Assembly (NCBI RefSeq): GCF_000373105.1
Contig: NZ_KB890419.1
Location: 1-64,000 of the forward strand
Length of the DNA: 64,000 nucleotides
Source of the DNA: Neolewinella persica DSM 23188
GTDB taxonomy: Bacteria; Bacteroidota; Bacteroidia; Chitinophagales; Saprospiraceae
Reading direction: 5' to 3'
Shown here in pieces: positions 1 to 64,000 of this stretch. The notes below the pieces were generated by a model. The model did no database searches and was not told the origin of the DNA. It saw only the letters and a program-made list of their open reading frames with translations. Each line of letters starts with the position of its first letter. Position 1 is the stretch's first letter. The position numbers were made by a program, and so were the translations under genes.

Positions 1-1
1 T

Positions 2-247
2 GAGCTCAAATACATACAGCCGGGCAAACCTTCCCAGAATGGTTTAATGGAACGACTTAACAAGACCTTACGCGTTGAATGCCTTGATCTGAACTGGTTC
101 CAATCTCTAGTGGAACTGAACGAGCGCATACAAGAATGGTCGGTAGTTTACAATCAGGTACGGCCACACAGCAGCATTGGATACAAATCACCCGTAAATC
201 ACGAGAAATCAAAACAGAATTTCTACTTTAGAGTGGTAGCGGCCTAG
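2..247 (+). CDS. IS3-family transposase OrfB, C-terminal part (5' end outside window)
   Basis: The reading frame is open from the first bases of the window and ends in TAG at 245-247, giving 81 residues. It contains SQNGLMERLNKTLR, the block that carries the last acidic residue of the DDE catalytic triad in IS3-type integrase cores, and then YNQVRPHSSIGYKSP, the usual C-terminal rve_3 signature. Such proteins cut and join element ends during copy-out-paste-in transposition. The N-terminal part, OrfA and the left end lie outside the window, so intactness cannot be judged. The next gene starts only 12 bp after the stop and I see no terminal inverted repeat there, so the right end may have been lost. 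The element marks the left part of a mobile island. Confidence 0.85.
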   Translation, partial: ELKYIQPGKPSQNGLMERLNKTLRVECLDLNWFQSLVELNERIQEWSVVYNQVRPHSSIGYKSPVNHEKSKQNFYFRVVAA

Positions 248-259
248 GGGAAGCGTACA

Positions 260-874
260 ATGGGATATTTCTCTAATAAGTTCAAAGTAAGCACGGCGGC
301 CATATCGGCCAATGGCAGGTACCGGGCTTTCGCCACCGGTACGCGGATCCTCAACGGCGGGCTCACCTTTGCCTTCGGCTTTATGTGGGGCGCGTACATC
401 ATCCCCACGGGGCACCCGACCTTGTCGGCAATTCTTGGCGGCATCGCCTTCGCGCTCATCTACGACGTGGCGGCCTTCGGTTGGGATGCTGCCGGGAAGC
501 GGAAAGGCATCAGCCCCGAGCAACGCCTGATTTCTGACAACATGGCCAGTTTCAGTATGTGGAGCAGCACGGCCATCAGTGCGGTGCAGCTGATCCTCAC
601 TACTCCCCTGGTCGACCTGTCTTCCATGCACGAGGGCATCGGTATGGCGGCGCTGGCGCTCACTACGCTCTTGTTGGCGGCGCACTTCGTCCAGGCCTTT
701 TCCTATGCAAAGCTTTCGCCAGAAGCCGTAAAGGCCCGCATCGATGCGGAACAACTGTCTACCCTGGAGGCCATGTACCGTGCCCAGCGCATCGAGCTCA
801 GCGAGAAGATCCAGGAGCGGGTGGCGGAGCGCATGGTCGAGAACATCGACCGCTTCGCCGAGCTGGAGACATAA
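260..874 (+). CDS. Multi-pass membrane protein of the mobile island, function unknown
   Basis: The product has 204 residues. Hydrophobic stretches near residues 30-50, 55-75, 100-120 and 133-155 suggest three or four membrane helices. They are followed by a charged, alpha-helical C-terminal tail rich in Glu, Arg and Ala (about residues 160-204) that probably lies in the cytoplasm and may form a coiled coil. I recognise no family. It starts 12 bp after the IS3 transposase stop and ends 18 bp before the next small gene, so the three could be transcribed together. Its high GC matches the phage-like genes at 5.5-7.7 kb rather than the AT-rich cargo between them. A mobile-element envelope or conjugation accessory protein is possible but not shown. 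Confidence 0.6.
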   Translation: MGYFSNKFKVSTAAISANGRYRAFATGTRILNGGLTFAFGFMWGAYIIPTGHPTLSAILGGIAFALIYDVAAFGWDAAGKRKGISPEQRLISDNMASFSMWSSTAISAVQLILTTPLVDLSSMHEGIGMAALALTTLLLAAHFVQAFSYAKLSPEAVKARIDAEQLSTLEAMYRAQRIELSEKIQERVAERMVENIDRFAELET

Positions 875-892
875 AAGGAATGGAAGCGACTG

Positions 893-1108
893 ATGACGGA
901 CATGGGCCATGCGCAAGATGTGGCGCGGCCGCAGGTGCAAGGAAAGGACAAGAAAGCAGGCCCCTCCACCCCGCCGCAAGACGCCATCATCGATGACGGC
1001 ACCATCACTGCCACCGTAGCCGAAAAGGACATCATCGACCTGGACGACGTCTTGACGGGAAACGCCCGTGCCGCCCAGGAGCAGAACCTGAATATGGCGG
1101 CGGGGTAA
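893..1108 (+). CDS. Small hydrophilic island protein carrying the dispersed repeat motif
   Basis: The product has 71 residues, is charged and of low complexity, and has no recognisable domain. A purine-rich AAGGAATGGAAG lies just upstream of the ATG. Codons near residue 11 (ARPQVQ) are written by a copy of the dispersed repeat found elsewhere between genes (922-940), so either the repeat inserted here or the frame arose over it. The frame ends at a GGGG run followed by TAA. The -1 frame continues directly into a Cys-rich zinc-ribbon-like segment (next entry), so the two may be one product made by frameshifting, or one gene broken by a frameshift. Confidence 0.4.
   Translation: MTDMGHAQDVARPQVQGKDKKAGPSTPPQDAIIDDGTITATVAEKDIIDLDDVLTGNARAAQEQNLNMAAG
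922..940 (+). repeat. Dispersed motif copy a, inside a small island gene
   Basis: The sequence GGCGCGGCCGCAGGTGCAA matches the consensus and is followed by GGAAAGG. It codes for ARPQVQ in the gene at 893, so it is one of two copies in coding sequence. Confidence 0.8.
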
Positions 1109-1242
1109 GCATCGAGGGCGAGCGCATTTGCCCTCACTGTAGCAAGGATATTTCCTACCGACTAGCCCGCGCAAAGTTCTGCAGCCCACGCTGCCAAAAG
1201 AACTTCAATGATTCGGTTAAGGTCCGATGGAAATGTGCCTGA
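1105..1242 (+). CDS. Zinc-ribbon-like ORF with no start codon of its own
   Basis: This is a 45-codon open stretch in the -1 frame relative to the gene ending at 1108. It encodes two Cys pairs, CPHC and CSPRC, about 20 residues apart, which looks like a four-Cys zinc knuckle or treble clef followed by a basic tail. No ATG, GTG or TTG lies upstream in this frame near the junction, so it is unlikely to be translated alone. The join falls on the GGGG run at 1102-1105, where a Gly tRNA could slip back by one base. It may be the C-terminal part of the gene starting at 893, or a fragment of a lost gene. Confidence 0.4.
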   Translation, partial: VSIEGERICPHCSKDISYRLARAKFCSPRCQKNFNDSVKVRWKCA

Positions 1243-1325
1243 CAATCAATCAACTAAAATTTTAATACCCGGTCATCGGCGGGCCATTCTTATGCCTGCT
1301 GGTGACCGACAAAACCATCTCACTG

Positions 1326-1601
1326 ATGAAAAAGAAGCAACAATCAAAAGAGGCTCAAGGACTCAACGTACGTACGTACTTTGCCGTAGTCGCCACCATC
1401 ATTCTACTGTTTTATTTGGGCCGGCAGGGCTATCAGGTGCAGCAGCCGGAGAATGATACCACTACTTTGGGGATGACGCCTGGGGCTGTTCGGGCTTTTT
1501 CTGAGGGGGCTACTGTTCTTCCGGTTGGTAGGGGTGAGGTGCCGGTGGGGGTGCTTAGGCTTAATGGGGAGACTTTTGTTGTTTATGGGGTGGGGGAGTG
1601 A
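1326..1601 (+). CDS. Small single-pass membrane protein, unknown function
   Basis: From the ATG at 1326 the product has 91 residues and begins MKKKQQSKEAQG. One strong membrane helix (TYFAVVATIILLFYL) lies near residues 17-31, and the rest is a short periplasmic or cytoplasmic tail. A GTG at 1302 in the same frame is an alternative start; I prefer 1326 because the Lys-rich start and single helix form a normal signal anchor. I recognise no family. It ends just before the AT-rich cargo block. It could be an island accessory protein, and it could also be spurious. Confidence 0.4.
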   Translation: MKKKQQSKEAQGLNVRTYFAVVATIILLFYLGRQGYQVQQPENDTTTLGMTPGAVRAFSEGATVLPVGRGEVPVGVLRLNGETFVVYGVGE

Positions 1602-1716
1602 AGAATCAGATAGGTCTTCTAAACCGTTGACTGTGTTTAGATTAAAATAAATTCAACTAATGTAAATTGTAGGATAAGGTTAATTAACCGCTAGCCATAT
1701 TACAAATGAATGCTAA

Positions 1717-2445
1717 CTATTGACAGACGGCAGAATCGTTAAATGGCAAGCCATTTTCTTCGCAATGTTTTTTGTACCAATCATACCATTCAGTATTGAT
1801 AAAGCATGCTTTAGTAAAATCATAGTTTACACAATATTCATTATGGCTGTCACAATATGGAGCAGGGACTTCGCAATAAGTTCCTGCTCTAGTTTTACCT
1901 AGGTTTTGTGCTTCGTGAAATCCTATAATTATTAACTTGGATCCTGAGGGAATAGAGCGGTGGCAAACGAACTCTTCAAATGCGGCTCCCCCTGCCCAAT
2001 AAGCCCTTGTCTTATATGGAGTGTTATCTAAGGCTCTCACTCGTTTGTTAGGCTCATCAGTTTCTGGTATATGAGGTGGTTGGTTCATCTGTGCACATGA
2101 TTGCGCACTTCCTACTCCTAGAACTTCAACAAAAAAGGTCTCATGGAAGTCACAAGATAACTTAGGCACAAAAAGTACCGCTAAAGAAAATACTATAAAT
2201 ACAAAGAGCAGAGTCGCAAATGCACCCGCAAGTATGTTGCGAATTTTTATACTGCTTTTGCTGAAAAAATTTTCAAACAAACCCACTAAGAATATTAAAA
2301 ACAACAGAACAATAAAAGTTAGAAATATTTGAGTTAGCGATGCATCGCCGCCAAAATCATTCTTGATTGCGACATATAATCCCGATATCGCCACTAAGAT
2401 TTGTATGATTCGGGCAATTGTAGAGTTCGTTTCTGTACCTTTCAT
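1717..2445 (-). CDS. AT-rich multi-pass membrane protein, unknown function
   Basis: The product has 242 residues. The N-terminal half has about three membrane helices (near residues 10-25, 33-55 and 70-112 in total). After these comes a Cys-rich soluble half with about 10 Cys residues, including the final CEENGLPFNDSAVC, which suggests disulfides in the periplasm. I recognise no family. It is the last gene of a minus-strand group (5022 to 1717) but is separated from the gene before it by 236 bp with no clear signal, so it may have its own promoter. Base composition is far more AT-rich than the flanking genes, which points to recent transfer. Confidence 0.6.
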   Translation of the reverse strand: MKGTETNSTIARIIQILVAISGLYVAIKNDFGGDASLTQIFLTFIVLLFLIFLVGLFENFFSKSSIKIRNILAGAFATLLFVFIVFSLAVLFVPKLSCDFHETFFVEVLGVGSAQSCAQMNQPPHIPETDEPNKRVRALDNTPYKTRAYWAGGAAFEEFVCHRSIPSGSKLIIIGFHEAQNLGKTRAGTYCEVPAPYCDSHNEYCVNYDFTKACFINTEWYDWYKKHCEENGLPFNDSAVCQ

Positions 2446-2681
2446 TTTAGATGTGGTTGATTTTATAAATCATTTTCTGTTATAAGATGGTTGAAAAGAG
2501 TATGTTTTTACAAACAAAATTGTATGGTTAACAACTTAATCGTTCTTTTTTTCAAGAATCTGTCTACAAAGGCTACGTATTTGTTTATCAGTTGGGTGGC
2601 GAAAATTGTACCCTTAGTCCTTCGATAGTTACACCTACATTGGCTATTAGAAATCAGGGTAGAATGAAGCTTCTTAAGCCC

Positions 2682-3362
2682 TTACGGTAGACGATAGCTA
2701 ATCAATTCATAATATTTATTATTGATAGGGTAGCTACTTATTTTAACGTATCCAGGGCGACCTTGATTTCCACCCAAAACAAGTATTCTGTTTTCGTTTT
2801 CAGGGTCAGGTCCTAAATAAAAGCCTACATGCCCCCCTGCAAGCTTTCCTGATTTATCAAATCTTTTAAACACGCAAATAGAACCTCTAACAGGATCTGT
2901 AGAAACGCCCCATTCACGCCAATCTAACGCCCATGCTGAATCTGTGCCTTCGTAACCTGATTTTTCCATACACCAGTTAACAAAACCCGAACACCACGGA
3001 GTTTCATCGGAATTCTCATTCATTATGTCCAGTGATAATTCACATGATCTTAAATAGTGTAATATTCTGTAGTTCTCGTACGGGTCAGGCAGTTCTGCTG
3101 TGTTTATTTCAGCAAAAGCAATCTTCAACCATAAAAAGTCATCTGCGTCAACTAAATCAATATCAGGAATGCCGACAAAGTATTTATATGAAGACCATCC
3201 CGACTGTCCATTGCTCCGTTGGACATTAACCCAATAGTATTCACGTGAAAAATTTAATACTTCAACTACTTCGCCTAGAATTAACGCACCTATTGGATCA
3301 GAATCTCTACTAGGCGTTGGGCGAAAATTTAACTTTTGCGTATTTACTATAAGCTGCTTCAT
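2682..3362 (-). CDS. SH3-like plus CHAP/TIGR02594-type amidase-like protein
   Basis: The product has 226 residues. Residues 1-65 look like a bacterial SH3 domain, a cell-wall binding fold. The second half matches the TIGR02594/CHAP pattern of NlpC/P60-like Cys peptidases: TPWCSGFVNWCMEKSG supplies the catalytic Cys, GGHVGFYLG the His, and GGNQGRPG the third polar residue. Family members cut peptidoglycan peptide or amide bonds; here that is inferred. I see no signal peptide, so export would need a partner, or the enzyme acts on invading or lysing cells. The gene lies 13 bp after its upstream neighbour in a tight operon of small envelope and coiled-coil proteins, which may localise or restrain it. 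Confidence 0.75.
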   Translation of the reverse strand: MKQLIVNTQKLNFRPTPSRDSDPIGALILGEVVEVLNFSREYYWVNVQRSNGQSGWSSYKYFVGIPDIDLVDADDFLWLKIAFAEINTAELPDPYENYRILHYLRSCELSLDIMNENSDETPWCSGFVNWCMEKSGYEGTDSAWALDWREWGVSTDPVRGSICVFKRFDKSGKLAGGHVGFYLGPDPENENRILVLGGNQGRPGYVKISSYPINNKYYELISYRLP

Positions 3363-3375
3363 TATTCGGGTTTGT

Positions 3376-3924
3376 TTAGTTAGTTATTAATAAGCCTACA
3401 AGGACTCCAACGGCTAGGCCGGTCCCCAGCATATCTATCTTTTTCCAAAACGAAGCCTTTCTCGACTTGTCAATTTGGCTTAATGATAAATCTAGAGACT
3501 TGTTAGCACTTGCTAGAGATCGCTGAGTTAAGTCAAGTGTGCTTTCTAGATTAGTAAGAGAAGCCTTCATTGATTCACTAGACTTATTGTATAGACGTGA
3601 CTGTTCAATAGATTTGGCCTCAAGAAGGCTAAAAAGAACGTCGTTCTCGTTTAATATTTTCTCGTACTTTAAGACTATATCGTCTAGGTTAGGAATATTT
3701 TTGTTATTCAAAGCACCTCTTATTTCTTCATAAAATTTATACCTAAGTCCATTAACCAAATAAATTCTATTTGCTTGAGAAAGAACAACCGTCCCTTTAC
3801 CAATCTCTATCGGAGAGGACATAAGCGTGTCATATTGAGGCCCAATTGTAATGGTGTCGTTGTAACTCTGACTAGCGAGGTCCAAGTTGACAAATAGAAG
3901 CAATGTAATTATGATGTATTTCAT
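3376..3924 (-). CDS. Exported coiled-coil protein with C-terminal membrane anchor
   Basis: The product has 182 residues. It has a short signal peptide (residues 1-18, ending near DLASQS), a small N-terminal domain, and a long helical, heptad-like stretch (about residues 85-155) rich in Leu, Ser and Asn that probably forms a coiled coil. A terminal hydrophobic helix, GLAVGVLVGLLI, near residues 167-180 would anchor it in the membrane. I recognise no family. It starts 15 bp after the upstream coiled-coil gene and ends 13 bp before the CHAP gene, so the three are very likely co-transcribed. A tethered coiled coil could act as a spacer or scaffold for the amidase, which is inference only. Confidence 0.6.
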   Translation of the reverse strand: MKYIIITLLLFVNLDLASQSYNDTITIGPQYDTLMSSPIEIGKGTVVLSQANRIYLVNGLRYKFYEEIRGALNNKNIPNLDDIVLKYEKILNENDVLFSLLEAKSIEQSRLYNKSSESMKASLTNLESTLDLTQRSLASANKSLDLSLSQIDKSRKASFWKKIDMLGTGLAVGVLVGLLITN

Positions 3925-3939
3925 ATTAAATTGTGTATT

Positions 3940-4308
3940 TTATTCAAATTGCTTAGACTTTTCTCTAAGATGACTTAATATTTCACTTAATCTTTTCATT
4001 TCTCCTCTTAAACGTTGTCTTTCATCCCAATCTTTTGGACTTTTAAGCTTCTTAACTAGGAGGATTGAATCAATAGATGCTTGCAGTGATTTGTTTTTAT
4101 GGTCATAGACTCCGATCGATTTTTTAAGCGAGATGATTTCTTCCTTTGCATTTTGCGTTAAGGTGCCTGCTGATTCCAATTCTGATTTAACATTCATTAA
4201 CCCAATTTTTGCTTCCTTAAGGTGAGAGTCAAATGTGAAAACCTTAAATAAGGTAATAGCCCCAATTATGAGCAACGAAATAAAGATTCCTGATTCTATC
4301 TTCTTCAT
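3940..4308 (-). CDS. Small membrane-anchored coiled-coil protein
   Basis: The product has 122 residues. An N-terminal signal anchor (GIFISLLIIGAITLFKVF, about residues 7-24) is followed by a strongly charged helical region with heptad-spaced Leu, Ile and Val to the end, so a coiled coil is likely on the far side of the membrane. There is no enzymatic motif. It lies second in the minus-strand operon, 30 bp after the NTF2-like membrane protein and 15 bp before another coiled-coil protein. Architecture and size are like small partner proteins that oligomerise with a neighbour. I recognise no named family. Confidence 0.55.
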   Translation of the reverse strand: MKKIESGIFISLLIIGAITLFKVFTFDSHLKEAKIGLMNVKSELESAGTLTQNAKEEIISLKKSIGVYDHKNKSLQASIDSILLVKKLKSPKDWDERQRLRGEMKRLSEILSHLREKSKQFE

Positions 4309-4338
4309 CTTTCCAATGCATTTTGTGTAAAAATATTA

Positions 4339-5022
4339 TTATCGATCAATTTGTTTTATATAATATATTTTTCCGGAAGGATTAACCCCAATTTCTTCAG
4401 ACACTTGTACTGTGTCCCTTGACTTTAACTTGTTACCTCTGGTTTCACTAACTTGTAGGAAATCGTAGAGAATAGCATGGTTTCCATCTGTTGTGTTCCT
4501 GGTATCTATTGAGTTAATGTCAATAGTAGTTTTTATTTTTCTTTCATTGTGATCTCTTATTAGGATGCTTTCTACTTTTGCGAACGTAGCCTTCTCATCC
4601 TCATAGAAGTTATGCATAGGGAAGGAGAATATTTTAGTCAATTCACGGTAGTCATTTGACCTTAAAATCCTGTGGTAATTAAGTAGTAGTTCTCTCGCTT
4701 TAACGTTAGTCATAGTACTAGAAGTAAACTCATTACATGAATCAACTGTAATCGGTTTCAACAATATCAAGATTACGAATATAACAAAAGGCCCACCTGC
4801 GGATATGATTTTCGAATTGTACTCAATGTTTCCAATAATGATTGCAGCAAAAGCTGCGCTAGCTAAAGCAAATAAAGCTGGATAAATGCCTGCGAGAGGC
4901 TCTCCTAGACATTCCTTGTTCAACGCGATTCCTAATAGGATTAGCAACAAAGCAAGCCCTGCCACAAATGAAATAAGTTTAGTCTTTGTCGCGTCCATAA
5001 ATTGAAAACATTTGCCACACAA
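4339..5022 (-). CDS. Membrane protein with a possible NTF2/SnoaL-like soluble domain
   Basis: The product has 227 residues and is the first gene of the cargo operon. Three hydrophobic helices occupy about residues 14-95. The soluble C-terminal part (about 105-227) begins with a LLNYHRILRSNDYRELTKIF segment and is followed by alternating strands, which resembles NTF2/SnoaL-like folds by eye; this is a weak assignment. An alternative start at residue 9 (MDATKTK) is possible. Low GC and lack of relatives among the neighbours suggest horizontal acquisition together with the CHAP protein. NTF2-like domains often bind small ligands or mediate partner contacts, but the ligand is unknown here. Confidence 0.5.
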   Translation of the reverse strand: MCGKCFQFMDATKTKLISFVAGLALLLILLGIALNKECLGEPLAGIYPALFALASAAFAAIIIGNIEYNSKIISAGGPFVIFVILILLKPITVDSCNEFTSSTMTNVKARELLLNYHRILRSNDYRELTKIFSFPMHNFYEDEKATFAKVESILIRDHNERKIKTTIDINSIDTRNTTDGNHAILYDFLQVSETRGNKLKSRDTVQVSEEIGVNPSGKIYYIKQIDR

Positions 5023-5539
5023 ACATTTGCTTAAAAAAGCTATGTGTAAAATAAAGATAATGAAATAGTAATACTATTTAAGAATATTAAATAACATTAT
5101 TTGTAATCGTCTCTATTTTAGACGATTCAAAATGCTTGAGTCAACTCCGTACAACGAAAATGTGCCATGCACAGTTCTATAATCCGGAGTTTGGTCGGAC
5201 ACGGAAAAAATGATATTTTAGAATTGATACTGGTGTTCTTCTATCCGAAACGCCCTGCGCATTGCGTGAATATTCAATATCCACACGACCCTAAAAAAGC
5301 CCCCCAGTTCGGCCGAACATGGGGGGCTTCATATATCGCTAGTGTACATAGCTCTCATTGCACAACGAAGATAGGGAAACGCAAGGACATAAACACAATA
5401 TGTTGCATGTACTTGCCCGTTGCGCCGTACGTATGTATATTTGTAGTAATATCCTTGAGCAAAATTGAGGCGTAATTGAGGCATTATTAAAGCGAAATTC
5501 AGGCAGCATTGCCACGTTACCTCATTGTAATTAGTCCCC
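5023..5539. other. Intergenic gap between divergent island genes
   Basis: No convincing gene lies here. The left half is AT-rich and must hold the promoter of the minus-strand cargo operon. A strong GC hairpin sits at 5297-5329. The right half precedes the plus-strand phage-like genes. An apparent 102-codon frame at 5167-5475 has no supporting signal. Confidence 0.5.
5297..5329. terminator. Strong symmetrical hairpin, likely bidirectional terminator
   Basis: A stem of AAGCCCCCCA paired with TGGGGGGCTT encloses a second palindrome, GTTCGGCCGAAC. A run of A residues precedes it on the plus strand, so the minus-strand transcript would end in U residues. It lies between the start of the AT-rich cargo operon and the plus-strand phage-like genes, and probably insulates them. 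Confidence 0.6.
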
Positions 5540-5833
5540 ATGTCTTCTTCTCCCAACCTGCCGCGCGCCGCGCGGCTTCCCCGCCTCGTCACCAAGTACG
5601 ATCTAATTACGTATTTCGGTGTCTCCTACAAAGTATTGTGGTCCCGTATCCTCACCGATGACCTGTTGGAAGGGTGGGGCTTCCCGTATGCGGGCCTGAA
5701 ACGGTCCCGTAGCCTTCCGCCGGGCCTCACGGCGCGCATTTACCGCCACTTCAACATCACCGACCTCGATGCGGACAACGCCCTGTCGGAGGAAAAAACC
5801 ACCGGTGGCCATCGCGCGCCGGAAGATTTTTGA
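5540..5833 (+). CDS. Small basic phage-like protein, possible HTH fold
   Basis: The product has 97 residues and is basic in the first two thirds. Residues about 18-45 (VTKYDLITYFGVSYKVLWSR) resemble a helix-turn-helix followed by a wing, of the kind seen in small excision or regulatory proteins. I recognise no exact family. It is GC-rich like the ParB-like and 141-codon genes that follow, and unlike the AT-rich cargo before it. A hairpin with GCACCC and GGGTGC arms (5852-5884) follows the stop and may end the transcript. Confidence 0.45.
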   Translation: MSSSPNLPRAARLPRLVTKYDLITYFGVSYKVLWSRILTDDLLEGWGFPYAGLKRSRSLPPGLTARIYRHFNITDLDADNALSEEKTTGGHRAPEDF

Positions 5834-5851
5834 TGCCCTAAAAAGTTTGTA

Positions 5852-5884
5852 GCACCCGGGTTATCCCTGGTTTTCCGGGGGTGC
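5852..5884 (+). terminator. Hairpin after the small phage-like gene
   Basis: The inverted arms GCACCC and GGGTGC lie about 20 bases apart, 19 bp after the stop codon at 5833. There is no clear T-run downstream, so this is a weak terminator call. Confidence 0.3.
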
Positions 5885-5942
5885 CCTTGTTGGCTGCCGG
5901 GTTGAATTCATTGCCTCATTATTGTGGAGCAATAGAATTCGG

Positions 5943-7196
5943 ATGGGTCAACTTCTGAAAATAGCCGCTGTCCTGGCCCTCGGGTGGAAACTCTTCGGAG
6001 ACCAGGTCAGCGGTGCTATTCTCGATGGTATCGAGTATAGGTTCTCTACGCTTCGGCAACGGAATTTCCGTACGAAGCTGGAGCAAGGGGAGTTGTACGG
6101 CTTACTCCGAATTGAATTGCTGTTCAAGCAGTCCTTGGGGCTGAACCTGTCGGCGCAGCGGCTCACATTGCAGCTCAGCTAACAGGGACAACACCTGGGG
6201 AAAGTATCGGTAAACGAACCGGTGCAGCTGCCGAATGCCACCACCATTCCTATTCCGGTAGATGTGGTTATCCGTGGCGGCGCTTTTCTCGACCGGCACG
6301 AGGCTTTCCGTCGGGCCTGCGCTGACGGGATGACGGCCGAAGGTCAGGGCTTTTGTGAGATACCGGCAAAGATTGTGGATGTCGACCTGGCCACCGCCAA
6401 AAAGATAGCGCTGGAAAGCAACACCCTGAGCACCAAGGAAACTGACTTGGAGCGAGCAGTCTTTTACCGGCGCCAGCGTTCAGGGGGCGCGGACGCGGGT
6501 GCAATGATGGCTTTAGCAAAGCGCCTGGAAGGCCGGAACGCAAATACCATTCTGGCATTCTCCTACCTGAATCCAGCCGGCCGTACCTGGGCCGCATTGC
6601 AAGCCCTGGAGAATGGCCAGGCCGACAGTAAGAACGTCCTTAAATCGATCGGCCGCTGGATCGGTAAAGCCCGAATCAAATACCCGCAGCTGACCAACAG
6701 TCACGAAGACGAGCTCTACACTTGGTTGGTACCGCAAAAGGGCTACGGCTCCGCCCGTGGCCAGGTGAACAGTGAAACGAAGTTTTCCGATCGGCTGGCC
6801 AGCATCATCAACCGCCGGACCACCTTCGGCCAGCTGGAGGAACGGCTGAACATTCAGGCGAACATTACCCGGAGCCCGGTCGAGCAGCAATACAACGCGC
6901 AACTCGAAGCGGCTAAACAAGAAGTTACCGATCGGGATAAAGAACTGAAGGAGAAGATCCGGATGCTGGCCAGCCGTGGCGCAACGGAGGCCGAAGTTTC
7001 CCGAATCACCGCACCGATCGAGGTAGCCCTGCGCCGGGCCCGCCTCCAGTACCAAAACCTGATCGCCAAAGGCGACCAGGTGAGGGAAGCCGCCCGTAAT
7101 GAAATATCGCTTTTTTCTGTAGGCAGTACGGCCCCTGCTTTTCCCTGGTTGGGAACTGCAGTTGTGGCGGGGCTCGTCTACGCTGCTACGAGATAG
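5943..7196 (+). pseudogene. LEA-like plus ParB/DdrB-like membrane protein gene split by an in-frame stop
   Basis: Two open stretches, 5943-6179 and 6183-7196, lie in the same frame and are separated only by TAA at 6180-6182. Read through, they give one 417-residue protein. It has an N-terminal hydrophobic segment, a region resembling an LEA-type beta fold (SLGLNLSAQRLTLQLS, then QGQHLGKVSV after the stop), then a part resembling phage ParB/DdrB-like domains (IPAKIVDVDLATAKKIALESN), a charged coiled coil and a C-terminal hydrophobic tail. A Tyr codon at the stop would restore the usual LEA pattern, so a point mutation is the simple explanation. Stop read-through or translation of the second part from a GTG near 6220 are alternatives. 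Domain calls are by eye. Confidence 0.6.
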
Positions 7197-7257
7197 GAGT
7201 TTTGACCCGCTCCGGATCCTATTGCGAATCATTTTTTCAACCCAAAATGTATTTCGC

Positions 7258-7683
7258 ATGAATATTTCCACCAACCGCCTGGGCTACGACGAAGTAGTCG
7301 ACACCCTGGCCGATTCCATCACCGTTTACCGCAAAATCTCGGAACCACTCCGGGACGGCTTCCAGTTTCCGGATCTGCTTTCCTTATATGATGCCTACCC
7401 GCACCTACGAGAGATGTACGACGACCGGCGCACTTTCGCCGCTCAGTTCATCGATCTGACTGCAGAGGAATCCATCGCCGTGTTGGATGAGCTGTCTGTC
7501 CGCACTGGTGTACCACGTGACCGGGTCGAGCAGGTCGCATTCCGCGCCTTCAGCGTGGCTGGACGCACTTACCGTCTTGTTCGCCACAACCTGGCTGAGA
7601 TCCAGGACATCCGGGAAGAGGCTAGTCTTATATTCCGTACTGAGCAGGGTGAGGGTGTTGGATTACTCAACGCTGCGGCTTAG
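7258..7683 (+). CDS. Phage-like hypothetical protein
   Basis: From the ATG at 7258 the product has 141 residues. It is acidic and helical, with repeated Leu/Arg patterning, and has no membrane segment or known motif. An upstream in-frame start at 7162 would overlap the previous gene by 35 bp and add an unlikely Arg-rich leader, so I chose 7258. It lies 61 bp after the ParB-like gene and shares its GC content, so the two probably belong to one phage or conjugative module. A hairpin at 7733-7759 follows. Confidence 0.55.
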   Translation: MNISTNRLGYDEVVDTLADSITVYRKISEPLRDGFQFPDLLSLYDAYPHLREMYDDRRTFAAQFIDLTAEESIAVLDELSVRTGVPRDRVEQVAFRAFSVAGRTYRLVRHNLAEIQDIREEASLIFRTEQGEGVGLLNAAA

Positions 7684-7732
7684 TCTACTTTCCTATACGC
7701 ATAGTTGTTATTTACGTTATGCGTTTGGGATG

Positions 7733-7759
7733 GCCGCTTCTCCCTTGTGGGGGAGCGGC
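7733..7759 (+). terminator. Rho-independent terminator after the phage-like module
   Basis: The arms GCCGCT and AGCGGC enclose CCC/GGG pairing and are followed by TGTTTT. It lies 50 bp after the stop at 7683 and separates the GC-rich module from the AT-rich HNH gene. Confidence 0.6.
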
Positions 7760-7933
7760 TGTTTTGGATTTGTTCAGGTGTCGATGAGCTATGGCTGAGC
7801 TTAGACTAAGGTGTTATTAACCCCTAAGCAACTTTCTTGTGGTTGCTGGCTGTTCCTATTTTGGTTGTACATATCTCCTTATGAAGAGATAGGGACCACT
7901 CTAACCGCTTTCGCTAAAATAAAAACAGCAATT

Positions 7934-8959
7934 ATGAACAGGTGTTACATTACAGGTGCCGAAATAACCGAGGAAAACAAGTCGGTTGAGCATATAATAC
8001 AGAACTTTTTAGGAGGGAAATTGAAGTCCAGTTCAATATTATGTGAGGAGGGGAATAATAGTTTAGGTGATACAATAGATGCCGAATTGTCACGGCAAAT
8101 ATATCTTCCAACGTTACTTAAAATCAAGAGAGAAAATGGAAAACCTAGAAAAATACGTGGCTTCAATAAGGAAGGGAGGCAATACAACTATGTGGATACC
8201 GGGATAGCTAAAAGGGCTCCGTCGAAACCAATTATATCACAAGATGAAAATGGGAAAGAAGTTTGGGAATTCCAGGAATCTCAAGAGAAGGATGTTATCA
8301 AAGCTATTATGAAGCGCAACCCTGGAATGTCTGAGGAAGAGTTGAAAAAGAGGTTAACTTATACTCAATTGAATAAGCCCGAAGAAATTTTTTTTGAAAA
8401 CCACCTTAACGTTATTTCAGGAAAAGACGCTTTTAGAGCTATTGCTAAAATTGGCGTAAACTTTTATTGTTGTAACGGGGGAGACTATGGTCAAATCAAT
8501 CAATCAATCGATTTTGTTAAAGGTAATGTGGATGATGAGTTTCCATGTGTTAGGTACTACTACCCAGAGGAAGTCTACAGTAGAACAAATGAAAAAGAAA
8601 TTTCCCATGTATTGAGGTTAGTCGCGGACCCTGTTGAAGGTGTTGCATACTGCTATATTGAGCTATTTAATGCGCATAATTTTTTAGTAACGCTGTCGCT
8701 GAATTACTCGGGTGAAGCTCTGGATGCTACTTATGTATTTGACGTGACCTCAACTGAGGTTCTGGATAATACAACAAGAGATCTAGACTTGACTAAGAGA
8801 GATTTAATGTTGTTGCCACATCCAGCTCCATCAGATGTAGAGCAAAAGTATTTTGAAAGGCAAGATCGGTTAGCTCAGCTTATGGGGATCGAAATAACTA
8901 GGAAGTCCGCAGATGAAGTGATGAAATTTCTTCCCAATAGTGGGAAAGGGAAATTGTAG
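7934..8959 (+). CDS. HNH-endonuclease-like protein
   Basis: From the ATG at 7934 the product has 341 residues. The first 60 carry an HNH-type pattern: CYITGAEITEENKSVEHIIQ supplies a CxxxG-type opening and the His-containing SVEHI block, and the following EEGNNSLG corresponds to the Asn-containing loop. This layout resembles the HNH_5-like proteins often found in accessory and defence regions. The remaining 280 residues are AT-rich, unrecognised and could bind a target or partner. The longer frame from 7811 adds a hydrophobic leader before the metal-binding motif and lacks a good start context. Only one clear Cys is present at the start, so zinc-stapling is uncertain. DNA cleavage is inferred, not shown. 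Confidence 0.6.
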   Translation: MNRCYITGAEITEENKSVEHIIQNFLGGKLKSSSILCEEGNNSLGDTIDAELSRQIYLPTLLKIKRENGKPRKIRGFNKEGRQYNYVDTGIAKRAPSKPIISQDENGKEVWEFQESQEKDVIKAIMKRNPGMSEEELKKRLTYTQLNKPEEIFFENHLNVISGKDAFRAIAKIGVNFYCCNGGDYGQINQSIDFVKGNVDDEFPCVRYYYPEEVYSRTNEKEISHVLRLVADPVEGVAYCYIELFNAHNFLVTLSLNYSGEALDATYVFDVTSTEVLDNTTRDLDLTKRDLMLLPHPAPSDVEQKYFERQDRLAQLMGIEITRKSADEVMKFLPNSGKGKL

Positions 8960-9080
8960 CGTATTGCTTTGACACACACATTGGTCATGCGACGGTAAGG
9001 TTCATGCTCTGATTTTGGGTTTACATTTCCTCCTTTGTGAAGAGTCGCTTCTGTTTGTTTTTTTTAAGCTATTTTGAATA

Positions 9081-9377
9081 ATGGAACACATTTTACCAAC
9101 ATGCCTAATGATCTTGTCAGGCCTTATGTTCTATATTCTTCGTCAGCACAGTTTTCGGGGGAAGGATATACAGAATCGAAGCCTCGAAAAAAAATCGTTC
9201 GTTGATGTTTTTGAAGCCGCAAAAGAGGGGGTGAAGTTACCCGAAATAGAAGAGGAGAGAGAGCAAAAAGCTTTTGAGGAAGAATGGTATACTCGAAATC
9301 AACCGTTAGTGTCATCGATCGCATTTTGCGCTTTTTTGGTTGGAACATTCTGGAATCTAATCTTAGCTCTTATGTAG
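9081..9377 (+). CDS. Small two-helix membrane protein
   Basis: The product has 98 residues. A first membrane helix lies at about residues 5-20 and a second at 79-97, joined by a charged, Glu/Lys-rich loop of about 55 residues that likely forms a helix. I recognise no family. It sits alone between the HNH gene and the convergent integrase gene, which begins its 3' end 6 bp after this stop. Low GC fits the cargo. Confidence 0.5.
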   Translation: MEHILPTCLMILSGLMFYILRQHSFRGKDIQNRSLEKKSFVDVFEAAKEGVKLPEIEEEREQKAFEEEWYTRNQPLVSSIAFCAFLVGTFWNLILALM

Positions 9378-9383
9378 AGAATT

Positions 9384-10532
9384 CTACTGAAAAAACGCCC
9401 GGCCCGCACTAAGCTGCGCCAACTTAATCCCCCCAGCCAATAGATACTGCTTTAGCGTAACCTCAAACTTCCACCCCCCCAACTGCATGATCTCGCTAAG
9501 CGGGACACCAGACAGAAGCAGATTGGTGGCCGCGCTCCTCCGCGCCGTGTGCGTAGTCACCATTGACGATTTGGGAATGTTCCCACCTCCAGGGCCGGCC
9601 ATATTGGTCAGGATGCCAGCCATGGCCGCGATAGTCTTCAGTTTGCGGTTGGCTTCCTGGTTGGTGTCACCGCTGAGGTTGTAGTTGTTTTTCTTGATCA
9701 GGTCCAGGGCGGCGGGCTTGATGGGGACGAAGCTCACCGTCTCCGTTTTCTCGGCGATGTTCTTATAATAGTGGTGGCCACCGTGCTGGGTGATGTTGGC
9801 TTCGCAGATCCGGACGCTGTCGCCGTAGCGGAGGACCATATAATAGGATACCAGAAACCGATCGCGTTCGCGCTCCAGGCCGGGCCGGCTGCTGAGGTTC
9901 AGGTCGGCGATGGCCTCGATCTCCTGCGCCGTCAGATAAATTTTGTCGTTGGGCCGAATCCGTTCCGCCTTGAAGGTTTTGGCTTTGAAAGCTACGTTGG
10001 TGTGCAGCTCCTGGTCGAGGCCCAGCTGCATGAATTTTTTCAGGTGCTTCACGTGGTTGGCTACGCCGGATCTGCCGGTGCCGGTTTCGCGGAGGTACTT
10101 AGTGAAGTCGGCGTAAAACTTCAGGTTGATGTCTTCGAAGCCGATATCCTTCAGGTCCCGGGCTACGGAGTAAGCCTGAAGCTTATTCCGGAAGGAGATG
10201 AATTTTTTCCAGGTGCCGGGCTTCAGGTCTTCGCGGCCGGCCTGGCAGTCTTCGATGTATTGCGCTACGAATCGAATCAGGGAAGAGCTCAAGCCCAGCA
10301 GCTGGCCTTTAGCTTCCGTCTCTAGGCGGGTGAGGATTCCGTTGATCTTTGCGGCCAGGGGAGCGGTTTTCTTCAGCCGGCCCCGGCGTTCGTCCCATTC
10401 CTTGGGGTGCGCGTGGAATTCTGTTTTCTCAAATCGGCGTTTCCCGTCTGCGTAGATGGAAACTTTAATATTGCAACTCCCGTCACGTCGGGGTTTATAC
10501 TTCCAGAGGATGGCGCGGACGGTCATGGTCAA
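9384..10532 (-). CDS. Tyrosine-type integrase
   Basis: The product has 382 residues, the usual length for Bacteroidetes phage/ICE integrases. The N-terminal part (about 1-90) is the Arm-binding domain, with the familiar DGSCNIKVSIYADGKRR strand pattern. A SAM-like core-binding domain follows at about 100-195. The catalytic domain shows LRYGDSVRI (first Arg), HTARRSAATNLLLSGV (His and second Arg) and GGWKFEVTLKQYLL with the nucleophile Tyr; Trp replaces the second His, as is common. It recombines att sites. The start faces tRNA-Val 165 bp away, the classic arrangement for a site-specific element integrated at a tRNA 3' end. Expression seems to be from the 165-bp gap, which also holds the tRNA terminator. 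Confidence 0.92.
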   Translation of the reverse strand: MTMTVRAILWKYKPRRDGSCNIKVSIYADGKRRFEKTEFHAHPKEWDERRGRLKKTAPLAAKINGILTRLETEAKGQLLGLSSSLIRFVAQYIEDCQAGREDLKPGTWKKFISFRNKLQAYSVARDLKDIGFEDINLKFYADFTKYLRETGTGRSGVANHVKHLKKFMQLGLDQELHTNVAFKAKTFKAERIRPNDKIYLTAQEIEAIADLNLSSRPGLERERDRFLVSYYMVLRYGDSVRICEANITQHGGHHYYKNIAEKTETVSFVPIKPAALDLIKKNNYNLSGDTNQEANRKLKTIAAMAGILTNMAGPGGGNIPKSSMVTTHTARRSAATNLLLSGVPLSEIMQLGGWKFEVTLKQYLLAGGIKLAQLSAGRAFFQ

Positions 10533-10634
10533 CAGTGTTTCAGCGGGTCAACAATAGGATAACAATTGCTCCCAAATGTACACATAAAGCCCTCGTTAAA
10601 CACGAATTGTTTGATAAAAACAGGGCAAAAGAAA

Positions 10635-10667
10635 AGCCCCAACCCAGATTGTTACTGGATTGGGGCT
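10635..10667 (-). terminator. Terminator of the tRNA-Val transcript
   Basis: Read on the minus strand, a 13-bp stem with one mismatch (AGCCCCAATCCAG type) is followed by TTTTCTTTT. It lies about 30 bp past the tRNA 3' end. Confidence 0.75.
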
Positions 10668-10696
10668 GAATTGTCCAACTTTTGTTGGAAATGAAG

Positions 10697-10771
10697 TGGG
10701 CAGTGAGGGGCTCGAACCCCCGACCCCCTCGGTGTAAACGAGGTGCTCTAAACCAACTGAGCTAACCGCCC
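10697..10771 (-). tRNA. tRNA-Val (anticodon TAC)
   Basis: The minus strand reads GGGCGGT for the acceptor arm, AGCTCAGTTGGTT for the D arm, a CCTCG/CGAGG anticodon stem with loop TTTACAC (anticodon TAC), a GGGGTTCGAGCCCC-like T arm, and ACTGCCC with discriminator A. No CCA is encoded. Its 3' end faces the integrase, which makes it the probable attachment site of the island. Confidence 0.95.
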
Positions 10772-10920
10772 TTCTTTAAGGGACCGCAAAGATAATACAG
10801 TCTGACAATACTGTGCAAGTTTTTGTGAAGAATGTTTTAAACCGCCCTTCAATCAGGGTAATGTCAGGAAATCGCAGCGAAGTTGCGAAGTGCCGGGCAT
10901 TGCTCTTTACATACCTTACC

Positions 10921-10941
10921 TTGCATCCTGCGACCGCGCCC
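10921..10941 (-). repeat. Dispersed motif copy b (variant AGGATGCAA)
   Basis: The minus strand reads GGGCGCGGTCGCAGGATGCA followed by AGGTAAGG. It lies 74 bp upstream of the TonB receptor start (11015), in the orientation shared by all copies that precede genes. An octad tract with TGACT-like units follows at 10950-10985. Confidence 0.8.
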
Positions 10942-11014
10942 TTACTGAGTCTGAAGTCAGGTAGTCAAGGAGTCAAACAGTCGTGTGCCTGATGTTCTAC
11001 GCTTAAACACTACC

Positions 11015-13117
11015 ATGAAGCAACACTACTTTCTCGCCCTCTCCCTTTTGTCCCTTTTCGCCCTTTCCCCCTTACTTGGTCAGGATACCCTAAGCTTCGG
11101 CGGTATCTACGAGCTACCCGGCGCGGAAGTCCGCGCCACCTACACCCCGGTATCCCCGCTGGCACAGAGCTTTACCATTGAGGAAGTCTACCGCCTGCCG
11201 GGTACCTTTTACGATCCCGCCCGACTGGTGGCCCTACTGCCTGGGGTAGTGCAAACCAACGACCAGGCCAACCACCTCAGCGTACGCGGTAACACGCCCA
11301 ATGCGAACCTCTGGCGCATTAACGGCCTTGCCATCGTGAATCCCAACCACACCGCCAACGCCGGTACCTTCTACGACTTCCCCACCCTCAACGGCGGCGG
11401 TGTCAATGCCATCTCCGCCCAGATGCTCGACAATTCCGGCTTCCTGGCCGGCGGGCTGCCCGTAGAATACGGCTTCGCCACCGGCGGTACGTTCGATCTC
11501 CGCCTGCGGCCCGGCAGCAAGACCAAACGCAAATACCAGGCCCAGGCCGGCTTCATCGGCTTCGACCTGATGGCCGAAGGGCCGATTGGCGCCTCCGGCC
11601 AAACCAGCTACCTCGTCAACGGCCGCTACAGCTTCACCGGCCTGCTGGCCGATATGGGCGTCGATTTCGGCGGTGAGGAAATCCGTTTTGCTGATTTTAA
11701 TGGGCATTTGCACCATCAGTGGGAAGGGGGGGAACTAAGCCTGTTCGGTATTTACGGCAATAGCAGCAACAATTTTGCCGCGCCGGATCCGGCCGAAGAG
11801 GACCTGACCGAGCAGAAAGAACTGTTCAATATTGATTTTACCAGCCAGTTGTCCATTGTTGGCCTCAGCGCTAGTCAGCAAGTCGGCGCGGGAACGGTTA
11901 CCGCTGGCTTTTCCTATTCGGAGACTGCGCCGGAAAGAGATCAATCTTTTCGGGAAGAAGATAACGGTACTGCAGATTTGCTCGCTAAATACAGGTTCGT
12001 CAACGCCAACTTGCAATACCGCCAGGCCATCAGTGATAAAAGTGAAATTCGGGTTGGTGCGGAGTGGTTGGAGCAATCGGCGCAAAATAATTTTTCCTTT
12101 AATCAGTTTGGGTTCAATGGAGGTACCGAATTTTTTAATTTCTTTACCAGTTCTTCCGCCATTAGCCCTTACGTTGGACTGAAGACCATCATTGGCCGTA
12201 CGACGCTTGACGGTGGATTGCGCTACGAGCGCTACTCCGGGACCATCGAAGGATCCGTCATCGCCCCAAGGTTAAACGCGAGCTTTGGGGTCGGGAAAAG
12301 TCAAATCAACCTGACGGGGGAAGTACTTAGTCGTGCGCCTCTGCTAACCGCTGGCAACTGCGACGGTTGCTTCGGAAGCCGGAAGCCGATTGCTACTTAC
12401 CAGCTTAGTGCCGCTTACGGCACAAAACTCGGAACGATCAATACCAGAGCAACGGTATTCTACCAATATTCCCCGGATGATCTCGCCGCCAACGTAAACG
12501 GTTATTTGGTGAGTGCTTCTTCCGTCCTGGAACCTGATCCCAACCTCAATTTTTCCACCGAGGCACAGAGCCAGCGTTATGGCCTCGAACTGGAGGCAAG
12601 CGGTGGCCTGAAAACTAAGGGATGGTACTACCGGGGTAGCATCACTTTACTCAACGCCGAGACTTTTCAAACCAACGGAGGTTACCAAAAAGACCGCTAT
12701 GCCGTAGATTTTATCACCAAACTGACGCTGGGCCGCGAATGGCCGGGGATGGACCGCAAAGAACGGCAGCGAAGTTATGGACTAAACTTAGCCCTCGTCG
12801 CTCATGGTGGAGAACGCTATGGTACCGTAAATAATGGAGGACGACCATCCCCTATTAATATCCGGCGCTACTTTACTGGACAGTCCCTCTCCGCCGGATT
12901 TGTAAACGACCTCGGCACCTACTTCCGCCCCGACCTCCGCCTCTACAAAACCAAAACCCGCGCCAAAACCACCACCACCCTTGCCCTCGACCTCCAGAAC
13001 GTCGCCGGCATTGAGAACGTCGGTAACGTCTACTACGATGCTTTCCTGGAGCGGCCGAATGAGCGGTTGCAGTTGGGGTTGATTCCGGTGCTGAGCTATC
13101 GAATAGTTTGGCGATGA
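11015..13117 (+). CDS. TonB-dependent receptor
   Basis: From the ATG at 11015 the product has 700 residues with a signal peptide (residues 1-23, cut near SPLLGQ). A plug-like domain at about 30-170 (SVRGNTPNANLWRINGLAIV) is followed by a long alternating beta-strand barrel ending in an aromatic terminal strand, VLSYRIVWR. Unlike many Bacteroidota receptors, it lacks a leading carboxypeptidase-like beta-sandwich, and no SusD partner follows. It imports an unknown substrate across the outer membrane using energy from TonB. The frame could open at 10985, but the Met before KQHYFLALSLL gives a proper signal peptide. It stands alone, convergent with the CBS-domain gene. Confidence 0.88.
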   Translation: MKQHYFLALSLLSLFALSPLLGQDTLSFGGIYELPGAEVRATYTPVSPLAQSFTIEEVYRLPGTFYDPARLVALLPGVVQTNDQANHLSVRGNTPNANLWRINGLAIVNPNHTANAGTFYDFPTLNGGGVNAISAQMLDNSGFLAGGLPVEYGFATGGTFDLRLRPGSKTKRKYQAQAGFIGFDLMAEGPIGASGQTSYLVNGRYSFTGLLADMGVDFGGEEIRFADFNGHLHHQWEGGELSLFGIYGNSSNNFAAPDPAEEDLTEQKELFNIDFTSQLSIVGLSASQQVGAGTVTAGFSYSETAPERDQSFREEDNGTADLLAKYRFVNANLQYRQAISDKSEIRVGAEWLEQSAQNNFSFNQFGFNGGTEFFNFFTSSSAISPYVGLKTIIGRTTLDGGLRYERYSGTIEGSVIAPRLNASFGVGKSQINLTGEVLSRAPLLTAGNCDGCFGSRKPIATYQLSAAYGTKLGTINTRATVFYQYSPDDLAANVNGYLVSASSVLEPDPNLNFSTEAQSQRYGLELEASGGLKTKGWYYRGSITLLNAETFQTNGGYQKDRYAVDFITKLTLGREWPGMDRKERQRSYGLNLALVAHGGERYGTVNNGGRPSPINIRRYFTGQSLSAGFVNDLGTYFRPDLRLYKTKTRAKTTTTLALDLQNVAGIENVGNVYYDAFLERPNERLQLGLIPVLSYRIVWR

Positions 13118-13122
13118 GAGCT

Positions 13123-13241
13123 CGTCGGCCGAGGCGGGAGGTACGACCTGACTCGTCCGCCGAGCGGGTGGTTGCAATCCGGTCGGCGGACGAGTCAGGT
13201 AACGATTCCGCTCCGCTCCATCGTTTCCGCCTCGGCCGACG
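13123..13241. repeat. Nested inverted repeat between convergent genes
   Basis: An outer pair of perfect 15-bp arms (CGTCGGCCGAGGCGG at 13123-13137 and its complement at 13227-13241) encloses an inner pair of perfect 18-bp arms (13146-13163 and 13183-13200) with a 19-nt loop. It begins 5 bp past the receptor stop and ends 3 bp before the end of the convergent CBS gene. It can serve as a bidirectional terminator, but the nested layout is more elaborate than usual. Confidence 0.85.
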
Positions 13242-13244
13242 ACC

Positions 13245-13904
13245 TTAAACATCAAGATAATTCATGAGGTGATCAAACCGCTCCCGCAGCCCATCAGTGA
13301 GCTGCTTCTCGTTGAAGCTGGCCATCACTTTATAATTGAAGCGTTCCAGCGTAGCCAGGATGGCTGCAATGTTCTGGCTGTTGACTTTGATGGTCACCTC
13401 CAGCCGGTTGGTCCCCTCGAAGGAGCGAACGAAGCTGCTCAGGATCACCGCCCCTTCACTTTCCACGATGCGGGAAATTTCGGAGAGACTGTAATCGTGC
13501 CGTAGTACTTCCAACATAACGATGGAGCCTTCGCTGGAGAAAGTGCTGGACTCTCCGAAGTGCCGCAGCAGGTCCTCATTGGTGATCATACCGAGGTAAC
13601 TGCCTTCGCGGTCAATGACCGGTACAACCGTCAACTTGTACTCCGTCAGGATGCGCATCACATCGTAGAGGTGATCGTCGGGGAAGACCGAAGGGGGATG
13701 CACCGGCAGGCGGTAGCTGCTCACGGGCTCGAGCGCATCTGAATCCAGAATGTCATCTTCTGAAATGACGCCAATAAGCTCTCCGGCATCAACGACGGGG
13801 AGGTGGCGAATGTAAAATTCATTCATCACGCCAAGGGCTTCCTCGCCGGTATCGGAGGGGGTGAGGGGAACCAGGGCGTCGGAGATAAGGGATTCAGCGG
13901 TCAT
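13245..13904 (-). CDS. CBS-domain protein with C-terminal ACT-like domain
   Basis: The product has 219 residues. Two CBS motifs occupy about residues 8-60 and 70-125 (HLPVVDAGELIGVISEDDIL and VVPVIDREGSYLGMITNEDLL); together they form a Bateman module that usually binds adenosine nucleotides. The C-terminal 90 residues (SIVMLEVLRHDYSLSEISRI) look like an ACT-type small-molecule domain. Such stand-alone proteins sense energy state or second messengers and act on a partner that is not identifiable here. It is cytoplasmic with no membrane segment. It converges with the TonB receptor, and the gap upstream carries degenerate tandem repeats. Confidence 0.85.
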   Translation of the reverse strand: MTAESLISDALVPLTPSDTGEEALGVMNEFYIRHLPVVDAGELIGVISEDDILDSDALEPVSSYRLPVHPPSVFPDDHLYDVMRILTEYKLTVVPVIDREGSYLGMITNEDLLRHFGESSTFSSEGSIVMLEVLRHDYSLSEISRIVESEGAVILSSFVRSFEGTNRLEVTIKVNSQNIAAILATLERFNYKVMASFNEKQLTDGLRERFDHLMNYLDV

Positions 13905-14002
13905 GGTTAGTTTTCAGTTTTCAGGTGTCAGTTTCAGTAGTCAGGATTCAAGGGGCGGAATCCTGACAGGATAGCTTTCAGGGGTGATTAATAGCGAGGA
14001 GT

Positions 14003-14079
14003 TGAATGCTGAATTCTGAACGCTAAGTACTGAATCCTAAACACTGAACCCTGAGTGCTGACCCTTGAATCCTGACCCT
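14003..14079. repeat. Eleven-unit degenerate heptanucleotide array
   Basis: Seventy-seven bases split exactly into eleven 7-mers close to TGAAYSC (for example TGAATGC, TGAATTC, TGAACCC). The array runs up to the stop codon of the TM2 gene. Related sequence (TCAGTTTCAG-type) fills 13915-13990. Similar heptad or octad tracts occur in many other gaps of the window. Confidence 0.85.
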
Positions 14080-14951
14080 TATCCGAGAAGTCGTTTCTTC
14101 TGTGTAGCGAACTCTCCTTCGGTCAACAGGCCTTTTTCCCGCAGGGTAGCGAGGCGCTGGAGTTGTTCGAGGAGGTCGTCATTAATTTCGGGTAGTTCAA
14201 CCAGGGCTTCCTGCTTGATGGGGTTTTCCAGTACCACTTCCTCGGCGGTCAGGTCGGGGGAGAGACGGAAGCCATTGGCTTCAAAGGCTTCGTAGCGGGC
14301 TTGTACGCGGAGGAAGGCGAGGCTGTCGTGGGTGCGTACGCGTTCGAAATCGGAGAAGCCGAGGGCTACCGCGCGGTCGAGATGGTAGAAGGCCTTGTCG
14401 GCGTCCTCCTCACAGGAGTAGGAGCAGGCGACGTTGAAATGGGAGGCGACGTCGGAGGGGTTTTTCTCCAGCGCCCGCTCAAAGGCGATGATGGCGCGGT
14501 CGTATTCGAAATCCTTAAAGTATCGGAGGCCTGCCTGGCGTTCGGCCACGCCATCATTGGGAACCTGGATGGGGCGGGGAGCCTGAAAGGGGGCCGGGGT
14601 GGCTGACGGTCCGCGGTTGGATCGTTGTGTTTCCCGACGGCGTTGTTCGCGCATCTGGCGTTCGCGCTGGCGCTGTTCGTGGCGGCGCTCCCGGTCAGTC
14701 ATCGGCTTTTGATGGCGGGTTTCCTGCCGGGTCGGCTGCGTAGGGTTGTATTGGGCCTTATTGTACTTAGCGTCAAAGGTCTGCTGGTCCATGCTCAAAA
14801 AAGAGATGGCATCGATCACGCCCAGCACCAGGCCGAGCGGTGGAATGATGAGGTATAGAATACCCAGGCCTACCTGACCAAGGTAAAAGCGGTGTAGCCC
14901 AACGGAGCCACCAAAGAATGCGAGTACGGCCGAGAGATTTTTTTCCTTCAT
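14079..14951 (-). CDS. TM2-domain, TPR and SHOCT membrane protein
   Basis: The product has 290 residues. Residues 1-60 form a TM2 domain: two membrane helices with GLHRFYLGQVGLGILYLI. An Arg/Gln-rich linker (about 75-115) is followed by a TPR-like pair (YFKDFEYDRAIIAFERALEK and the next helix, about 130-210). The last 35 residues form a SHOCT motif (LEQLQRLATLREKGLLTEGEF). TM2 and SHOCT proteins are common but their role is unknown; the TPR suggests a scaffold at the inner membrane. A copy of the dispersed motif lies 95 bp upstream of the start. The gene ends on a heptad array. Confidence 0.85.
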   Translation of the reverse strand: MKEKNLSAVLAFFGGSVGLHRFYLGQVGLGILYLIIPPLGLVLGVIDAISFLSMDQQTFDAKYNKAQYNPTQPTRQETRHQKPMTDRERRHEQRQRERQMREQRRRETQRSNRGPSATPAPFQAPRPIQVPNDGVAERQAGLRYFKDFEYDRAIIAFERALEKNPSDVASHFNVACSYSCEEDADKAFYHLDRAVALGFSDFERVRTHDSLAFLRVQARYEAFEANGFRLSPDLTAEEVVLENPIKQEALVELPEINDDLLEQLQRLATLREKGLLTEGEFATQKKRLLG

Positions 14952-15046
14952 GTGTCACGAGTAAACGACTAAAGAGGCACTTTCGTTCTGAAACTTACGG
15001 ATTTTCGACGGTTGGGTGACAGAGGTCGTTGAATGGATGCTTTTCA

Positions 15047-15066
15047 GGGCGCGGCCGCAGGTGCAA
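15047..15066 (+). repeat. Dispersed motif copy c
   Basis: The sequence matches the consensus GGGCGCGGCCGCAGGTGCAA exactly and is followed by TTTAAAAGCAAAGG. It lies 95 bp upstream of the minus-strand TM2 gene, in the gene-facing orientation, and 36 bp past the end of the SpoIIE gene. Confidence 0.85.
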
Positions 15067-15101
15067 TTTAGGACTTTAAAAGCAAAGGGCAGCACTACCC
15101 A

Positions 15102-16391
15102 CTACCCAGTAAACTCTTCCCCGAAAATCCGACAAGTAAGCACCGTAAGATCATCCGGGAACTCATTGTGCTGCCGGAAGTCGTTGAGCTTCGCTACCAG
15201 GGAATCGTTGAAAGATTTGGCCGAACGCCCGTGCTGCCGCCTGACGTAATCGTAGAGGATTTCCTCATCAAAATTCTCCCCGGCGGGGTTCTGCAGGTCC
15301 GTCAGCCCATCCGTATAGGTAAGGATGAGTGCCTGATGCGGCAGGGTAACGGTGCCAACCTCCAGCATCGGTAATTCATCGATGGTGCCGAGCACCATGG
15401 TGCCCTCCGTGAGCAGTTTGATGCCGCCTTCGTGCACCAGCACCGGAGGAGGGTGTCCGGCGTTAACGTACGAAAGCTCGTGCTTCTCAATGTCGTACTC
15501 GGCCACAAAAAAAGTGACGAAACGCTCCCCGTTGGTGATCTTGTAAACGGCGGTGTTGATCTCTTTTACGAAGTCGTAAAGGCTGGTTCGCTTCTTGATC
15601 AGCGTGTGGAAATTGGCCTGAAAGTTGGCCATCAACAGGGCGGCACTTACACCCTTCCCGGTGAAGTCACCGATACAGAACACCAGCTTCTTGTCGTCAA
15701 ATTCCTGAAAGTCGATGTAGTCACCTCCAACCCCCAACTTCGGCTGGTAGATGGTGCTGATCTCATAAGCGTCCCGCATCGGAAACCGCTCAGGGATGAG
15801 CATTTTTTGGACTTTGGCGCCCAGGTCCATGTCTGCCTCCAGCCGCTCCTGCTCGATCTGCCGGCGGAAGAGCCGCTTGTTCTCAATGGCTACGGCGATC
15901 ACGTTGGTAATGGTGGTGATGATCTGCACCCGCTCAAACATGTCCTCCTCTTCCTCGAATTCGCCGATGAGGATGTAGGCGATGGGCCGCTCTTTGTGCA
16001 ATACTGGCACCACTTGAACGAAGTTGGCGAAAAACGAACCTTCCGGCTCGCCGTCGATCAGCCCCGCCCGGGTAAAACGCTGCATTTCTACACCGAAATC
16101 AATCCGGGGAACTTCAATGTCGTCTAACCCGATGGAGGTGGCAATCAACCATTGTTTGTCATCCGTGCTGTTTCTTACGAACAGGGCCATCCGCGTCAGG
16201 CGAAGTTCCTTGCGCAAAAAGGCGCTGTACATGTCAAAAAGATCCTCCGCCGCAACGTTGTTGTTGATCGCCTGGGTGATCTGCAGCAAGCGCTGCACCT
16301 GCAGCTGGCGCAGGTGTAGTTCACGTTCTAGACTTTGTAAGCGGGTAACTGGTTGAATCATGTGCGGGCGTAAATATAGCACACTACTCAA
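15102..16391 (-). CDS. SpoIIE-type PP2C phosphatase with GAF-like domain
   Basis: The product has 429 residues from the Met at 16391, or 419 from MIQPVTRL at 16361. A short coiled coil is followed by a GAF-like domain (about 45-185), then a helical linker and a PP2C SpoIIE domain. The metal-binding signatures are present: GVGGDYIDF and IGDFTGKGVSAALLMANF, then YVNAGHPPPVL and LTYTDGLTD. Such proteins are cytoplasmic Ser/Thr phosphatases that control anti-sigma or anti-anti-sigma partners, although no partner gene is visible here. Its start overlaps the last 8 bp of the response-regulator gene, so translation is probably coupled and the phosphatase belongs to that signalling module. Confidence 0.9.
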   Translation of the reverse strand: MSSVLYLRPHMIQPVTRLQSLERELHLRQLQVQRLLQITQAINNNVAAEDLFDMYSAFLRKELRLTRMALFVRNSTDDKQWLIATSIGLDDIEVPRIDFGVEMQRFTRAGLIDGEPEGSFFANFVQVVPVLHKERPIAYILIGEFEEEEDMFERVQIITTITNVIAVAIENKRLFRRQIEQERLEADMDLGAKVQKMLIPERFPMRDAYEISTIYQPKLGVGGDYIDFQEFDDKKLVFCIGDFTGKGVSAALLMANFQANFHTLIKKRTSLYDFVKEINTAVYKITNGERFVTFFVAEYDIEKHELSYVNAGHPPPVLVHEGGIKLLTEGTMVLGTIDELPMLEVGTVTLPHQALILTYTDGLTDLQNPAGENFDEEILYDYVRRQHGRSAKSFNDSLVAKLNDFRQHNEFPDDLTVLTCRIFGEEFTG

Positions 16392-17079
16392 TGATCAGAC
16401 TAAAGCCCACCCCATGAATGTTCTCGATCCGGATGCGGGAGTCCTCTTTAAGGTACTTCCGTAGCCGACTGATAAATACATCGAGGCTTCGTCCCAGGAA
16501 GTAATCGTTCTCCCCCCATATTTTTTCGAGGATGTCCCCGCGTTCACTGACTTCGCCCCGGCGGCTGCCGAGGTAATTGAGCAATTCCGCCTCCCGGCGG
16601 GTGAGGCGCCGGGGCGCTTCGTTCTTATAGGTCAGTTGCAGCTTGTCGAGGTCAAAGGTGTAATCCCCGATCCGGCGCGGATCGAAGGCCGGTGAAGACG
16701 GCCGGACCTTGTTTCGGCGCAGGAAAACTTCAATCTTCAGAATCAGCTCCTCGATGCTGAAGGGCTTGGTGATGTAGTCGTCAGCCCCCAGGCGCAGGCC
16801 CTGCAACCGGTCTTCTTTCAGGCTCTTGGCCGTGAGGAAAAGAATGGGTACGTCCTGGTTTTTATCACGGATACGCCGGGCCAACTCAAACCCGTCAATG
16901 CCGGGGAGCATCACGTCGAGCAGACACAGGTCGTAAGGGAAGTCCGATTTGCTGATTTCCTCCATCGCGGTGTGGCCATCTGAGCAATGCGTGACGGTAA
17001 ATTCACTCAGTTCGAGGTTGTCACGGGTGACGAAGCTCAGGCTTTCGTCATCCTCAACGTAAAGGAGATGGGCTTTCAT
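16384..17079 (-). CDS. OmpR-family response regulator
   Basis: From the Met at 17079 the product has 231 residues; the frame opens 33 bp earlier, but MKAHLLYVEDDES is the standard receiver start. The receiver shows the acidic pair at D10/D11, phosphoacceptor D55, T83 and K105. The C-terminal winged helix (about 135-231) has RRLTRREAELLNYLGS and the recognition region SLDVFISRLRKYL. On phosphorylation it binds DNA and controls transcription. The likely partner is the histidine kinase encoded just upstream on the same strand, 266 bp away across an inverted-repeat element. It overlaps the SpoIIE phosphatase gene by 8 bp. Confidence 0.93.
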   Translation of the reverse strand: MKAHLLYVEDDESLSFVTRDNLELSEFTVTHCSDGHTAMEEISKSDFPYDLCLLDVMLPGIDGFELARRIRDKNQDVPILFLTAKSLKEDRLQGLRLGADDYITKPFSIEELILKIEVFLRRNKVRPSSPAFDPRRIGDYTFDLDKLQLTYKNEAPRRLTRREAELLNYLGSRRGEVSERGDILEKIWGENDYFLGRSLDVFISRLRKYLKEDSRIRIENIHGVGFSLIIE

Positions 17080-17116
17080 GGGGAGTGGTTTGATGGATGT
17101 TAACTTGATCAACGGT

Positions 17117-17243
17117 GAAACCCCCTCCCGAACCCCTCCCCACGGGGGATGGGCTTCTTGAAAACGCTAACGCGTTTTAGACTGCTGGCGCTAAGCGCCG
17201 ATTTGCTTCCCTCCCCCGTGGGGAGGGCTAGGGAGGGAGTTTC
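17117..17243. repeat. 127-bp inverted-repeat element between kinase and regulator genes
   Basis: Two imperfect arms of about 38 bp face each other (17117-17154 and 17206-17243), each containing CTCCCCACGGGGGA. Between them lie two small palindromes (AAAACGCTAACGCGTTTT and GGCGCTAAGCGCC). The whole could fold into one long hairpin with two branches. No flanking duplication is evident. It looks like a palindromic dispersed element or MITE, and it may attenuate transcription between the two signalling genes. Confidence 0.75.
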
Positions 17244-17344
17244 TAAAGGGGCGAAGTCAGAATAATTTGTGATTAGTTTTTAGCTTCTAAGTTAGTGGTA
17301 GGTTCTTATTTGGTGGGTGGGGCGAGTTGATCATTTTAGCATTC

Positions 17345-18628
17345 CTAATTATCCAGCAGGTTAATTTTTAAGTGAAACGTCGTCCCTTGCCCGGGTTTGC
17401 TCTCTATCCGGATCGGCCAGCCGTGTGCGCGGCAAATCTGAGCAACGTAGAACAGTCCGAGCCCGAAGCCTTTGACGTCGTGTACATCACCGGTCGGCAC
17501 CCGGTAGAACTTTTCAAAGAGGCGCTCCTGGTGCTCGGGTTGGATGCCCGGGCCTTTGTCCGCAACGTAGAAGTGAAGTTGTTTGCCCTTGCGCCGACCG
17601 CCGATGGTGATGTGCGGAGGGGTGCCGCCGTACTTCACGGCATTGTCCAGGAGGTTATGGATGATGTTGGAGAGGTGCACCGGATCGGCAAGCAGCAGTA
17701 AGGGGCCCTCAGGCATGCGGGTGTTGAGCTGGCCACCGAGCTCGTCCGTCCGGGCAGCGATGCTGCCGGTGAGGGAAGGCAGGAGGTGCTGAAGGTCTAT
17801 TTTCTCCCTTTTGATCTCGAAGTTGCCCTTCTCGATCTTACTGATCTGCAGCACCTTTTCCACCTGTCCGTTGAGCCGCTCGTATTGCTCGTGGATCAGG
17901 CGCGCGTAGCGCGCCAGGCGATCATCGCCGGCGATCCGCTCATCGCGCATAAATACGCTGGCGGCAATGCGGATGGTTGACAGTGGCGTTTTAAACTCGT
18001 GGGTCATATTGTCGATAAAATCCTTCTGCATCGAGGCCAGCCGGCGTTGGTTCAATATCACAACCAGCGAGTAAATGAAGAAGGCCACGGTGAGCAGGAG
18101 AACGGCAGAAAAAAAGACCACCAGCTGCATTTTTTCCCAGATGTATCCCGTGCGTTCGGGGAATTTGACGCCGAAATAGTAGAGCAGGTTTTTGTCGGGG
18201 GCCAGGTAGCTTTCCATCTCGGCCGGCTCTTCTGGCTGGGGGTCGGTGGTGGGTTCGCAACGGGCACCGTAGGCCATTTCGTCGTTGGCACAGTCGAAGA
18301 TGGCGTACTCGAACGGTACGTCCAGGCCCAGACGGACGAGCTCCTGCTGCATCAGGATTTCCAGGCGGAGGGCGTCGATCTCGCTTTCGATATTTACGAT
18401 GAAGTAGTTGCTGGAGCGCTGGCGGACAATGTCACGGCTCGGCAGGGCGCTGTTGTTCTCCGCAGCAAGTTGGCGGGCTACGCCGTACAGCGCGAGCTGT
18501 ACCTTTTGGTTGAACTCCGTGTCGTTGAGGTTCCACGTCGTCGCTACCCAATACGATTGCATCCCGACAATGCCCAAAATGGCAATGACGCCCAGGATGA
18601 TGACCCGGTTGATGATGTGCTGCTGCAT
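17345..18628 (-). CDS. Sensor histidine kinase
   Basis: From the Met at 18628 the product has 427 residues. A longer frame to 18775 reads through a CAGGTTG heptad tract and is not believable. Helix 1 (about 7-27) and helix 2 (about 167-190) bracket a periplasmic sensor region of about 140 residues with no recognised fold and a few Cys. HisKA follows with H210 in NMTHEFKTPLSTIRIA, and the HATPase part has LLDNAVKYGG, DKGPGI and GFGLGLFYV. It should autophosphorylate and transfer to the OmpR-type regulator encoded downstream. The stimulus is unknown. Confidence 0.92.
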   Translation of the reverse strand: MQQHIINRVIILGVIAILGIVGMQSYWVATTWNLNDTEFNQKVQLALYGVARQLAAENNSALPSRDIVRQRSSNYFIVNIESEIDALRLEILMQQELVRLGLDVPFEYAIFDCANDEMAYGARCEPTTDPQPEEPAEMESYLAPDKNLLYYFGVKFPERTGYIWEKMQLVVFFSAVLLLTVAFFIYSLVVILNQRRLASMQKDFIDNMTHEFKTPLSTIRIAASVFMRDERIAGDDRLARYARLIHEQYERLNGQVEKVLQISKIEKGNFEIKREKIDLQHLLPSLTGSIAARTDELGGQLNTRMPEGPLLLLADPVHLSNIIHNLLDNAVKYGGTPPHITIGGRRKGKQLHFYVADKGPGIQPEHQERLFEKFYRVPTGDVHDVKGFGLGLFYVAQICRAHGWPIRIESKPGQGTTFHLKINLLDN

Positions 18629-18690
18629 GGATAACAGGTTGCAAGTTACAGGTTGCAGGTTGCAGGTGGCAGGTTGGCCCGAACTGCTGC
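18629..18690. repeat. Heptad array of CAGGTTG-type units
   Basis: At least six units of CAGGTTG with variants (CAAGTTA, CAGGTGG) lie just upstream of the kinase start, from about 18636 to 18678. The period is exactly 7. Confidence 0.8.
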
Positions 18691-18798
18691 AAAAGGGGTT
18701 AAAACACTGCTGTAAGAATGGGGATAACTTCCGGCTTCTTATGCCGTTTCTCTTCGTTAACAAGGCATTAACCAAGCAGGTTGCGTTTTTCTTCCTTC

Positions 18799-18850
18799 AG
18801 GGCGAGTGGGCTGCGCGCCGAGAATTCTCGGCGCGAAGCCCACTCGCCCT
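18799..18850. repeat. 52-bp near-perfect palindrome
   Basis: The centre is GAATTC at 18822-18827, with arms of 26 bp and a single mismatch (18813 and 18836). The outer arm reads GGGCGAGTGGGCT and its complement. There is no loop, so it can form a cruciform or a single long hairpin in RNA. No gene overlaps it. It sits upstream of the kinase gene, between the heptad tract and dispersed motif copy d. Confidence 0.9.
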
Positions 18851-18950
18851 AAGGGAGGTGCCGCCTTGTTAAGACTGGAACCAACGAGCATTTAAGGCGA
18901 CATTTTTGATCTGATAGCGCACTAAGTTAGCTTGCCATTTCCCTTTTTTT

Positions 18951-18970
18951 GGGCGCGACCGCAGGTGCAA
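18951..18970 (+). repeat. Dispersed motif copy d
   Basis: The sequence is GGGCGCGACCGCAGGTGCAA, one base from consensus, followed by AAATCAAGG and an AAAAAGCAAGC tail. It faces the minus-strand kinase gene, 323 bp from its start. Confidence 0.85.
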
Positions 18971-19065
18971 ATCAAGGTGTAAAAAGCAAGCAGGCCAACC
19001 ATGGTGACTTGTTTTGCAGAAGTTGGCCTACGCCAGTCGCAGGACAGTGCCAGTACCTTTGAACC

Positions 19066-19224
19066 ATGGAAGCCCCGCTCACCAACTTCAAATACTCCCG
19101 TGCCGACATTAAGGACGCCCTGGCCCTCTCCCTGCTGGCCGAATGCTCTTTCCGCGCCACCGAATTAATTATCACAAGCGCTGGACGTACTCAGCGTATC
19201 CGCTTTGCTCATAAAACACTTTAA
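19066..19224 (+). pseudogene. Possible gene remnant, 52 codons
   Basis: An ATG at 19066 follows TACCTTTG, a good match to the Bacteroidota -7 element. The first 35 codons have strongly GC-biased, gene-like codon use (APLTNFKYSRADIKDALALS). The frame then runs into the end of the convergent protease gene and stops, which suggests a gene whose remainder has been deleted. I do not recognise the family. It could also be chance. Confidence 0.3.
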
Positions 19225-20212
19225 AAGGAGTGGTGTAAAGGTCCTTCCATGCGTCAGGGCCGTGTCGTTCCACATACTGTTCAATGATGCGGAAACCGAG
19301 AAAGTAACAGAGTTCGCCTTCAAGTTTTTCCGGAAGACCTTCAATCAGGGGTGGGCATTCGTTGGTGCGGCCGCAGTGTCTGAAAATGGGGCAGCCTTCT
19401 TCACTTGTTTTGAAAAGATATGGCTGCAGCTTTTCGAAGATCTCTTTTTCCCTTTGCATCAAGATGGCGGTGTTTTGTTGGTAGAGTGCTTCTTCGCGAC
19501 TTTGATTGAGGTATTTGTAAGTGTAGTACACCGCCAGGCCTTCGTCAAGTGTAATGCCCAGACCGGTTGCGCCGTGAACATCTTTTTCTGCGATCGGGCC
19601 AAAGATCAGGTGTTCCAATTCATGGGCGAATAGATCGTTGATGTCGGCCGCGTTCCAGCTGTCTCCAAACATATCCAAAATCATGGAGTTATTGTCACAC
19701 CCTCCGAATATTTGGAAATCTGGTGGACCGAAGTAAACCATCCACCGACCATGGCCTCTACGTTCGGTCAGGGTTTGCAGCGCAGTCAGGTGACTGGTGA
19801 AAAGCTCGTTTAGGTTGACGGTGTCGAGAAGGCTTAGTTTTTGCGCCATTAGTTTCCCGTGGTCTGTGTGTAAGGTTTTGTTCCAGGCATACATCCCCGG
19901 TAGCTGGAATTTGCCGGCGTTTTCTTCACCGAAGATCATGCTCAGGCAATTGTCGAAAGCCTGGCGGTTGGGGGCGTAGAGTTTGTCGCGGATCATCAGG
20001 CTATCGAAACCGCCTTCGGCCCGCCCGGCCAATACCTGAAACTTAAAGCCGTTGTGGATCACCATGTCCCCTACCCGGATACTGTCCGCAATGGTTTCTA
20101 CTGCCGCAAAGGGGTTGGGTGAGGTTACTTCGGTATCAATCGAAGTGGGCCGATCGCAGGCTATTAATAGTAGCATCGGGATCAAATAGACAAGGACAAT
20201 GAAATCACGCAT
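19172..20212 (-). CDS. Zinc-metalloprotease-like lipoprotein (HExxH)
   Basis: The product has 346 residues. The first 19 are a lipoprotein signal ending LLLIAC, so Cys19 would be lipidated and the protein anchored in the envelope. A zinc site is visible: HELEHLIFG near residue 190, with GITLDEGLAVYYTYK about 25 residues later supplying a third acidic ligand, as in gluzincins. This resembles DUF2268-like predicted zinc proteases, though I am not certain of the family. It has a solitary transcription unit, flanked on both sides by dispersed motif copies (d and e) in opposite orientations. The substrate is unknown. Confidence 0.7.
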   Translation of the reverse strand: MRDFIVLVYLIPMLLLIACDRPTSIDTEVTSPNPFAAVETIADSIRVGDMVIHNGFKFQVLAGRAEGGFDSLMIRDKLYAPNRQAFDNCLSMIFGEENAGKFQLPGMYAWNKTLHTDHGKLMAQKLSLLDTVNLNELFTSHLTALQTLTERRGHGRWMVYFGPPDFQIFGGCDNNSMILDMFGDSWNAADINDLFAHELEHLIFGPIAEKDVHGATGLGITLDEGLAVYYTYKYLNQSREEALYQQNTAILMQREKEIFEKLQPYLFKTSEEGCPIFRHCGRTNECPPLIEGLPEKLEGELCYFLGFRIIEQYVERHGPDAWKDLYTTPFKVFYEQSGYAEYVQRL

Positions 20213-20327
20213 GGGGAGAATGGATTATCTGATCGAAAATGAGTCGAAAAATAACCTTGCTTTGGAAATCAATAGGCAATCAGAGGGATTAAAAATTAGT
20301 TAAACCATGCTTTTCTTTAAGCTTGTT

Positions 20328-20346
20328 TTGCACCTGCGGCCGCGCC
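20328..20346 (-). repeat. Dispersed motif copy e
   Basis: The minus strand reads GGCGCGGCCGCAGGTGCAA followed by AACAAGC and AAAGAAAAGC. It lies 88 bp upstream of pyrD in the gene-facing orientation. TGACT-type octads fill the space between it and the pyrD promoter. Confidence 0.85.
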
Positions 20347-20400
20347 TTATTCGTCAAGCAGTCAGATAGTCAAAGAGTCAAGGAGCGCGGCTGTGGACTA

Positions 20401-20430
20401 TTTGACTATCTGACGCCCTAACTATCTTTA
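20401..20430 (+). promoter_or_regulatory. Bacteroidota-type promoter of pyrD
   Basis: TTTG at 20401-20404, an 18-base spacer and TATCTTTA at 20423-20430 match the TTTG/TAnnTTTG promoter class of this phylum. The ATG follows only 4 bases later, so transcription probably starts at or very near the start codon and the mRNA may be leaderless. Confidence 0.6.
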
Positions 20431-20434
20431 CCCC

Positions 20435-21517
20435 ATGTACCAGCTCCTCAAGCCCCTCCTCTTCCAATTAGCGCCCGAAAAAGCGCACCACCTCACCGTT
20501 TCCGGCCTGGCCGCCACCCTGGCGATACCGGGGGTGAGTGCTGCCTTCCGTGCGACGTACAAACTGGAAGACCCCAAGCTGGAACGAACGGTCTTCGGGC
20601 TGCCGTTCCCCAATCCCGTCGGCCTGGCGGCCGGCTTCGATAAAGACGGTAAATACTACCACCACATGGCCAGCCTTGGTTTCGGCTTCCTCGAACTCGG
20701 CACCGTTACCCCCCTGCCGCAGGCCGGGAACCCGCAGCCGCGTCTCTTTCGCCTGCCGCAAGACCGGGCTCTGATCAACCGAATGGGCTTCAACAACGAA
20801 GGTGTGGAAGCCCTCGCCACGCGGCTGCTTCAGCAGGGCCGCCCCGGTAAAACGATTCTGGGCGGAAACATCGGTAAGAACAAGGTGACGCCGAACGAGG
20901 ACGCCGTGAGCGATTACGTCAAATGCTTCGAACGGCTCTATCCGCTGGTGGATTATTTTGTGGTCAACGTCAGTTCACCGAATACGCCCAACCTTAGGGC
21001 CCTGCAGGATAAAGAGCCGCTTACGGCCTTGCTCTCCACGCTCCAGGAGCTCAACGTTAAACTGGCGCGCCCATCCGTAGCCATGGTCGGTGCCCCCCTC
21101 GGCAAGCCGGGAGAGTTGTGGGCCGAAAAGCCCATCCTTCTAAAGATTGCGCCGGACCTGACCGATGGCCAGCTCGACGATATCCTCGGCATCGTTTCCG
21201 CCACCGGCATCGCTGGCATCATTGCCACCAATACGACCATTGCCCGTAAGCCGTTAATCACGGACTCCGACGAAGTCGCGGCCATCGGGAACGGTGGTCT
21301 CAGTGGCTCACCCGTCCGCCAACGCTCCACGGAAGTCATCCGCTACCTCTACGAAAACTCCGGTAAAACCCTCGACATCATCGGCGTCGGTGGTATCGAC
21401 AGCCCGGCCTCCGCCCGGGAAAAACTGGACGCAGGAGCGAAGCTGATTCAGGTGTACAGCGGGATGGTGTATGCCGGGCCGGGGTTGGTGCGGGATATTA
21501 AGCAAGGGCTTTTATAG
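20435..21517 (+). CDS. pyrD: Dihydroorotate dehydrogenase, quinone-type (class 2)
   Basis: The product has 360 residues. It oxidises dihydroorotate to orotate in pyrimidine synthesis, passing electrons via FMN to membrane quinones. The N-terminal helical extension (about 1-45) typical of class 2 enzymes is present, and [27 protein letters not shown] and the active-site [11 protein letters not shown] (catalytic Ser181) are all intact. FMN-binding segments IGVGGIDS and [13 protein letters not shown] occur near the C terminus. There is no Shine-Dalgarno-like sequence between promoter and ATG. carA, another pyrimidine gene, lies 30 kb away, so the pathway is scattered. It is convergent with lptB. 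Confidence 0.96.
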
Positions 21518-21549
21518 TCAAACATTCAGGGAGTCGTACTATCTGACTA

Positions 21550-22290
21550 TTAAAAATCCATCACCTTCCGCCGCAGCTCAAAGTTCTTACCGAGGTAGAC
21601 TTTCCGGACCATCTCGTCCGCCGCTAATTCCTCCGCCGTGCCGGCTTTTAGGATGCTGCCTTCAAACATGAGGTAGGCGCGATCAGTGATGCTGAGGGTT
21701 TCCTGAACGTTGTGGTCCGTAATCAGGATGCCGATGTTCTTGGTCCGCAGCTTTGCGACGATGTATTGGATGTCTTCTACTGCGATGGGGTCAATGCCTG
21801 CAAAGGGCTCATCGAGTAGGATGAACTTGGGATCGGTGGCCAGGGCACGGGCGATTTCGGTGCGGCGGCGTTCGCCGCCAGAGAGGGTGTCTCCGTGGCT
21901 CTTGCGCACTTTATCCAGGTTGAATTCATCGATCAGACTCTCCAGCTTGTCGTGGATCTCGGTCTTGTTGAGGTCCGTCATTTCCAGCACGGCCGCAATG
22001 TTGTCCTCTACCGTAAGTTTGCGAAAAACGGAGGCTTCCTGTGGCAGGTAGCCGATACCGAGTTGTGCCCGGCGGTACATTGGCATTTTTGTAATGTCCC
22101 GGTCGTCAAGAAGGACCCGACCGGCGTTGGGCTTGATGAAGCCTACCGTCATGTAGAAGGTCGTTGTCTTACCCGCCCCGTTGGGGCCGAGCAGTCCGAC
22201 GATCTCCCCCTGATCTACAAACAGGGAAACGTCTTTTACCACGGTCCGGGAACCGTATTTCTTGATGAGGTTTTCGCTTTTTAGACGCAT
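21550..22290 (-). CDS. lptB: LPS export ABC transporter ATP-binding protein
   Basis: The product has 246 residues. It powers the LptB2FG complex that extracts lipopolysaccharide from the inner membrane for transport to the outer membrane. The ATPase is complete: GPNGAGKTT at 35-43, a Q-loop in [14 protein letters not shown] at 136-140, FILLDEPF with Walker B, and a switch His in [10 protein letters not shown]. The [18 protein letters not shown] region is a hallmark of LptB rather than other ABC ATPases. It is not next to lptA, lptC or lptFG here. The HtrA-like gene lies upstream on the same strand. Confidence 0.95.
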
Positions 22291-22349
22291 ATTGGGTTGT
22301 CTGGTTATCGGGGTGTCGAGTTGGCCTGTAGTTCCTATTTCCCCGGTTC

Positions 22350-23546
22350 CTAATCTCTGGCCTCCTCGGGTAACATAAGGACGATGACTTCCAGCTCCAC
22401 TCCGTTGCGTACGACGGTCAGGTTTAACTTTTCGCCAACCTTTGCCCGGCCGATGAGTTCGGTGAGTTCGGGCAGGTCACGGATGGTACGTTTACCAACA
22501 CGGATGACGAGGTCATCGATTTGGAGGCCAGCGGCTTCGGCGGAGCCGCCGGCAAAGATAGCGTCGATTACGACTCCTTCCGTAAGATCGGTCAGCCCAA
22601 GTCGTTGCCGGTCGGCGCGGGTGTAGGTGGAGATCTCGACCCCGAGGAACGCCCGGCGGTAGGCTCCGAATTCGATGATGTCGTCGGCAATGCGTTGCAC
22701 AAGGTTGATTGGAATGGCAAAACTGTAACCCTGGAAACGACCGGTTTTAGAGGCGATGGCCGTATTAATCCCTAGCAATTTACCATCGGCAGTTACCAAT
22801 GGGCCACCGCTGTTGCCGGGGTTGACGGCTGCGTCGGTCTGTAAAAAACTTTCGATGGCATCGAGGTCGTTCAGCAGGCTGATCGACCGGCCCTTGGCGC
22901 TGATGATGCCGGCGGTCACCGTACTGGTAAGGCCGAGGGGGTTGCCGACGGCCAGGACCCAGCTGCCCGGCTCTGCCAGGTCGCTGTCGGCAAGTTTAAG
23001 GTAGGGTAGGTCGGTACCCTCAATGCGGAGTACGGCGAGGTCCGATTTAGGATCCTGGCCAACAAGGCTGGCCGGGAAGACCTTCCGGTCGGAGGTTGTC
23101 ACCGTAATGTCTTCGGCACCCTCCACCACGTGGAGGTTGGTGATCACGTAGCCGTTGGAGGTGTAAATGACGCCTGAGCCTTCGCCCTCCTGTGGGCCAC
23201 GGCCCGGGGATTTATTGCTGAACAGAGCTTTGATGGCTTCGCGGCTGCGGCCTTCCGTGCTGGCTTTGATGTGAACGACGGTGGGGATGGCCTGCCGGGC
23301 GGCGGCGCGCAAATCGACCGGAGCAGGCAGGCTTTCAGGCACCGCAGCCCGGGGCAAAGCTGCAAGTGTGGGCGTGGGCGGACCCTGCTGGCCAGCGAAG
23401 CCAGCCGCAAAGTGCACTGCAGGTGTAGAGAAGGGTGACGGAGCCGGGAAAGGCTGCCGCCATTCGCTGGCTACGGCGAGCACCAGTATGGCGGCCGTTA
23501 ATCCGCCGCCGAGGGCGGCGGCCACAAGTTGTAATAATCGATTCAT
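22350..23546 (-). CDS. HtrA/Deg-like periplasmic serine protease
   Basis: The product has 398 residues. An N-terminal hydrophobic helix (about 5-27) anchors it or acts as a signal peptide; a Pro/Ala-rich linker follows to about residue 85. The trypsin-like domain has the triad H139 ([12 protein letters not shown]), D169 (DPKSDLAVL) and S246 (NPGNSGGPL). One PDZ domain fills about residues 295-390 ([19 protein letters not shown]). A single PDZ domain is like DegS or small HtrAs. It degrades or senses misfolded envelope proteins. The gene lies 59 bp upstream of lptB on the same strand, so both may be expressed together as an envelope pair. Confidence 0.92.
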
Positions 23547-23710
23547 GATGGTTTACTTCGCAATTCCTGAAGGGTAATGTAAAAGATCAGGCTTTAGTTG
23601 ATAGAACTAACAAGCAGGCAGCGCATTTGCCACTACTCTACAACTTCCCATTGCCACAGAACGTTGTACCTTGCCAACTATAAAACCATCCACCCTCTTT
23701 CACCGCGGCT

Positions 23711-24292
23711 TTGACTTCCACCGAACTAAAAGATTTCCTTAAGCCTGAGACCGCCCTCGAAGCCAGCTTCCTGGAAGACGCAGAATTCTGTCGTGGCTTA
23801 CAGTGGGGGGTTCCGCGGTACGGCCATCCCGAAGGTACTATCATGGCCCACATCATCGAGGTCAACGCTAATATCGATCGCCTGCCCGTCGACGCGGAAA
23901 CCCGCCGCCTCCTGCGAATTGTCTGTTGGGTGCACGATACTTTTAAGCACATCGAAGATAAGGGGTCTCCCCGGGACTGGACAAAGCACCATGGCGTGTA
24001 CGCCCGGAATTTCCTGGCCCGTTACCTCGATGACCAAAAGTTGCTGAACCTGGTGGAAATGCACGATGACGCGTATTACGCCTGGCGCCTGGCCCACCTC
24101 TATCATCGCCTCGCTGAATCGGAAGAACGCATTGTTGCCCTTCGCGAAGCCCTCGGAGATTACTGGCAACTCTTCTACCTGTTCTTTAAATGTGATACCT
24201 CCACCGGCGATAAAAATCCCGCCCCCCTCGTCTGGTTCGAGGATACGATGGAAGACATTCAGGTCACGGACTTTCTTGGAGAAACTGTTTGA
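23711..24292 (+). CDS. HD-domain protein
   Basis: The product has 193 residues from a TTG start. An HD-type metal site is visible: an early His in GTIMAHIIEV, the HD pair in CWVHDTFKH, KHHGVYARNFL and a later VEMHDDAYYAW. HD proteins hydrolyse phosphate esters of nucleotides, but the substrate here is unknown. It is soluble and cytoplasmic. The TTG start is the only one before ELKDFLKPE, and the upstream TACCTTGC at about 23664 could be a -7 element. Tandem octads of CCCGACAA type follow the stop. Confidence 0.75.
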   Translation: MTSTELKDFLKPETALEASFLEDAEFCRGLQWGVPRYGHPEGTIMAHIIEVNANIDRLPVDAETRRLLRIVCWVHDTFKHIEDKGSPRDWTKHHGVYARNFLARYLDDQKLLNLVEMHDDAYYAWRLAHLYHRLAESEERIVALREALGDYWQLFYLFFKCDTSTGDKNPAPLVWFEDTMEDIQVTDFLGETV

Positions 24293-24336
24293 TTGTGGCG
24301 GTAGGCGATGTGTCAGGTTACCAGGTTGTCGCCTTA

Positions 24337-24410
24337 TCCAAGGCTTCCGACAACCCGACAACCCGACAACCCAACATCCTGATAACTGGTCTGATAACCC
24401 GGCAATTTGA
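24337..24410. repeat. Octad array (CCCGACAA-type units)
   Basis: Eight-base units such as CCCGACAA repeat three times, then continue in degenerate form (CCCAACAT, CCTGATAA). They end about 25 bp before dispersed motif copy f. Confidence 0.7.
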
Positions 24411-24432
24411 CACCTTGCCCTGGCCCTCCCCC

Positions 24433-24451
24433 TGCACCTGCGACCGCGCCC
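24433..24451 (-). repeat. Dispersed motif copy f
   Basis: The minus strand reads GGGCGCGGTCGCAGGTGCA. It lies 37 bp upstream of a dead DUF1223 gene in the gene-facing orientation, so the motif has outlived the gene it served. Confidence 0.8.
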
Positions 24452-24487
24452 GAAAATGTTCCTGCTACTATCGAGCATGACGCTGAA

Positions 24488-24751
24488 ATGGCCCCGCTCG
24501 CCGTCCCAAAGCTTTTTACCAGCCAGGGATGCAGCAGTTGCCCGCCAGCCGATAACCTGCTGAGGGAAATCAACGAACGCTCGCTGTCCGGAGAAAAGAT
24601 CATCCCTCTTTCTTATCACGTAGACTATTGGAACTGCCCGGGCTGGAAAAACCCCTACAGCAGTGCCGATTATTCCGCGCGGCAGAAGGACCATACCTAG
24701 CGCATCGGAGCCCGAACGCACACGCCCCAACTGGTCGTTTCCGACAGATAA
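24488..24751 (+). pseudogene. Degraded DUF1223 (thioredoxin-like) gene
   Basis: The frame opens with [19 protein letters not shown], a characteristic DUF1223 thioredoxin-like start with a CSSC pair, and continues through [14 protein letters not shown]. An in-frame TAG interrupts it at about 24698-24700. The same frame then resumes with the expected THTPQLVV block and stops again at 24749. The rest of the usual roughly 200-residue domain is missing, and the lpxH gene starts at 24770. The gene is a remnant produced by nonsense mutation and a 3' deletion. Confidence 0.8.
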
Positions 24752-24769
24752 CCGTTCTTTGCCGAAGAT

Positions 24770-25522
24770 ATGGCCATTTATTTTGCTTCAGATTTTCACC
24801 TCGGCGTCGCTGCCCGCCTGCCCAGCCGGGAGCGGGAAGACCAGATCGTTGCCTGGTTGGACGACTGCTGGCGCAAGGATGCGGAGGCCTTTTACCTGGT
24901 CGGCGATCTTTTCGAGTTCTGGTTCGAATGGGCCGAGGTGGTCCCCCGGGGCTACGTCCGCTTCTTTGGCAAACTGGCCGAAATTGCCGATGCAGGCATC
25001 CCCGTCCACGTTTTTACCGGCAACCACGATATGTGGTTCAACGACTACCTCCAAAAGGAAATTGGCGCTATCCTCCACCGCAACCCCATCCGGGTCAGCC
25101 TGCTGGGACATCAACTCTTAATTGGCCACGGTGATGGCCTGGGGCCCGGAGATTATGGCTACAAACGGCTGAAACGCCTTTTTCAGGCGCGCTGGGCGCG
25201 CTGGTGCTACGCCCGCCTGCACCCCAACCTGGCCATGAACCTGGCTTTTTTCTTCAGTGGCAAAAGCCGATCCGGCCAACCACCCGAAACTGAATTTCTT
25301 GGACCCGATCGGGAGTGGCTCGTTGCCTACAGCGAACGCAAACTGAGTGAGGACCCTGCGCTGGACTACTGCGTGTTCGGGCACCGCCACCTGCCCATCG
25401 ACCACCTCCTGAGCAACGGCCGGTCCCGGTACCTCAACCTGGGAGAATGGCTTCATTATCAGTCTTATGCGAGGCTGGACGAAACGGGGTTAAAGCTTCT
25501 TTTTTGGGGGCAAAACGAGTAA
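24770..25522 (+). CDS. lpxH: UDP-2,3-diacylglucosamine diphosphatase-like phosphoesterase
   Basis: The product has 250 residues. It is a calcineurin-like metallophosphatase that removes UMP from UDP-2,3-diacylglucosamine in lipid A synthesis. Metal-binding motifs are present in order: DFHLG at 8-12, GDLFEFW, GNHDMWF, HGDG and GHRHLPID. The long middle insertion with Arg/Trp-rich helices (about 120-180) is the lipid-binding cap of LpxH-type enzymes. Bacteroidota versions are diverged, so LpxH is favoured over other phosphoesterases but not certain. It is the first intact gene after a dead DUF1223 gene. The lipid A context agrees with lptB nearby. Confidence 0.85.
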   Translation: MAIYFASDFHLGVAARLPSREREDQIVAWLDDCWRKDAEAFYLVGDLFEFWFEWAEVVPRGYVRFFGKLAEIADAGIPVHVFTGNHDMWFNDYLQKEIGAILHRNPIRVSLLGHQLLIGHGDGLGPGDYGYKRLKRLFQARWARWCYARLHPNLAMNLAFFFSGKSRSGQPPETEFLGPDREWLVAYSERKLSEDPALDYCVFGHRHLPIDHLLSNGRSRYLNLGEWLHYQSYARLDETGLKLLFWGQNE

Positions 25523-25762
25523 TTCCTGATAATCAGAATAAAAATTTTATTCCCCAAAGCTGACTTAGTTCCGTTAAATAATTCGTATCTAAGGGAATGT
25601 CCGCAATTCACATAAAACGGTAAAGAACTTTTCGCGTTTGAACCATTGGCTACTTTTGTCCGTATAATCAATGTTAAGAAAATATTATACTGTTTCCCTT
25701 ACTTTTGTAACAGTTTTAAGCGGCTAATGAGCCCGGACTTTAGATGCCTTCTGACCTGCTGA

Positions 25763-28216
25763 TTGACAAATTGCCCATCACCAAATTTGCGGACTTACCA
25801 CCCGCCCGAATTTTCGCGGCCCGCCCGCGAGCAAACCATTGATCCATTGCCAATCCCCGAATCTGAACTACCTCTGGTTGCGAAAAATAAACCTGCGGAC
25901 ATCAGCTCCAAGCAGGCCCTCAAGGATTACTTCATCTGCCGTAAAAGCAGGGAGCTCAGTAACATCATCAGGCGTGATGTACTGACGGGAAGAGCGAAGT
26001 TTGGCATCAGTGATGATGGTAAAGAATTGTACCAGATCGCCATGTCCCGTGCCGTAAAGAATGGAGACTGGCGGGCCGATTATTATCGGGGCCACACCCT
26101 CTTGCTGGCCATGGGCATTGCTTCCGTAGAAGACATTCTCGCTCAATTATACGCCGATAGCGCACAGGACCCCTTTAGCTCCGGTCGCCAGATGGTCGGG
26201 CACCACGCCACGGCCACCATCGACGAGAACGGCAACTGGCTGGACCACACCAAAGGCTTCAACATCAGCAGCGCCACCTCTCCTACGGCCGGGCAGATGG
26301 CCCGCGGCCTCGGCTTGGCCTTCGCCTCAAAGCAATACCGGGCGAGTAAAGACCTTTCAAAAGGCTTCAGTAACAACGGTAATGAAATTTCCTGGGTAGA
26401 AATTGGCGACGGTTCCACCTCCGAAGGTGTTTTCTGGGAATCGATGAATGCGGCTGGCGTCCTGCAGGTGCCGATGATCACCACGGTGGTCGACGACGGC
26501 TACGGCATCTCCGTTCCCGTCGAGAAGCAAACCATTAAGGGCAGCATCAGCAAGGCATTGGCTGGCTTTGAGGCCGACGAGAACAACCAGGGCTTTGCCA
26601 TTTACCGCGCTAAGGGCTGGGACTACCCCGAACTTCTGGAGCTGTACCCACGGGTAGCGGCCAAAGTCCGGGAAAACCACCAGCCAGCCCTGATTCACGT
26701 CTCCGAACTTACCCAGCCCAACGGGCACAGCACCAGCGGCAGCCACGAGCGCTATAAAAAGCCCGAACGGCTGGCCTGGGAAAAAGAATGGGACTGCCTC
26801 GCGCAGTTCCGCCACTGGCTGATCGCCACCGGCGTAGCCGAGGCCGATGAGCTGGACCAGTTGGAAAAGAAGGCGAAGAAGGAGGTAATGGCCGCCCGTA
26901 AGAATGTTTGGGACAATTTCGTCGGCCGCCTGGCTGCCCGTCGCGAACAACTGTTTGCACTCTTCCCCACAAACGGTGCTGGCAACGGTCTGTTCGAAAA
27001 GCACCGTGAGGAGCTTTCCCAACTTGAACTGCCACTGCTCTCCGAGCAAATCGACGCCGTACGCCGCCTCCGCCTCGAACTCGGTGATGCGGGCCTGCCC
27101 GACACAATGAAGCGCTGGTTGCGGGATACCACGGAGGAACTGAAAAGATCCGTCGGCAGTCACCTGCTGAGCGAGACGGAGAAATCCCCGATTCGCGTAC
27201 CGCACATCGCTCCGGTATTTTCCGAAGAGCGGAAGAAATTCCCGGCCTTCCAGATATTGCAGCACTACTTCGATGAAAAATTCACCCGCCACTCCGACCT
27301 CTTCGCCTTTGGCGAAGACGTAGGGGAAATTGGCGACGTCAACCAGGGCTTTGCCGGCCTGCAGGAGAAACTGGGCAGCCTCCGCGTGTTCGACACCGGC
27401 ATCCGGGAATGGACCATCGTGGGCCAGGCCATGGGGATGGCCATGCGCGGGATGCGGCCGATCGCCGAAATCCAGTACCTCGACTACATCTTCTACGCCA
27501 TGTCTGTCCTGACCGACGACATCGCCACCCTGCGCTGGCGTACGGGCGGCAGGCAGGCCTGCCCCATCATCATCCGCACCCGGGGCCACCGCCTCGAGGG
27601 CGTTTGGCACAGCGGCAGTTACCTCGCGCCGCTGATCAACAGCCTTAGTGGCATGCACCTCTGCGTTCCACGCAATATGGTGCAGGCCGCTGGTATGTAC
27701 AATACTTTGCTGGCCGGAGACGACCCGGCCGTAGTCGTTGAAGTACTCAACGGGTACCGCCTGTACGAAGAGCAGCCGGAGAACCTGGCCGACTTTACCG
27801 TTCCGTTGGGTGTGCCCGAATGCCTGCGGGCCGGCACCGACCTGACCATCGTTACCTACGGTGCCTGCGTGACCATCTGCCTCAAGGCCGCCGCCTTGCT
27901 GGAGGCCCGGGGCGTAGATGCGGAGATCATCGACGTGCAGACGTTGATGCCCTTTGACCTCGAGCACCGCCTGGTTCGCCACCTCAGTAAGACCAATCGC
28001 CTGCTCATCGTTGATGAGGACGCGCCGGGAGGAACTTCGGCCTACATCCGCCAGCAGGTGCTGGAGGTGCAGGGCGGGTACCAATACCTCGACGGGGCGG
28101 TGAAGACCCTCACCGCAGCTGGTCATCGCCCGGCCTACGCCGACGAAGGCGACTACGCGAGCAAGCCCCAGGTCATGGACGTGGTGGAGGCTGCGTTGGA
28201 GGTGGCGGCCTTTTGA
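25763..28216 (+). CDS. Fused alpha/beta E1 component of a 2-oxoacid dehydrogenase
   Basis: The product is about 817 residues. The first half is the E1 alpha part: a thiamine diphosphate-binding block with GDGSTSEGVFWESMNAAGVLQ and VDDGYGISVPVE. The second half is E1 beta (FAFGEDVGEIGDVNQGFAGL, RTRGHRLEGVWHSGSYLAPL and VPRNMVQAAGM) with a transketolase C-terminal part. It decarboxylates a 2-oxoacid in a pyruvate- or branched-chain-type complex; E2 and E3 are not in the window. No ATG exists before residue 90 of this frame, so a TTG at 25763 or 25789 must start it, or the 5' end is shifted relative to the ATG at 25744, which opens another frame. The end is followed by dispersed motif copy g. 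Confidence 0.9.
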   Translation: MTNCPSPNLRTYHPPEFSRPAREQTIDPLPIPESELPLVAKNKPADISSKQALKDYFICRKSRELSNIIRRDVLTGRAKFGISDDGKELYQIAMSRAVKNGDWRADYYRGHTLLLAMGIASVEDILAQLYADSAQDPFSSGRQMVGHHATATIDENGNWLDHTKGFNISSATSPTAGQMARGLGLAFASKQYRASKDLSKGFSNNGNEISWVEIGDGSTSEGVFWESMNAAGVLQVPMITTVVDDGYGISVPVEKQTIKGSISKALAGFEADENNQGFAIYRAKGWDYPELLELYPRVAAKVRENHQPALIHVSELTQPNGHSTSGSHERYKKPERLAWEKEWDCLAQFRHWLIATGVAEADELDQLEKKAKKEVMAARKNVWDNFVGRLAARREQLFALFPTNGAGNGLFEKHREELSQLELPLLSEQIDAVRRLRLELGDAGLPDTMKRWLRDTTEELKRSVGSHLLSETEKSPIRVPHIAPVFSEERKKFPAFQILQHYFDEKFTRHSDLFAFGEDVGEIGDVNQGFAGLQEKLGSLRVFDTGIREWTIVGQAMGMAMRGMRPIAEIQYLDYIFYAMSVLTDDIATLRWRTGGRQACPIIIRTRGHRLEGVWHSGSYLAPLINSLSGMHLCVPRNMVQAAGMYNTLLAGDDPAVVVEVLNGYRLYEEQPENLADFTVPLGVPECLRAGTDLTIVTYGACVTICLKAAALLEARGVDAEIIDVQTLMPFDLEHRLVRHLSKTNRLLIVDEDAPGGTSAYIRQQVLEVQGGYQYLDGAVKTLTAAGHRPAYADEGDYASKPQVMDVVEAALEVAAF

Positions 28217-28280
28217 AGTAAGGGAGAAAGGAGTAAAGGAAGTTCAGACAATATTTACGAGCGGAAGCGAGCCCAATCGC

Positions 28281-28311
28281 ACTCCCTGACTCTCTGACTC
28301 CTTGACTAATG
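28281..28311. repeat. TGACT-type octad tract
   Basis: Degenerate 8-base units such as CTCTCTGA and CTCCTTGA sit directly before the conserved motif of copy g. The same pairing of octads and motif recurs at 37 kb, 20 kb and 10.9 kb. Confidence 0.75.
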
Positions 28312-28312
28312 A

Positions 28313-28330
28313 GGCGCGGCCGCAGGTGCA
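28313..28330 (+). repeat. Dispersed motif copy g, leading into a minisatellite
   Basis: GGCGCGGCCGCAGGTGCA is followed at once by the 31-bp minisatellite. It lies 97 bp past the E1 stop, with no minus-strand gene start on its left, so it breaks the gene-facing rule. Confidence 0.85.
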
Positions 28331-28523
28331 GGGTCGCTACGCTCCGGTTGCAGGGGTTGCAGGGGTTGCAGGGTCGCTACGCTCCGGTTGCAGGGGTTGC
28401 AGGGTCGCTACGCTCCGGTTGCAGGGGTTGCAGGGTCGCTACGCTCCGGTTGCAAGGGTTGCAGGAGTCGCTGCGCGCTGGTTGCAGGTGCAGGGTCGCT
28501 CGCTCCGGTTGCAAAGGTTGCAG
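28328..28523. repeat. 31-bp minisatellite array, locus 1
   Basis: About six tandem units built from GGTCGCTACGCTCC and GTTGCAGG, with a period of 31 bp and a few truncated units. There are no spacers between units, so this is not CRISPR. The same unit, inverted, occurs at 35521-35681. Translating it gives repetitive GCRVATLRL-type frames on both strands that are not real proteins. Confidence 0.85.
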
Positions 28524-28582
28524 GCACACGCAAGTCCGATTTCAAAAAAAAACACCTCCCGCTGCGAAAAAAACGTCAAGTA

Positions 28583-28614
28583 CTTGTACAAAGATTATAG
28601 CGGTAGTATATTTG
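28583..28614 (+). promoter_or_regulatory. Promoter of tRNA-Gln
   Basis: CTTG at 28583-28586, a 20-base spacer and TATATTTG at 28607-28614 fit the TTTG/TAnnTTTG promoter of Bacteroidota. The tRNA begins 31 bases later. Confidence 0.6.
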
Positions 28615-28644
28615 CGGCCGCTTAGGGATTTATCCCTCCTGGTT

Positions 28645-28718
28645 TAGACCTATGGTGTAATTGGTAACACAACAGTTTTTGGTGCTGTCGTTCAAGGTTC
28701 GAGTCCTTGTGGGTCTAC
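28645..28718 (+). tRNA. tRNA-Gln (anticodon TTG)
   Basis: The acceptor arm TAGACCT pairs with GGGTCTA (one G-T pair). The D arm has GGTGTAATTGGTAACAC, the anticodon stem ACAGT/GCTGT holds loop TTTTGGT with TTG in the centre, and the T arm is CAAGGTTCGAGTCCTTG. The discriminator reads C, which is less usual, so the exact 3' end may be off by a base. Confidence 0.9.
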
Positions 28719-28727
28719 AAAGCAACT

Positions 28728-28762
28728 ACGGTCAATCTCTTTTGGGGGTTGGCCGTTTTTTA
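28728..28762 (+). terminator. Terminator after tRNA-Gln
   Basis: The stem ACGGTCAA/TTGGCCGT (one G-T pair) encloses a 13-nt loop and is followed by six T residues. Confidence 0.7.
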
Positions 28763-28774
28763 GTTTTGTAGACT

Positions 28775-31700
28775 TTAATCCATTATCGCCCGCAGCGCTG
28801 CCTTCTCTGCCTTAAGCGTTTGCAGACGCTGGGTTACATCCCGCCCCGGCACCTGATCAGCCCGACGAACAATGCCATACAAGTAGTTGACCTGGGCGAT
28901 AAGCATCGGCTGCATGTACGTTCCTTTAGCCGTAACCAACTTTTTCTCTAATTCCTGAAGTTGCTCCAGCTGTTTTTGTTGATCCGCCGTCAGTTCATCC
29001 TTCTCTTTCAGGGCCTTCTGCTTTTCTTTGACCTCCTGGGCCATCTTTTTCACCTCGGAAAGTAGCGCGATGATGTCCAGCGCTACGGACTCCTGCTGCT
29101 GCACGTCAGCCAGGGTTACCCCATTGGCGGCGACTTTCGGGTCGAGTATTAGTGTGAAGGATTCTTCCATGGTCTTTCCGTCCACGGTAAACCGAACGGT
29201 ATAGGTGCCGGGGCTGACCATGGGGCCGCCGGAGTACCTCCGGCCCTCGGCGGCATCCCAGCTTCCGTGGTGCCGCATGTCCCACCGGAAACGGTGGAGC
29301 CCTGGCTTGGTGCTCAGTTTACTGTTCAGGTTGTAGGCCACATCGTTAGTCGCCATGTCCCGCACCACTTTAGTAGCTACGCTGTCCTGGCTACCGCTCA
29401 CCAGCGTACGCACCATTTTTCCGGAGGCATCCAGGAATTCCATCTTTATCGGTTCCGTCACGCCTGCGGGGAGGTAATAATCAATGTCCATCCCCGGCAG
29501 TGGATAATCGACGTGCTCACTGCCACTGCGCTCCTGGTAGCGATAGCGGATATGGTCACGGGGCCGGAACAACCGGGCAGCCGACGCCTCCAGCTGCTCG
29601 GCGCCCTGGTGCAGGCTCGAGAGATTGTCCATCACCCAGAAGGAACGGCCCATGGTGGCCAGCACCAGATCCTTCCGGTGGACCTTGATGTCGCTGATGG
29701 GGGTAACCGGCAGGTTACGTTGGAAGGACTCCCAGTTTTTGCCGTCATCAAAGGAGATGAACAGACCAAACTCGGTCCCGGCGTAGAGCAAGCCTTCCCG
29801 GTCAGGATCTTCCCGCACCACCCGTACCGGATAATCCGCCGGGATACCATTAGTCCCGCTCGTCAGTAACTCCCAGTTTTTGCCGTAATTAGTCGTTTTA
29901 TAGAGGTAGGGCTTCCAGTCGCCCAGTTGGTAACGCATGGAAGTGAAGTAGGCTTTCCCAGCCTGGTGGGGAGAGGGTTCCACGCAGTCGATTCGTCCGC
30001 CTCCGGGGAGATCGTTGGGACTTACATTTTTCCAGTTGGCACCGCCGTCCCGGGTGACGTGCACCGGACCGTCGTTTGCACCGACCCAGATTACGCCTTT
30101 CTCGACCGCAGACTCGCGGATCGCATAAATCGTACTGTAAAACTCCTCCCCGGTAATGTCCCGGGTAATGGGGCTGCCGGAAATAACCTGCTTATCTTCC
30201 TCAAAGGCCGTGAGGTCCGGAGAGATGATCTCCCAGGTCTTCCCCTCGTCCATAGTCTTATGGACAAACTGAGAGGTATGGTAAACGACGTTCGGATCGT
30301 GCGGAGAAACGTGGATGGGCGATACCCGCTGGAAACGGAATTGTAATTCTTTAGGGTTGTGCCCGTACATGTAGGCGGCGCCCACATCGTAGCTCTGCTC
30401 CTGCCCCGTTTTCTTGTTGTAGACACTGAAGCGCCCCTTGCAATTTGAATAAACGATATCGGGATTACCCGGTTTGGGTACGGCCGGCCCCGTTTCGCAA
30501 CCCCCGGTATTCATCACCAGTCCTATCGCACCGGCCTGATGGCTGTAGGGCGGCAGGCTGGGCACGGAGATCGTGGTGTAATTGTCCTGCTGCCCGGCGT
30601 AGAGCCAGTAGGGGTACTGATCGTCTACTTCCAGGGTATAGAGTTCCGCCGTTGGCTGATTCAGTTGGGTTGACCAGGTTTTGCCACCGTTATGCGTGAC
30701 GTTGGCGCCGCCGTCGTTCGCCTGGATGAAAAGCTGGGGATCATCCGGATTGATCCACATGTCGTGATTGTCGCCGTGGGGCGGGTTGAGGCGCTTCCAG
30801 GTTTTACCGCCGTCGGCTGACTTCAGATAAGGAGTAGACATTACGTAGATGATGTCGGTATCCTGTGGGTCGACGTCAATATTAGTGTAGTAGAAGGGAC
30901 GGATGGAGAGGCTTTTGTCCTTGGAAACGTGGGTGAAGCTTTCCCCCTGATCACCGGAGCGGTACAAACCGCCCTTGTCGTCGGGGGCTTCCACCAGTGC
31001 GTAGAGCAGGCTGGGATTGGCCGGGCTAACGGCCAGGTCGATCTTCCCAACGATGCCGGAGGGGAGTCCCTCTTTGAGTTTAGTCCAGGTGTCGCCACCA
31101 TCGACGGATTTATAGATCCCGTGTTCTTCTCCCCCACTAATGATGGTCCAGGGTTTCCGCTCGGCCCGCCAGACGGTCGCATAGATGATGTCCGGGTTGC
31201 TGGGCATGAATTCCAGGTCCGCCGCGCCGGTTTGCTCCGAAATGAACAATACTTTTTCCCAGCTTTTGCCACCATCCTTTGTACGGAACACCCCCCGTTC
31301 CGGGTTGGGCGCAAAGGCATTCCCAATGGCTGCGACAAAAACGACATTGTGATTGGTCGGGTGGATCTCGACGGCGCCAATTTGTCCGGTTTTGTCCAGG
31401 CCAATATGCCGCCAGGACTTTCCGGCATCGACGGACTTATACACTCCTTTTCCGGTGATCACGTTGGAACGCAGTCCGTCCGAGCCCGTACCGACATACA
31501 CGATATTCGGGTCATTTTGTGCTACCCTTATTGCGCCGATCGACGGGGTGTTAAAAAAACCGTCGGACACATTGGACCAACTCGTCCCGTAGTCCTCGGT
31601 TTTCCACACTCCCCCTCCGGTAGCCCCCATGTAGAAGACGTTGGGTTGGGTACGTACGCCGGCCACGGCCGTGGCACGCCCGCCCCGGGTAGGGCCGACG

Positions 31701-31792
31701 TTGCGGTACTCCAGGTGATCTAATTTTATTTGGGCGGGCACTTCGGCGACCGCCAGGAAGCAAAATAGAAGTAGTAAAGTCGCTTTTTTCAT
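28775..31792 (-). CDS. VPS10/sortilin-like BNR-repeat exported protein
   Basis: From the Met at 31792 (MKKATLLLLFCFLAVAEVPAQ, signal peptide) the product has 1005 residues; an earlier start at 31936 would add a leader with no signal-like features. Two propeller segments carry many BNR/Asp-box repeats of S/TxDGGxxW form (RTKDGGKSW, SVDGGDTWTK, SADGGKTWKR, SFDDGKNWES). A beta-sandwich follows (about 770-930), then a Lys/Glu-rich coiled coil. The architecture matches proteins annotated as VPS10-domain or sortilin-like glycosyl hydrolases. No catalytic residues can be assigned, and binding rather than hydrolysis is possible. It is secreted or periplasmic. A neighbouring T9SS-type protein is divergent, but this one lacks a sorting domain. 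Confidence 0.85.
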   Translation of the reverse strand: MKKATLLLLFCFLAVAEVPAQIKLDHLEYRNVGPTRGGRATAVAGVRTQPNVFYMGATGGGVWKTEDYGTSWSNVSDGFFNTPSIGAIRVAQNDPNIVYVGTGSDGLRSNVITGKGVYKSVDAGKSWRHIGLDKTGQIGAVEIHPTNHNVVFVAAIGNAFAPNPERGVFRTKDGGKSWEKVLFISEQTGAADLEFMPSNPDIIYATVWRAERKPWTIISGGEEHGIYKSVDGGDTWTKLKEGLPSGIVGKIDLAVSPANPSLLYALVEAPDDKGGLYRSGDQGESFTHVSKDKSLSIRPFYYTNIDVDPQDTDIIYVMSTPYLKSADGGKTWKRLNPPHGDNHDMWINPDDPQLFIQANDGGANVTHNGGKTWSTQLNQPTAELYTLEVDDQYPYWLYAGQQDNYTTISVPSLPPYSHQAGAIGLVMNTGGCETGPAVPKPGNPDIVYSNCKGRFSVYNKKTGQEQSYDVGAAYMYGHNPKELQFRFQRVSPIHVSPHDPNVVYHTSQFVHKTMDEGKTWEIISPDLTAFEEDKQVISGSPITRDITGEEFYSTIYAIRESAVEKGVIWVGANDGPVHVTRDGGANWKNVSPNDLPGGGRIDCVEPSPHQAGKAYFTSMRYQLGDWKPYLYKTTNYGKNWELLTSGTNGIPADYPVRVVREDPDREGLLYAGTEFGLFISFDDGKNWESFQRNLPVTPISDIKVHRKDLVLATMGRSFWVMDNLSSLHQGAEQLEASAARLFRPRDHIRYRYQERSGSEHVDYPLPGMDIDYYLPAGVTEPIKMEFLDASGKMVRTLVSGSQDSVATKVVRDMATNDVAYNLNSKLSTKPGLHRFRWDMRHHGSWDAAEGRRYSGGPMVSPGTYTVRFTVDGKTMEESFTLILDPKVAANGVTLADVQQQESVALDIIALLSEVKKMAQEVKEKQKALKEKDELTADQQKQLEQLQELEKKLVTAKGTYMQPMLIAQVNYLYGIVRRADQVPGRDVTQRLQTLKAEKAALRAIMD

Positions 31793-32184
31793 TACAGGAA
31801 GGCTTTTGAGGTTCTCCAAGGTAAATATACCCGTTCCGAAATGATTTGTCTTTGCTTCTCTTTCCGCCCGTGGCGTCATTCCTAAAAGCCAACCGCTGCG
31901 CAGCAAACAATACTTTAACTGCCTGCGAGCCGACACTTGGCGTTAACAGTACAGACTATTGTCCTACCATCTTTCCGGTAATTTTATATCTTTGTTCTTT
32001 CCTAAAGCCCAAAGAAAATTACCGTTCCCGTTTTGATGCCGGAACCATTGTTTGGCTATTACTACCAAAAAGGTTTGCTTTCATCGAACAAGATCGGTTG
32101 ATCTACGTACAATAATACGCCTCCTACCTGTCGCTCGGGTAGAGGTTTTAGCTCTTAATCAATTCTGTATAAACCAAAACATTC
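31793..32184. other. Promoter region between divergent exported-protein genes
   Basis: The gap holds a TATCTTTG -7 element at 31987-31994 that points toward the plus-strand beta-helix gene, with no good -33 element at normal spacing. No dispersed motif and no repeat array were seen, and no gene. Confidence 0.45.
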
Positions 32185-35022
32185 ATGAAGCAATTCTTAC
32201 TTCTTCTTTGCCTGGCCGTATTTACTGGCGGTCTTAGCGCACAGGTCTTCGTTAACGCTGCTGCTGCCCCTGGTGGCGACGGTACTTCTTGGGCAACTGC
32301 CTACTCTAGCCTCAGTGATGCCCTTACTGCAGCATCTACCGGTGATGAACTCTGGGTTGCAGCCGGTACCTACACCACACCTGCTGACTCTTCCTTCTAC
32401 ATCGACAAAACACTCTCCGTATTGGGTGGTTTCGCCGGTACTGAAACAGCTGCCGGTGCTGCTGATCCTGCAGCCAACGTCACCATCCTATCCGGTGATG
32501 TTATGGGGAACGACGGAGCTACTTACGACAGCCTCTCTTACGTCGACAACCACAGGGTACTCGTAGTTGTCGACACTAGTGCTATGGGTGGCCTGATTAC
32601 GGTTACGCTCGACGGCATGACGATTACCAATGGTGGTGTAGCCACTGAAGTTACAGCCGCTGATCCTTCAATTGTACCATTTTCCGGTGGTGGCCTCTTC
32701 AGCTCTGCGAAGCTTGTTGCCAGCCGCCTCACTTTCAATAAAAACCGTGCCAACTATGGTTCTGCTGTAGCACTTATAGCAGCTAGTGAATCTGTGCTAG
32801 ACAGTTTATCCTTTGACGACAACTACTCCAGCATCAACCGCTGGGTTTACGTGAACGGATCTGATGACGTAGTCATTAAAAACTCAACGTTTAACAGTGA
32901 TCCTGACGTAGTTCAGGAAACTGGGTTCATTCGGGTATTTGGGTCTAACAGGTTTACTGTCGAGAATTCTGACTTCTCCAACATGAACTGTGCCGTATCC
33001 GGTGCCGGTGTTCGTGCCGAGCAATCTGATGACATCGTTATTCGTGGCTGTACGTTCGACAACCAAATCGCGCCAAGAGGTGGAGCCGCTTATTTCATTC
33101 AGGCGGATGATTTCGTACCGGAATCAGGTGTAATGGACGGTGACGACTTCATTATTGAAGATTGTACGGTCACTGGCTCTATCGCTTCTTCTATTGGTAG
33201 TGTTGTTGGCATATTCAACACCAATCTCCAGGTCAAGAACAGTACCATGTCCGGTAATTCTGGCGGCGCTGCTGGTGGTGTGATTTTCCATCAAATAGCC
33301 GATTCACGTAGCTACACCACCATCCTGGACAACTCCAACTTCACCGATAACGTCGGTGGTGGTTCCGGCGCTGCTTACTTCTTAGGTGTATTTGGTGCTG
33401 CTTCTATGGAAGGAACAGTGGACAACTGTCTTTTCAATCAGAACACGAACGGCAGCAGTAGCGGCGGTGGCATGTACCTTCAGGGTGTCAACAATTTTAC
33501 GGTGTCTAATTCGCGCTTTGAAGAGAACATGTCAGGTACTGGTAGCAGTATTCTAACGAATGGCTTTGCTGGTCTCACGGTCAACAACTGTGAGTTCTCT
33601 AATAACGGTAACAGTACCGACGCCTTCCGGGGAACTATTTCAACTTTCTTCGACGATGATTCTGCTGGCCTCATGGTCGATAGCAGCAGCTTTTCCGATA
33701 ACAGTGTAACGGATCGTTCCGGAGCCCTTTCTGGTGGAGCCGCGATGTACTTCTTAGGTGGCGACACCAAGGCCGTTCCGTTGATCATCAAAAACTCCAC
33801 TTTCAGTCGTAATGGTGCTAATGCAGATAGGTCTGGTGGTGCTTTACTCCTGGCCGGTAGTGTTGATCTGCTGATCGATAACTCCGAGTTCATCGACAAC
33901 AGTGCCGCTGGAGATGGAGGTGCGATCAACGCAACAAGTGGCGTTTCCAGTCGTGACACCGTTGATGGTGTAGAGACGATGGTCAACTACGATGTATGGT
34001 TTGCTGAGATACGCAACAGTAAGTTCATCAACTCTACTTCTGGAAGTCAGGGCGGTGCCATTTCCACCCAGCGCATTGGTATCGATTTGACCAACTGTGT
34101 ATTCGTAAACAACATTGTAGGTGGTGCAGGCTCCGGTGGAGCCATCATTTTCAACGGTAACGCGCCCGGCATCGATGATGACGGTAACGTAGTAAACGTC
34201 GGTGGTGTACAGATCAACGCTACGCTCGCTAACAACACTTTCGTCGACAACGCGAAAGGAGACGGTGAAGGTGCCGTTGGTGCCAGCCTCGCACTCTTCC
34301 AACCAGGTGATACTGAAGACGCGGATTCTAACTCCATGAAGATCACCCTGACGAACAACGCATTCCTCAGTACTACCGGCGATCCTGCGATCGAGGTGGA
34401 ACTTGGTGCTGACGAGCCCGGTGGTTTTGTACCAGTAGGCAACCTGTTCTTCGAATCCCTTGGTGGTAACTACTTCAATGCTGAAAACGGCCCGGAAGTA
34501 GAGCTTGGTGACAATGGTGACGTCTTCAACGAAGACCTTGAAGGTGATGACGTGACGGATCTTTTCGTTGACATCCTCAACGATAACGATGAAGGCGTTA
34601 ACGCTCAACTTAGCGTCGGTATGGACCTGGGCGCCAGCAACCCACTGATTGACGGTGGTGTGATCAACGCCCTTACTCCTGACACTGACCTCGACGGTTT
34701 CCCCCGCGGCATGACCTACGATATTGGTGCTTACGAAGTAGACGGTAACCTTACCGAAACTAATGAGCCAGTTGAGAACAGCGGTCTTGAATTGTCATTC
34801 TACCCGAACCCAACCATGGGTGAACTTAACATCCAGAACGACGATGCTTCTATCTCTACTTTCAGAGTAATTGTATCTGACCAGGCCGGTCGTATCCTCA
34901 GGGCTACACGCTTCAACGGCGTAAGCAACCGGATGGACTTCAGCAACCTGCCAATGGGTGTATACAACCTGCAGCTCTACGTAAACGGCAGCGTTTACAG
35001 CAAGCAGATCGTAAAGCAGTAA
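32185..35022 (+). CDS. T9SS-exported parallel beta-helix protein
   Basis: The product has 945 residues with a signal peptide (1-19, ending GGLSAQ). Residues about 25-790 are a right-handed beta-helix with repeated short coils rich in Asn, Asp, Gly and Ser (NSTFNSDPD, NSDFSNMN, NCLFNQNTNG), the fold of surface adhesins and polysaccharide lyases. The last 75 residues are a type A T9SS sorting domain: SFYPNPTMGELNIQ, then the terminal strands with GVYNLQLYVNGSVYSKQIVK. It is probably exported through the outer membrane and attached to or released from the surface. No catalytic site is evident. Two hairpins follow the gene. Confidence 0.9.
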   Translation: MKQFLLLLCLAVFTGGLSAQVFVNAAAAPGGDGTSWATAYSSLSDALTAASTGDELWVAAGTYTTPADSSFYIDKTLSVLGGFAGTETAAGAADPAANVTILSGDVMGNDGATYDSLSYVDNHRVLVVVDTSAMGGLITVTLDGMTITNGGVATEVTAADPSIVPFSGGGLFSSAKLVASRLTFNKNRANYGSAVALIAASESVLDSLSFDDNYSSINRWVYVNGSDDVVIKNSTFNSDPDVVQETGFIRVFGSNRFTVENSDFSNMNCAVSGAGVRAEQSDDIVIRGCTFDNQIAPRGGAAYFIQADDFVPESGVMDGDDFIIEDCTVTGSIASSIGSVVGIFNTNLQVKNSTMSGNSGGAAGGVIFHQIADSRSYTTILDNSNFTDNVGGGSGAAYFLGVFGAASMEGTVDNCLFNQNTNGSSSGGGMYLQGVNNFTVSNSRFEENMSGTGSSILTNGFAGLTVNNCEFSNNGNSTDAFRGTISTFFDDDSAGLMVDSSSFSDNSVTDRSGALSGGAAMYFLGGDTKAVPLIIKNSTFSRNGANADRSGGALLLAGSVDLLIDNSEFIDNSAAGDGGAINATSGVSSRDTVDGVETMVNYDVWFAEIRNSKFINSTSGSQGGAISTQRIGIDLTNCVFVNNIVGGAGSGGAIIFNGNAPGIDDDGNVVNVGGVQINATLANNTFVDNAKGDGEGAVGASLALFQPGDTEDADSNSMKITLTNNAFLSTTGDPAIEVELGADEPGGFVPVGNLFFESLGGNYFNAENGPEVELGDNGDVFNEDLEGDDVTDLFVDILNDNDEGVNAQLSVGMDLGASNPLIDGGVINALTPDTDLDGFPRGMTYDIGAYEVDGNLTETNEPVENSGLELSFYPNPTMGELNIQNDDASISTFRVIVSDQAGRILRATRFNGVSNRMDFSNLPMGVYNLQLYVNGSVYSKQIVKQ

Positions 35023-35029
35023 GCTAAAA

Positions 35030-35058
35030 CTTGTCAGGAAACCAGATTTCCTGACAAG
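35030..35058 (+). terminator. Perfect 12-bp hairpin after the beta-helix gene
   Basis: CTTGTCAGGAAA and its complement enclose a 5-nt loop 8 bp after the stop. There is no T-run, so it may instead be an RNA-stabilising hairpin. Confidence 0.5.
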
Positions 35059-35082
35059 CTCTACGGCTTACACCGCGTCCCT

Positions 35083-35152
35083 AAGGGCGGAAGGCGGGCG
35101 ATGAATCTCCTCTTTACCGAGGGTTCATTGCCTGGCTTCCGCCCTTTTTTTG
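35083..35152 (+). terminator. Rho-independent terminator
   Basis: The stem base AAGGGCGGAAG pairs with CTTCCGCCCTT and continues inward with gaps (GCGATGAA/TTCATTGC); seven T residues follow. This is the strongest terminator in the window. Confidence 0.85.
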
Positions 35153-35296
35153 TGCCCCGGCCTAAGGGCGCTCCGCGCCCGGTCGGTAGCGCTTGTCTCC
35201 GGCAACGCGGCGTTGGTCATGCAAAACCGGGGGGAGTTGTGGCCAGGCCGTTACCTTAGACGATCGGGTAGGTGGCTTTTGCTCTTTTACCTTCTT

Positions 35297-35316
35297 TTGC
35301 ACCTGCGGCCGCGCCC
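35297..35316 (-). repeat. Dispersed motif copy h
   Basis: The minus strand matches GGGCGCGGCCGCAGGTGCAA exactly, with AAGAAGGTAAAAGAGCAAA after it. No plus-strand gene follows, only the repeat block, so its relation to a gene is lost. TGACT octads lie next to it at 35322-35360. Confidence 0.85.
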
Positions 35317-35367
35317 ATATTCATTAAATAGTCAAGCAATAGTTGACGCTCTGACTTCTTGCTGATT

Positions 35368-35520
35368 AACGAAAACGAGGGGTTCCGCTAGATCCTGCGG
35401 ATCGGCGCTCACCCCTCGCAACGAGAGACGGCCCTCCGGGCCTGCCCAAGCATATGCTCGCTGCCGCTCGTGACGGCTACCGCCTTTATCGTTAGTGGAT
35501 CAACCAGTTAACGGCAACCT
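35368..35520. repeat. 153-bp block, copy 1 of 3
   Basis: The block starts AACGAAAACGAGGGGTTCCG and ends GGCAACCT. Copies 2 and 3 have the same length and differ at only a few positions. Inside it, GAGGGGT and ACCCCTC can pair. It contains no believable gene. Confidence 0.85.
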
Positions 35521-35681
35521 TGCAACTCCTGCAACCGGAGCGCAGCGACCCCGCAACCCCTGCAACCGGAGCGTAGCGACTCTGCAACCCCTGCAACCGG
35601 AGCGCAGCGACCCTGCAACCCCTGCAACCGGAGCGTAGCGACTCTGCAACCCCTGCAACAGAAGCGCAGCGACCCCGCAAC
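35521..35681. repeat. 31-bp minisatellite array, locus 2
   Basis: Five tandem units of GCAACCCCTGCAACCGGAGC type with a period of about 31 bp. This is the reverse complement of the unit at 28328-28523. Shorter versions follow each of the other two 153-bp blocks (35843-35880 and 36043-36096). Confidence 0.85.
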
Positions 35682-35690
35682 TATTCAGGC

Positions 35691-35843
35691 AACGAAAACG
35701 AGGGGTTCCGCTGGATCCTGCGGATCGGCGCTCACCCCTCGCAACGAGAGACGGCCCTCCGGGCCTGCCCAAGCATATGCTCGCTGCCACTCGTGACGGC
35801 TACCGCCTTTATCGTTAGTGGATCAACCAGTCAACGGCAACCT
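35691..35843. repeat. 153-bp block, copy 2 of 3
   Basis: Same boundaries as copy 1. It is preceded by CTATTCAGGC, as is copy 3, and followed by one minisatellite unit. Block plus array probably duplicated as a unit. Confidence 0.85.
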
Positions 35844-35889
35844 TGCAACCCCTGCAACCAGAGCGCAGCGACCCCGCAACTATTCAGGC

Positions 35890-36042
35890 AACGAAAACGA
35901 GGGGTTCCGCTAGATCCTGCGGATCGGCGCTCACCCCTCGCAACGAGAGACGGCCCTCCGGGCCTGCCCAAGCATATGCTCGCTACCGCTCGTGGCGGCT
36001 ACCGCCTTTGTCGTTATTGGATCAACCAGTCAACGGCAACCT
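35890..36042. repeat. 153-bp block, copy 3 of 3
   Basis: Same boundaries as copies 1 and 2 with several substitutions (for example GTCGTTATTGG for ATCGTTAGTGG). It is followed by two minisatellite-like units that run to the end of dapD. Confidence 0.85.
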
Positions 36043-36100
36043 TGCAACTCCTGCAACCGGAGCGCAGCGACCCCACAACCCCTGTAACCTGCAACTTGGT

Positions 36101-36916
36101 TTAAACCGCCACGTCATGCTCCCGCAAAGCAGCATTCAGGCTGGTTTTCTTGTCCGTACTTTCCTTTCGTTGCCCGATGATGAGGGCACAGCCGACCTGA
36201 TAGTCTCCGGCGGGGAAGGACTTGGTGTAAGTGCCCGGAATGACGACCGAACGCGGAGGCACGTAGCCCCGATGGGTGACCGGTTCGCTCCCCGTGACGT
36301 CGATGATGTGGGTGCTTTGGGTTAGTACAACGTTGGCGCCAAGCACGGCTTCTTTGCCCACACGAACACCTTCAACGACGATGCACCGCGAGCCGATGAA
36401 ACAGTCGTCCTCAATGATGGTCGGCGTAGCCTGTAATGGCTCGAGGACGCCACCGATGCCGACGCCACCACTGAGGTGTACGTTGCGGCCGATCTGTCCG
36501 CAGCTACCTACGGTAGCCCAGGTGTCCACCATTGTCCCACTGCCTACCCAGGCACCAATGTTGACGTAACTGGGCATCATGATGACCCCCTTTTCAAGGT
36601 AGGCACCGTAGCGGGCAATGGCGTGTGGTACCACCCGAACGCCCTGAGCGGCATAGTCTTTTTTCAGGGCCATTTTATCGTGAAACTCAAATGGCCCCAC
36701 CTCGATGGTTTCCATTTTACGAATTGGGAAATAGAGGACCACTGCCTTTTTTACCCACTCATTCGCCTGCCAGCCATCACCCACCGGTTCAGCTACCCGC
36801 AGACGGCCTTTATCGAGTTCTTCGATCACGGCTTCAATGGCTTCGCGGGTACGGGTTTCTTTGAGGAGTTCGCGCTGATCCCAGGCGGCTTCGATGATGG
36901 CTTTTGCGTCTTGCAT
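36101..36916 (-). CDS. dapD: Tetrahydrodipicolinate N-succinyltransferase
   Basis: The product has 271 residues. It transfers succinyl from succinyl-CoA to tetrahydrodipicolinate in the lysine/diaminopimelate pathway. A helical N-terminal domain (1-85) is followed by a left-handed beta-helix of hexapeptide repeats (about 100-240) with VNIGAWVGSGTMVDTWATVG and the GVGIGGVLEP loop, then IVVEGVRVGKEAVLGANVVL. These are the normal DapD signatures. It is a solitary minus-strand gene. Its start is faced by dispersed motif copy i at 165 bp. Its end abuts the minisatellite block, so any terminator must lie in those repeats. Confidence 0.96.
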   Translation of the reverse strand: MQDAKAIIEAAWDQRELLKETRTREAIEAVIEELDKGRLRVAEPVGDGWQANEWVKKAVVLYFPIRKMETIEVGPFEFHDKMALKKDYAAQGVRVVPHAIARYGAYLEKGVIMMPSYVNIGAWVGSGTMVDTWATVGSCGQIGRNVHLSGGVGIGGVLEPLQATPTIIEDDCFIGSRCIVVEGVRVGKEAVLGANVVLTQSTHIIDVTGSEPVTHRGYVPPRSVVIPGTYTKSFPAGDYQVGCALIIGQRKESTDKKTSLNAALREHDVAV

Positions 36917-37231
36917 CTGATGGTTGAGTTTTGGAAGGCCAAAGATGGTGATTTTAGCGGGTAGTCATAGCTGCTTTTGGCGGTTAATTACGTCACAATA
37001 AGGAGTAATTGAGTCGGAGGGTCACCTCAGGTTACTGTAGGTGTTTGATTCTTTGACCGCTTGACTCCCTGACTAAATAAGGCGGGGCCGCAGGTGCAAG
37101 GAAAGGGGTAAGGGCAGAAAAACCGGGCCCCGTGAGCTGGCAGGTGCGGTAGCAATTCATGCATTCCTTCCTTCTCTAATTCTCTAGTCTTATCTTAGGG
37201 CTTCCCTTACACTTGTTCTCATTCCATATTT
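36917..37231. other. Divergent gap between dapD and the CHAT gene
   Basis: It contains TGACT-type octads at 37048-37078, dispersed motif copy i, and about 130 bp upstream of the CHAT start with a TTATCTTAGGG that could be a -7 element. No gene seen. Confidence 0.5.
37081..37101 (+). repeat. Dispersed motif copy i (GGGG variant)
   Basis: The sequence is GGCGGGGCCGCAGGTGCAAG followed by GAAAGGGG. It faces dapD, 165 bp from its start. Confidence 0.85.
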
Positions 37232-40126
37232 ATGTCCCTTATCCTCCGTTGCACCGGTTGGCCAATTTTATTAATGCTGCTTTGCGCAGTCAGCTCCATA
37301 CTTGGTGCGCAGAGCGCTGAGGAGCTGCTTACTGCCGAGAATTATGTGGCGGCGGCCCAGGCGTTTGAAGCACGTGGAACACGAGCTGATGACCTCAAAG
37401 CAGGGCTGGCGTGGTACCAAGTGGACAGCCTCGATCGGGCCCGCGCAGCTTACCACGCTGCTACGCTCAATACACAGGGTGGCATAGTCGTAGATAGCAT
37501 CACCGGATTAGCTTTACACAAAACCGGCGTCATTTGCTATGACGAATACGACGATGCCGGTGCCATAAAATACTACCGTAAGGCTATTGCCATACGCGAT
37601 CAGATCTTCCCCGAGGCACATAATGACCGGGCCCATAGCCGGACCAACCTGGCGACCTGCCTCCGCTTCGTCGGCCAGCTCGACTCGGCGGCGCTGGTTA
37701 CCAGACAAACCGTTGCCCTGTACGAGCAACTCCCCCACCCGGATACCATCAACTGGCTGCGTTGTTTGAACGAGTTGGCGGATATTGCCCTGGAACTGGA
37801 GGATCGCCAATTGGCCTACAGCTCCTTCGCTTCCGCCGAGCGTCTGCTCAATGCCCACGGGCGGGTAAGCGATGGGGATGCCTACAACAGCTATTACCTC
37901 GGGGTCAGGACTGCGCTGAATTTTGAGGACTATGACCAGGCCATCCATTACGCCGAACGTGCGATCTCCATTGCTGAACGCGCAGAACAAGACGCCTGGC
38001 TGGCGGATGCACTGGCGGCTAAAGCGAGTGCTTTTAATGGGAAGGAAGATTTTACGGCTGCGGAGGCCGACTTCCAAAGAGCCCTGGCCCTGGTAAGCCA
38101 TCAGAACCCTCAGTCTACCAAGCTGATCGCTTATTACCTCAACCTGGCCGTCATCGCCATTGAGGGAAAACCTAATTATCCGATGGCACTCGCCTATTGC
38201 CGGCAGGCAGAAAAACTGATAACGCCAGAAAACGCGCAAATGCGCTTCGAACTGGTGATCAGGAAGTCCGCCATCCTCACCAAAGCAAAACGCTACGAGG
38301 AAGCACTTTCAACGTTGGCCGAAGGCTTTGGTATCCTGACGGGGCAACCTCCCGTAGGTGACCTCCCGGTGTTTGATCCCGATAGCCTGAGCTCTGGCGT
38401 GTACAACGAAGCTGCTCGACTGGTGAATGAGCGGGCGGAAGTACTGGTATCCCTCGGGCGAAAGGAAGCTGCCCGAGCCGATTATGAATGCTTGTTTCAA
38501 CTACTTGAACTACTGCGTGGGCGGGTGAATTCGGATGATAGCCGGCGCTACATCAGCAAAGGGATACGGGCAAACTTTGATCTGGCCATCAATCTCTTTT
38601 TGTCCGATGACAACCCCGCAAGCGCCGTTGCCTCTCGCTGGCGCGCTTTCGAGCTCAGTGAACAGGCCAAAGCATACAGTCTGCTGGCAGCCTTGCTGCA
38701 AAACCGCAACGCCATGCCACAGCAGGAAGCGGCCCTGCGTACAAGAATTGCAGAGTTGGAGCGAAGTGCCGTCAATGATGAAACGACTAACGGACAACTG
38801 GAAGCCGCCCGGCTGCAACTTGACCGGATCCTGGAACAAGGGAAGGTCGACCTTGCTTTGCCAAATCATGCGTTAGACCGGGAGGCCTTACAACAACTGC
38901 TCGCCGAGAAAAAATCAACCTTGCTGGCCTACCACATCGGCAGAGACGCAGGGTATTTATTTTATTTGCCTCCGGGCGGAGAATTGGTGGTGAAGCAATT
39001 GGATCCAGCCAGGGTCCTGACGGGCTACTCGGACCAATGGCGGTCTGCACTGGCTGCTGGTGCCTACCGACGGAAGAGCTTAAGGCCTGTGGCCGAACAA
39101 CTTACACAAGACAGCATTTTCCTTGAGCTGGGGCTTTTGCTTACGGATAAATTACTGCCAGATGAACTGCCTTCCGGGCACCTCACGATCATCCCCGATG
39201 GGCCGCTGAGTTATTTGCCCTTTGCTGCCTTACCTACCAGCCGGTCTGGCTTTCCTTTGCGCTACCAGGACCTGAATTACCTGCAGGACGGCCGTAAAAT
39301 CACCCATGCCTATTCTGCCAGGTTCCTGTTGGAATTAGAGGCGTTGCCAGAGAAGGCTTACGACTACAACATACTGGCCTTTGCGCCGGAGTTTCGGGGG
39401 GAAGAGAACCTGGGCGCCGACCGCGCAATATCCGGTGATGAACTACGGTCATTACCTGGCCTTAGCCCGTTGTACCACAATAAGGAAGAGGTAGAAGAGA
39501 TTTCCCGAATGATCGGCGGCTCGCTGTCCTTCTACGGCAAGAATGCGAGTCGTCAACGCTTTCTGGACTACGTTGGCCATGCCAGAATCGTTCACCTTTC
39601 CAGCCACGGCATGGTCAATACAGAATCACCCAAACTAAGTTTTGTGGCCTTTTCTCAAATGGGGAATAACCTCGAACTTGAAGAACTATTGTATTTCAAT
39701 GACCTGTCGGCCCTGCCGCTCACGGCAGAGCTGGCCGTGCTGTCTGCCTGTGAAACCAACTTAGGGCAGTACGTTGCCGGAGAGAACGTGCTTAGTCTGG
39801 CCAGTGCTTTCGCGGCCGCCGGTGCCCGCAGTACCCTCACCACGCTGTGGTCGGTAAACGATGAAGCAACTAAGGAGTTGATGGTGGTTTTCTACCGGTC
39901 ATTGACGGAAGGCAAAAGCCGAAGTGAAGCCCTGGCTGCTGCGCAAGCGGCTCACCGGGCTAACCTGGATTTTGCCCACCCTTATTATTGGTCAGCCATG
40001 ACACTTTATGGAAATGATGGCGTGCTCGCATTGCCGCCGGCAAAACAGCGTCAGTGGTGGCTGGTTGGCGGGGCAGTGCTATTGGCTGTACTGGGCATAT
40101 TCTTGTTTTTCAGGAACAAATCATGA
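37232..40126 (+). CDS. TPR-CHAT protein with C-terminal membrane helix
   Basis: The product has 964 residues. A signal-like N terminus (about 1-25) is followed by roughly ten TPR-like helical repeats up to about 480, a linker with coiled coil (about 490-545), and a CHAT peptidase domain (about 650-925). The Cys/His dyad of separase-clan peptidases is intact: H792 in VHLSSHG and C840 in LSACETN. A terminal membrane helix (WLVGGAVLLAVLGIFLFF) near 942-960 anchors it. A signal peptide plus C-terminal helix would put the peptidase in the periplasm, which is unusual. The stop overlaps the ATG of a cupin gene by 4 bp (ATGA), so the two are translationally coupled. The substrate is unknown. Confidence 0.88.
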   Translation: MSLILRCTGWPILLMLLCAVSSILGAQSAEELLTAENYVAAAQAFEARGTRADDLKAGLAWYQVDSLDRARAAYHAATLNTQGGIVVDSITGLALHKTGVICYDEYDDAGAIKYYRKAIAIRDQIFPEAHNDRAHSRTNLATCLRFVGQLDSAALVTRQTVALYEQLPHPDTINWLRCLNELADIALELEDRQLAYSSFASAERLLNAHGRVSDGDAYNSYYLGVRTALNFEDYDQAIHYAERAISIAERAEQDAWLADALAAKASAFNGKEDFTAAEADFQRALALVSHQNPQSTKLIAYYLNLAVIAIEGKPNYPMALAYCRQAEKLITPENAQMRFELVIRKSAILTKAKRYEEALSTLAEGFGILTGQPPVGDLPVFDPDSLSSGVYNEAARLVNERAEVLVSLGRKEAARADYECLFQLLELLRGRVNSDDSRRYISKGIRANFDLAINLFLSDDNPASAVASRWRAFELSEQAKAYSLLAALLQNRNAMPQQEAALRTRIAELERSAVNDETTNGQLEAARLQLDRILEQGKVDLALPNHALDREALQQLLAEKKSTLLAYHIGRDAGYLFYLPPGGELVVKQLDPARVLTGYSDQWRSALAAGAYRRKSLRPVAEQLTQDSIFLELGLLLTDKLLPDELPSGHLTIIPDGPLSYLPFAALPTSRSGFPLRYQDLNYLQDGRKITHAYSARFLLELEALPEKAYDYNILAFAPEFRGEENLGADRAISGDELRSLPGLSPLYHNKEEVEEISRMIGGSLSFYGKNASRQRFLDYVGHARIVHLSSHGMVNTESPKLSFVAFSQMGNNLELEELLYFNDLSALPLTAELAVLSACETNLGQYVAGENVLSLASAFAAAGARSTLTTLWSVNDEATKELMVVFYRSLTEGKSRSEALAAAQAAHRANLDFAHPYYWSAMTLYGNDGVLALPPAKQRQWWLVGGAVLLAVLGIFLFFRNKS

Positions 40127-40620
40127 AAAAAGTCCGTTTTAAGGGCAACACCAATGAAACGCATACTATGGGAAAACTAACGGAACAACCAACCATTTCT
40201 TACTGGCACGTTTTTACGGATCAGGATGGAATCTCCACCCAACAGCTTCGGTACCTGACCAGGTTTAAGGAGAAAAGCATGGGCGGCAACTCGGGGACGC
40301 AGTGGAATAATGAACTCTTGAAGGGAGCTGCCAAAGTAATTATCAGCGAATTGCCGGCAGATTTTGACGGAGACTGGCACGAGAATCCACATCCGCAATG
40401 GATCATCCCTCTGAGCGGCGGCTGGTGGGTGGAAACTATGGACGGAAAACGAACGGAAATGCGGACCGGAGAACTTTCTTTCGGTGCTGATCAGGGGACA
40501 AACGGTCAAAAAGGACATCGTTCCGGCGTGCTGGATAATAAACCCTGCCGTATGATGATTGTCCAGTTTCCAAAGGATGACCGACTGATTGGCGGTAAGC
40601 TGGCCCCGGACGAATTATAA
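40123..40620 (+). CDS. Cupin-like protein coupled to the CHAT gene
   Basis: From the ATG at 40123 the product has 165 residues. Its centre (HPQWIIPLSGGWWVETMDGKR and GELSFGADQGTNGQKGHRS) has the strand pattern of a cupin: HPQW for the first motif and GHRS for the last His. The metal ligands are reduced compared with classic cupins, so it may be a non-enzymatic or ligand-binding version. It is soluble, with no signal peptide, so it acts in the cytoplasm while the CHAT protein is membrane-bound. Its ATG overlaps the CHAT stop (ATGA), which ties its expression to the peptidase. Similar small cupins are often annotated as DUF-type. Confidence 0.65.
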   Translation: MKKVRFKGNTNETHTMGKLTEQPTISYWHVFTDQDGISTQQLRYLTRFKEKSMGGNSGTQWNNELLKGAAKVIISELPADFDGDWHENPHPQWIIPLSGGWWVETMDGKRTEMRTGELSFGADQGTNGQKGHRSGVLDNKPCRMMIVQFPKDDRLIGGKLAPDEL

Positions 40621-40664
40621 GATTAACAGAACCTTACGCATCCCAAACTCCCTTTTTGCGTTCT

Positions 40665-40672
40665 TATCTTTG
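40665..40672 (+). promoter_or_regulatory. TATCTTTG -7 element of the DUF3299-like gene
   Basis: The octamer matches the Bacteroidota -7 consensus and lies 24 bases before the start codon. A -33 element is not clear at the expected distance. Confidence 0.45.
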
Positions 40673-40696
40673 TACCAACTAATACAAAACATCACC

Positions 40697-41155
40697 ATGC
40701 GCGCCCTCCTCATTATCTGTGCCCTTTTCATTTTTTCCGGTTCTGCTCTGCAGGCGCAGGAAAATCTATGGAAAACCCTGTCTAAGATCACCTACGAAAA
40801 GAAATTTGACGAGCTGCTCGGTTTCAAGGTCGACGTTCCGGTTTTCGGCGACGAAACCAAAGCGCTGGAAGGTAAAATAGTGGAAGTAAGCGGCTACATA
40901 GTACCGGTGGAAGGCTATAAGAGCCATACCGAATTCGTTTTCAGTGCCTACCCTTACAACATGTGCTTTTTCTGTGGTGGGGCCGGTCCGGAAACCGTCA
41001 TGGAAGTAACGAGCAAAGAGCCCGTCAAGTACAGCACCGAGCGTATCAAGCTGCGGGGTAAATTACTCCTGAACAGCGATGACATCAATCGGCTGATGTA
41101 CGTGCTGGTCGATGCGGAAATTGTTAAAGGGACAATGGACAGCTCGGGGAAGTAG
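40697..41155 (+). CDS. Exported DUF3299-like protein
   Basis: From the ATG at 40697 the product has 152 residues with a signal peptide (1-20, ending LQAQ). The mature part contains IVEVSGYIVPVEGYKS and YPYNMCFFCGGAGPE, then a RIKLRGKLLLN strand, which fits the small DUF3299 periplasmic domain with a Cys pair. Its function is unknown; relatives occur near metal-related transporters, but nothing like that is adjacent. An alternative earlier start at 40589 overlaps the cupin gene and lacks a signal peptide. Followed by dispersed motif copy j. Confidence 0.7.
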   Translation: MRALLIICALFIFSGSALQAQENLWKTLSKITYEKKFDELLGFKVDVPVFGDETKALEGKIVEVSGYIVPVEGYKSHTEFVFSAYPYNMCFFCGGAGPETVMEVTSKEPVKYSTERIKLRGKLLLNSDDINRLMYVLVDAEIVKGTMDSSGK

Positions 41156-41511
41156 TATTCAGTATAAGAACATTGTGCGCTGAACCCTGATTCCTGAATA
41201 CTTCATAGAGGGGCGGGGCCGCAGGTGCAAAGGAACGTTTGAAAGCAATGTTCGTACTACTGACCAGGTCGTTGTTACAGCCGACAGGCAAACTTCTGCC
41301 CGGCTTCGCCAGGCCGGAAGAATTTGTCGGACGGCCGGAGCATCCGTCCGACGGATTCTTTCCTGTTTGCGACGAAGGAGCAATAACGGGAAAGTCCGTC
41401 TGACGGGTTGTAGAGCGAATGCTGGCCACTAATCCCTACAACCATATCCCTATCTTAGCCCCTCTTTTCGGAGGCTCCTGGCCTTTTACCCAAACCAACT
41501 AAACTATAAAC
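41156..41511. other. Gap with motif copy j and a hairpin
   Basis: Three TGAAYCC-type heptads (about 41181-41201), motif copy j, then a 51-codon ATG frame (41248-41403) that I do not recognise. The frame is partly built from a hairpin with GTCGGACGG arms (41326-41334 and 41344-41352), so it is probably not a gene. CCTATCTTAGCC near 41450 could be a -7 element for the M28 gene. Confidence 0.5.
41211..41230 (+). repeat. Dispersed motif copy j (GGGG variant)
   Basis: The sequence is GGGCGGGGCCGCAGGTGCAA followed by AGGAACGTTTGAAAGCAA. It lies 56 bp past a plus-strand stop, pointing away from the next gene, so it is an exception to the usual orientation. Confidence 0.85.
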
Positions 41512-42534
41512 GTGCGTTTACCTTATCTAATCCTTGCCGTGGCACTTTTGTTGGCGGGTTCGGTTGTTTTCAGCGGTTGCGAAAACGATGTCAAAGATCC
41601 TGCTACATCACCCGTCACTGCACCTGCGACCCCGCCCATGCCTAAAGAAGACCAGGTGCCGGTGCCTAAATTCGATATGGACAGTGCCTATGCTTACGTG
41701 GCCGCCCAGGTAGCCTTCGGCCCCCGCGTAATGAACACCCCGGCCCACGATGCTGCGGGCGAGTGGCTGATCGGAAGGCTGGAGGAATTTGGCGCGACGG
41801 TGGAAAGACAAACCTTTACCGCTACCGCCTACGACGGGACGGCGCTGAAAAGCATGAACATCATCGGCCGGTTCAATCCGGAAATGGAAGACCGCATTTT
41901 ACTGGCCGCCCACTGGGATACCCGGCACGTGGCGGACAGTCCGCTGGAAACCAGTCCTACTGCGGTAGTTAACGGCGCCGACGATGGTGCCAGTGGCGTG
42001 GGCGTGCTGCTTGAAATTGCCCGCCAGCTTGGCAAATCAGCCCCGCACATCGGGGTAGATATCGTACTTTTTGATGCGGAGGACTACGGCGACACCGGCG
42101 GCGGAAACACGAATTCCTGGGGCCTGGGCGCTCAGTATTACTCCAATAACATCAGTGGCATCCGGCCACGCTACGGCGTGTTGCTCGACATGGTAGGCGC
42201 CCGCGACGCGGAGTTTGCGATGGAGCAATACTCTCTTCGCTTTGCCCCTGATGTCGTCCGCAAGGTATGGAAGCTGGCTGCTGACATGGGCTTTCCACAT
42301 TACTTCCCTAAGCGAAATGGCGGCGGTATTACCGACGATCATTACTTCGTCAATACCATCGCCAAAATCCCCATGATCGACATCATCAACCACCGACCGG
42401 AGAACAAGACCAGTTTCGTGGCACACTGGCACACCGGCGAAGACAATATGGACAAGATCGATAAGCGCACGCTGCGGGCTGTGGGGCAGGTGATTACAGC
42501 TTTGGTCTATCGGGAAGGCAACGGAACAATATAG
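41512..42534 (+). CDS. M28-family metallopeptidase lipoprotein
   Basis: The product has 340 residues from a GTG start. The signal peptide ends at a lipobox (VVFSGC, Cys23), so it is a lipoprotein. The peptidase fold shows the two-zinc ligands in order: AAHWDTR, GADDGASGVG, LFDAEDYG and HWHTGEDN. This resembles glutaminyl-peptide cyclotransferase-like or aminopeptidase members of M28. Just after the lipobox, the linker VTAPATPP is encoded by a copy of the dispersed repeat (41619-41637), which implies the repeat can enter coding sequence where it does least harm. Its GTG start is the only one that gives a complete signal sequence. Confidence 0.9.
   Translation: MRLPYLILAVALLLAGSVVFSGCENDVKDPATSPVTAPATPPMPKEDQVPVPKFDMDSAYAYVAAQVAFGPRVMNTPAHDAAGEWLIGRLEEFGATVERQTFTATAYDGTALKSMNIIGRFNPEMEDRILLAAHWDTRHVADSPLETSPTAVVNGADDGASGVGVLLEIARQLGKSAPHIGVDIVLFDAEDYGDTGGGNTNSWGLGAQYYSNNISGIRPRYGVLLDMVGARDAEFAMEQYSLRFAPDVVRKVWKLAADMGFPHYFPKRNGGGITDDHYFVNTIAKIPMIDIINHRPENKTSFVAHWHTGEDNMDKIDKRTLRAVGQVITALVYREGNGTI
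41619..41637 (-). repeat. Dispersed motif copy k, inside the M28 gene
   Basis: The minus strand reads GGGCGGGGTCGCAGGTGCA. It is in frame with the M28 gene and lies in the flexible linker between the lipid anchor and the enzyme, where extra residues are tolerated. Confidence 0.8.
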
Positions 42535-42731
42535 CCGCACGTAGCGCGGCTTGTAGATTGATAGACGCTCCCAAATGGCTCCGCTCTCGCTGTTCGTATG
42601 GCAGGTGACTTTACGAACGCAGCGAGCTGCCCCATGCGGTAGCCAATCGCATATCAAGTATTGAATATCCTACGAGCGAAGCGAGCAGAAACATACGCCT
42701 GCCAGACTATCAGAGTACTGAACTACTAGAC

Positions 42732-42739
42732 TATCTTTG
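42732..42739 (+). promoter_or_regulatory. TATCTTTG -7 element 4 bp before an ATG
   Basis: A perfect -7 octamer ends at 42739 and the small membrane protein begins at 42744. A TSS at the usual distance would fall on or next to the ATG, giving a leaderless message, as for pyrD. Confidence 0.5.
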
Positions 42740-42743
42740 TACC

Positions 42744-42929
42744 ATGGACATCCTCATCACCATAGCATTAATCTACTTTGCTTACCGCGGGTACAGCTGG
42801 TACACTTCCATGCAAGAACAAATCAAAGGTTCCACGCCCGGTGAAGTGGAGGACGAAGAGATCGTTGTCAACCCAAATCCGCAACCGGGGTCAGAGGATG
42901 ACTTTATCGATTACGAAGAAATCAAATAA
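42744..42929 (+). CDS. Small membrane protein (DUF4834-like)
   Basis: The product has 61 residues: one membrane helix (ITIALIYFAYRGYSWY, about 5-20) and an acidic tail with EDEEIV and EDDFIDYEEIK. It resembles the short Bacteroidota proteins annotated as DUF4834, but I name that with caution. It lies just before the RluA-type gene (7 bp between stop and ATG), so the two are probably one operon. The promoter sits 4 bases before the ATG. Confidence 0.6.
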   Translation: MDILITIALIYFAYRGYSWYTSMQEQIKGSTPGEVEDEEIVVNPNPQPGSEDDFIDYEEIK

Positions 42930-42936
42930 ACAAAAT

Positions 42937-43620
42937 ATGGCGGATCCAACCCGTTTCAACGGTCGTATCAGCGACTGGATCCTGCATAAGGAAAATCAAC
43001 TTATTGTTTTCAATAAACCGGCAGGACTGCCCGTGCAACCCGACAAAACGGGGGACGCTAACCTGTTGAGCATGGGGGCCGCTTACGTGCACCATGATTT
43101 GTACCTGATCCACCGGTTGGATCGTCCGGTCTCCGGCGTAGTGGTATTTGGGCAAAAGCCTGCGGCGCAGACGTCCCTTACCCGCCAGCTTAAGGCCGGA
43201 ACCGTCGAAAAGCATTACCTGGCCATTGTAGCCAACCGACCCGAAAAAGATGCCGACACGCTTAAGCATTACCTGCGCAATGCGCCGGGGAACCGCTCAG
43301 CCATTGATGAAACACCAAGTGAAGGCAGCAAACTGGCTGAACTGGACTATAAATACCTCGGTAGCAGCGACCGGTACCACCTACTGGCGATTCAGCTGAA
43401 AACCGGTCGGAAGCACCAGATTCGTTGCCAGTTGGCGGCCATCGGTTGTCCATTACGCGGAGACACCAAATACGGCTTTAAGCGTGCCAATCCCGATGGA
43501 AATATCGACTTGCACAGCTACAAAATCGCCTATGATCACCCGGTAACGGAGGAACGGGTAACGCATGTGGCACCGCTGCCGGAAGGGGCAGTTTGGGAGG
43601 CGTTTAAAGATATTATTTAG
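42937..43620 (+). CDS. RluA-family pseudouridine synthase
   Basis: From the ATG at 42937 the product has 227 residues. It converts specific uridines in rRNA or tRNA to pseudouridine. The catalytic Asp lies in the motif HRLDRPVSGVVVF near residue 67, and the conserved KTGRKHQIRCQLAAIGCPL block is present. It lacks an S4 domain, so it is a short single-domain form, and its exact RNA site cannot be named. The frame upstream to 42778 runs across the small membrane protein gene and is ignored. Its end overlaps the convergent DinB gene by 8 bp. Confidence 0.92.
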   Translation: MADPTRFNGRISDWILHKENQLIVFNKPAGLPVQPDKTGDANLLSMGAAYVHHDLYLIHRLDRPVSGVVVFGQKPAAQTSLTRQLKAGTVEKHYLAIVANRPEKDADTLKHYLRNAPGNRSAIDETPSEGSKLAELDYKYLGSSDRYHLLAIQLKTGRKHQIRCQLAAIGCPLRGDTKYGFKRANPDGNIDLHSYKIAYDHPVTEERVTHVAPLPEGAVWEAFKDII

Positions 43621-44173
43621 GCAATTCGTTAAGCGTTTTCCGGATTTGGGTTAGATGTCGCTCAACGTGTCGGGCCAGAAAATCTATGTACTCGTATACG
43701 TTTAGGCGACCAAGATTATCCACCGTCATCGTTGTTGTGTGTAGTAAACCTGCCCCATCCTCCAGGTCCTGTAAGTGATTGAGGCAACGTTGGAGTTGAT
43801 CAACTAACTGGTCTTGTACATTTTGCAAGTCGGCTAATCCATTTGGTTCCATATGCTCGGGACGGCTCCACGCAAAAGACCTGTGCCGGCTGATATTCTG
43901 AAGTCGCTCCGGATTCGGATCGGCTGCAGCGACTGTCTGAGCAAGGTTGGTACCCGATGCTTTTCGACGAGCCTTCAGTGCGGACTTATCGATAATGATG
44001 AGCAAATAATGGCTGGTGAGTCCGATGTGTTCGAGGATTTCAGCTACCGTCCAGCCACCAGCTTCCGGCCTGTAATCCAGGCGTTCTTGCGGAAAGGCGA
44101 AAAACGGAAGGACCGCTGCATGAGAGGTGATAAGCCTGAAACGGACACTTCGTAGATAATCAGAAAAGGTCAT
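43613..44173 (-). CDS. DinB-family protein
   Basis: From MTFSDYLRSVRFRL at 44173 the product has 186 residues; an earlier start at 44230 adds an unlikely leader. It is a four-helix-bundle DinB protein, with the metal-binding region in GGWTVAEILEHIGLTSHYLL and a second His-containing helix (HTTTMTVDNLGRLNVYEYI and ARHVERHLTQI). Such proteins bind divalent metal and act as thiol- or stress-related enzymes of unknown specificity. It is convergent with the RluA-type gene (8-bp overlap) and divergent from rsmG, with which it shares a 98-bp promoter gap. Confidence 0.8.
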   Translation of the reverse strand: MTFSDYLRSVRFRLITSHAAVLPFFAFPQERLDYRPEAGGWTVAEILEHIGLTSHYLLIIIDKSALKARRKASGTNLAQTVAAADPNPERLQNISRHRSFAWSRPEHMEPNGLADLQNVQDQLVDQLQRCLNHLQDLEDGAGLLHTTTMTVDNLGRLNVYEYIDFLARHVERHLTQIRKTLNELPK

Positions 44174-44271
44174 ATTTTTCTCATTGGCTACCATTGGAAT
44201 GCAGGATAGTACTTGATTAGTTGCATGCAATCACTTGCTCTAATCCCGTACCTTCGCACAAAATTTTGATT

Positions 44272-44907
44272 ATGACCGCCGACATCATCTTCCAGCATTT
44301 TCCCGACCTTACCGATAAACAGCGGGAGCAGTTTGAGGCCCTGGATGGCCTGTACCGCGACTGGAACGCGAAGATCAACGTCATCAGCCGGAAAGACATT
44401 GATAACCTTTACGTGAACCACGTCCTGCACAGTTTGGCAATTGCTAAAGTGATGAGATTCCTGCCCGGCGCCAAAGTACTGGATCTGGGGACGGGCGGTG
44501 GCTTCCCCGGTATACCACTGGCCATTATGTTCCCGGAAACGGAATTTCACCTGGTGGATGGGATTGCCAAAAAAGTACGGGTTTGCAACGAGGTGATCAA
44601 TGGCATCGGCCTAACGAATTGCCGGGCGGAGCAGAAGCGGGCGGAGGAAATTAAGCAACCGGGGTACGACTTCATCGTTACCCGGGCGGTGGCGAAGATG
44701 GAAAAACTGGCAGAATGGAGCATGCGGCTGATCTCCAAAAAGCAGCGCCATGCGCTGCCCAACGGCATCCTCGCGCTGAAGGGGGTAGGGTTGAAGGAAG
44801 AAATGGCGGCCTTCCCGAAGGGTGCTTTAGTGGAATACCCCATCGCAAAATATTTTCCCGCACACGACTTCTTCGAAGTGAAGGCGGTGGTTTATTTGCA
44901 GTATTGA
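44272..44907 (+). CDS. rsmG: 16S rRNA (guanine-N7)-methyltransferase
   Basis: The product has 211 residues from the ATG at 44272. It methylates G527 of 16S rRNA using S-adenosylmethionine. A helical N-terminal part (KQREQFEALDGLYRDWNAKI) is followed by the Rossmann core with LDLGTGGGFPGIPLA and VTRAVAKMEKL. These features are typical of RsmG/GidB. TACCTTCG about 20 bases upstream could be its -7 element. It is not next to mnmG or parAB, its usual neighbours in many genomes. Confidence 0.94.
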   Translation: MTADIIFQHFPDLTDKQREQFEALDGLYRDWNAKINVISRKDIDNLYVNHVLHSLAIAKVMRFLPGAKVLDLGTGGGFPGIPLAIMFPETEFHLVDGIAKKVRVCNEVINGIGLTNCRAEQKRAEEIKQPGYDFIVTRAVAKMEKLAEWSMRLISKKQRHALPNGILALKGVGLKEEMAAFPKGALVEYPIAKYFPAHDFFEVKAVVYLQY

Positions 44908-45174
44908 CGTTATCGCAGGCTCGCTCACGCTAAGTGATGTTAGCCATCAGGTCCACTATTTGTGATCAGCCGGGGACACAACCAAAGGGTTTTGCTACTT
45001 TTTCCCATGAAAAGTAGGCCCCCGGCAGGGAGGTTAAACGGTCAACGAATACCAAATTTGCAAATATCGAGGGATGAATACTTCATTTTAGTGGCAGAAG
45101 TAATCGGGGAAGGGTTAAAACTTGGGATGACTCATGTTTATTGGCGGGGCGCGTTGCCTCGTGTGCCGATCGGC

Positions 45175-45336
45175 TTACATATAGTCCAGTGCCATCACCA
45201 GGTAAGTAAGCATGAATGGCATCGCCACCCAAAACCACTGGTTCAGGAAAATCAGCATCAACATAAAGATGACGAAAGAGATCAGGAAGTAGAGCCAGTA
45301 TTTGCCGGTGCCGTTGGATGTAATGGTAGTGGCCAT
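45175..45336 (-). CDS. Small double-helix membrane protein (53 residues)
   Basis: A 53-residue frame on the minus strand has gene-like codon use and two hydrophobic helices: YWLYFLISFVIFMLMLIFL and WFWVAMPFMLTYLVMAL, separated by NQ. It is short but has a clear ATG (MATTITSNGTGKYW) and a TAA. It is between rsmG and the GNAT gene, on the opposite strand. Short conserved membrane proteins of this shape are common in Bacteroidota, and I think this is real although the function is unknown. Confidence 0.6.
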   Translation of the reverse strand: MATTITSNGTGKYWLYFLISFVIFMLMLIFLNQWFWVAMPFMLTYLVMALDYM

Positions 45337-45438
45337 GAGTTAATATTTTTGAAAGGGCAAAGATAGAAAACGTTGGGGAGGCAGGAAAATTTTTGACGAA
45401 ACATAACGTCATGGACTAAATCAGTACATTCGCACATC

Positions 45439-46650
45439 ATGAGCAAAAGCTACCAAATTACCGAAGTAACCGATTTTAAGCACTTCCACGCTGTCCTCAA
45501 TGAGGTTTACCGGGGAAATGATCAATATGTTTTTCCGCTACGGGGAGACATCGAGACGGTGCTGAGCGACAAGAATAGGGTGTACGACGGAACCAATCTG
45601 AAGCTTTGGGTCGTCCTGGAAGAGGGCAAAAGGCCGGTTGGCCGGATAGCAGCCTTCATTGACCGGGAACGCAACGAAGAAATGGACCTGCCGGTTGGTG
45701 GCATCGGCTACTTCGAGAGCATTGAAGTAGATGCTGTAGCCGAATTACTGTTCAACGCTGCCGAAGGTTGGCTGAAGGAGGAGGGGATGCATGCCGTAGA
45801 CGGACCCATCAACTTTGGCGAGCGCGACAAATTTTGGGGGCTGCTGGTCCGTGGCTGGTACCGGCCTATTTACCAGGAGACTTATAATCCGCCCTACTAT
45901 CAGCGGATGTTCGAAGACCGGAGCTACCGCCCCCACGAGCAATGCTTTACGATGCGTGGCATCGTTTCCCAATTCCCTGCCGAAAAGCTCAAGAAGCTTG
46001 CGGGGCTTGTTCGGGAGAAGTACGGACTATACACCAAAACGCTGGATAAGAACAACCTGCTGGAGGGAGCTGAAGATTTCGCAGCGGCCTACAACTCTGC
46101 TTTTACGCACTTGCCTTACTTCAAACCTCTTTCGAGTGACGATGTCTACCCAACCTTTAAGCAGATGAAGCCAATTATGGACCCTTATCTGACTTCTCTG
46201 GCGTATGACAAGAATGATAAGCCAATTGGTATGGCCGGACTTATCCCCGATATAAACTGCTTCATGAAGGGCGTCAACGGAAAAATGGACTGGAAAGGTC
46301 TCCCCCGTTTTCTCTGGAGGCTTAAGTTTCAGAAAAAGCCGCGCAACTGCAAGGGCGTCGCTTTTGGTATTGCAAGCAAGTATCAGGGAATGGGCGTCTA
46401 CCCCCTAATGATCGATGCGATGTACCAGGGTGGGGACCAGCACAACCGGAGGACCTACAAATACGTCGACCTGGCCACCATCCGTGGTCACAACGATGTA
46501 ATGGTGTCTACCTGTCGGAGGATGAGTACAGAGGTTCACCGCGTGCACATCGCTTACCGAAAAGCACTGGTCTCCGGCGCTACCTGGGAGGCGTTTTCTA
46601 TGATGGATGTGGAACATGTGGAGATGGGGGTTTATGGGCAGGGAGAGTAG
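45439..46650 (+). CDS. GNAT-fold acetyltransferase-like protein
   Basis: The product has 403 residues. It has an N-terminal GNAT-like region (about 1-170) with RPVGRIAAFIDRERNE and GYFESIEVDAVAELLFNAAE, and a second GNAT-like region with GMAGLIPDINCFM and GVAFGIASKYQGMGVYPLMI, the latter resembling the acetyl-CoA loop. This two-lobe layout is like Bacteroidota proteins annotated as GNAT family N-acetyltransferase. The acceptor is unknown. A -7-like TACATTCG sits 6 bp before the ATG. It ends 10 bp before the remains of a Fic gene. Confidence 0.75.
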   Translation: MSKSYQITEVTDFKHFHAVLNEVYRGNDQYVFPLRGDIETVLSDKNRVYDGTNLKLWVVLEEGKRPVGRIAAFIDRERNEEMDLPVGGIGYFESIEVDAVAELLFNAAEGWLKEEGMHAVDGPINFGERDKFWGLLVRGWYRPIYQETYNPPYYQRMFEDRSYRPHEQCFTMRGIVSQFPAEKLKKLAGLVREKYGLYTKTLDKNNLLEGAEDFAAAYNSAFTHLPYFKPLSSDDVYPTFKQMKPIMDPYLTSLAYDKNDKPIGMAGLIPDINCFMKGVNGKMDWKGLPRFLWRLKFQKKPRNCKGVAFGIASKYQGMGVYPLMIDAMYQGGDQHNRRTYKYVDLATIRGHNDVMVSTCRRMSTEVHRVHIAYRKALVSGATWEAFSMMDVEHVEMGVYGQGE

Positions 46651-46660
46651 TTGTGCGCAA

Positions 46661-46981
46661 AAAATCCTAATGTGTACCTTCCTGATCTCCGAAGTCCACC
46701 CCTTCGAAGACGGAAACGGCCGCGTTGCACGGCTCATGATGAATGCCGAACTAACCGCCAGTGGCCAGGCGAAGATCATTATCCCCACCGTATATCGGGG
46801 CGACTACCTGCTCAACCTCCGCCTTCTTACCAGAAAACACGATACCACCGCTTACATCCGTATGATGGACCGCGCTCACGCCTTCAGCTACTGGCTCGAA
46901 CCAGGGAACTATCCCGATCTCAAGGCTCAGTCCAAAGGAAGTAATGCGTTCGAGGAGGAGGGGACGGTGTTGGTGTTTTAG
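46661..46981 (+). pseudogene. Truncated Fic-family gene (C-terminal part only)
   Basis: The frame carries the full Fic motif HPFEDGNGRVARLMMN followed by IIPTVYRGDYLLNLRLLTR and a YIRMMDRAHAFSYWL helix. Fic enzymes transfer AMP or related groups to target proteins, and this block includes the catalytic His. Everything before it (an N-terminal region, the helix with the flap and the usual inhibitory glutamate region) is missing, and the sequence starts directly after the GNAT stop. It is therefore a remnant whose front half was lost by deletion. A start codon exists (ATG at 46670), so a short product is possible. Confidence 0.8.
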
Positions 46982-47045
46982 TCTTTTGGTGCTGTTGGTC
47001 CCATACCCTAACAGACCAATAGGACCAATAGACTAATAACACCAA

Positions 47046-48578
47046 TTACTGCTTAGTATAATGCTTCTTATCCGTAAGGGAGTCCACCGGATTCCGCCAG
47101 CCAGTGCCTACGCCACTCCAAAGGGCATCCGATTGCAGCGGCCCCCAGGTGCCGGCAGTGTAGCTGTACAGAGGCACTTCGTTGTTCTTCCACGCCTCCA
47201 GAATGGGGTCGATGAATGCCCAGGCGGCCTCGACACTGTCTCCACGCGCATACAGGGTCGGTTCTCCCTTCATACAGTCTAGTAGCAGGCGGGTGTAGGC
47301 GGCGGGTACATCGTTTTTGGTCAGGTCGCGGTAGAAGAAGTCCATGTCTACGTTCTTGACACGGAACCCTTCACCGGGTACTTTCATCCCGAACTCGAGG
47401 GCCATACCTTCGTCTGGTTGAATCCGGATGATCAGTTGATTGTCGCAGCTCAGCGCAAAATCGTCGTATTCGGAGAACAGGGCCTGGGGCGGATTCTTGA
47501 AGGTGATGACGACTTCCGTCAGTTTGAGTGGGAGGCATTTGCCCGTCCGGACGAAAAAAGGAACGCCCGCCCAGCGCCAGTTGTCGATGAAAAACTTCAT
47601 GCCAACGTAGGTTTCCGTCTTGCTGTCGTCTGGTACGCCCGGTGCGTCGCGGTAGGAGACAACGTCTCCGGTCTTGGTGCGCCCTTCGGTGTACTGAGCC
47701 CGGATTACCTGGTTCTTGACGTCCTTTTTGGTGATGGGACGAAGGGACTTGAAGAGCTTGAGTTTCTCGTCGCGGATAGATGGCGCATCGGCTCGAATGG
47801 GCGGTTCCATCGCTACGTGAGCAAGTACCTGCAGGAGGTGATTTTGCACCATGTCCCGCATCGCTCCGCTCTCGTCGTAGTAGCCGCCACGGCTACCAAC
47901 GCCAACGGTCTCGGCAGCGGTGATCTGGACAGATTGTACGTAATTGCGGTTCCACAGCGGTTCGAAGAAACCGTTGGCAAAGCGGGTCACCAAGAGGTTC
48001 TGGACCGTTTCCTTGCCGAGGTAGTGGTCGATCCGGTAAATGCTATTCTCCGGGAAGTTGGACTGGATGTCTTGATTGAGCTTGATGGCCGAAGCTTCAT
48101 CGTAGCCAAAAGGCTTCTCTACAATAATCCGGGCCCAGCCGTTCTTATTGTCGTTCAGGCCTGCCTTCGCGAGGGCACCGGGGATGGTGCTGTAGAGCTT
48201 CGGTGGGGTAGAGAGGTAGAAAATATAGTTCTGACCAACGCCCAGGTCTTTGTCTAGTTTTTTCAGACGCTTGGACAGGTTGTTGATGTCTTTTTCACCG
48301 TCGTAAGTGGCGAGGTCCTGGTAAAACAGTTTTTTCGCAAATGCTTTTACGTCCTCGTCTGTAGCGTCCTTTTTATCGAAATGCTCGTTGTTGAAGACCA
48401 CTTTGTCGCGGAACCCTGCGTCCGTAAAATCGGTGCGGGAGGCACCGAGCAGGGCAAAATTCTTAGGGAGGTAGCCACCCCGAAACAGGTCAAAGACGGC
48501 AGGTACCAGCTTACGTTGGGCTAAATCGCCGGATGCGCCGAAGATGACGAGTACGTGAGGGTCTAAACTATTGGGCAT
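47046..48578 (-). CDS. zwf: Glucose-6-phosphate dehydrogenase
   Basis: The product has 510 residues, the usual length. It oxidises glucose 6-phosphate with NADP to 6-phosphogluconolactone, the first step of the oxidative pentose phosphate pathway. The nucleotide-binding FGASGDLAQRKLVPAVFDLF lies near residue 12-31. The active-site RIDHYLGKETVQNLL block and the FFIDNWRWAGVPFFVRTGK block are intact. It is divergent from rpiB, with 165 bp between them, so the two pentose phosphate genes probably share regulation. No 6-phosphogluconolactonase or gnd follows. The short gap after the gene carries ACCAATAG octads. Confidence 0.97.
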   Translation of the reverse strand: MPNSLDPHVLVIFGASGDLAQRKLVPAVFDLFRGGYLPKNFALLGASRTDFTDAGFRDKVVFNNEHFDKKDATDEDVKAFAKKLFYQDLATYDGEKDINNLSKRLKKLDKDLGVGQNYIFYLSTPPKLYSTIPGALAKAGLNDNKNGWARIIVEKPFGYDEASAIKLNQDIQSNFPENSIYRIDHYLGKETVQNLLVTRFANGFFEPLWNRNYVQSVQITAAETVGVGSRGGYYDESGAMRDMVQNHLLQVLAHVAMEPPIRADAPSIRDEKLKLFKSLRPITKKDVKNQVIRAQYTEGRTKTGDVVSYRDAPGVPDDSKTETYVGMKFFIDNWRWAGVPFFVRTGKCLPLKLTEVVITFKNPPQALFSEYDDFALSCDNQLIIRIQPDEGMALEFGMKVPGEGFRVKNVDMDFFYRDLTKNDVPAAYTRLLLDCMKGEPTLYARGDSVEAAWAFIDPILEAWKNNEVPLYSYTAGTWGPLQSDALWSGVGTGWRNPVDSLTDKKHYTKQ

Positions 48579-48743
48579 TCTTGATGAATTTTGTTGTCTG
48601 GGGCAAGACTATTGTACGCAGGTAAGGGGAAGCTCGTTAGAAAACGGTTCTTATCAAGCTCTTATTAACAAAGGTGACAACTTTTAGTAAGGTTTACGGC
48701 ATGAGCGAAGTAATTTTAGCCCACACTAATAAATCAAGCTACG

Positions 48744-49187
48744 ATGACCATTGGCATCGCCACCGACCACGGAGGCATTGAACTAAAGCAACAACTCCAG
48801 GAATACCTCGTAAAAAAGGGCTTTGACGTTAAAGATTTCGGAGCTTACGAATACGACGCAAAGGATGACTTTCCCGATTTCGTAGTGCCGCTGGCCCGGG
48901 CCGTCGGTGCCGGAGAGATAGACCGGGGGATCGCCTGTTGCGGTAGCGGCGTCGGTGCCAGCATTGCTGCCAACAAGATAAAAAATGTCCGGGCCTGCCT
49001 CATCAACGAAACCTACTCAGCGCGCCAGGGGGTCGAGCACGACGACATGAACATGATCTGCCTCGGTGGCCGCGTCATCGGCATCGCCCTGGCCGAGGAA
49101 CTGGTCAATAATTTCCTGGGCGCCAATTACCAGGGCTTGCCCCGGCAATTGCGACGGATGGGGAAGATTGCGGACCTGGAGAAGTAG
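48744..49187 (+). CDS. rpiB: Ribose-5-phosphate isomerase B
   Basis: The product has 147 residues. It interconverts ribulose 5-phosphate and ribose 5-phosphate. The phosphate-binding TDHGGIELKQQL near the N terminus, the catalytic Cys in GIACCGSGVGASIAANK and the NETYSARQGVEHDDMNMICLG segment are typical of RpiB. It is soluble. It faces away from zwf, so the pair covers two steps of the pentose phosphate pathway. Heptad arrays begin just after its stop. Confidence 0.96.
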   Translation: MTIGIATDHGGIELKQQLQEYLVKKGFDVKDFGAYEYDAKDDFPDFVVPLARAVGAGEIDRGIACCGSGVGASIAANKIKNVRACLINETYSARQGVEHDDMNMICLGGRVIGIALAEELVNNFLGANYQGLPRQLRRMGKIADLEK

Positions 49188-49189
49188 GC

Positions 49190-49316
49190 AAGGCTCAGGT
49201 TTTAGCATTCAGGGCTCAGGGCTCAGTATTTAGGGTTCAGGTTTCAGATTCTTTCCGCGGCTAAAACCTGAACACTGATCCCTGTAAATGAGCCCTGAAT
49301 GCTGCATCCTGCACAC
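49190..49316. repeat. Paired heptad arrays forming an imperfect inverted repeat
   Basis: From 49205 about seven heptads of AGGGCTC type run on the plus strand; from about 49262 a matching set of TGAGCCC-type heptads runs in the opposite sense. The two arms could pair into a long hairpin. This is the same unit family as the array at 14003-14079. Confidence 0.8.
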
Positions 49317-49324
49317 TACAATGA

Positions 49325-49342
49325 GGCGCGGCCGCAGGTGCA
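49325..49342 (+). repeat. Dispersed motif copy l
   Basis: GGCGCGGCCGCAGGTGCA. It lies 138 bp past the rpiB stop and is paired with copy m 149 bp away in opposite orientation. Confidence 0.85.
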
Positions 49343-49490
49343 GGTACCGGTTGAGGGCTTGTGGCCCGACCTGAGCAAGGGAGCGCAGCAACTTCGCTCA
49401 GTGTGAGGCCGGATACCATCATCACGCCGACACTCCGGTAGCCTGCCGGCCCCGTTGGCGGTTGGGGAGTATGCCCTTAAACCCTTCCCA

Positions 49491-49510
49491 TTGCACCTGC
49501 GGCCCCGCCC
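49491..49510 (-). repeat. Dispersed motif copy m (GGGG variant)
   Basis: The minus strand reads GGGCGGGGCCGCAGGTGCAA then TGGGAAGGG. It lies 73 bp upstream of the HAD gene in the gene-facing orientation. With copy l it brackets a segment of unclear content. Confidence 0.85.
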
Positions 49511-49583
49511 GGAATAAACTCACCATATTTACGCAATGGGCGGGCGGGCTATACCCCGAGAATTGTCGCCCCAACAGACCAAC

Positions 49584-50213
49584 ATGACCAACAGCCCCAC
49601 CCACACCATCATCTTCGACATCGGCAACGTCCTCATCGGCTGGAACCCCTTGCTGCTCTATAATAAGGTCTTCGATACGCAGGAGGAAGCGGCCTGGTTT
49701 GTCAACAACATCACCCACCTGGACTGGAACGAAGAACAGGATCGCGGCCGGCCTGTTGCTGAGGCGACGGAACTGCTCGTGGCTGAGCACCCCAAATGGG
49801 AACGGGAAATCAGGATGTACTACGACCGCTGGACGGAACACTTTAGCGGCCCTATCCCCGGTACGGTAGACATATTGAAAGCCCTCCACGCCAGCGGAAA
49901 TTATCGCCTGCTGGCCCTCACCAACTGGAGTGCTGAACTCTTCCCCTGGGCCCGGGAAAACTTCGACTTTTTGCAGCTCTTCGAAGACATCATGGTCTCC
50001 GGAGAGGTGAAAATGAAAAAGCCCAATCCGGACATTTACCTCCACCTGGCGAAGACTTACGACCTGGGGGATTTCTCCGGCTGCCTGTTTATTGACGACA
50101 GTGAGCGCAATGTTGTTGCGGCGCGGAAGCTGGGGCTGGATAGTATCCGCTTTGTGGGGGCGGAGGGGCTGAAGGCAACCCTGGTTATCGAAAAGGGATT
50201 GGTTTTTGGTTAG
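49584..50213 (+). CDS. HAD-superfamily hydrolase
   Basis: From the ATG at 49584 the product has 209 residues; the frame opens at 49536 but the earlier start lacks a good context. Motif I (IIFDIGNVLIGW) lacks the second Asp of the DxD pair, with Gly-Asn-Val where phosphatases often have Asp-Gly, as in some haloacid dehalogenase-like enzymes. Motif II is ALTNWS, Lys in KMKKPNPD and motif III in LFIDDSERNV. It is probably a small-molecule phosphatase or dehalogenase of unknown substrate. A hairpin (TCAGGTCG and complement at 50220-50241) follows. Confidence 0.85.
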   Translation: MTNSPTHTIIFDIGNVLIGWNPLLLYNKVFDTQEEAAWFVNNITHLDWNEEQDRGRPVAEATELLVAEHPKWEREIRMYYDRWTEHFSGPIPGTVDILKALHASGNYRLLALTNWSAELFPWARENFDFLQLFEDIMVSGEVKMKKPNPDIYLHLAKTYDLGDFSGCLFIDDSERNVVAARKLGLDSIRFVGAEGLKATLVIEKGLVFG

Positions 50214-50232
50214 TGCTTTGTCAGGTCGATAG

Positions 50233-50874
50233 GGCGACCTGACCAGCAATTCACAGTGCAACCACCGCCTGAAGAAGTTATATGGGTACTCCGGCGAGGG
50301 TTTCGAATACCTGAAGAAGGTTGTTGTCGGTGGGGTGGGAGATCACTTGCCCGACAGCATCCAACGATTACTCGACGAGGAAGTACTTGAGCCCTTTGGC
50401 ATGAGCAATACCTATTTCAAGCGTGATCCTAAACTGAGTGAGCGTGGCATCTCCGGCCACCTGCATCTCCGGCCGACCGTCCAGGAGTACGGCCTCTGGC
50501 CGGGGATGGCTTTCAGTATGCACACCAACGCGCAAGACTTTGCCCCCTTCGCCATTGCCCTGCTGGAGCGGAAAGGGCTCCGCCCGGAACAAGCCGAAGA
50601 CATGTTTTCTTACCATACCTTACAACCCGAAGAGAATTTTATGGAAGGGTATAAAGCTGGTTTCGGCCTGGGGATAGCCTTGAGGGATTCCCCGTACGGA
50701 CTAGTATTCGGCCACGGTGGGAATAATGGAGATTTTCGCTGCCAGTTTGAGGTTTATGACGAGCTGAAGATGGGGTACATCATTTTTACCAATTCCAGTA
50801 CTGGCGGGCCATTGAACTTTGATTTGTTTCGTTTTCTGGTGGAAGGCGAAGGGAAGCAGCTGAGTAAAGAATAA
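50233..50874 (+). pseudogene. N-terminally truncated serine hydrolase (beta-lactamase-like)
   Basis: The frame is open from 50233 and contains YSGEGFEYLKKVV and LLDEEVLEPFGMSNTYF, the middle part of class C/esterase-type serine hydrolases, then a C-terminal GYKAGFGLGIALRDSPYGLVFGHGGNNG with the HGG third motif. The SxxK nucleophile region, which should lie about 90 residues before YSGEGFEY, is absent, and no start codon precedes. The gene is dead by 5' deletion. It directly follows the HAD gene. Confidence 0.75.
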
Positions 50875-50990
50875 GTGGAGTGTTAAAGCCTTTAACACCC
50901 TGATCACCAACGATATAGTCGTCGATTCTCGTCTTACAGGTTGAAAGGCTCTTCGGGGCCAAATTGACAATTTAAATAATCCCCTGTACT

Positions 50991-51395
50991 ATGAAAACGT
51001 TTCTCTTATTCCCTGTTTTATTCATGGCTTTTGCCCTCTTGTCTTGCGAAAAGGACAATGAGCTGGCCACTCCGCTAAGTGGCGAATGGCGTTTGGTGGA
51101 AGTCTATGCTGATCCCGGCGACGGCTCCGGGTCGTTTGAGCCAGTCACGAGTAATAAGACCATTACTTTTGGCGAAGATGGTGCTTACACCGCAAAGGGT
51201 GACCTCTGCACGATGAATGAAGCCGCTGACACGGAAACCAGCGGTAAGTTCTGGAGTGAAGACCAGAACGTGGAGCCAAATGAATGTATCTCGCTAGCCC
51301 CCCGCTCGGGTATTACCTACGAGTTTGTAGGAGGCGAACTCATTCTGTCCTACCCTTGTATTGAGGCTTGCCAGCACAAATACCGTAAGCAGTAG
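50991..51395 (+). CDS. Small lipoprotein, lipocalin-like
   Basis: The product has 134 residues. The signal peptide ends at a lipobox (ALLSC, Cys19), so it is lipidated. The mature part (LSGEWRLVEVYADPGDGSG, then ITFGEDGAYTAKGD) resembles the short lipocalin-like beta-barrel common in Bacteroidota lipoproteins. Four Cys in the mature part may form disulfides. Its ligand is unknown. A terminator lies about 80 bp downstream. Confidence 0.7.
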   Translation: MKTFLLFPVLFMAFALLSCEKDNELATPLSGEWRLVEVYADPGDGSGSFEPVTSNKTITFGEDGAYTAKGDLCTMNEAADTETSGKFWSEDQNVEPNECISLAPRSGITYEFVGGELILSYPCIEACQHKYRKQ

Positions 51396-51477
51396 TGGGT
51401 TTTCCGTAGCGCATAGAATGCACCTACTTGCCTTCTGAAAGAAGGCTGTATGCTTTAGACTAACTAAATACTAAGTT

Positions 51478-51518
51478 GCCTCTCCCCTGTTTTGAACAGT
51501 TGGGAGAGGCATTTTTTT
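51478..51518 (+). terminator. Rho-independent terminator
   Basis: The stem GCCTCTCCC/GGGAGAGGC is extended by an inner CTGTT/AACAG pair and followed by seven T residues. It ends the lipoprotein transcript. Confidence 0.85.
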
Positions 51519-51638
51519 GCGGAGGACCGAATGCTAAGGTGCTCTCTTCGCTTCCTGTATATACGTTAGCCATCGGACAAAATCTGCAGGTTAAGCAAAC
51601 ATAACCTTGCCCACCCTTTAGCCTCCCGCCGAGTTTCC

Positions 51639-51646
51639 TATCTTTG
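51639..51646 (+). promoter_or_regulatory. TATCTTTG -7 element of carA
   Basis: The octamer is 27 bases upstream of the carA ATG. A TTTA lies 18 bases earlier and could be a weak -33. Confidence 0.5.
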
Positions 51647-51673
51647 CGTGAATTTGACCCCGCCCAAAAAATC

Positions 51674-54189
<2,516 letters not shown>

Positions 54190-54191
<2 letters not shown>

Positions 54192-54280
54192 TAATTTGGA
54201 CTATTGGGGCTATTGGTCTGTTGGTGCGTATCTTGCGAAACTAACTGACCAATAGCACCAACAGACCAATAGCCCCAACT
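54190..54280. repeat. Inverted octad tract between eno and the DivIC-like gene
   Basis: GGGGCTATTGGTCTGTTGG on the left is mirrored by CCAACAGACCAATAGCCCC on the right, with a 36-base centre. The arms are perfect over about 23 bp. Related ACCAATAG units are in the gap before zwf (46995-47040). Confidence 0.8.
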
Positions 54281-54607
54281 ATGGCTCGCAAAAAGAAATC
54301 CGACCCCATCGCCGACCTCTGGAACAAGGTTCCGCCCTACCTGCGGAATCGCTATTTCCTGGCGCTGGTGGCCTTTACCTTTTTCATGGTCTTTATTGAC
54401 CGGCACGACATCGCTACGCAATTCCGTTTGCACTCCACCGTAAACCGGTTGGAAGAAAGCCTGCAGGGATACGATGAGTTGATCGACAATGCCGAAGCCG
54501 AGAAAATGGATATGGAAGCTAATCGGGAAACCTTTGCCCGGGAGGGATACTTCATGCAGAAGGATGATGAAGATGTCTTCATTATCGTAGAGGAAGAGGA
54601 GGAGTAA
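54281..54607 (+). CDS. Septum-formation initiator (DivIC/FtsB-like)
   Basis: The product has 108 residues. A basic N terminus (ARKKKSD) is followed by one membrane helix (NRYFLALVAFTFFMVFI, about 24-40) and a coiled coil (about 45-85), the classic layout of FtsB/DivIC, which joins FtsL and FtsQ in the divisome. The acidic tail (EEEEE) is like Bacteroidota versions. eno lies immediately upstream, as is often seen for ftsB in other bacteria, which supports the call. A bidirectional terminator follows. Confidence 0.88.
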   Translation: MARKKKSDPIADLWNKVPPYLRNRYFLALVAFTFFMVFIDRHDIATQFRLHSTVNRLEESLQGYDELIDNAEAEKMDMEANRETFAREGYFMQKDDEDVFIIVEEEEE

Positions 54608-54647
54608 GTTCCCCGGACTGATTATTTGAACAGCCTGATTTAACGCG

Positions 54648-54682
54648 TAAGCCCCGATTCATTAGATATGGATCGGGGCTTA
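54648..54682. terminator. Bidirectional terminator between convergent genes
   Basis: TAAGCCCCGAT and ATCGGGGCTTA form an 11-bp stem around a 13-nt loop. It lies between the DivIC-like gene and the convergent T9SS gene. Confidence 0.7.
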
Positions 54683-54704
54683 CTCGTATTAACCTTTGGC
54701 TCTT

Positions 54705-57257
54705 TTACCTGGTACCGATTATGAGGCTCCGAACGCCGTATCCCGTATTTGTTACGACGCGGAGGTAATAGGCTCCGGTAGGTAGTGAGGAGAGGTCCAG
54801 CGTTAGCTGGTTACGCCCCGGAAGGGAGCGCAACTCGCGACTGAGCACGTGCTGGCCGTTAGCAGAAATAACACTAATACTTGCCGTCTCTGCCTGAAGA
54901 CTTTCCCAGCTGAGCGTAGTAAAGCCATTTGCGGGGTTTGGCGCGAGCTGTAATGCGGTTGGCTCCGGTAATGTAGGGTCCGGTCGGACCGCCACCGGTA
55001 TGTCTCCGCTTATCCGTGTCCAAAACACTTTGTGGTGGAAATCGGTAAAGTCCATGTAAGTTCCGGCAATGACGGTTTGTCCTTGCTCATCAAAGGAGAG
55101 GCTATTGAGAACGATCGGGCTTAAGTAATTATTGAGAACGACCCGCTCTGCGAGTGGCGTACCATCTGCGTCAAAGGTGTGATAGGTTACCCGGTTGTCG
55201 TAGCCCCTGAAATTAATGATCCGGTTGCTTTCACTGGTAATAACCGTAATGGAATCTGATTCGGGATGAAACGCTGCGATAGCACTCACCAGATTGAAAT
55301 CATACTGCCTGCTTTGTTTCCAGTTCAATTCTCCGGTTGCTGCATCTACATTCAGTATGGACAATTGATCTCTGTTATTCACTCCAATGATGGAAGTGGA
55401 TCGGCCACTTATTAGGAGGCTGTTATCAGTAGCACGATAGTCCAGTTTAGCCAGCCGGAGCCGGTCAGTTACTTCTGGTTCATTGAGTAATGCTGAATAC
55501 AGTTTGTTCCCCGCTCCATCAGTTTTAATGAGTAATGTCTGAATCCTATCCGGATTATAATTGTTGGCAAAGTAGAGATTACCTTCCTGGTCAAAAGTGA
55601 TACGGGTGGGGCGGAAATCGATAAAGTCTGCCGAAATTAAAGTGTCAAAACGAATCAATCCTTCGGGGGAAAGACGGGTCAGGTGCAACCCACGATCATC
55701 AGCTCCAAACTGGCTAAGGAAGTAGACGACGGCGTAGTCTCCATCTGGGAGGCGTACCGTCTGGTTACGACTGGCGTAACGAATGATCCTCGTCTCAATG
55801 GTCACGGAGTCAGTTGTCCGTAACGCTTCGTCCAATTGTAGAAATTGCAACCGCTCCCGAGGGCCACTTCCGTTGAGCTGACTGGTAATATATCCACCAT
55901 CTTCTTTTGGGTATAACTGGCCAAAGAAGAAGTCCTCTCGCTCGGTAAAACGGTTAGCTATGAGATTACCAGCGGTATCGGTAACGTGTATCGAAGGATA
56001 CCAATCGTCAAAAGAACGTTCCTCATCGACACTGAGGGTTACGCGCTCTTCATTTACAACCATCTGTGACACCAATACATCGGTTTGCTCACTACCCGCA
56101 CCGATTGTAATGCGATTATTGTCCGTAAAACCACTATTGAGATTTACCCGAACCAAGTCACTTCCATCCGCACGGCCCAGACCCCCATCCGTAACCAGGA
56201 TTTTACCTTCCCTGACGGGTGTTCGGACTTTTTGGAAATTACTGAGTTGAGATGATCTGCTTTCATCCAATGAAAAGAAATCTTCGAAAAAGTAGGAGTA
56301 CTCCGATGAAGCGGTTAACGCAATAAAGCGATCTTCGGAAAAGAAAAATTCACCTACCGGATATTTATCGTTCAAGAAACCGGACATTCTATAGTAGTAC
56401 TCCTGAATTTCGCCACTTGCACTGATTTCAAAAAAACGAAAACAACTGTTTACGGTAAAATAGGTTCCACGCGCGGGAATGTAGACCAACCTGCTCAATC
56501 CGGGCAGTTCCACTAGATTTCCTTCGCAGGAAGTTTCCTGATCAACGGCGATAGAAAAAACCTCTTCGCCCGTACTACCGGTAAACGCTTTGGCCACCCA
56601 CTGGCCGGGGGTGGCCTCATAAGTCGTGGCGACCTGAGCGTTAAGTCCGGGTTCAATACGTCCCCCTCCTTCGGTAAGTTGGAAAGCTGGCAGACTTACG
56701 GACCAGGAGGTCGTGAGTGTAGCAGGCTCAATGGCCATGATTTCGAGTTGCGGGGTGGCCGCAAGGTTGTCATCATAGCTAACGACGAGCGTTCCGTCGG
56801 GCAATACCACGAAATCGATTACCCGTTCGGCCACTCCGGGAGTAGGGAGACTAAATGCTTCGATAAACTCGAGGTCGGCACCGAAGCGCAGGAACTGCAA
56901 GTCTGGATAGCTGGCCTGGTCAATAGGGATGGATTCGGCCAGTACCCAAATGGTGCTGTCGGCTCCGGCCCGAACGCCTCGCACAAATTGATGATCCGGG
57001 AGTTGTACCCGTACGGAGTCGGTCAGCGTGTCTTGCTCGGACTCAAGCAGGTAAACAACAACATCAAGGTCAAGATTGTCGGGGTTCGTTACCTGGCCTG
57101 CGGCCAAAAAACCGTTGCCAGGAAAAGTGTCGAGGGCCGTAATTGTTGAGAAGTCGTTGCGTATGCCTACGGTCGTTTCAAAAGAAGCATCAAATTGTAG
57201 CTGCGCGTGGAGGTAAGTGGAGCAAAGTGCTACACAAAGAAGACAAAGGTGTCTCAT
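54705..57257 (-). CDS. T9SS-exported beta-propeller-like protein
   Basis: The product has 850 residues with a signal peptide (1-18, ending YLHAQ). The body (about 25-760) has many short WxxLxxFD-like strands and alternating hydrophobic residues that look like a beta-propeller or WD-like fold, without a named family. The last 75 residues are a T9SS type A sorting domain (ALQLAPNPANGFTTLSW, then PTGAYYLRVVTNTGYGVRSLI). It is exported through the outer membrane, with an unknown target. Dispersed motif copy n faces its start at 185 bp. Confidence 0.8.
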   Translation of the reverse strand: MRHLCLLCVALCSTYLHAQLQFDASFETTVGIRNDFSTITALDTFPGNGFLAAGQVTNPDNLDLDVVVYLLESEQDTLTDSVRVQLPDHQFVRGVRAGADSTIWVLAESIPIDQASYPDLQFLRFGADLEFIEAFSLPTPGVAERVIDFVVLPDGTLVVSYDDNLAATPQLEIMAIEPATLTTSWSVSLPAFQLTEGGGRIEPGLNAQVATTYEATPGQWVAKAFTGSTGEEVFSIAVDQETSCEGNLVELPGLSRLVYIPARGTYFTVNSCFRFFEISASGEIQEYYYRMSGFLNDKYPVGEFFFSEDRFIALTASSEYSYFFEDFFSLDESRSSQLSNFQKVRTPVREGKILVTDGGLGRADGSDLVRVNLNSGFTDNNRITIGAGSEQTDVLVSQMVVNEERVTLSVDEERSFDDWYPSIHVTDTAGNLIANRFTEREDFFFGQLYPKEDGGYITSQLNGSGPRERLQFLQLDEALRTTDSVTIETRIIRYASRNQTVRLPDGDYAVVYFLSQFGADDRGLHLTRLSPEGLIRFDTLISADFIDFRPTRITFDQEGNLYFANNYNPDRIQTLLIKTDGAGNKLYSALLNEPEVTDRLRLAKLDYRATDNSLLISGRSTSIIGVNNRDQLSILNVDAATGELNWKQSRQYDFNLVSAIAAFHPESDSITVITSESNRIINFRGYDNRVTYHTFDADGTPLAERVVLNNYLSPIVLNSLSFDEQGQTVIAGTYMDFTDFHHKVFWTRISGDIPVAVRPDPTLPEPTALQLAPNPANGFTTLSWESLQAETASISVISANGQHVLSRELRSLPGRNQLTLDLSSLPTGAYYLRVVTNTGYGVRSLIIGTR

Positions 57258-57441
57258 GATTTTTCAGGTTAATAAGGTTTGTAAAAGGATCTTTATAAAG
57301 GTCAGAAGGTGTTTTAGTAGCGACAAATATAAATCTATTCACTACGAAGTATTTCCATTGGGTCCATCTTTTGACTACTAAACTCATAATTCTTACCTTC
57401 GCGGACGCTTAGCTTCCGGGTTGTTGCCTACACGCTTTTTT

Positions 57442-57464
57442 GGGCGCGGCCGCAGGATGCAAGG
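57442..57464 (+). repeat. Dispersed motif copy n (variant AGGATGCAA)
   Basis: The sequence is GGGCGCGGCCGCAGGATGCA then AGGAACGGTTTTAAAGGAGC, closely matching copy b. It faces the minus-strand T9SS gene. Confidence 0.85.
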
Positions 57465-57525
57465 AACGGTTTTAAAGGAGCAAAGTCCGCTGGCGGGCAC
57501 CAGTTCTTCAGGACCTTCCAAAGCC

Positions 57526-57560
57526 TCAATCTGCAATCAACAATCAACAATCTACAAATA
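57526..57560. repeat. CAATCAA-type heptad array
   Basis: Five perfect-period 7-mers (CAATCTG, CAATCAA twice, CAATCTA, CAAATAG) lie 7 bp before the sucD ATG. Confidence 0.75.
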
Positions 57561-57567
57561 GCACCAC

Positions 57568-58440
57568 ATGGCAGTTCTTGTAACTAAAGATTCAAACATC
57601 ATCGTCCAGGGAATCACCGGAAAGGAAGGTGGTTTCCACGCCGGACAGATGAAGGAATACGGTACCAACCTGGTTGGTGGTGTTACCCCCGGAAAAGGCG
57701 GTCAGGAAACCCTGGGCGTTCCCGTATTCAACACCGTAGCTGAGGCGGTAGCCAAAGTCGGTGCTGACGTCACCGTTATCTTCGTGCCCCCGCCCTTCGC
57801 CGGTGATGCGATCATGGAGGCAGCGGTTGCTGGCATCAAGGTCATCATTTGTATTACCGAGGGTATCCCGGTACAAGACATGGTGAAGGTGCGTTCCTTC
57901 ATCAACGATTACGACTGCCGCCTGATCGGCCCGAACTGCCCCGGCGTCATCACGCCCGGTGAAGCCAAGTGTGGTATCATGCCCGGATTCATCCACAACC
58001 CCGGCCGTATTGGCATCGTTTCCCGTTCCGGCACCCTGACTTACGAAGCCGTAGACCAGGTCACCAAGGCTGGTATGGGCCAGAGTACTTGTATCGGAAT
58101 CGGTGGTGACCCCATCATCGGGACTACCACCAAGGACGCCGTAGAATTACTGATGAACGACCCCGATACCGACGGTATCGTGATGATCGGTGAGATCGGC
58201 GGTACAATGGAAGCCGACGCTGCCTACTACATCAAAGAACACGGCACTAAGCCAGTAGTCGGTTTCATCGCCGGACAGACGGCCCCGAAAGGTCGTACCA
58301 TGGGCCACGCCGGTGCCATCGTAGGCGGTCATGAAGACACCGCCGAAGCCAAGATGAAGATCATGGCCGAATGTGGCATTCACGTAGTAAGCAGCCCGGC
58401 GGAGATCGGCATTACTATGGTGAAGGCGTTGAGTAAGTAA
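57568..58440 (+). CDS. sucD: Succinyl-CoA synthetase alpha subunit
   Basis: The product has 290 residues. Together with SucC it converts succinyl-CoA to succinate and makes ATP or GTP in the TCA cycle. The CoA-binding N-terminal domain ([20 protein letters not shown]) is followed by the [20 protein letters not shown] block, [13 protein letters not shown] and the phosphohistidine in [10 protein letters not shown] near residue 250. sucC is not adjacent, which is common in Bacteroidota. A T-run terminator follows immediately. Expression probably comes from the TACCTTCG upstream. Confidence 0.97.
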
Positions 58441-58459
58441 TTTATTACTCCGTTTACGA

Positions 58460-58502
58460 TAAAAATGCGCTGACGCTCTCTGGAACGTCAGCGCATTTTT
58501 TA
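58460..58502 (+). terminator. Terminator after sucD
   Basis: The stem AATGCGCTGACG/CGTCAGCGCATT encloses a 10-nt loop and is flanked by A-runs on one side and six T residues on the other. Confidence 0.88.
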
Positions 58503-58603
58503 TGCCTGGTCAGGAGTTGGACTATAGTTGCCCCGGTCATCAGAGGTGATTTTGCGTTCGCGTAACGAATGCGGCCTTTAAGAAGTCTGTCCAGTAGGGG
58601 CGC

Positions 58604-58857
58604 CCCTTGCGGCTATGGTGTGCACACATCTTTACGGTGCTCTAAATGATCGCGATTTTACACATCCGATGAACTTTCAGCCGACTACGTCAGGCTGAAA
58701 GATGCATCGGATGAGAAAACCGCGTGACTGTCGAGCCGTTTTCTCATCGTAGGCATCTTTTTTGAGCACGGAGGCGAAGCCGAAGCGCTCAAAAAAGTTC
58801 CTCCGATGTGTAAAACGGCGGGTCTGTAAACTTGTGTGCACACCATAGCCCTTGCGG
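58604..58857. mobile_element. MITE with 9-bp target duplication
   Basis: The 236-bp element at 58613-58848 has perfect 16-bp terminal inverted repeats (CTATGGTGTGCACACA and its complement). Similarity continues inward about 60 bp with gaps (TTTTACACATCCGATGAAC against TTTTACACATCGGAGGAAC). Immediate flanks are direct repeats CCCTTGCGG at 58604-58612 and 58849-58857, a 9-bp target duplication. Inside are three more perfect hairpins: CTTTCAGCC/GGCTGAAAG (58673-58701), GATGAGAAAAC/GTTTTCTCATC (58710-58748) and CTTTTTTGAGC/GCTCAAAAAAG (58757-58797). No transposase is encoded, so it moves only with help from a related IS; a 9-bp duplication is compatible with several families. Confidence 0.9.
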
Positions 58858-59059
58858 TCGCCCGACTGGTCGCCCAGCAGGTGAAATATATTCACCTCCG
58901 GAGCCCGAGACTGGTATAGCCAGTATCTTCCTGCAGTGAAGTTGTCTGTTCTAGGCCGAGTTGTTGTTTCAGGAGATTAAAATTATCCCCTCTATTGACG
59001 CAAGTCCGAATGGAAAATGAGGAATCACGATTCGCAATGGCTGGCCTTCTACCATTCCC

Positions 59060-59077
59060 TGCACCTGCGGCCGCGCC
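59060..59077 (-). repeat. Dispersed motif copy o
   Basis: The minus strand reads GGCGCGGCCGCAGGTGCA then GGGAATGG. It lies 116 bp upstream of the propeller/HTH gene in the gene-facing orientation. Confidence 0.85.
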
Positions 59078-59193
59078 TGAACATCATCGTGCGCTACTCA
59101 GAACAGTTCAGGCATTGTTGAAGACACTACGACCTTGCATAAATTTAAACCAGTACTTCCCCCTACCTTTACCCACCAACCAAACCAATCCAA

Positions 59194-61938
59194 TTGCCGC
59201 TAAAAGTCTTCTTGTCCATACTCCTGCTAGTGCTGCCAGCGAGCGGGGGCGGTCTGTGGAGCCAGGAAAGCCTTTCCTTTCCGAAGGTGCATGCGTTTAC
59301 GACCAATACTTATGGTGGTGGCAACCAAAACTGGGACATCGCCCAGGGGGAGAACGGTTTGCTGTACGTAGCAAATACCTCCGGAGTCCTGAAGTACAAC
59401 GGCGTTAACTGGACGACCCTTTCCTTGCCCGGGAATCCTACCGTACGTTCCCTTGCGGTAACTGAAGCCCGACTATATGCTGGTGGCTACGGCGAATTCG
59501 GCTACTTCGAAAACCCGGAAAATGCGGACCCGAAATGGATCTCTCTGGCAAGTGACCTTACCAGCCCTGACCGGAATGAGGAAATTTGGAATATTGAGCT
59601 ATTGCCTGGCGGGTCAGTTGCTTTCCAATCTTTTGGCCGCCTTTTTATTTATGATGGGTCCTCGCTTCAAACGGTCGTTCCTCCGGGGGTGATGATGTTT
59701 GCGCGGGTGTGGAAAAACGATTTGATTGTTCCCGTAACGGGGCAGGGTCTTTTTCGCTGGACGGCCGAAGAAGGCTTTTCTCTTCTGCCCGGCACTACTG
59801 AGCTTGGAGACCAGGAAGTCGTCAGTATAGTACCCTGGGAAAACGGTCTGTTACTCGGCAACGCTGACGGAATTCTATTTTGGGACGGCACCAACTTGGT
59901 GCCATGGTCAGCCACCGTAAATGCACAACTTAGGGATCGTGAAATAAACAGACTGGAGGTGCTGAAGGATCACTCTTTGGCGATCGGTACCATCACCAGC
60001 GGTTTATATATTTGTAATCCGACGAAGCAGACATTACTTCACCTTGATGAGGTTAGTTCCCTGAGTAACAATACGGTGCTATCGCTTTTTCAAAGCGCTG
60101 CCGGTAATTTGTGGGTGGGCCTGGATCGTGGCATTGATCTGATTGACCGCTCCGGAGCGATTAAGTACCCCTCCAGAATGGAGCGACCACCGGGAGCTGT
60201 CTACGCTGCGCTTCAGTATGGCGGGCGAACCTACCTGGGGACGAACCAGGGGCTCTACTGGTTAGATACCTTGCGCGCCACCCCGATGTACCACCTGATT
60301 TCCGGTACCTCCGGCCAGGTCTGGGAGCTGAGACCTACGCCTAAGGGTTTACTTTGCGGGCATAATGAAGGAACTTTTCTGATTCAGGATACCACCTCCA
60401 ACGTGATTTCTGAACGTTCGGGCGGTTGGCAAACGGTTGACTTGAAGGACGGGACCAACCGGCTGTTACAGGCGACCTACACTAACCTGCAATTACTAAC
60501 GCCCGCAATAGCCGGGTTCGAAGCCGTTGACATTCCTGGGTTCAGTGCGCCTATTCGGTACCTTAGACAAACGGGACCAAGATCTTTTCTAGCACTCCAT
60601 GGATCCAGGGGAGGATTTGTTGTCCATTTAAGCGAGGACTACCTGCGGGTCATTAGCACAGACACCTTAGGGGAGCCATCGTTGATCAAGGCTGGAATGG
60701 TTGCCTTCCATGACACGATACTGGTTCAGAACAACGAAGCAATCTACCATTTTAAAGAAGGGAAGCTGGAAAAAATAGCTGCTTTTCGCGGGGTCCCGCT
60801 TGAGCGAGGCAACTATTGCCTCAAGGGGGAGGAGCGCACCAATGAGTGGTTTGTTTATCAGCCTGACCGGGTCAGGGTATATCGAGGGAGCAGTCAGATA
60901 GCCGAAATGCCATTGCGCCTAAGGTATCCCTTCCCCGTTATTCTTCCCTGGAAAGACAACAAGTACCTGTTCTTACTCGAAGAAGGCTTTGCGGAGGTAG
61001 AGGTGTCAAAAGAGGAAGGCCCATTTCCCGGCCTGCTCTTACAATCTGCCTGCCGAACGAACCTGGATTGGCGCGTGTTGGAAACCAGCGATGCACTACC
61101 GGAACTCCATTATGCGAATAATGACCTGCACTTCTCGTTTGCACTTCCAGTATTTGACCGGCCGGTTCGTTACCGGAGCAGGTTGGTCGGATACTCCGCC
61201 GAAGACTGGTCGGCGTGGTCCTCACTGGGAGAGCGCGAGTTCACCAGTCTGCCAGCAGGTAATTACCGATTTGAAGTAGAGGCGAACTGGTTTGGCACAA
61301 AGGCAGAACGCTCTTTTTCCATTCTGCCACCCTGGTATCTATCTAATTTTGCCTACCTGGCTTATGCACTCTTTTTAATGGTGTTGGGCCGACTACTCTA
61401 CCGGCTGCACCTGCGCCGGTTGGAAAGGCAGGCACGTCACCTTGAAGTAGTACGGAAAAGGGAATTACAACGGGAGCGCATCCTGGCCAGGAATCGGGAG
61501 CTTCGGACCGATGTAAAGCGAAAAAGTAAGGAGCTGGCGAATACAACCCTGACTTTGGCAAAGAAAAACGAAATGCTGCTGGCCCTGAAGGAGGAGTTAG
61601 CTAAAGGACATAATAACCCATCGGGAGGTATCGACCACCGAAAAGTAGGGAAGCTGATTGACCGGAACCTCAATAACAAAGAGGACTGGGCCATCTTTGA
61701 ATCTCATTTCAACGAAGTCCACGAGGCATTCCTGAAACGCCTGCGAAAAGAACATCCTGAATTGACTACGGGTGACCTCAAACTGGCGGCTTACCTGCGT
61801 ATGGACCTTAGCTCCAAAGAGATTGCTCCGCTGCTGCATATCTCGTTAAGGGGCGTAGAGAATAAGCGCTACCGGTTGCGGAAAAAACTGGGCCTGGGAG
61901 GGGACGATAATATGAATCGATATTTATTGGAATTTTAG
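59194..61938 (+). CDS. Propeller/Y_Y_Y transmembrane regulator with LuxR-type HTH
   Basis: The product has 914 residues from a TTG start, with a signal peptide (1-23). A two-component-regulator-type beta-propeller (about 25-590; GLLYVANTSGVLKYNG and NLWVGLDRGIDLIDR are typical blades) is followed by a Y_Y_Y-like beta-sandwich (about 620-710; RYRSRLVGYSAEDWSAWSSLGE). After it come one membrane helix (YLAYALFLMVLGRLLYRLHL, about 720-740), a coiled coil, and a C-terminal helix-turn-helix (LTTGDLKLAAYLRMDLSSKEIAPLLHISLRGVENKRYRL). It probably senses a ligand outside and acts on DNA or another partner inside as a one-component regulator. The giant repeat gene 169 bp downstream is a likely target. 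Confidence 0.88.
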   Translation: MPLKVFLSILLLVLPASGGGLWSQESLSFPKVHAFTTNTYGGGNQNWDIAQGENGLLYVANTSGVLKYNGVNWTTLSLPGNPTVRSLAVTEARLYAGGYGEFGYFENPENADPKWISLASDLTSPDRNEEIWNIELLPGGSVAFQSFGRLFIYDGSSLQTVVPPGVMMFARVWKNDLIVPVTGQGLFRWTAEEGFSLLPGTTELGDQEVVSIVPWENGLLLGNADGILFWDGTNLVPWSATVNAQLRDREINRLEVLKDHSLAIGTITSGLYICNPTKQTLLHLDEVSSLSNNTVLSLFQSAAGNLWVGLDRGIDLIDRSGAIKYPSRMERPPGAVYAALQYGGRTYLGTNQGLYWLDTLRATPMYHLISGTSGQVWELRPTPKGLLCGHNEGTFLIQDTTSNVISERSGGWQTVDLKDGTNRLLQATYTNLQLLTPAIAGFEAVDIPGFSAPIRYLRQTGPRSFLALHGSRGGFVVHLSEDYLRVISTDTLGEPSLIKAGMVAFHDTILVQNNEAIYHFKEGKLEKIAAFRGVPLERGNYCLKGEERTNEWFVYQPDRVRVYRGSSQIAEMPLRLRYPFPVILPWKDNKYLFLLEEGFAEVEVSKEEGPFPGLLLQSACRTNLDWRVLETSDALPELHYANNDLHFSFALPVFDRPVRYRSRLVGYSAEDWSAWSSLGEREFTSLPAGNYRFEVEANWFGTKAERSFSILPPWYLSNFAYLAYALFLMVLGRLLYRLHLRRLERQARHLEVVRKRELQRERILARNRELRTDVKRKSKELANTTLTLAKKNEMLLALKEELAKGHNNPSGGIDHRKVGKLIDRNLNNKEDWAIFESHFNEVHEAFLKRLRKEHPELTTGDLKLAAYLRMDLSSKEIAPLLHISLRGVENKRYRLRKKLGLGGDDNMNRYLLEF

Positions 61939-62107
61939 ATATGGTGAGAGCCTGTTAGCAAAAGGAATCTATACCTCTCCCCAACGGGTTCGGAAATTGT
62001 CGAAACCAGAAAAAAGGGGCCTGTGGTGTATTGGTGGTGAGGTGAATTCCTTGGCGATTTCCGGAAAATGGATCAATTTGAGCAAGACACAATTAACTGA
62101 TTCGATT

Positions 62108-64000
62108 ATGCTGAAATTTGATTTCTTCGCCTACCTGTTTTGCTGCGTAGTACTAGGAGTGTTTTCACCGGCGGTTCACGCTCAAACACCGGTAAATGAT
62201 ACCTTGCTCATTGACTTCGGAAATCGCCTTTCCCCAGGTCCCTGGAATAATATTCTGGAGCCGGCGGCTCCGGACACTACTACACTGACGAATTCGGCGG
62301 GCTTTACTACTACTTACGGTCTATCCGTATTCGACCCTTTTAACAATATTAACACAGGAGGTACGCAGGATCCAGACGCTGCCCTGGGCTTTCCGGCGAC
62401 AGCGACGGGAGACAGTTTCTTTGGTAACGTAACAACCTTCGGAGGTCAGATCCAACTGACTGGTGGGGTGGAGCTGGTGAACCTCCTACCGGGGAAAAAT
62501 TACTCCCTTACCCTTTTTGCTTCGAGAGATGCAGCGGACAACCGGGAAGCCCAGTACATTATAGAGGGCCTTACTTCGGACACCCTATATCTTGATGCTT
62601 CCGACAATGCCTCGATGGTCGTCATGTCCACAGTTCTTCCATCCGTAGATGGCCGTATTCGAATTACGGCCTCTACTGGCCCAGGTAATAATAATGCTGC
62701 GGGTTTCTATTATTTCGGTGCCATGAAAGTGGTGTACGCACACGAAGAAGTGGAGCTGCCACAGGATACTATTTTAGTGGACTTTGGCAACGTTATCTCT
62801 CCACTTCCCTGGAATAACCTCGCGGATCCCGTTGCCGGAACCATTCAGGATATGTTAAATACGGCCGGGTTCTCCTCTGCCTATGACATCAACGTTTTCG
62901 ACGCGTTTAACAACATAAATACTGGCGGGACACAAACCCCTGACGTATCACTAGGGTTTCCGGCTACTGCAACGGGAGATAGTTTCTTCGGTAATGTGAC
63001 GGAATTTGGCGGCCAGGTTCAACCTACGGGAGGGGTCGAGTTGACGGAGCTGCGCCCGGAGAAAACGTACACGCTAAGTCTCTTCGCCTCAAGGGATGCT
63101 ACCGATGTGCGGGAAGCACAGTACATAGTGGAGGGCCTTACCCGCGACACGCTTTACCTTAATGCATCTGATAACACCGGCACTATCGTTACCACAACGT
63201 TGTTCCCTGCGGCAGACAGTACCTTACGGATCACCGCTGCGCCCGGACCGAATAATAACAATGGTGCGGGTTTTTATTACCTCGGTGCCTTGCGCCTGAA
63301 CTACGATATGGAAGTACGGCCACCGATTGTCGACACCGGAGGCGATACCCTTTTGATTGATTTCGGGGACAATCTGTCGCCGATTCCCTGGAACAATGTA
63401 ACCGACCCTGCGGTGGGGATGATTCCGGACTTGCTGACCGCCAACAACGCTTCCAGTGGCATTAGCCTTATCGTTTTGGATTCCTTTAACAATATTAATC
63501 GGAATGGAACACTGAGCCCGAACCCATCTATTGGATTCCCGGGAACGGCAACCGGCGACAGCTTCTTTGGTAACGTTGCCGCCTTCAGCGGCCAAACCCA
63601 ACCAACCGGAGGAATAGAGCTTGGTAATATGGATCCGGATATACCCTATTCCTTTACCATCTTTGCCTCTCGATCAGCTTCGGACAATCGGGAAGCACAA
63701 TACGTTCTGGAAGGTTTGACGCTGGATACGATTTATCTTGATGCTGCGTCGAATGCAGACAGTGTTTCTACGGCAACCTTATATCCCAACGCGGAAGGTG
63801 AAATTCGGATCACGGCCTCTCCTGGTCCAAATAATACGAATAGTTCCGGGTTCTATTACCTTGGAGCCATCAAGGTAGGCTACGAATCCACGCCAATTAT
63901 TCCTCCCTTTGACACAATTTTAGTGGATTTTGGCGGTACAAATACTTCACCGGCACCTTGGAATAACGTGACCGACCCGGTGGCTGGTAGCATAGAGGAC
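62108..64000 (+). CDS. Giant exported repeat protein, 5' part (continues past the window)
   Basis: From the ATG at 62108 the frame is open to the last base (631 codons). A signal peptide (MLKFDFFAYLFCCVVLGVF to about residue 26) precedes near-identical repeats that begin DTLLIDFG, DTILVDFG, DTLLIDFG and DTILVDFG at 62198, 62765, 63344 and 63911: periods of 189, 193 and 189 residues. Each unit shows SPxPWNN, DPFNNINTGG, LGFPATATGDSFFGNV and LFASRDAxDxREAQYI blocks, then an Asn/Gly-rich GFYYLGA strand. The fold may be a malectin- or carbohydrate-binding-like sandwich, but I do not assign a family. It is probably a surface adhesin or S-layer-like protein. A sorting domain may lie beyond the window. 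Confidence 0.85.
   Translation, partial: MLKFDFFAYLFCCVVLGVFSPAVHAQTPVNDTLLIDFGNRLSPGPWNNILEPAAPDTTTLTNSAGFTTTYGLSVFDPFNNINTGGTQDPDAALGFPATATGDSFFGNVTTFGGQIQLTGGVELVNLLPGKNYSLTLFASRDAADNREAQYIIEGLTSDTLYLDASDNASMVVMSTVLPSVDGRIRITASTGPGNNNAAGFYYFGAMKVVYAHEEVELPQDTILVDFGNVISPLPWNNLADPVAGTIQDMLNTAGFSSAYDINVFDAFNNINTGGTQTPDVSLGFPATATGDSFFGNVTEFGGQVQPTGGVELTELRPEKTYTLSLFASRDATDVREAQYIVEGLTRDTLYLNASDNTGTIVTTTLFPAADSTLRITAAPGPNNNNGAGFYYLGALRLNYDMEVRPPIVDTGGDTLLIDFGDNLSPIPWNNVTDPAVGMIPDLLTANNASSGISLIVLDSFNNINRNGTLSPNPSIGFPGTATGDSFFGNVAAFSGQTQPTGGIELGNMDPDIPYSFTIFASRSASDNREAQYVLEGLTLDTIYLDAASNADSVSTATLYPNAEGEIRITASPGPNNTNSSGFYYLGAIKVGYESTPIIPPFDTILVDFGGTNTSPAPWNNVTDPVAGSIED

Follow-up and report, generated by a model that had tools for sequence, protein, structure and literature searches.

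The DNA analysed here (the window) is a stretch of 64,000 nucleotides of Neolewinella persica DSM 23188, on contig C7. With a probability of slightly more than three in four, we interpret the 236-bp element at positions 58613-58848 of this window as a MITE of the IS4/IS50 type with a REPIN-like core, built from a module type that is associated in the genus with a RAYT-type Y1 (HUH) enzyme. The features of the element and of its insertion site are the following, with bit scores of the modules referring to a covariance model, R1, whose training set contains both sequences:

58591-58602, forward strand: left half of the imperfect target palindrome, CCAGTAGGGGCG, 6/12 pairs at this site
58604-58612, no strand assigned: left copy of the target duplication, CCCTTGCGG, 9 bp
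58613-58848, forward strand: MITE body, 236 bp
58613-58631, forward strand: left end, CTATGGTGTGCACACATCT, with inner part ACACATCT
58654-58721, forward strand: first hairpin module, REP-like, 89.1 bits against R1
58737-58817, reverse strand: second hairpin module, REP-like and inverted, 69.4 bits against R1
58830-58848, reverse strand: right end, given as its reverse complement CTATGGTGTGCACACAAGT, 18/19 match with the right end of an IS on contig C15
58849-58857, no strand assigned: right copy of the target duplication, CCCTTGCGG, 9 bp
58858-58869, forward strand: right half of the imperfect target palindrome, TCGCCCGACTGG, 6/12 pairs at this site

The initial annotation had described this stretch as a MITE whose terminal repeats are perfect over 16 bp and which is flanked by a 9-bp target duplication. 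Both are present: CTATGGTGTGCACACA at 58613-58628 is matched by its reverse complement at 58833-58848, and CCCTTGCGG is found on both sides of the element. The identity as a MITE holds as well, because by the features tested the element is short, has terminal repeats, lacks a transposase gene, exists in multiple copies and shares nearly the same ends with an IS. Specifically, the sole ORF of at least 60 aa that overlaps it, 72 aa long and on the minus strand, extends beyond the element and is taken as spurious. The MITE starts 172 bp past the stop codon of a gene at 57568-58440, which reads as that of the succinyl-CoA ligase alpha subunit, sucD (named by eye), and is separated from it by a terminator-like hairpin at 58461-58500. 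Downstream of the MITE a long gene starts at 59194.

A search for further copies and for a full IS with the same ends had been recommended as a check, and both gave matches. The genome (G000), a draft assembly of 7.08 Mb in 84 contigs, holds six copies of the MITE: four of full length, on C7 (the window), C35, C23 and C18, one at 94% on C20 and a truncated one on C17. The four full copies are about 99% identical, with pairwise differences at 2-4 positions if the Ns of the C35 copy are counted and at 0-4 without them; four near-identical full copies at different loci rule out chance repeats. In addition, a second MITE subfamily of 234 bp, with the left end CTACGGTATACACACATCT and the same two-module plan, is found at C35:132304, C78:93472 and C38:48992, with target duplications of 9/9, 9/9 and 8/9, respectively. 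The full-length MITE was not found in 59 relatives, and the congener G007 has two remnants with related ends. The orthologous place had also been proposed for inspection: 19/19 other congeners in which sucD was found lack the insertion up to about 1-1.5 kb from this gene, which rules out a vertically inherited intergenic element; two modules lie near sucD in the congener G019. The search for an exact empty site of the window insertion gave none, as the insertion flanks had no match in the sucD region of the congeners.

The one IS with nearly the ends of the MITE is on C15 (G000:C15:62933-64504, 1572 bp), with the ends CTACGGTGTACACACAAGT and CTATGGTGTACACACAAGT, the latter being the one that agrees with the MITE right end. 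It encodes a 504-aa ORF that scores 222.6 bits against NCBIfam NF033590 (IS4 family, cut-off 160), matches Pfam DDE_Tnp_1 above cut-off and has the Tn5 transposase as its best PDB match (E = 4.4e-20). The shared transposase family, as given by NF033590 and the Tn5 match, and the 9-bp duplication at most of the MITEs would place the parent IS in the IS4 family, IS50/Tn5 type. The inner halves of the Tn5 ends fit this assignment: we take that of the ME to be ACACATCT, as in the MITE left end, and that of the OE to be ACACAAGT, as in the MITE right end. Compared with Tn5, however, the C15 transposase is only distantly similar and the outer part of the ends differs, and unlike ISs of the IS50/Tn5 type the MITE carries no gene. 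Apart from the C15 transposase, the genome gave no further match of this kind. A tblastn protein scan of genome_contigs with this transposase found no relative, and relatives at E <= 1e-20 occur in 9/298 genomes of the order, its own included.

The position of the first catalytic Asp in the C15 copy is occupied by Asn (LNACS, codon AAT), the frame being otherwise open. Asp stands there in 8/8 aligned relatives, for example in LDGCT, SDSSS, CDTST, LDSTE, QDTTQ and QDTCE, and among them in a Lewinella MAG copy that is 46% identical; seven relatives entered the alignment from the other genomes with a match, one each from 7/8, while a short fragment from G047 was left out. From its sequence, the C15 copy is thus predicted to be catalytically dead. 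Since it is the only IS copy found, the present mobility of the MITE in this strain is doubtful. With the genome available as a draft in 84 contigs, more copies of the IS may exist than the assembly shows, and an active one may either have been lost or be absent from the assembly.

Nearly the same end sequence was also observed on contigs from other phyla, namely L195, L197 (Atlanticothrix silvestris), L193 (Nostoc spongiaeforme) and L192 (a MAG labelled Helicobacter cetorum). L195:3427-3717 (Nostoc sp. FACHB-973) shows an inverted pair of such ends spanning about 290 bp, and on L197 an end adjoins sequence with a match to the C-terminus of the C15 transposase.

Target duplications were scored at 11 insertions with such ends, comprising the MITE, the second subfamily, relatives and the IS, with the truncated C17 and C84 copies left out. 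Six are perfect, two match at 8/9, one at 7/9 and two at 6/9; the 9-mers on the two sides of the C15 IS read as exact reverse complements, not as direct repeats. When the flanks were joined, their symmetry about the duplication averaged 5.8/12 pairs, compared to 3.0 in window DNA, and 0/20000 random draws were as high, for a palindrome score picked after the sites had been seen. This symmetry also exceeds that expected from GC-rich positions alone, and moving the centre by at least one base brings it down to the background level. It is carried mainly by three of the 11 sites, C2, C33 and C15 (9-10/12), with C35a, C35b and C38 at background (2-3/12); as C33 and C15 lack a direct duplication, their empty sites were joined as though a 9-bp duplication existed, and the values of these two rest on that assumption. 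Furthermore, the repeat CCCGGAGGGTCGCCCGGC has 43 matches at up to 3 mismatches, against 11 for a reversed control, and 5/43 abut four elements with such ends, each time with the head of the repeat at the element edge. These data are consistent with a preference for GC-rich palindromic repeats, which would be entered at their centre or at a fixed point.

A comparable preference is described for ISRm22 in the part of Tobes and Pareja (2006, PMC1525189) used here: this member of the IS4 family inserts at the symmetry axis of REPs. The likeness lies in the family, the palindromic repeat targets and the insertion at the axis, whereas ISRm22, as presented in that part, is an IS with a 6-bp duplication, and the present case is a MITE with 9 bp in a different host. 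As a separate observation, a Y1 transposase fragment at G000:C28:32424-32872 (L128) adjoins an inverted pair of CCCGGAGGGTCGYCY...TCG, the repeat given above as CCCGGAGGGTCGCCCGGC, which several IS4-type elements entered.

The three hairpins of 9, 11 and 11 bp that had been noticed in the core all exist. The first lies at 58674-58682/58693-58701 and the second at 58757-58767/58787-58797, while the third, GATGAGAAAAC/GTTTTCTCATC at 58710-58720/58738-58748, pairs arms of different modules because the core is an inverted pair. The initial annotation had regarded this core as unusually elaborate for a MITE; the hairpins stand, but they belong to two inverted copies of a REP-like module that is found throughout the genus and is frequent outside the MITE. 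The module is 60-100 nt long and has three stems. The outer and the apical stem vary, and the mid stem reads CMTCSGAKG; a conserved internal loop, ACA/AG, separates the outer from the mid stem, and a second one, AA/ATG, the mid from the apical stem. A fold of the core RNA had been suggested; the full 236 nt, when folded, gave z = -11.4 as RNA and z = -10.2 as DNA, and in either case 0/200 shuffles were as stable. Most modules read start with TTTT and finish with AAAA, on either strand.

Counts obtained with model R1 are lower bounds, as up to 150 candidates per genome were scored, and up to 51 in the search of other genera. At E <= 0.01 the own genome has at least 92 matches, many of them in inverted pairs of both orders; within the genus, at least 9/21 genomes have 10 or more matches and at least 15/21 have one or more. 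Outside the genus, 98 genomes of the same family were searched with stricter filters, and none of the matches listed reached E <= 1e-5. Among the best 45 of the 92 or more own matches (E <= 1.2e-9, hand count), 17 are inside elements with Tn5-like ends. No such ends were found at 12 loci holding 20 of the other 28 modules, two MITE loci serving as positive controls. In the congeners, 1/32 scanned module loci, some of them overlapping, has a matching end (L051), and a weaker remnant was seen by eye at L043. With a matching end at 1/32 congener loci and 0/12 own loci outside the MITE, the explanation of the modules as decayed MITE ends is ruled out.

Covariation was measured on two alignments against shuffles that ignore the relatedness of the modules: A1, a MAFFT alignment of 24 modules that is independent of the model, and A2, 72 distinct modules fitted to R1. 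In A1, 91.0% of the stem cells pair, compared to 73.0% after shuffling, and 93 cells are double-changed, compared to 28.8 in shuffled and at most 22 in slid alignments; sliding by 1-3 columns destroys the signal. In A2 pairing reaches 92.5% (69.8% shuffled), with 354 double-changed cells against 110 shuffled and at most 76 slid. The excess is modest for the number of A2 pairs that show changes on both sides (18, compared to 15.7 after shuffling) and for further pair types (61, compared to 55.6), and two of five covariation measures on A2 were reached by 9-10/500 shuffles. The compensatory changes between copies that had been proposed as a check are likewise present between the two subfamilies. 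Comparing their first hairpin, 4/6 changed pairs are compensatory in C35b, 4/7 in C78 and 5/7 in C38 (one of these five turning an unpaired A/C into G/T), and as most of these changes are common to all three copies of subfamily 2, the figures do not count as independent. Another possible source of compensatory changes is template switching at quasi-palindromes.

These results bear on the possibility that the element is an ordinary IS4-type MITE whose hairpins act as generic insulators or terminators, the likeness to REPs being incidental. Hairpins are common inside ISs and MITEs, and this MITE does sit between the terminator-like hairpin behind sucD and the next long gene. However, the same module is found outside elements with such ends, both in the own genome and in congeners, and its internal loops are kept while the stems covary; in addition, the TTTT...AAAA edges leave a hairpin without a T run behind it, which speaks against a generic terminator. 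We therefore consider this explanation unlikely.

The initial annotation had also raised the idea that the core is itself a structured RNA, which would then have a function of its own and be dispersed by the MITE. The very stable fold and the strong covariation would suit such an RNA, but the composition of the stems would not: G-T occupies 27 and A-C 39 of the 1532 stem cells (22/24 pairs), and G-T makes up about 2% of the standard pairs. As G-T is not above A-C, the preference for wobble pairs that an RNA should have is seen on neither strand, which favours a module that would act as a DNA hairpin. A search of Rfam gave no match to the core up to E = 1 and two tRNAs only over the whole window, and the modules occur singly as well as in inverted pairs of both orders. 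The RNA reading is thus disfavoured, and we regard it as very improbable.

The link to a RAYT-type enzyme comes from the congeners. Specifically, G019 carries at L130:1061-1603 a 180-aa ORF with an HFH motif, with two modules upstream and one downstream of it; this ORF matches NCBIfam NF047646 REP_Tyr_transpos at E = 1.3e-11, its score of 44.6 being below the cut-off of 80, and Pfam Y1_Tnp only at E = 0.02. A RAYT gene of the G019 type is present in five further congeners (48-54% identity, the G006 copy having an in-frame stop), where the repeats beside it differ from R1. CATCSGATG occurs in both flanks of the gene in 5/6 of these genomes (G019, G020, G001, G006 and G016), and G012 shows the compensated form CGTCSGACG in both flanks; in the controls, whose count covers CATCSGATG only, this motif is found at 1/54 loci. 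When 60 Y1/RAYT loci were examined (two sets, with genes possibly shared), strong R1 modules were present at one and weak ones, of 13.9-19 bits, at three sister loci. Of the nine genomes with at least 10 module matches G019 alone has a close RAYT, and the other five RAYT genomes have 0-2 matches listed. The nearest RAYT of the own genome is 42% identical and has different flanking repeats. The Y1 genes of the own genome were rejected as partners of the module, as no R1 module was found around the six examined of the seven (all but the one on C68).

That a Y1 (RAYT) enzyme moves the entire element as a REPIN, with the IS-like ends as decoration, is scarcely credible: the modules do form an inverted pair and the RAYT-type gene in G019 is flanked by modules, but the 9-bp duplications lie directly beyond the CTAYGG ends, as for a DDE transposase, the ends are shared with a DDE IS, and target duplications are not known from Y1 enzymes of the IS200/IS605 type.

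The sequence tags of classical REPs were searched within 12 nt of 56 modules. GTAG was found three times upstream and once downstream, and CGTC likewise three times upstream and once downstream, with about two expected for each, which is the chance level. We therefore term the module REP-like and not a GTAG REP, and the core is REPIN-like without belonging to the GTAG REPs. CTAC, which is GTAG on the other strand, was seen downstream of 8/56 modules, largely related copies, with about two expected.

Compared with REPINs and REP doublets as described in the parts of Bertels and Rainey (2011, PMC3116915) and Nunvar (2010, PMC2817692) used here, the core shares the inverted palindromic pair and the many copies, and, as in the REP/RAYT systems of these sources, a RAYT-type gene is flanked by the repeats, here in a congener. 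It differs from REPINs, as those parts present them, in the module of 60-100 nt, built of three stems that are separated by two conserved internal loops, in the missing GTAG tag and in the location of the module pair within DDE-transposon ends. RAYT/Y1 genes flanked by inverted, partly self-complementary non-GTAG repeats, able to form families, are described in part of Di Nocera (2013, PMC3733652) as TIRYT/TIRtron. The arrangement of Y1 genes with non-GTAG inverted repeats is similar here, by description and not by sequence; these families come from other species, and a term search of the text of that source gave neither Lewinella nor Saprospira. A literature search for Lewinella together with REP found no paper.

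Taken together, we favour an element that would be a non-autonomous DNA transposon (MITE) of an IS4-family, IS50/Tn5-type IS. A transposase acting in trans would bind the ends of about 19 bp, excise the element and insert it with a 9-bp stagger, with GC-rich palindromic repeats as preferred targets, hit in the centre or at a fixed point. The interior would be a REPIN-like cassette of two inverted copies of the three-part hairpin module, probably captured by an internally deleted IS and later spread with the DDE ends, and its hairpins would presumably be recognised as single-stranded DNA. REPINs have been suggested, in the part of Bertels and Rainey (PMC3116915) consulted, as possible building blocks of more complex repeats. 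A further step, which we hold to be unlikely, is that the REP-type pair has switched systems: once spread by a Y1 (RAYT) enzyme, it would now spread within DDE ends, and its hairpins would aid the DDE element, for example by forming a cruciform in which the ends meet or by allowing movement by either enzyme. If this were true, the compensatory changes seen between subfamilies 1 and 2 would follow from selection acting on the hairpins within the MITE.

Each ingredient of the element is of a known kind, while a DDE MITE with a REPIN-like core is new; among the listed titles and abstract openings of the literature on REPIN, MITE, IS4, Tn5/IS50 and palindromic targets, none describes DDE ends combined with a hairpin pair of the Y1 type. 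If the favoured reading is correct, a repeat of the kind credited to Y1 (RAYT) enzymes travels as cargo of a DDE transposon, which amounts to a second dispersal route, and two mobile-DNA systems are apparently joined in one small element. Moreover, a REP-like family, so far from one genus, is documented with a three-part hairpin and conserved internal loops, and the core motif shifts in step around the RAYT-type gene, which makes the recognition of hairpins by RAYTs testable across species.

Some further module-like structures were encountered. A weak hairpin in the window at 41278-41337 (22.2 bits, E = 8.8e-4) has another mid stem, in the CCGACAGG/TTTGTCGGACGG region, and is possibly another REP-like class. 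At G015:C2:13200-15850 (L113), two module-like hairpins with the mid stems CGTCNGACG and CC-GGAGG/CCTCCGAGG are jointly repeated in direct orientation about 2.3 kb apart. Finally, a small element with the ends TAGGGTGRTWA...TWAYCACCCTA or close variants lies inside modules or MITEs at L033 (G000:C84:145552-145965), L035, L037 and L032; it is flanked by CATCCGATG or variants, as if it targeted the mid stem of the module with a 9-bp duplication.
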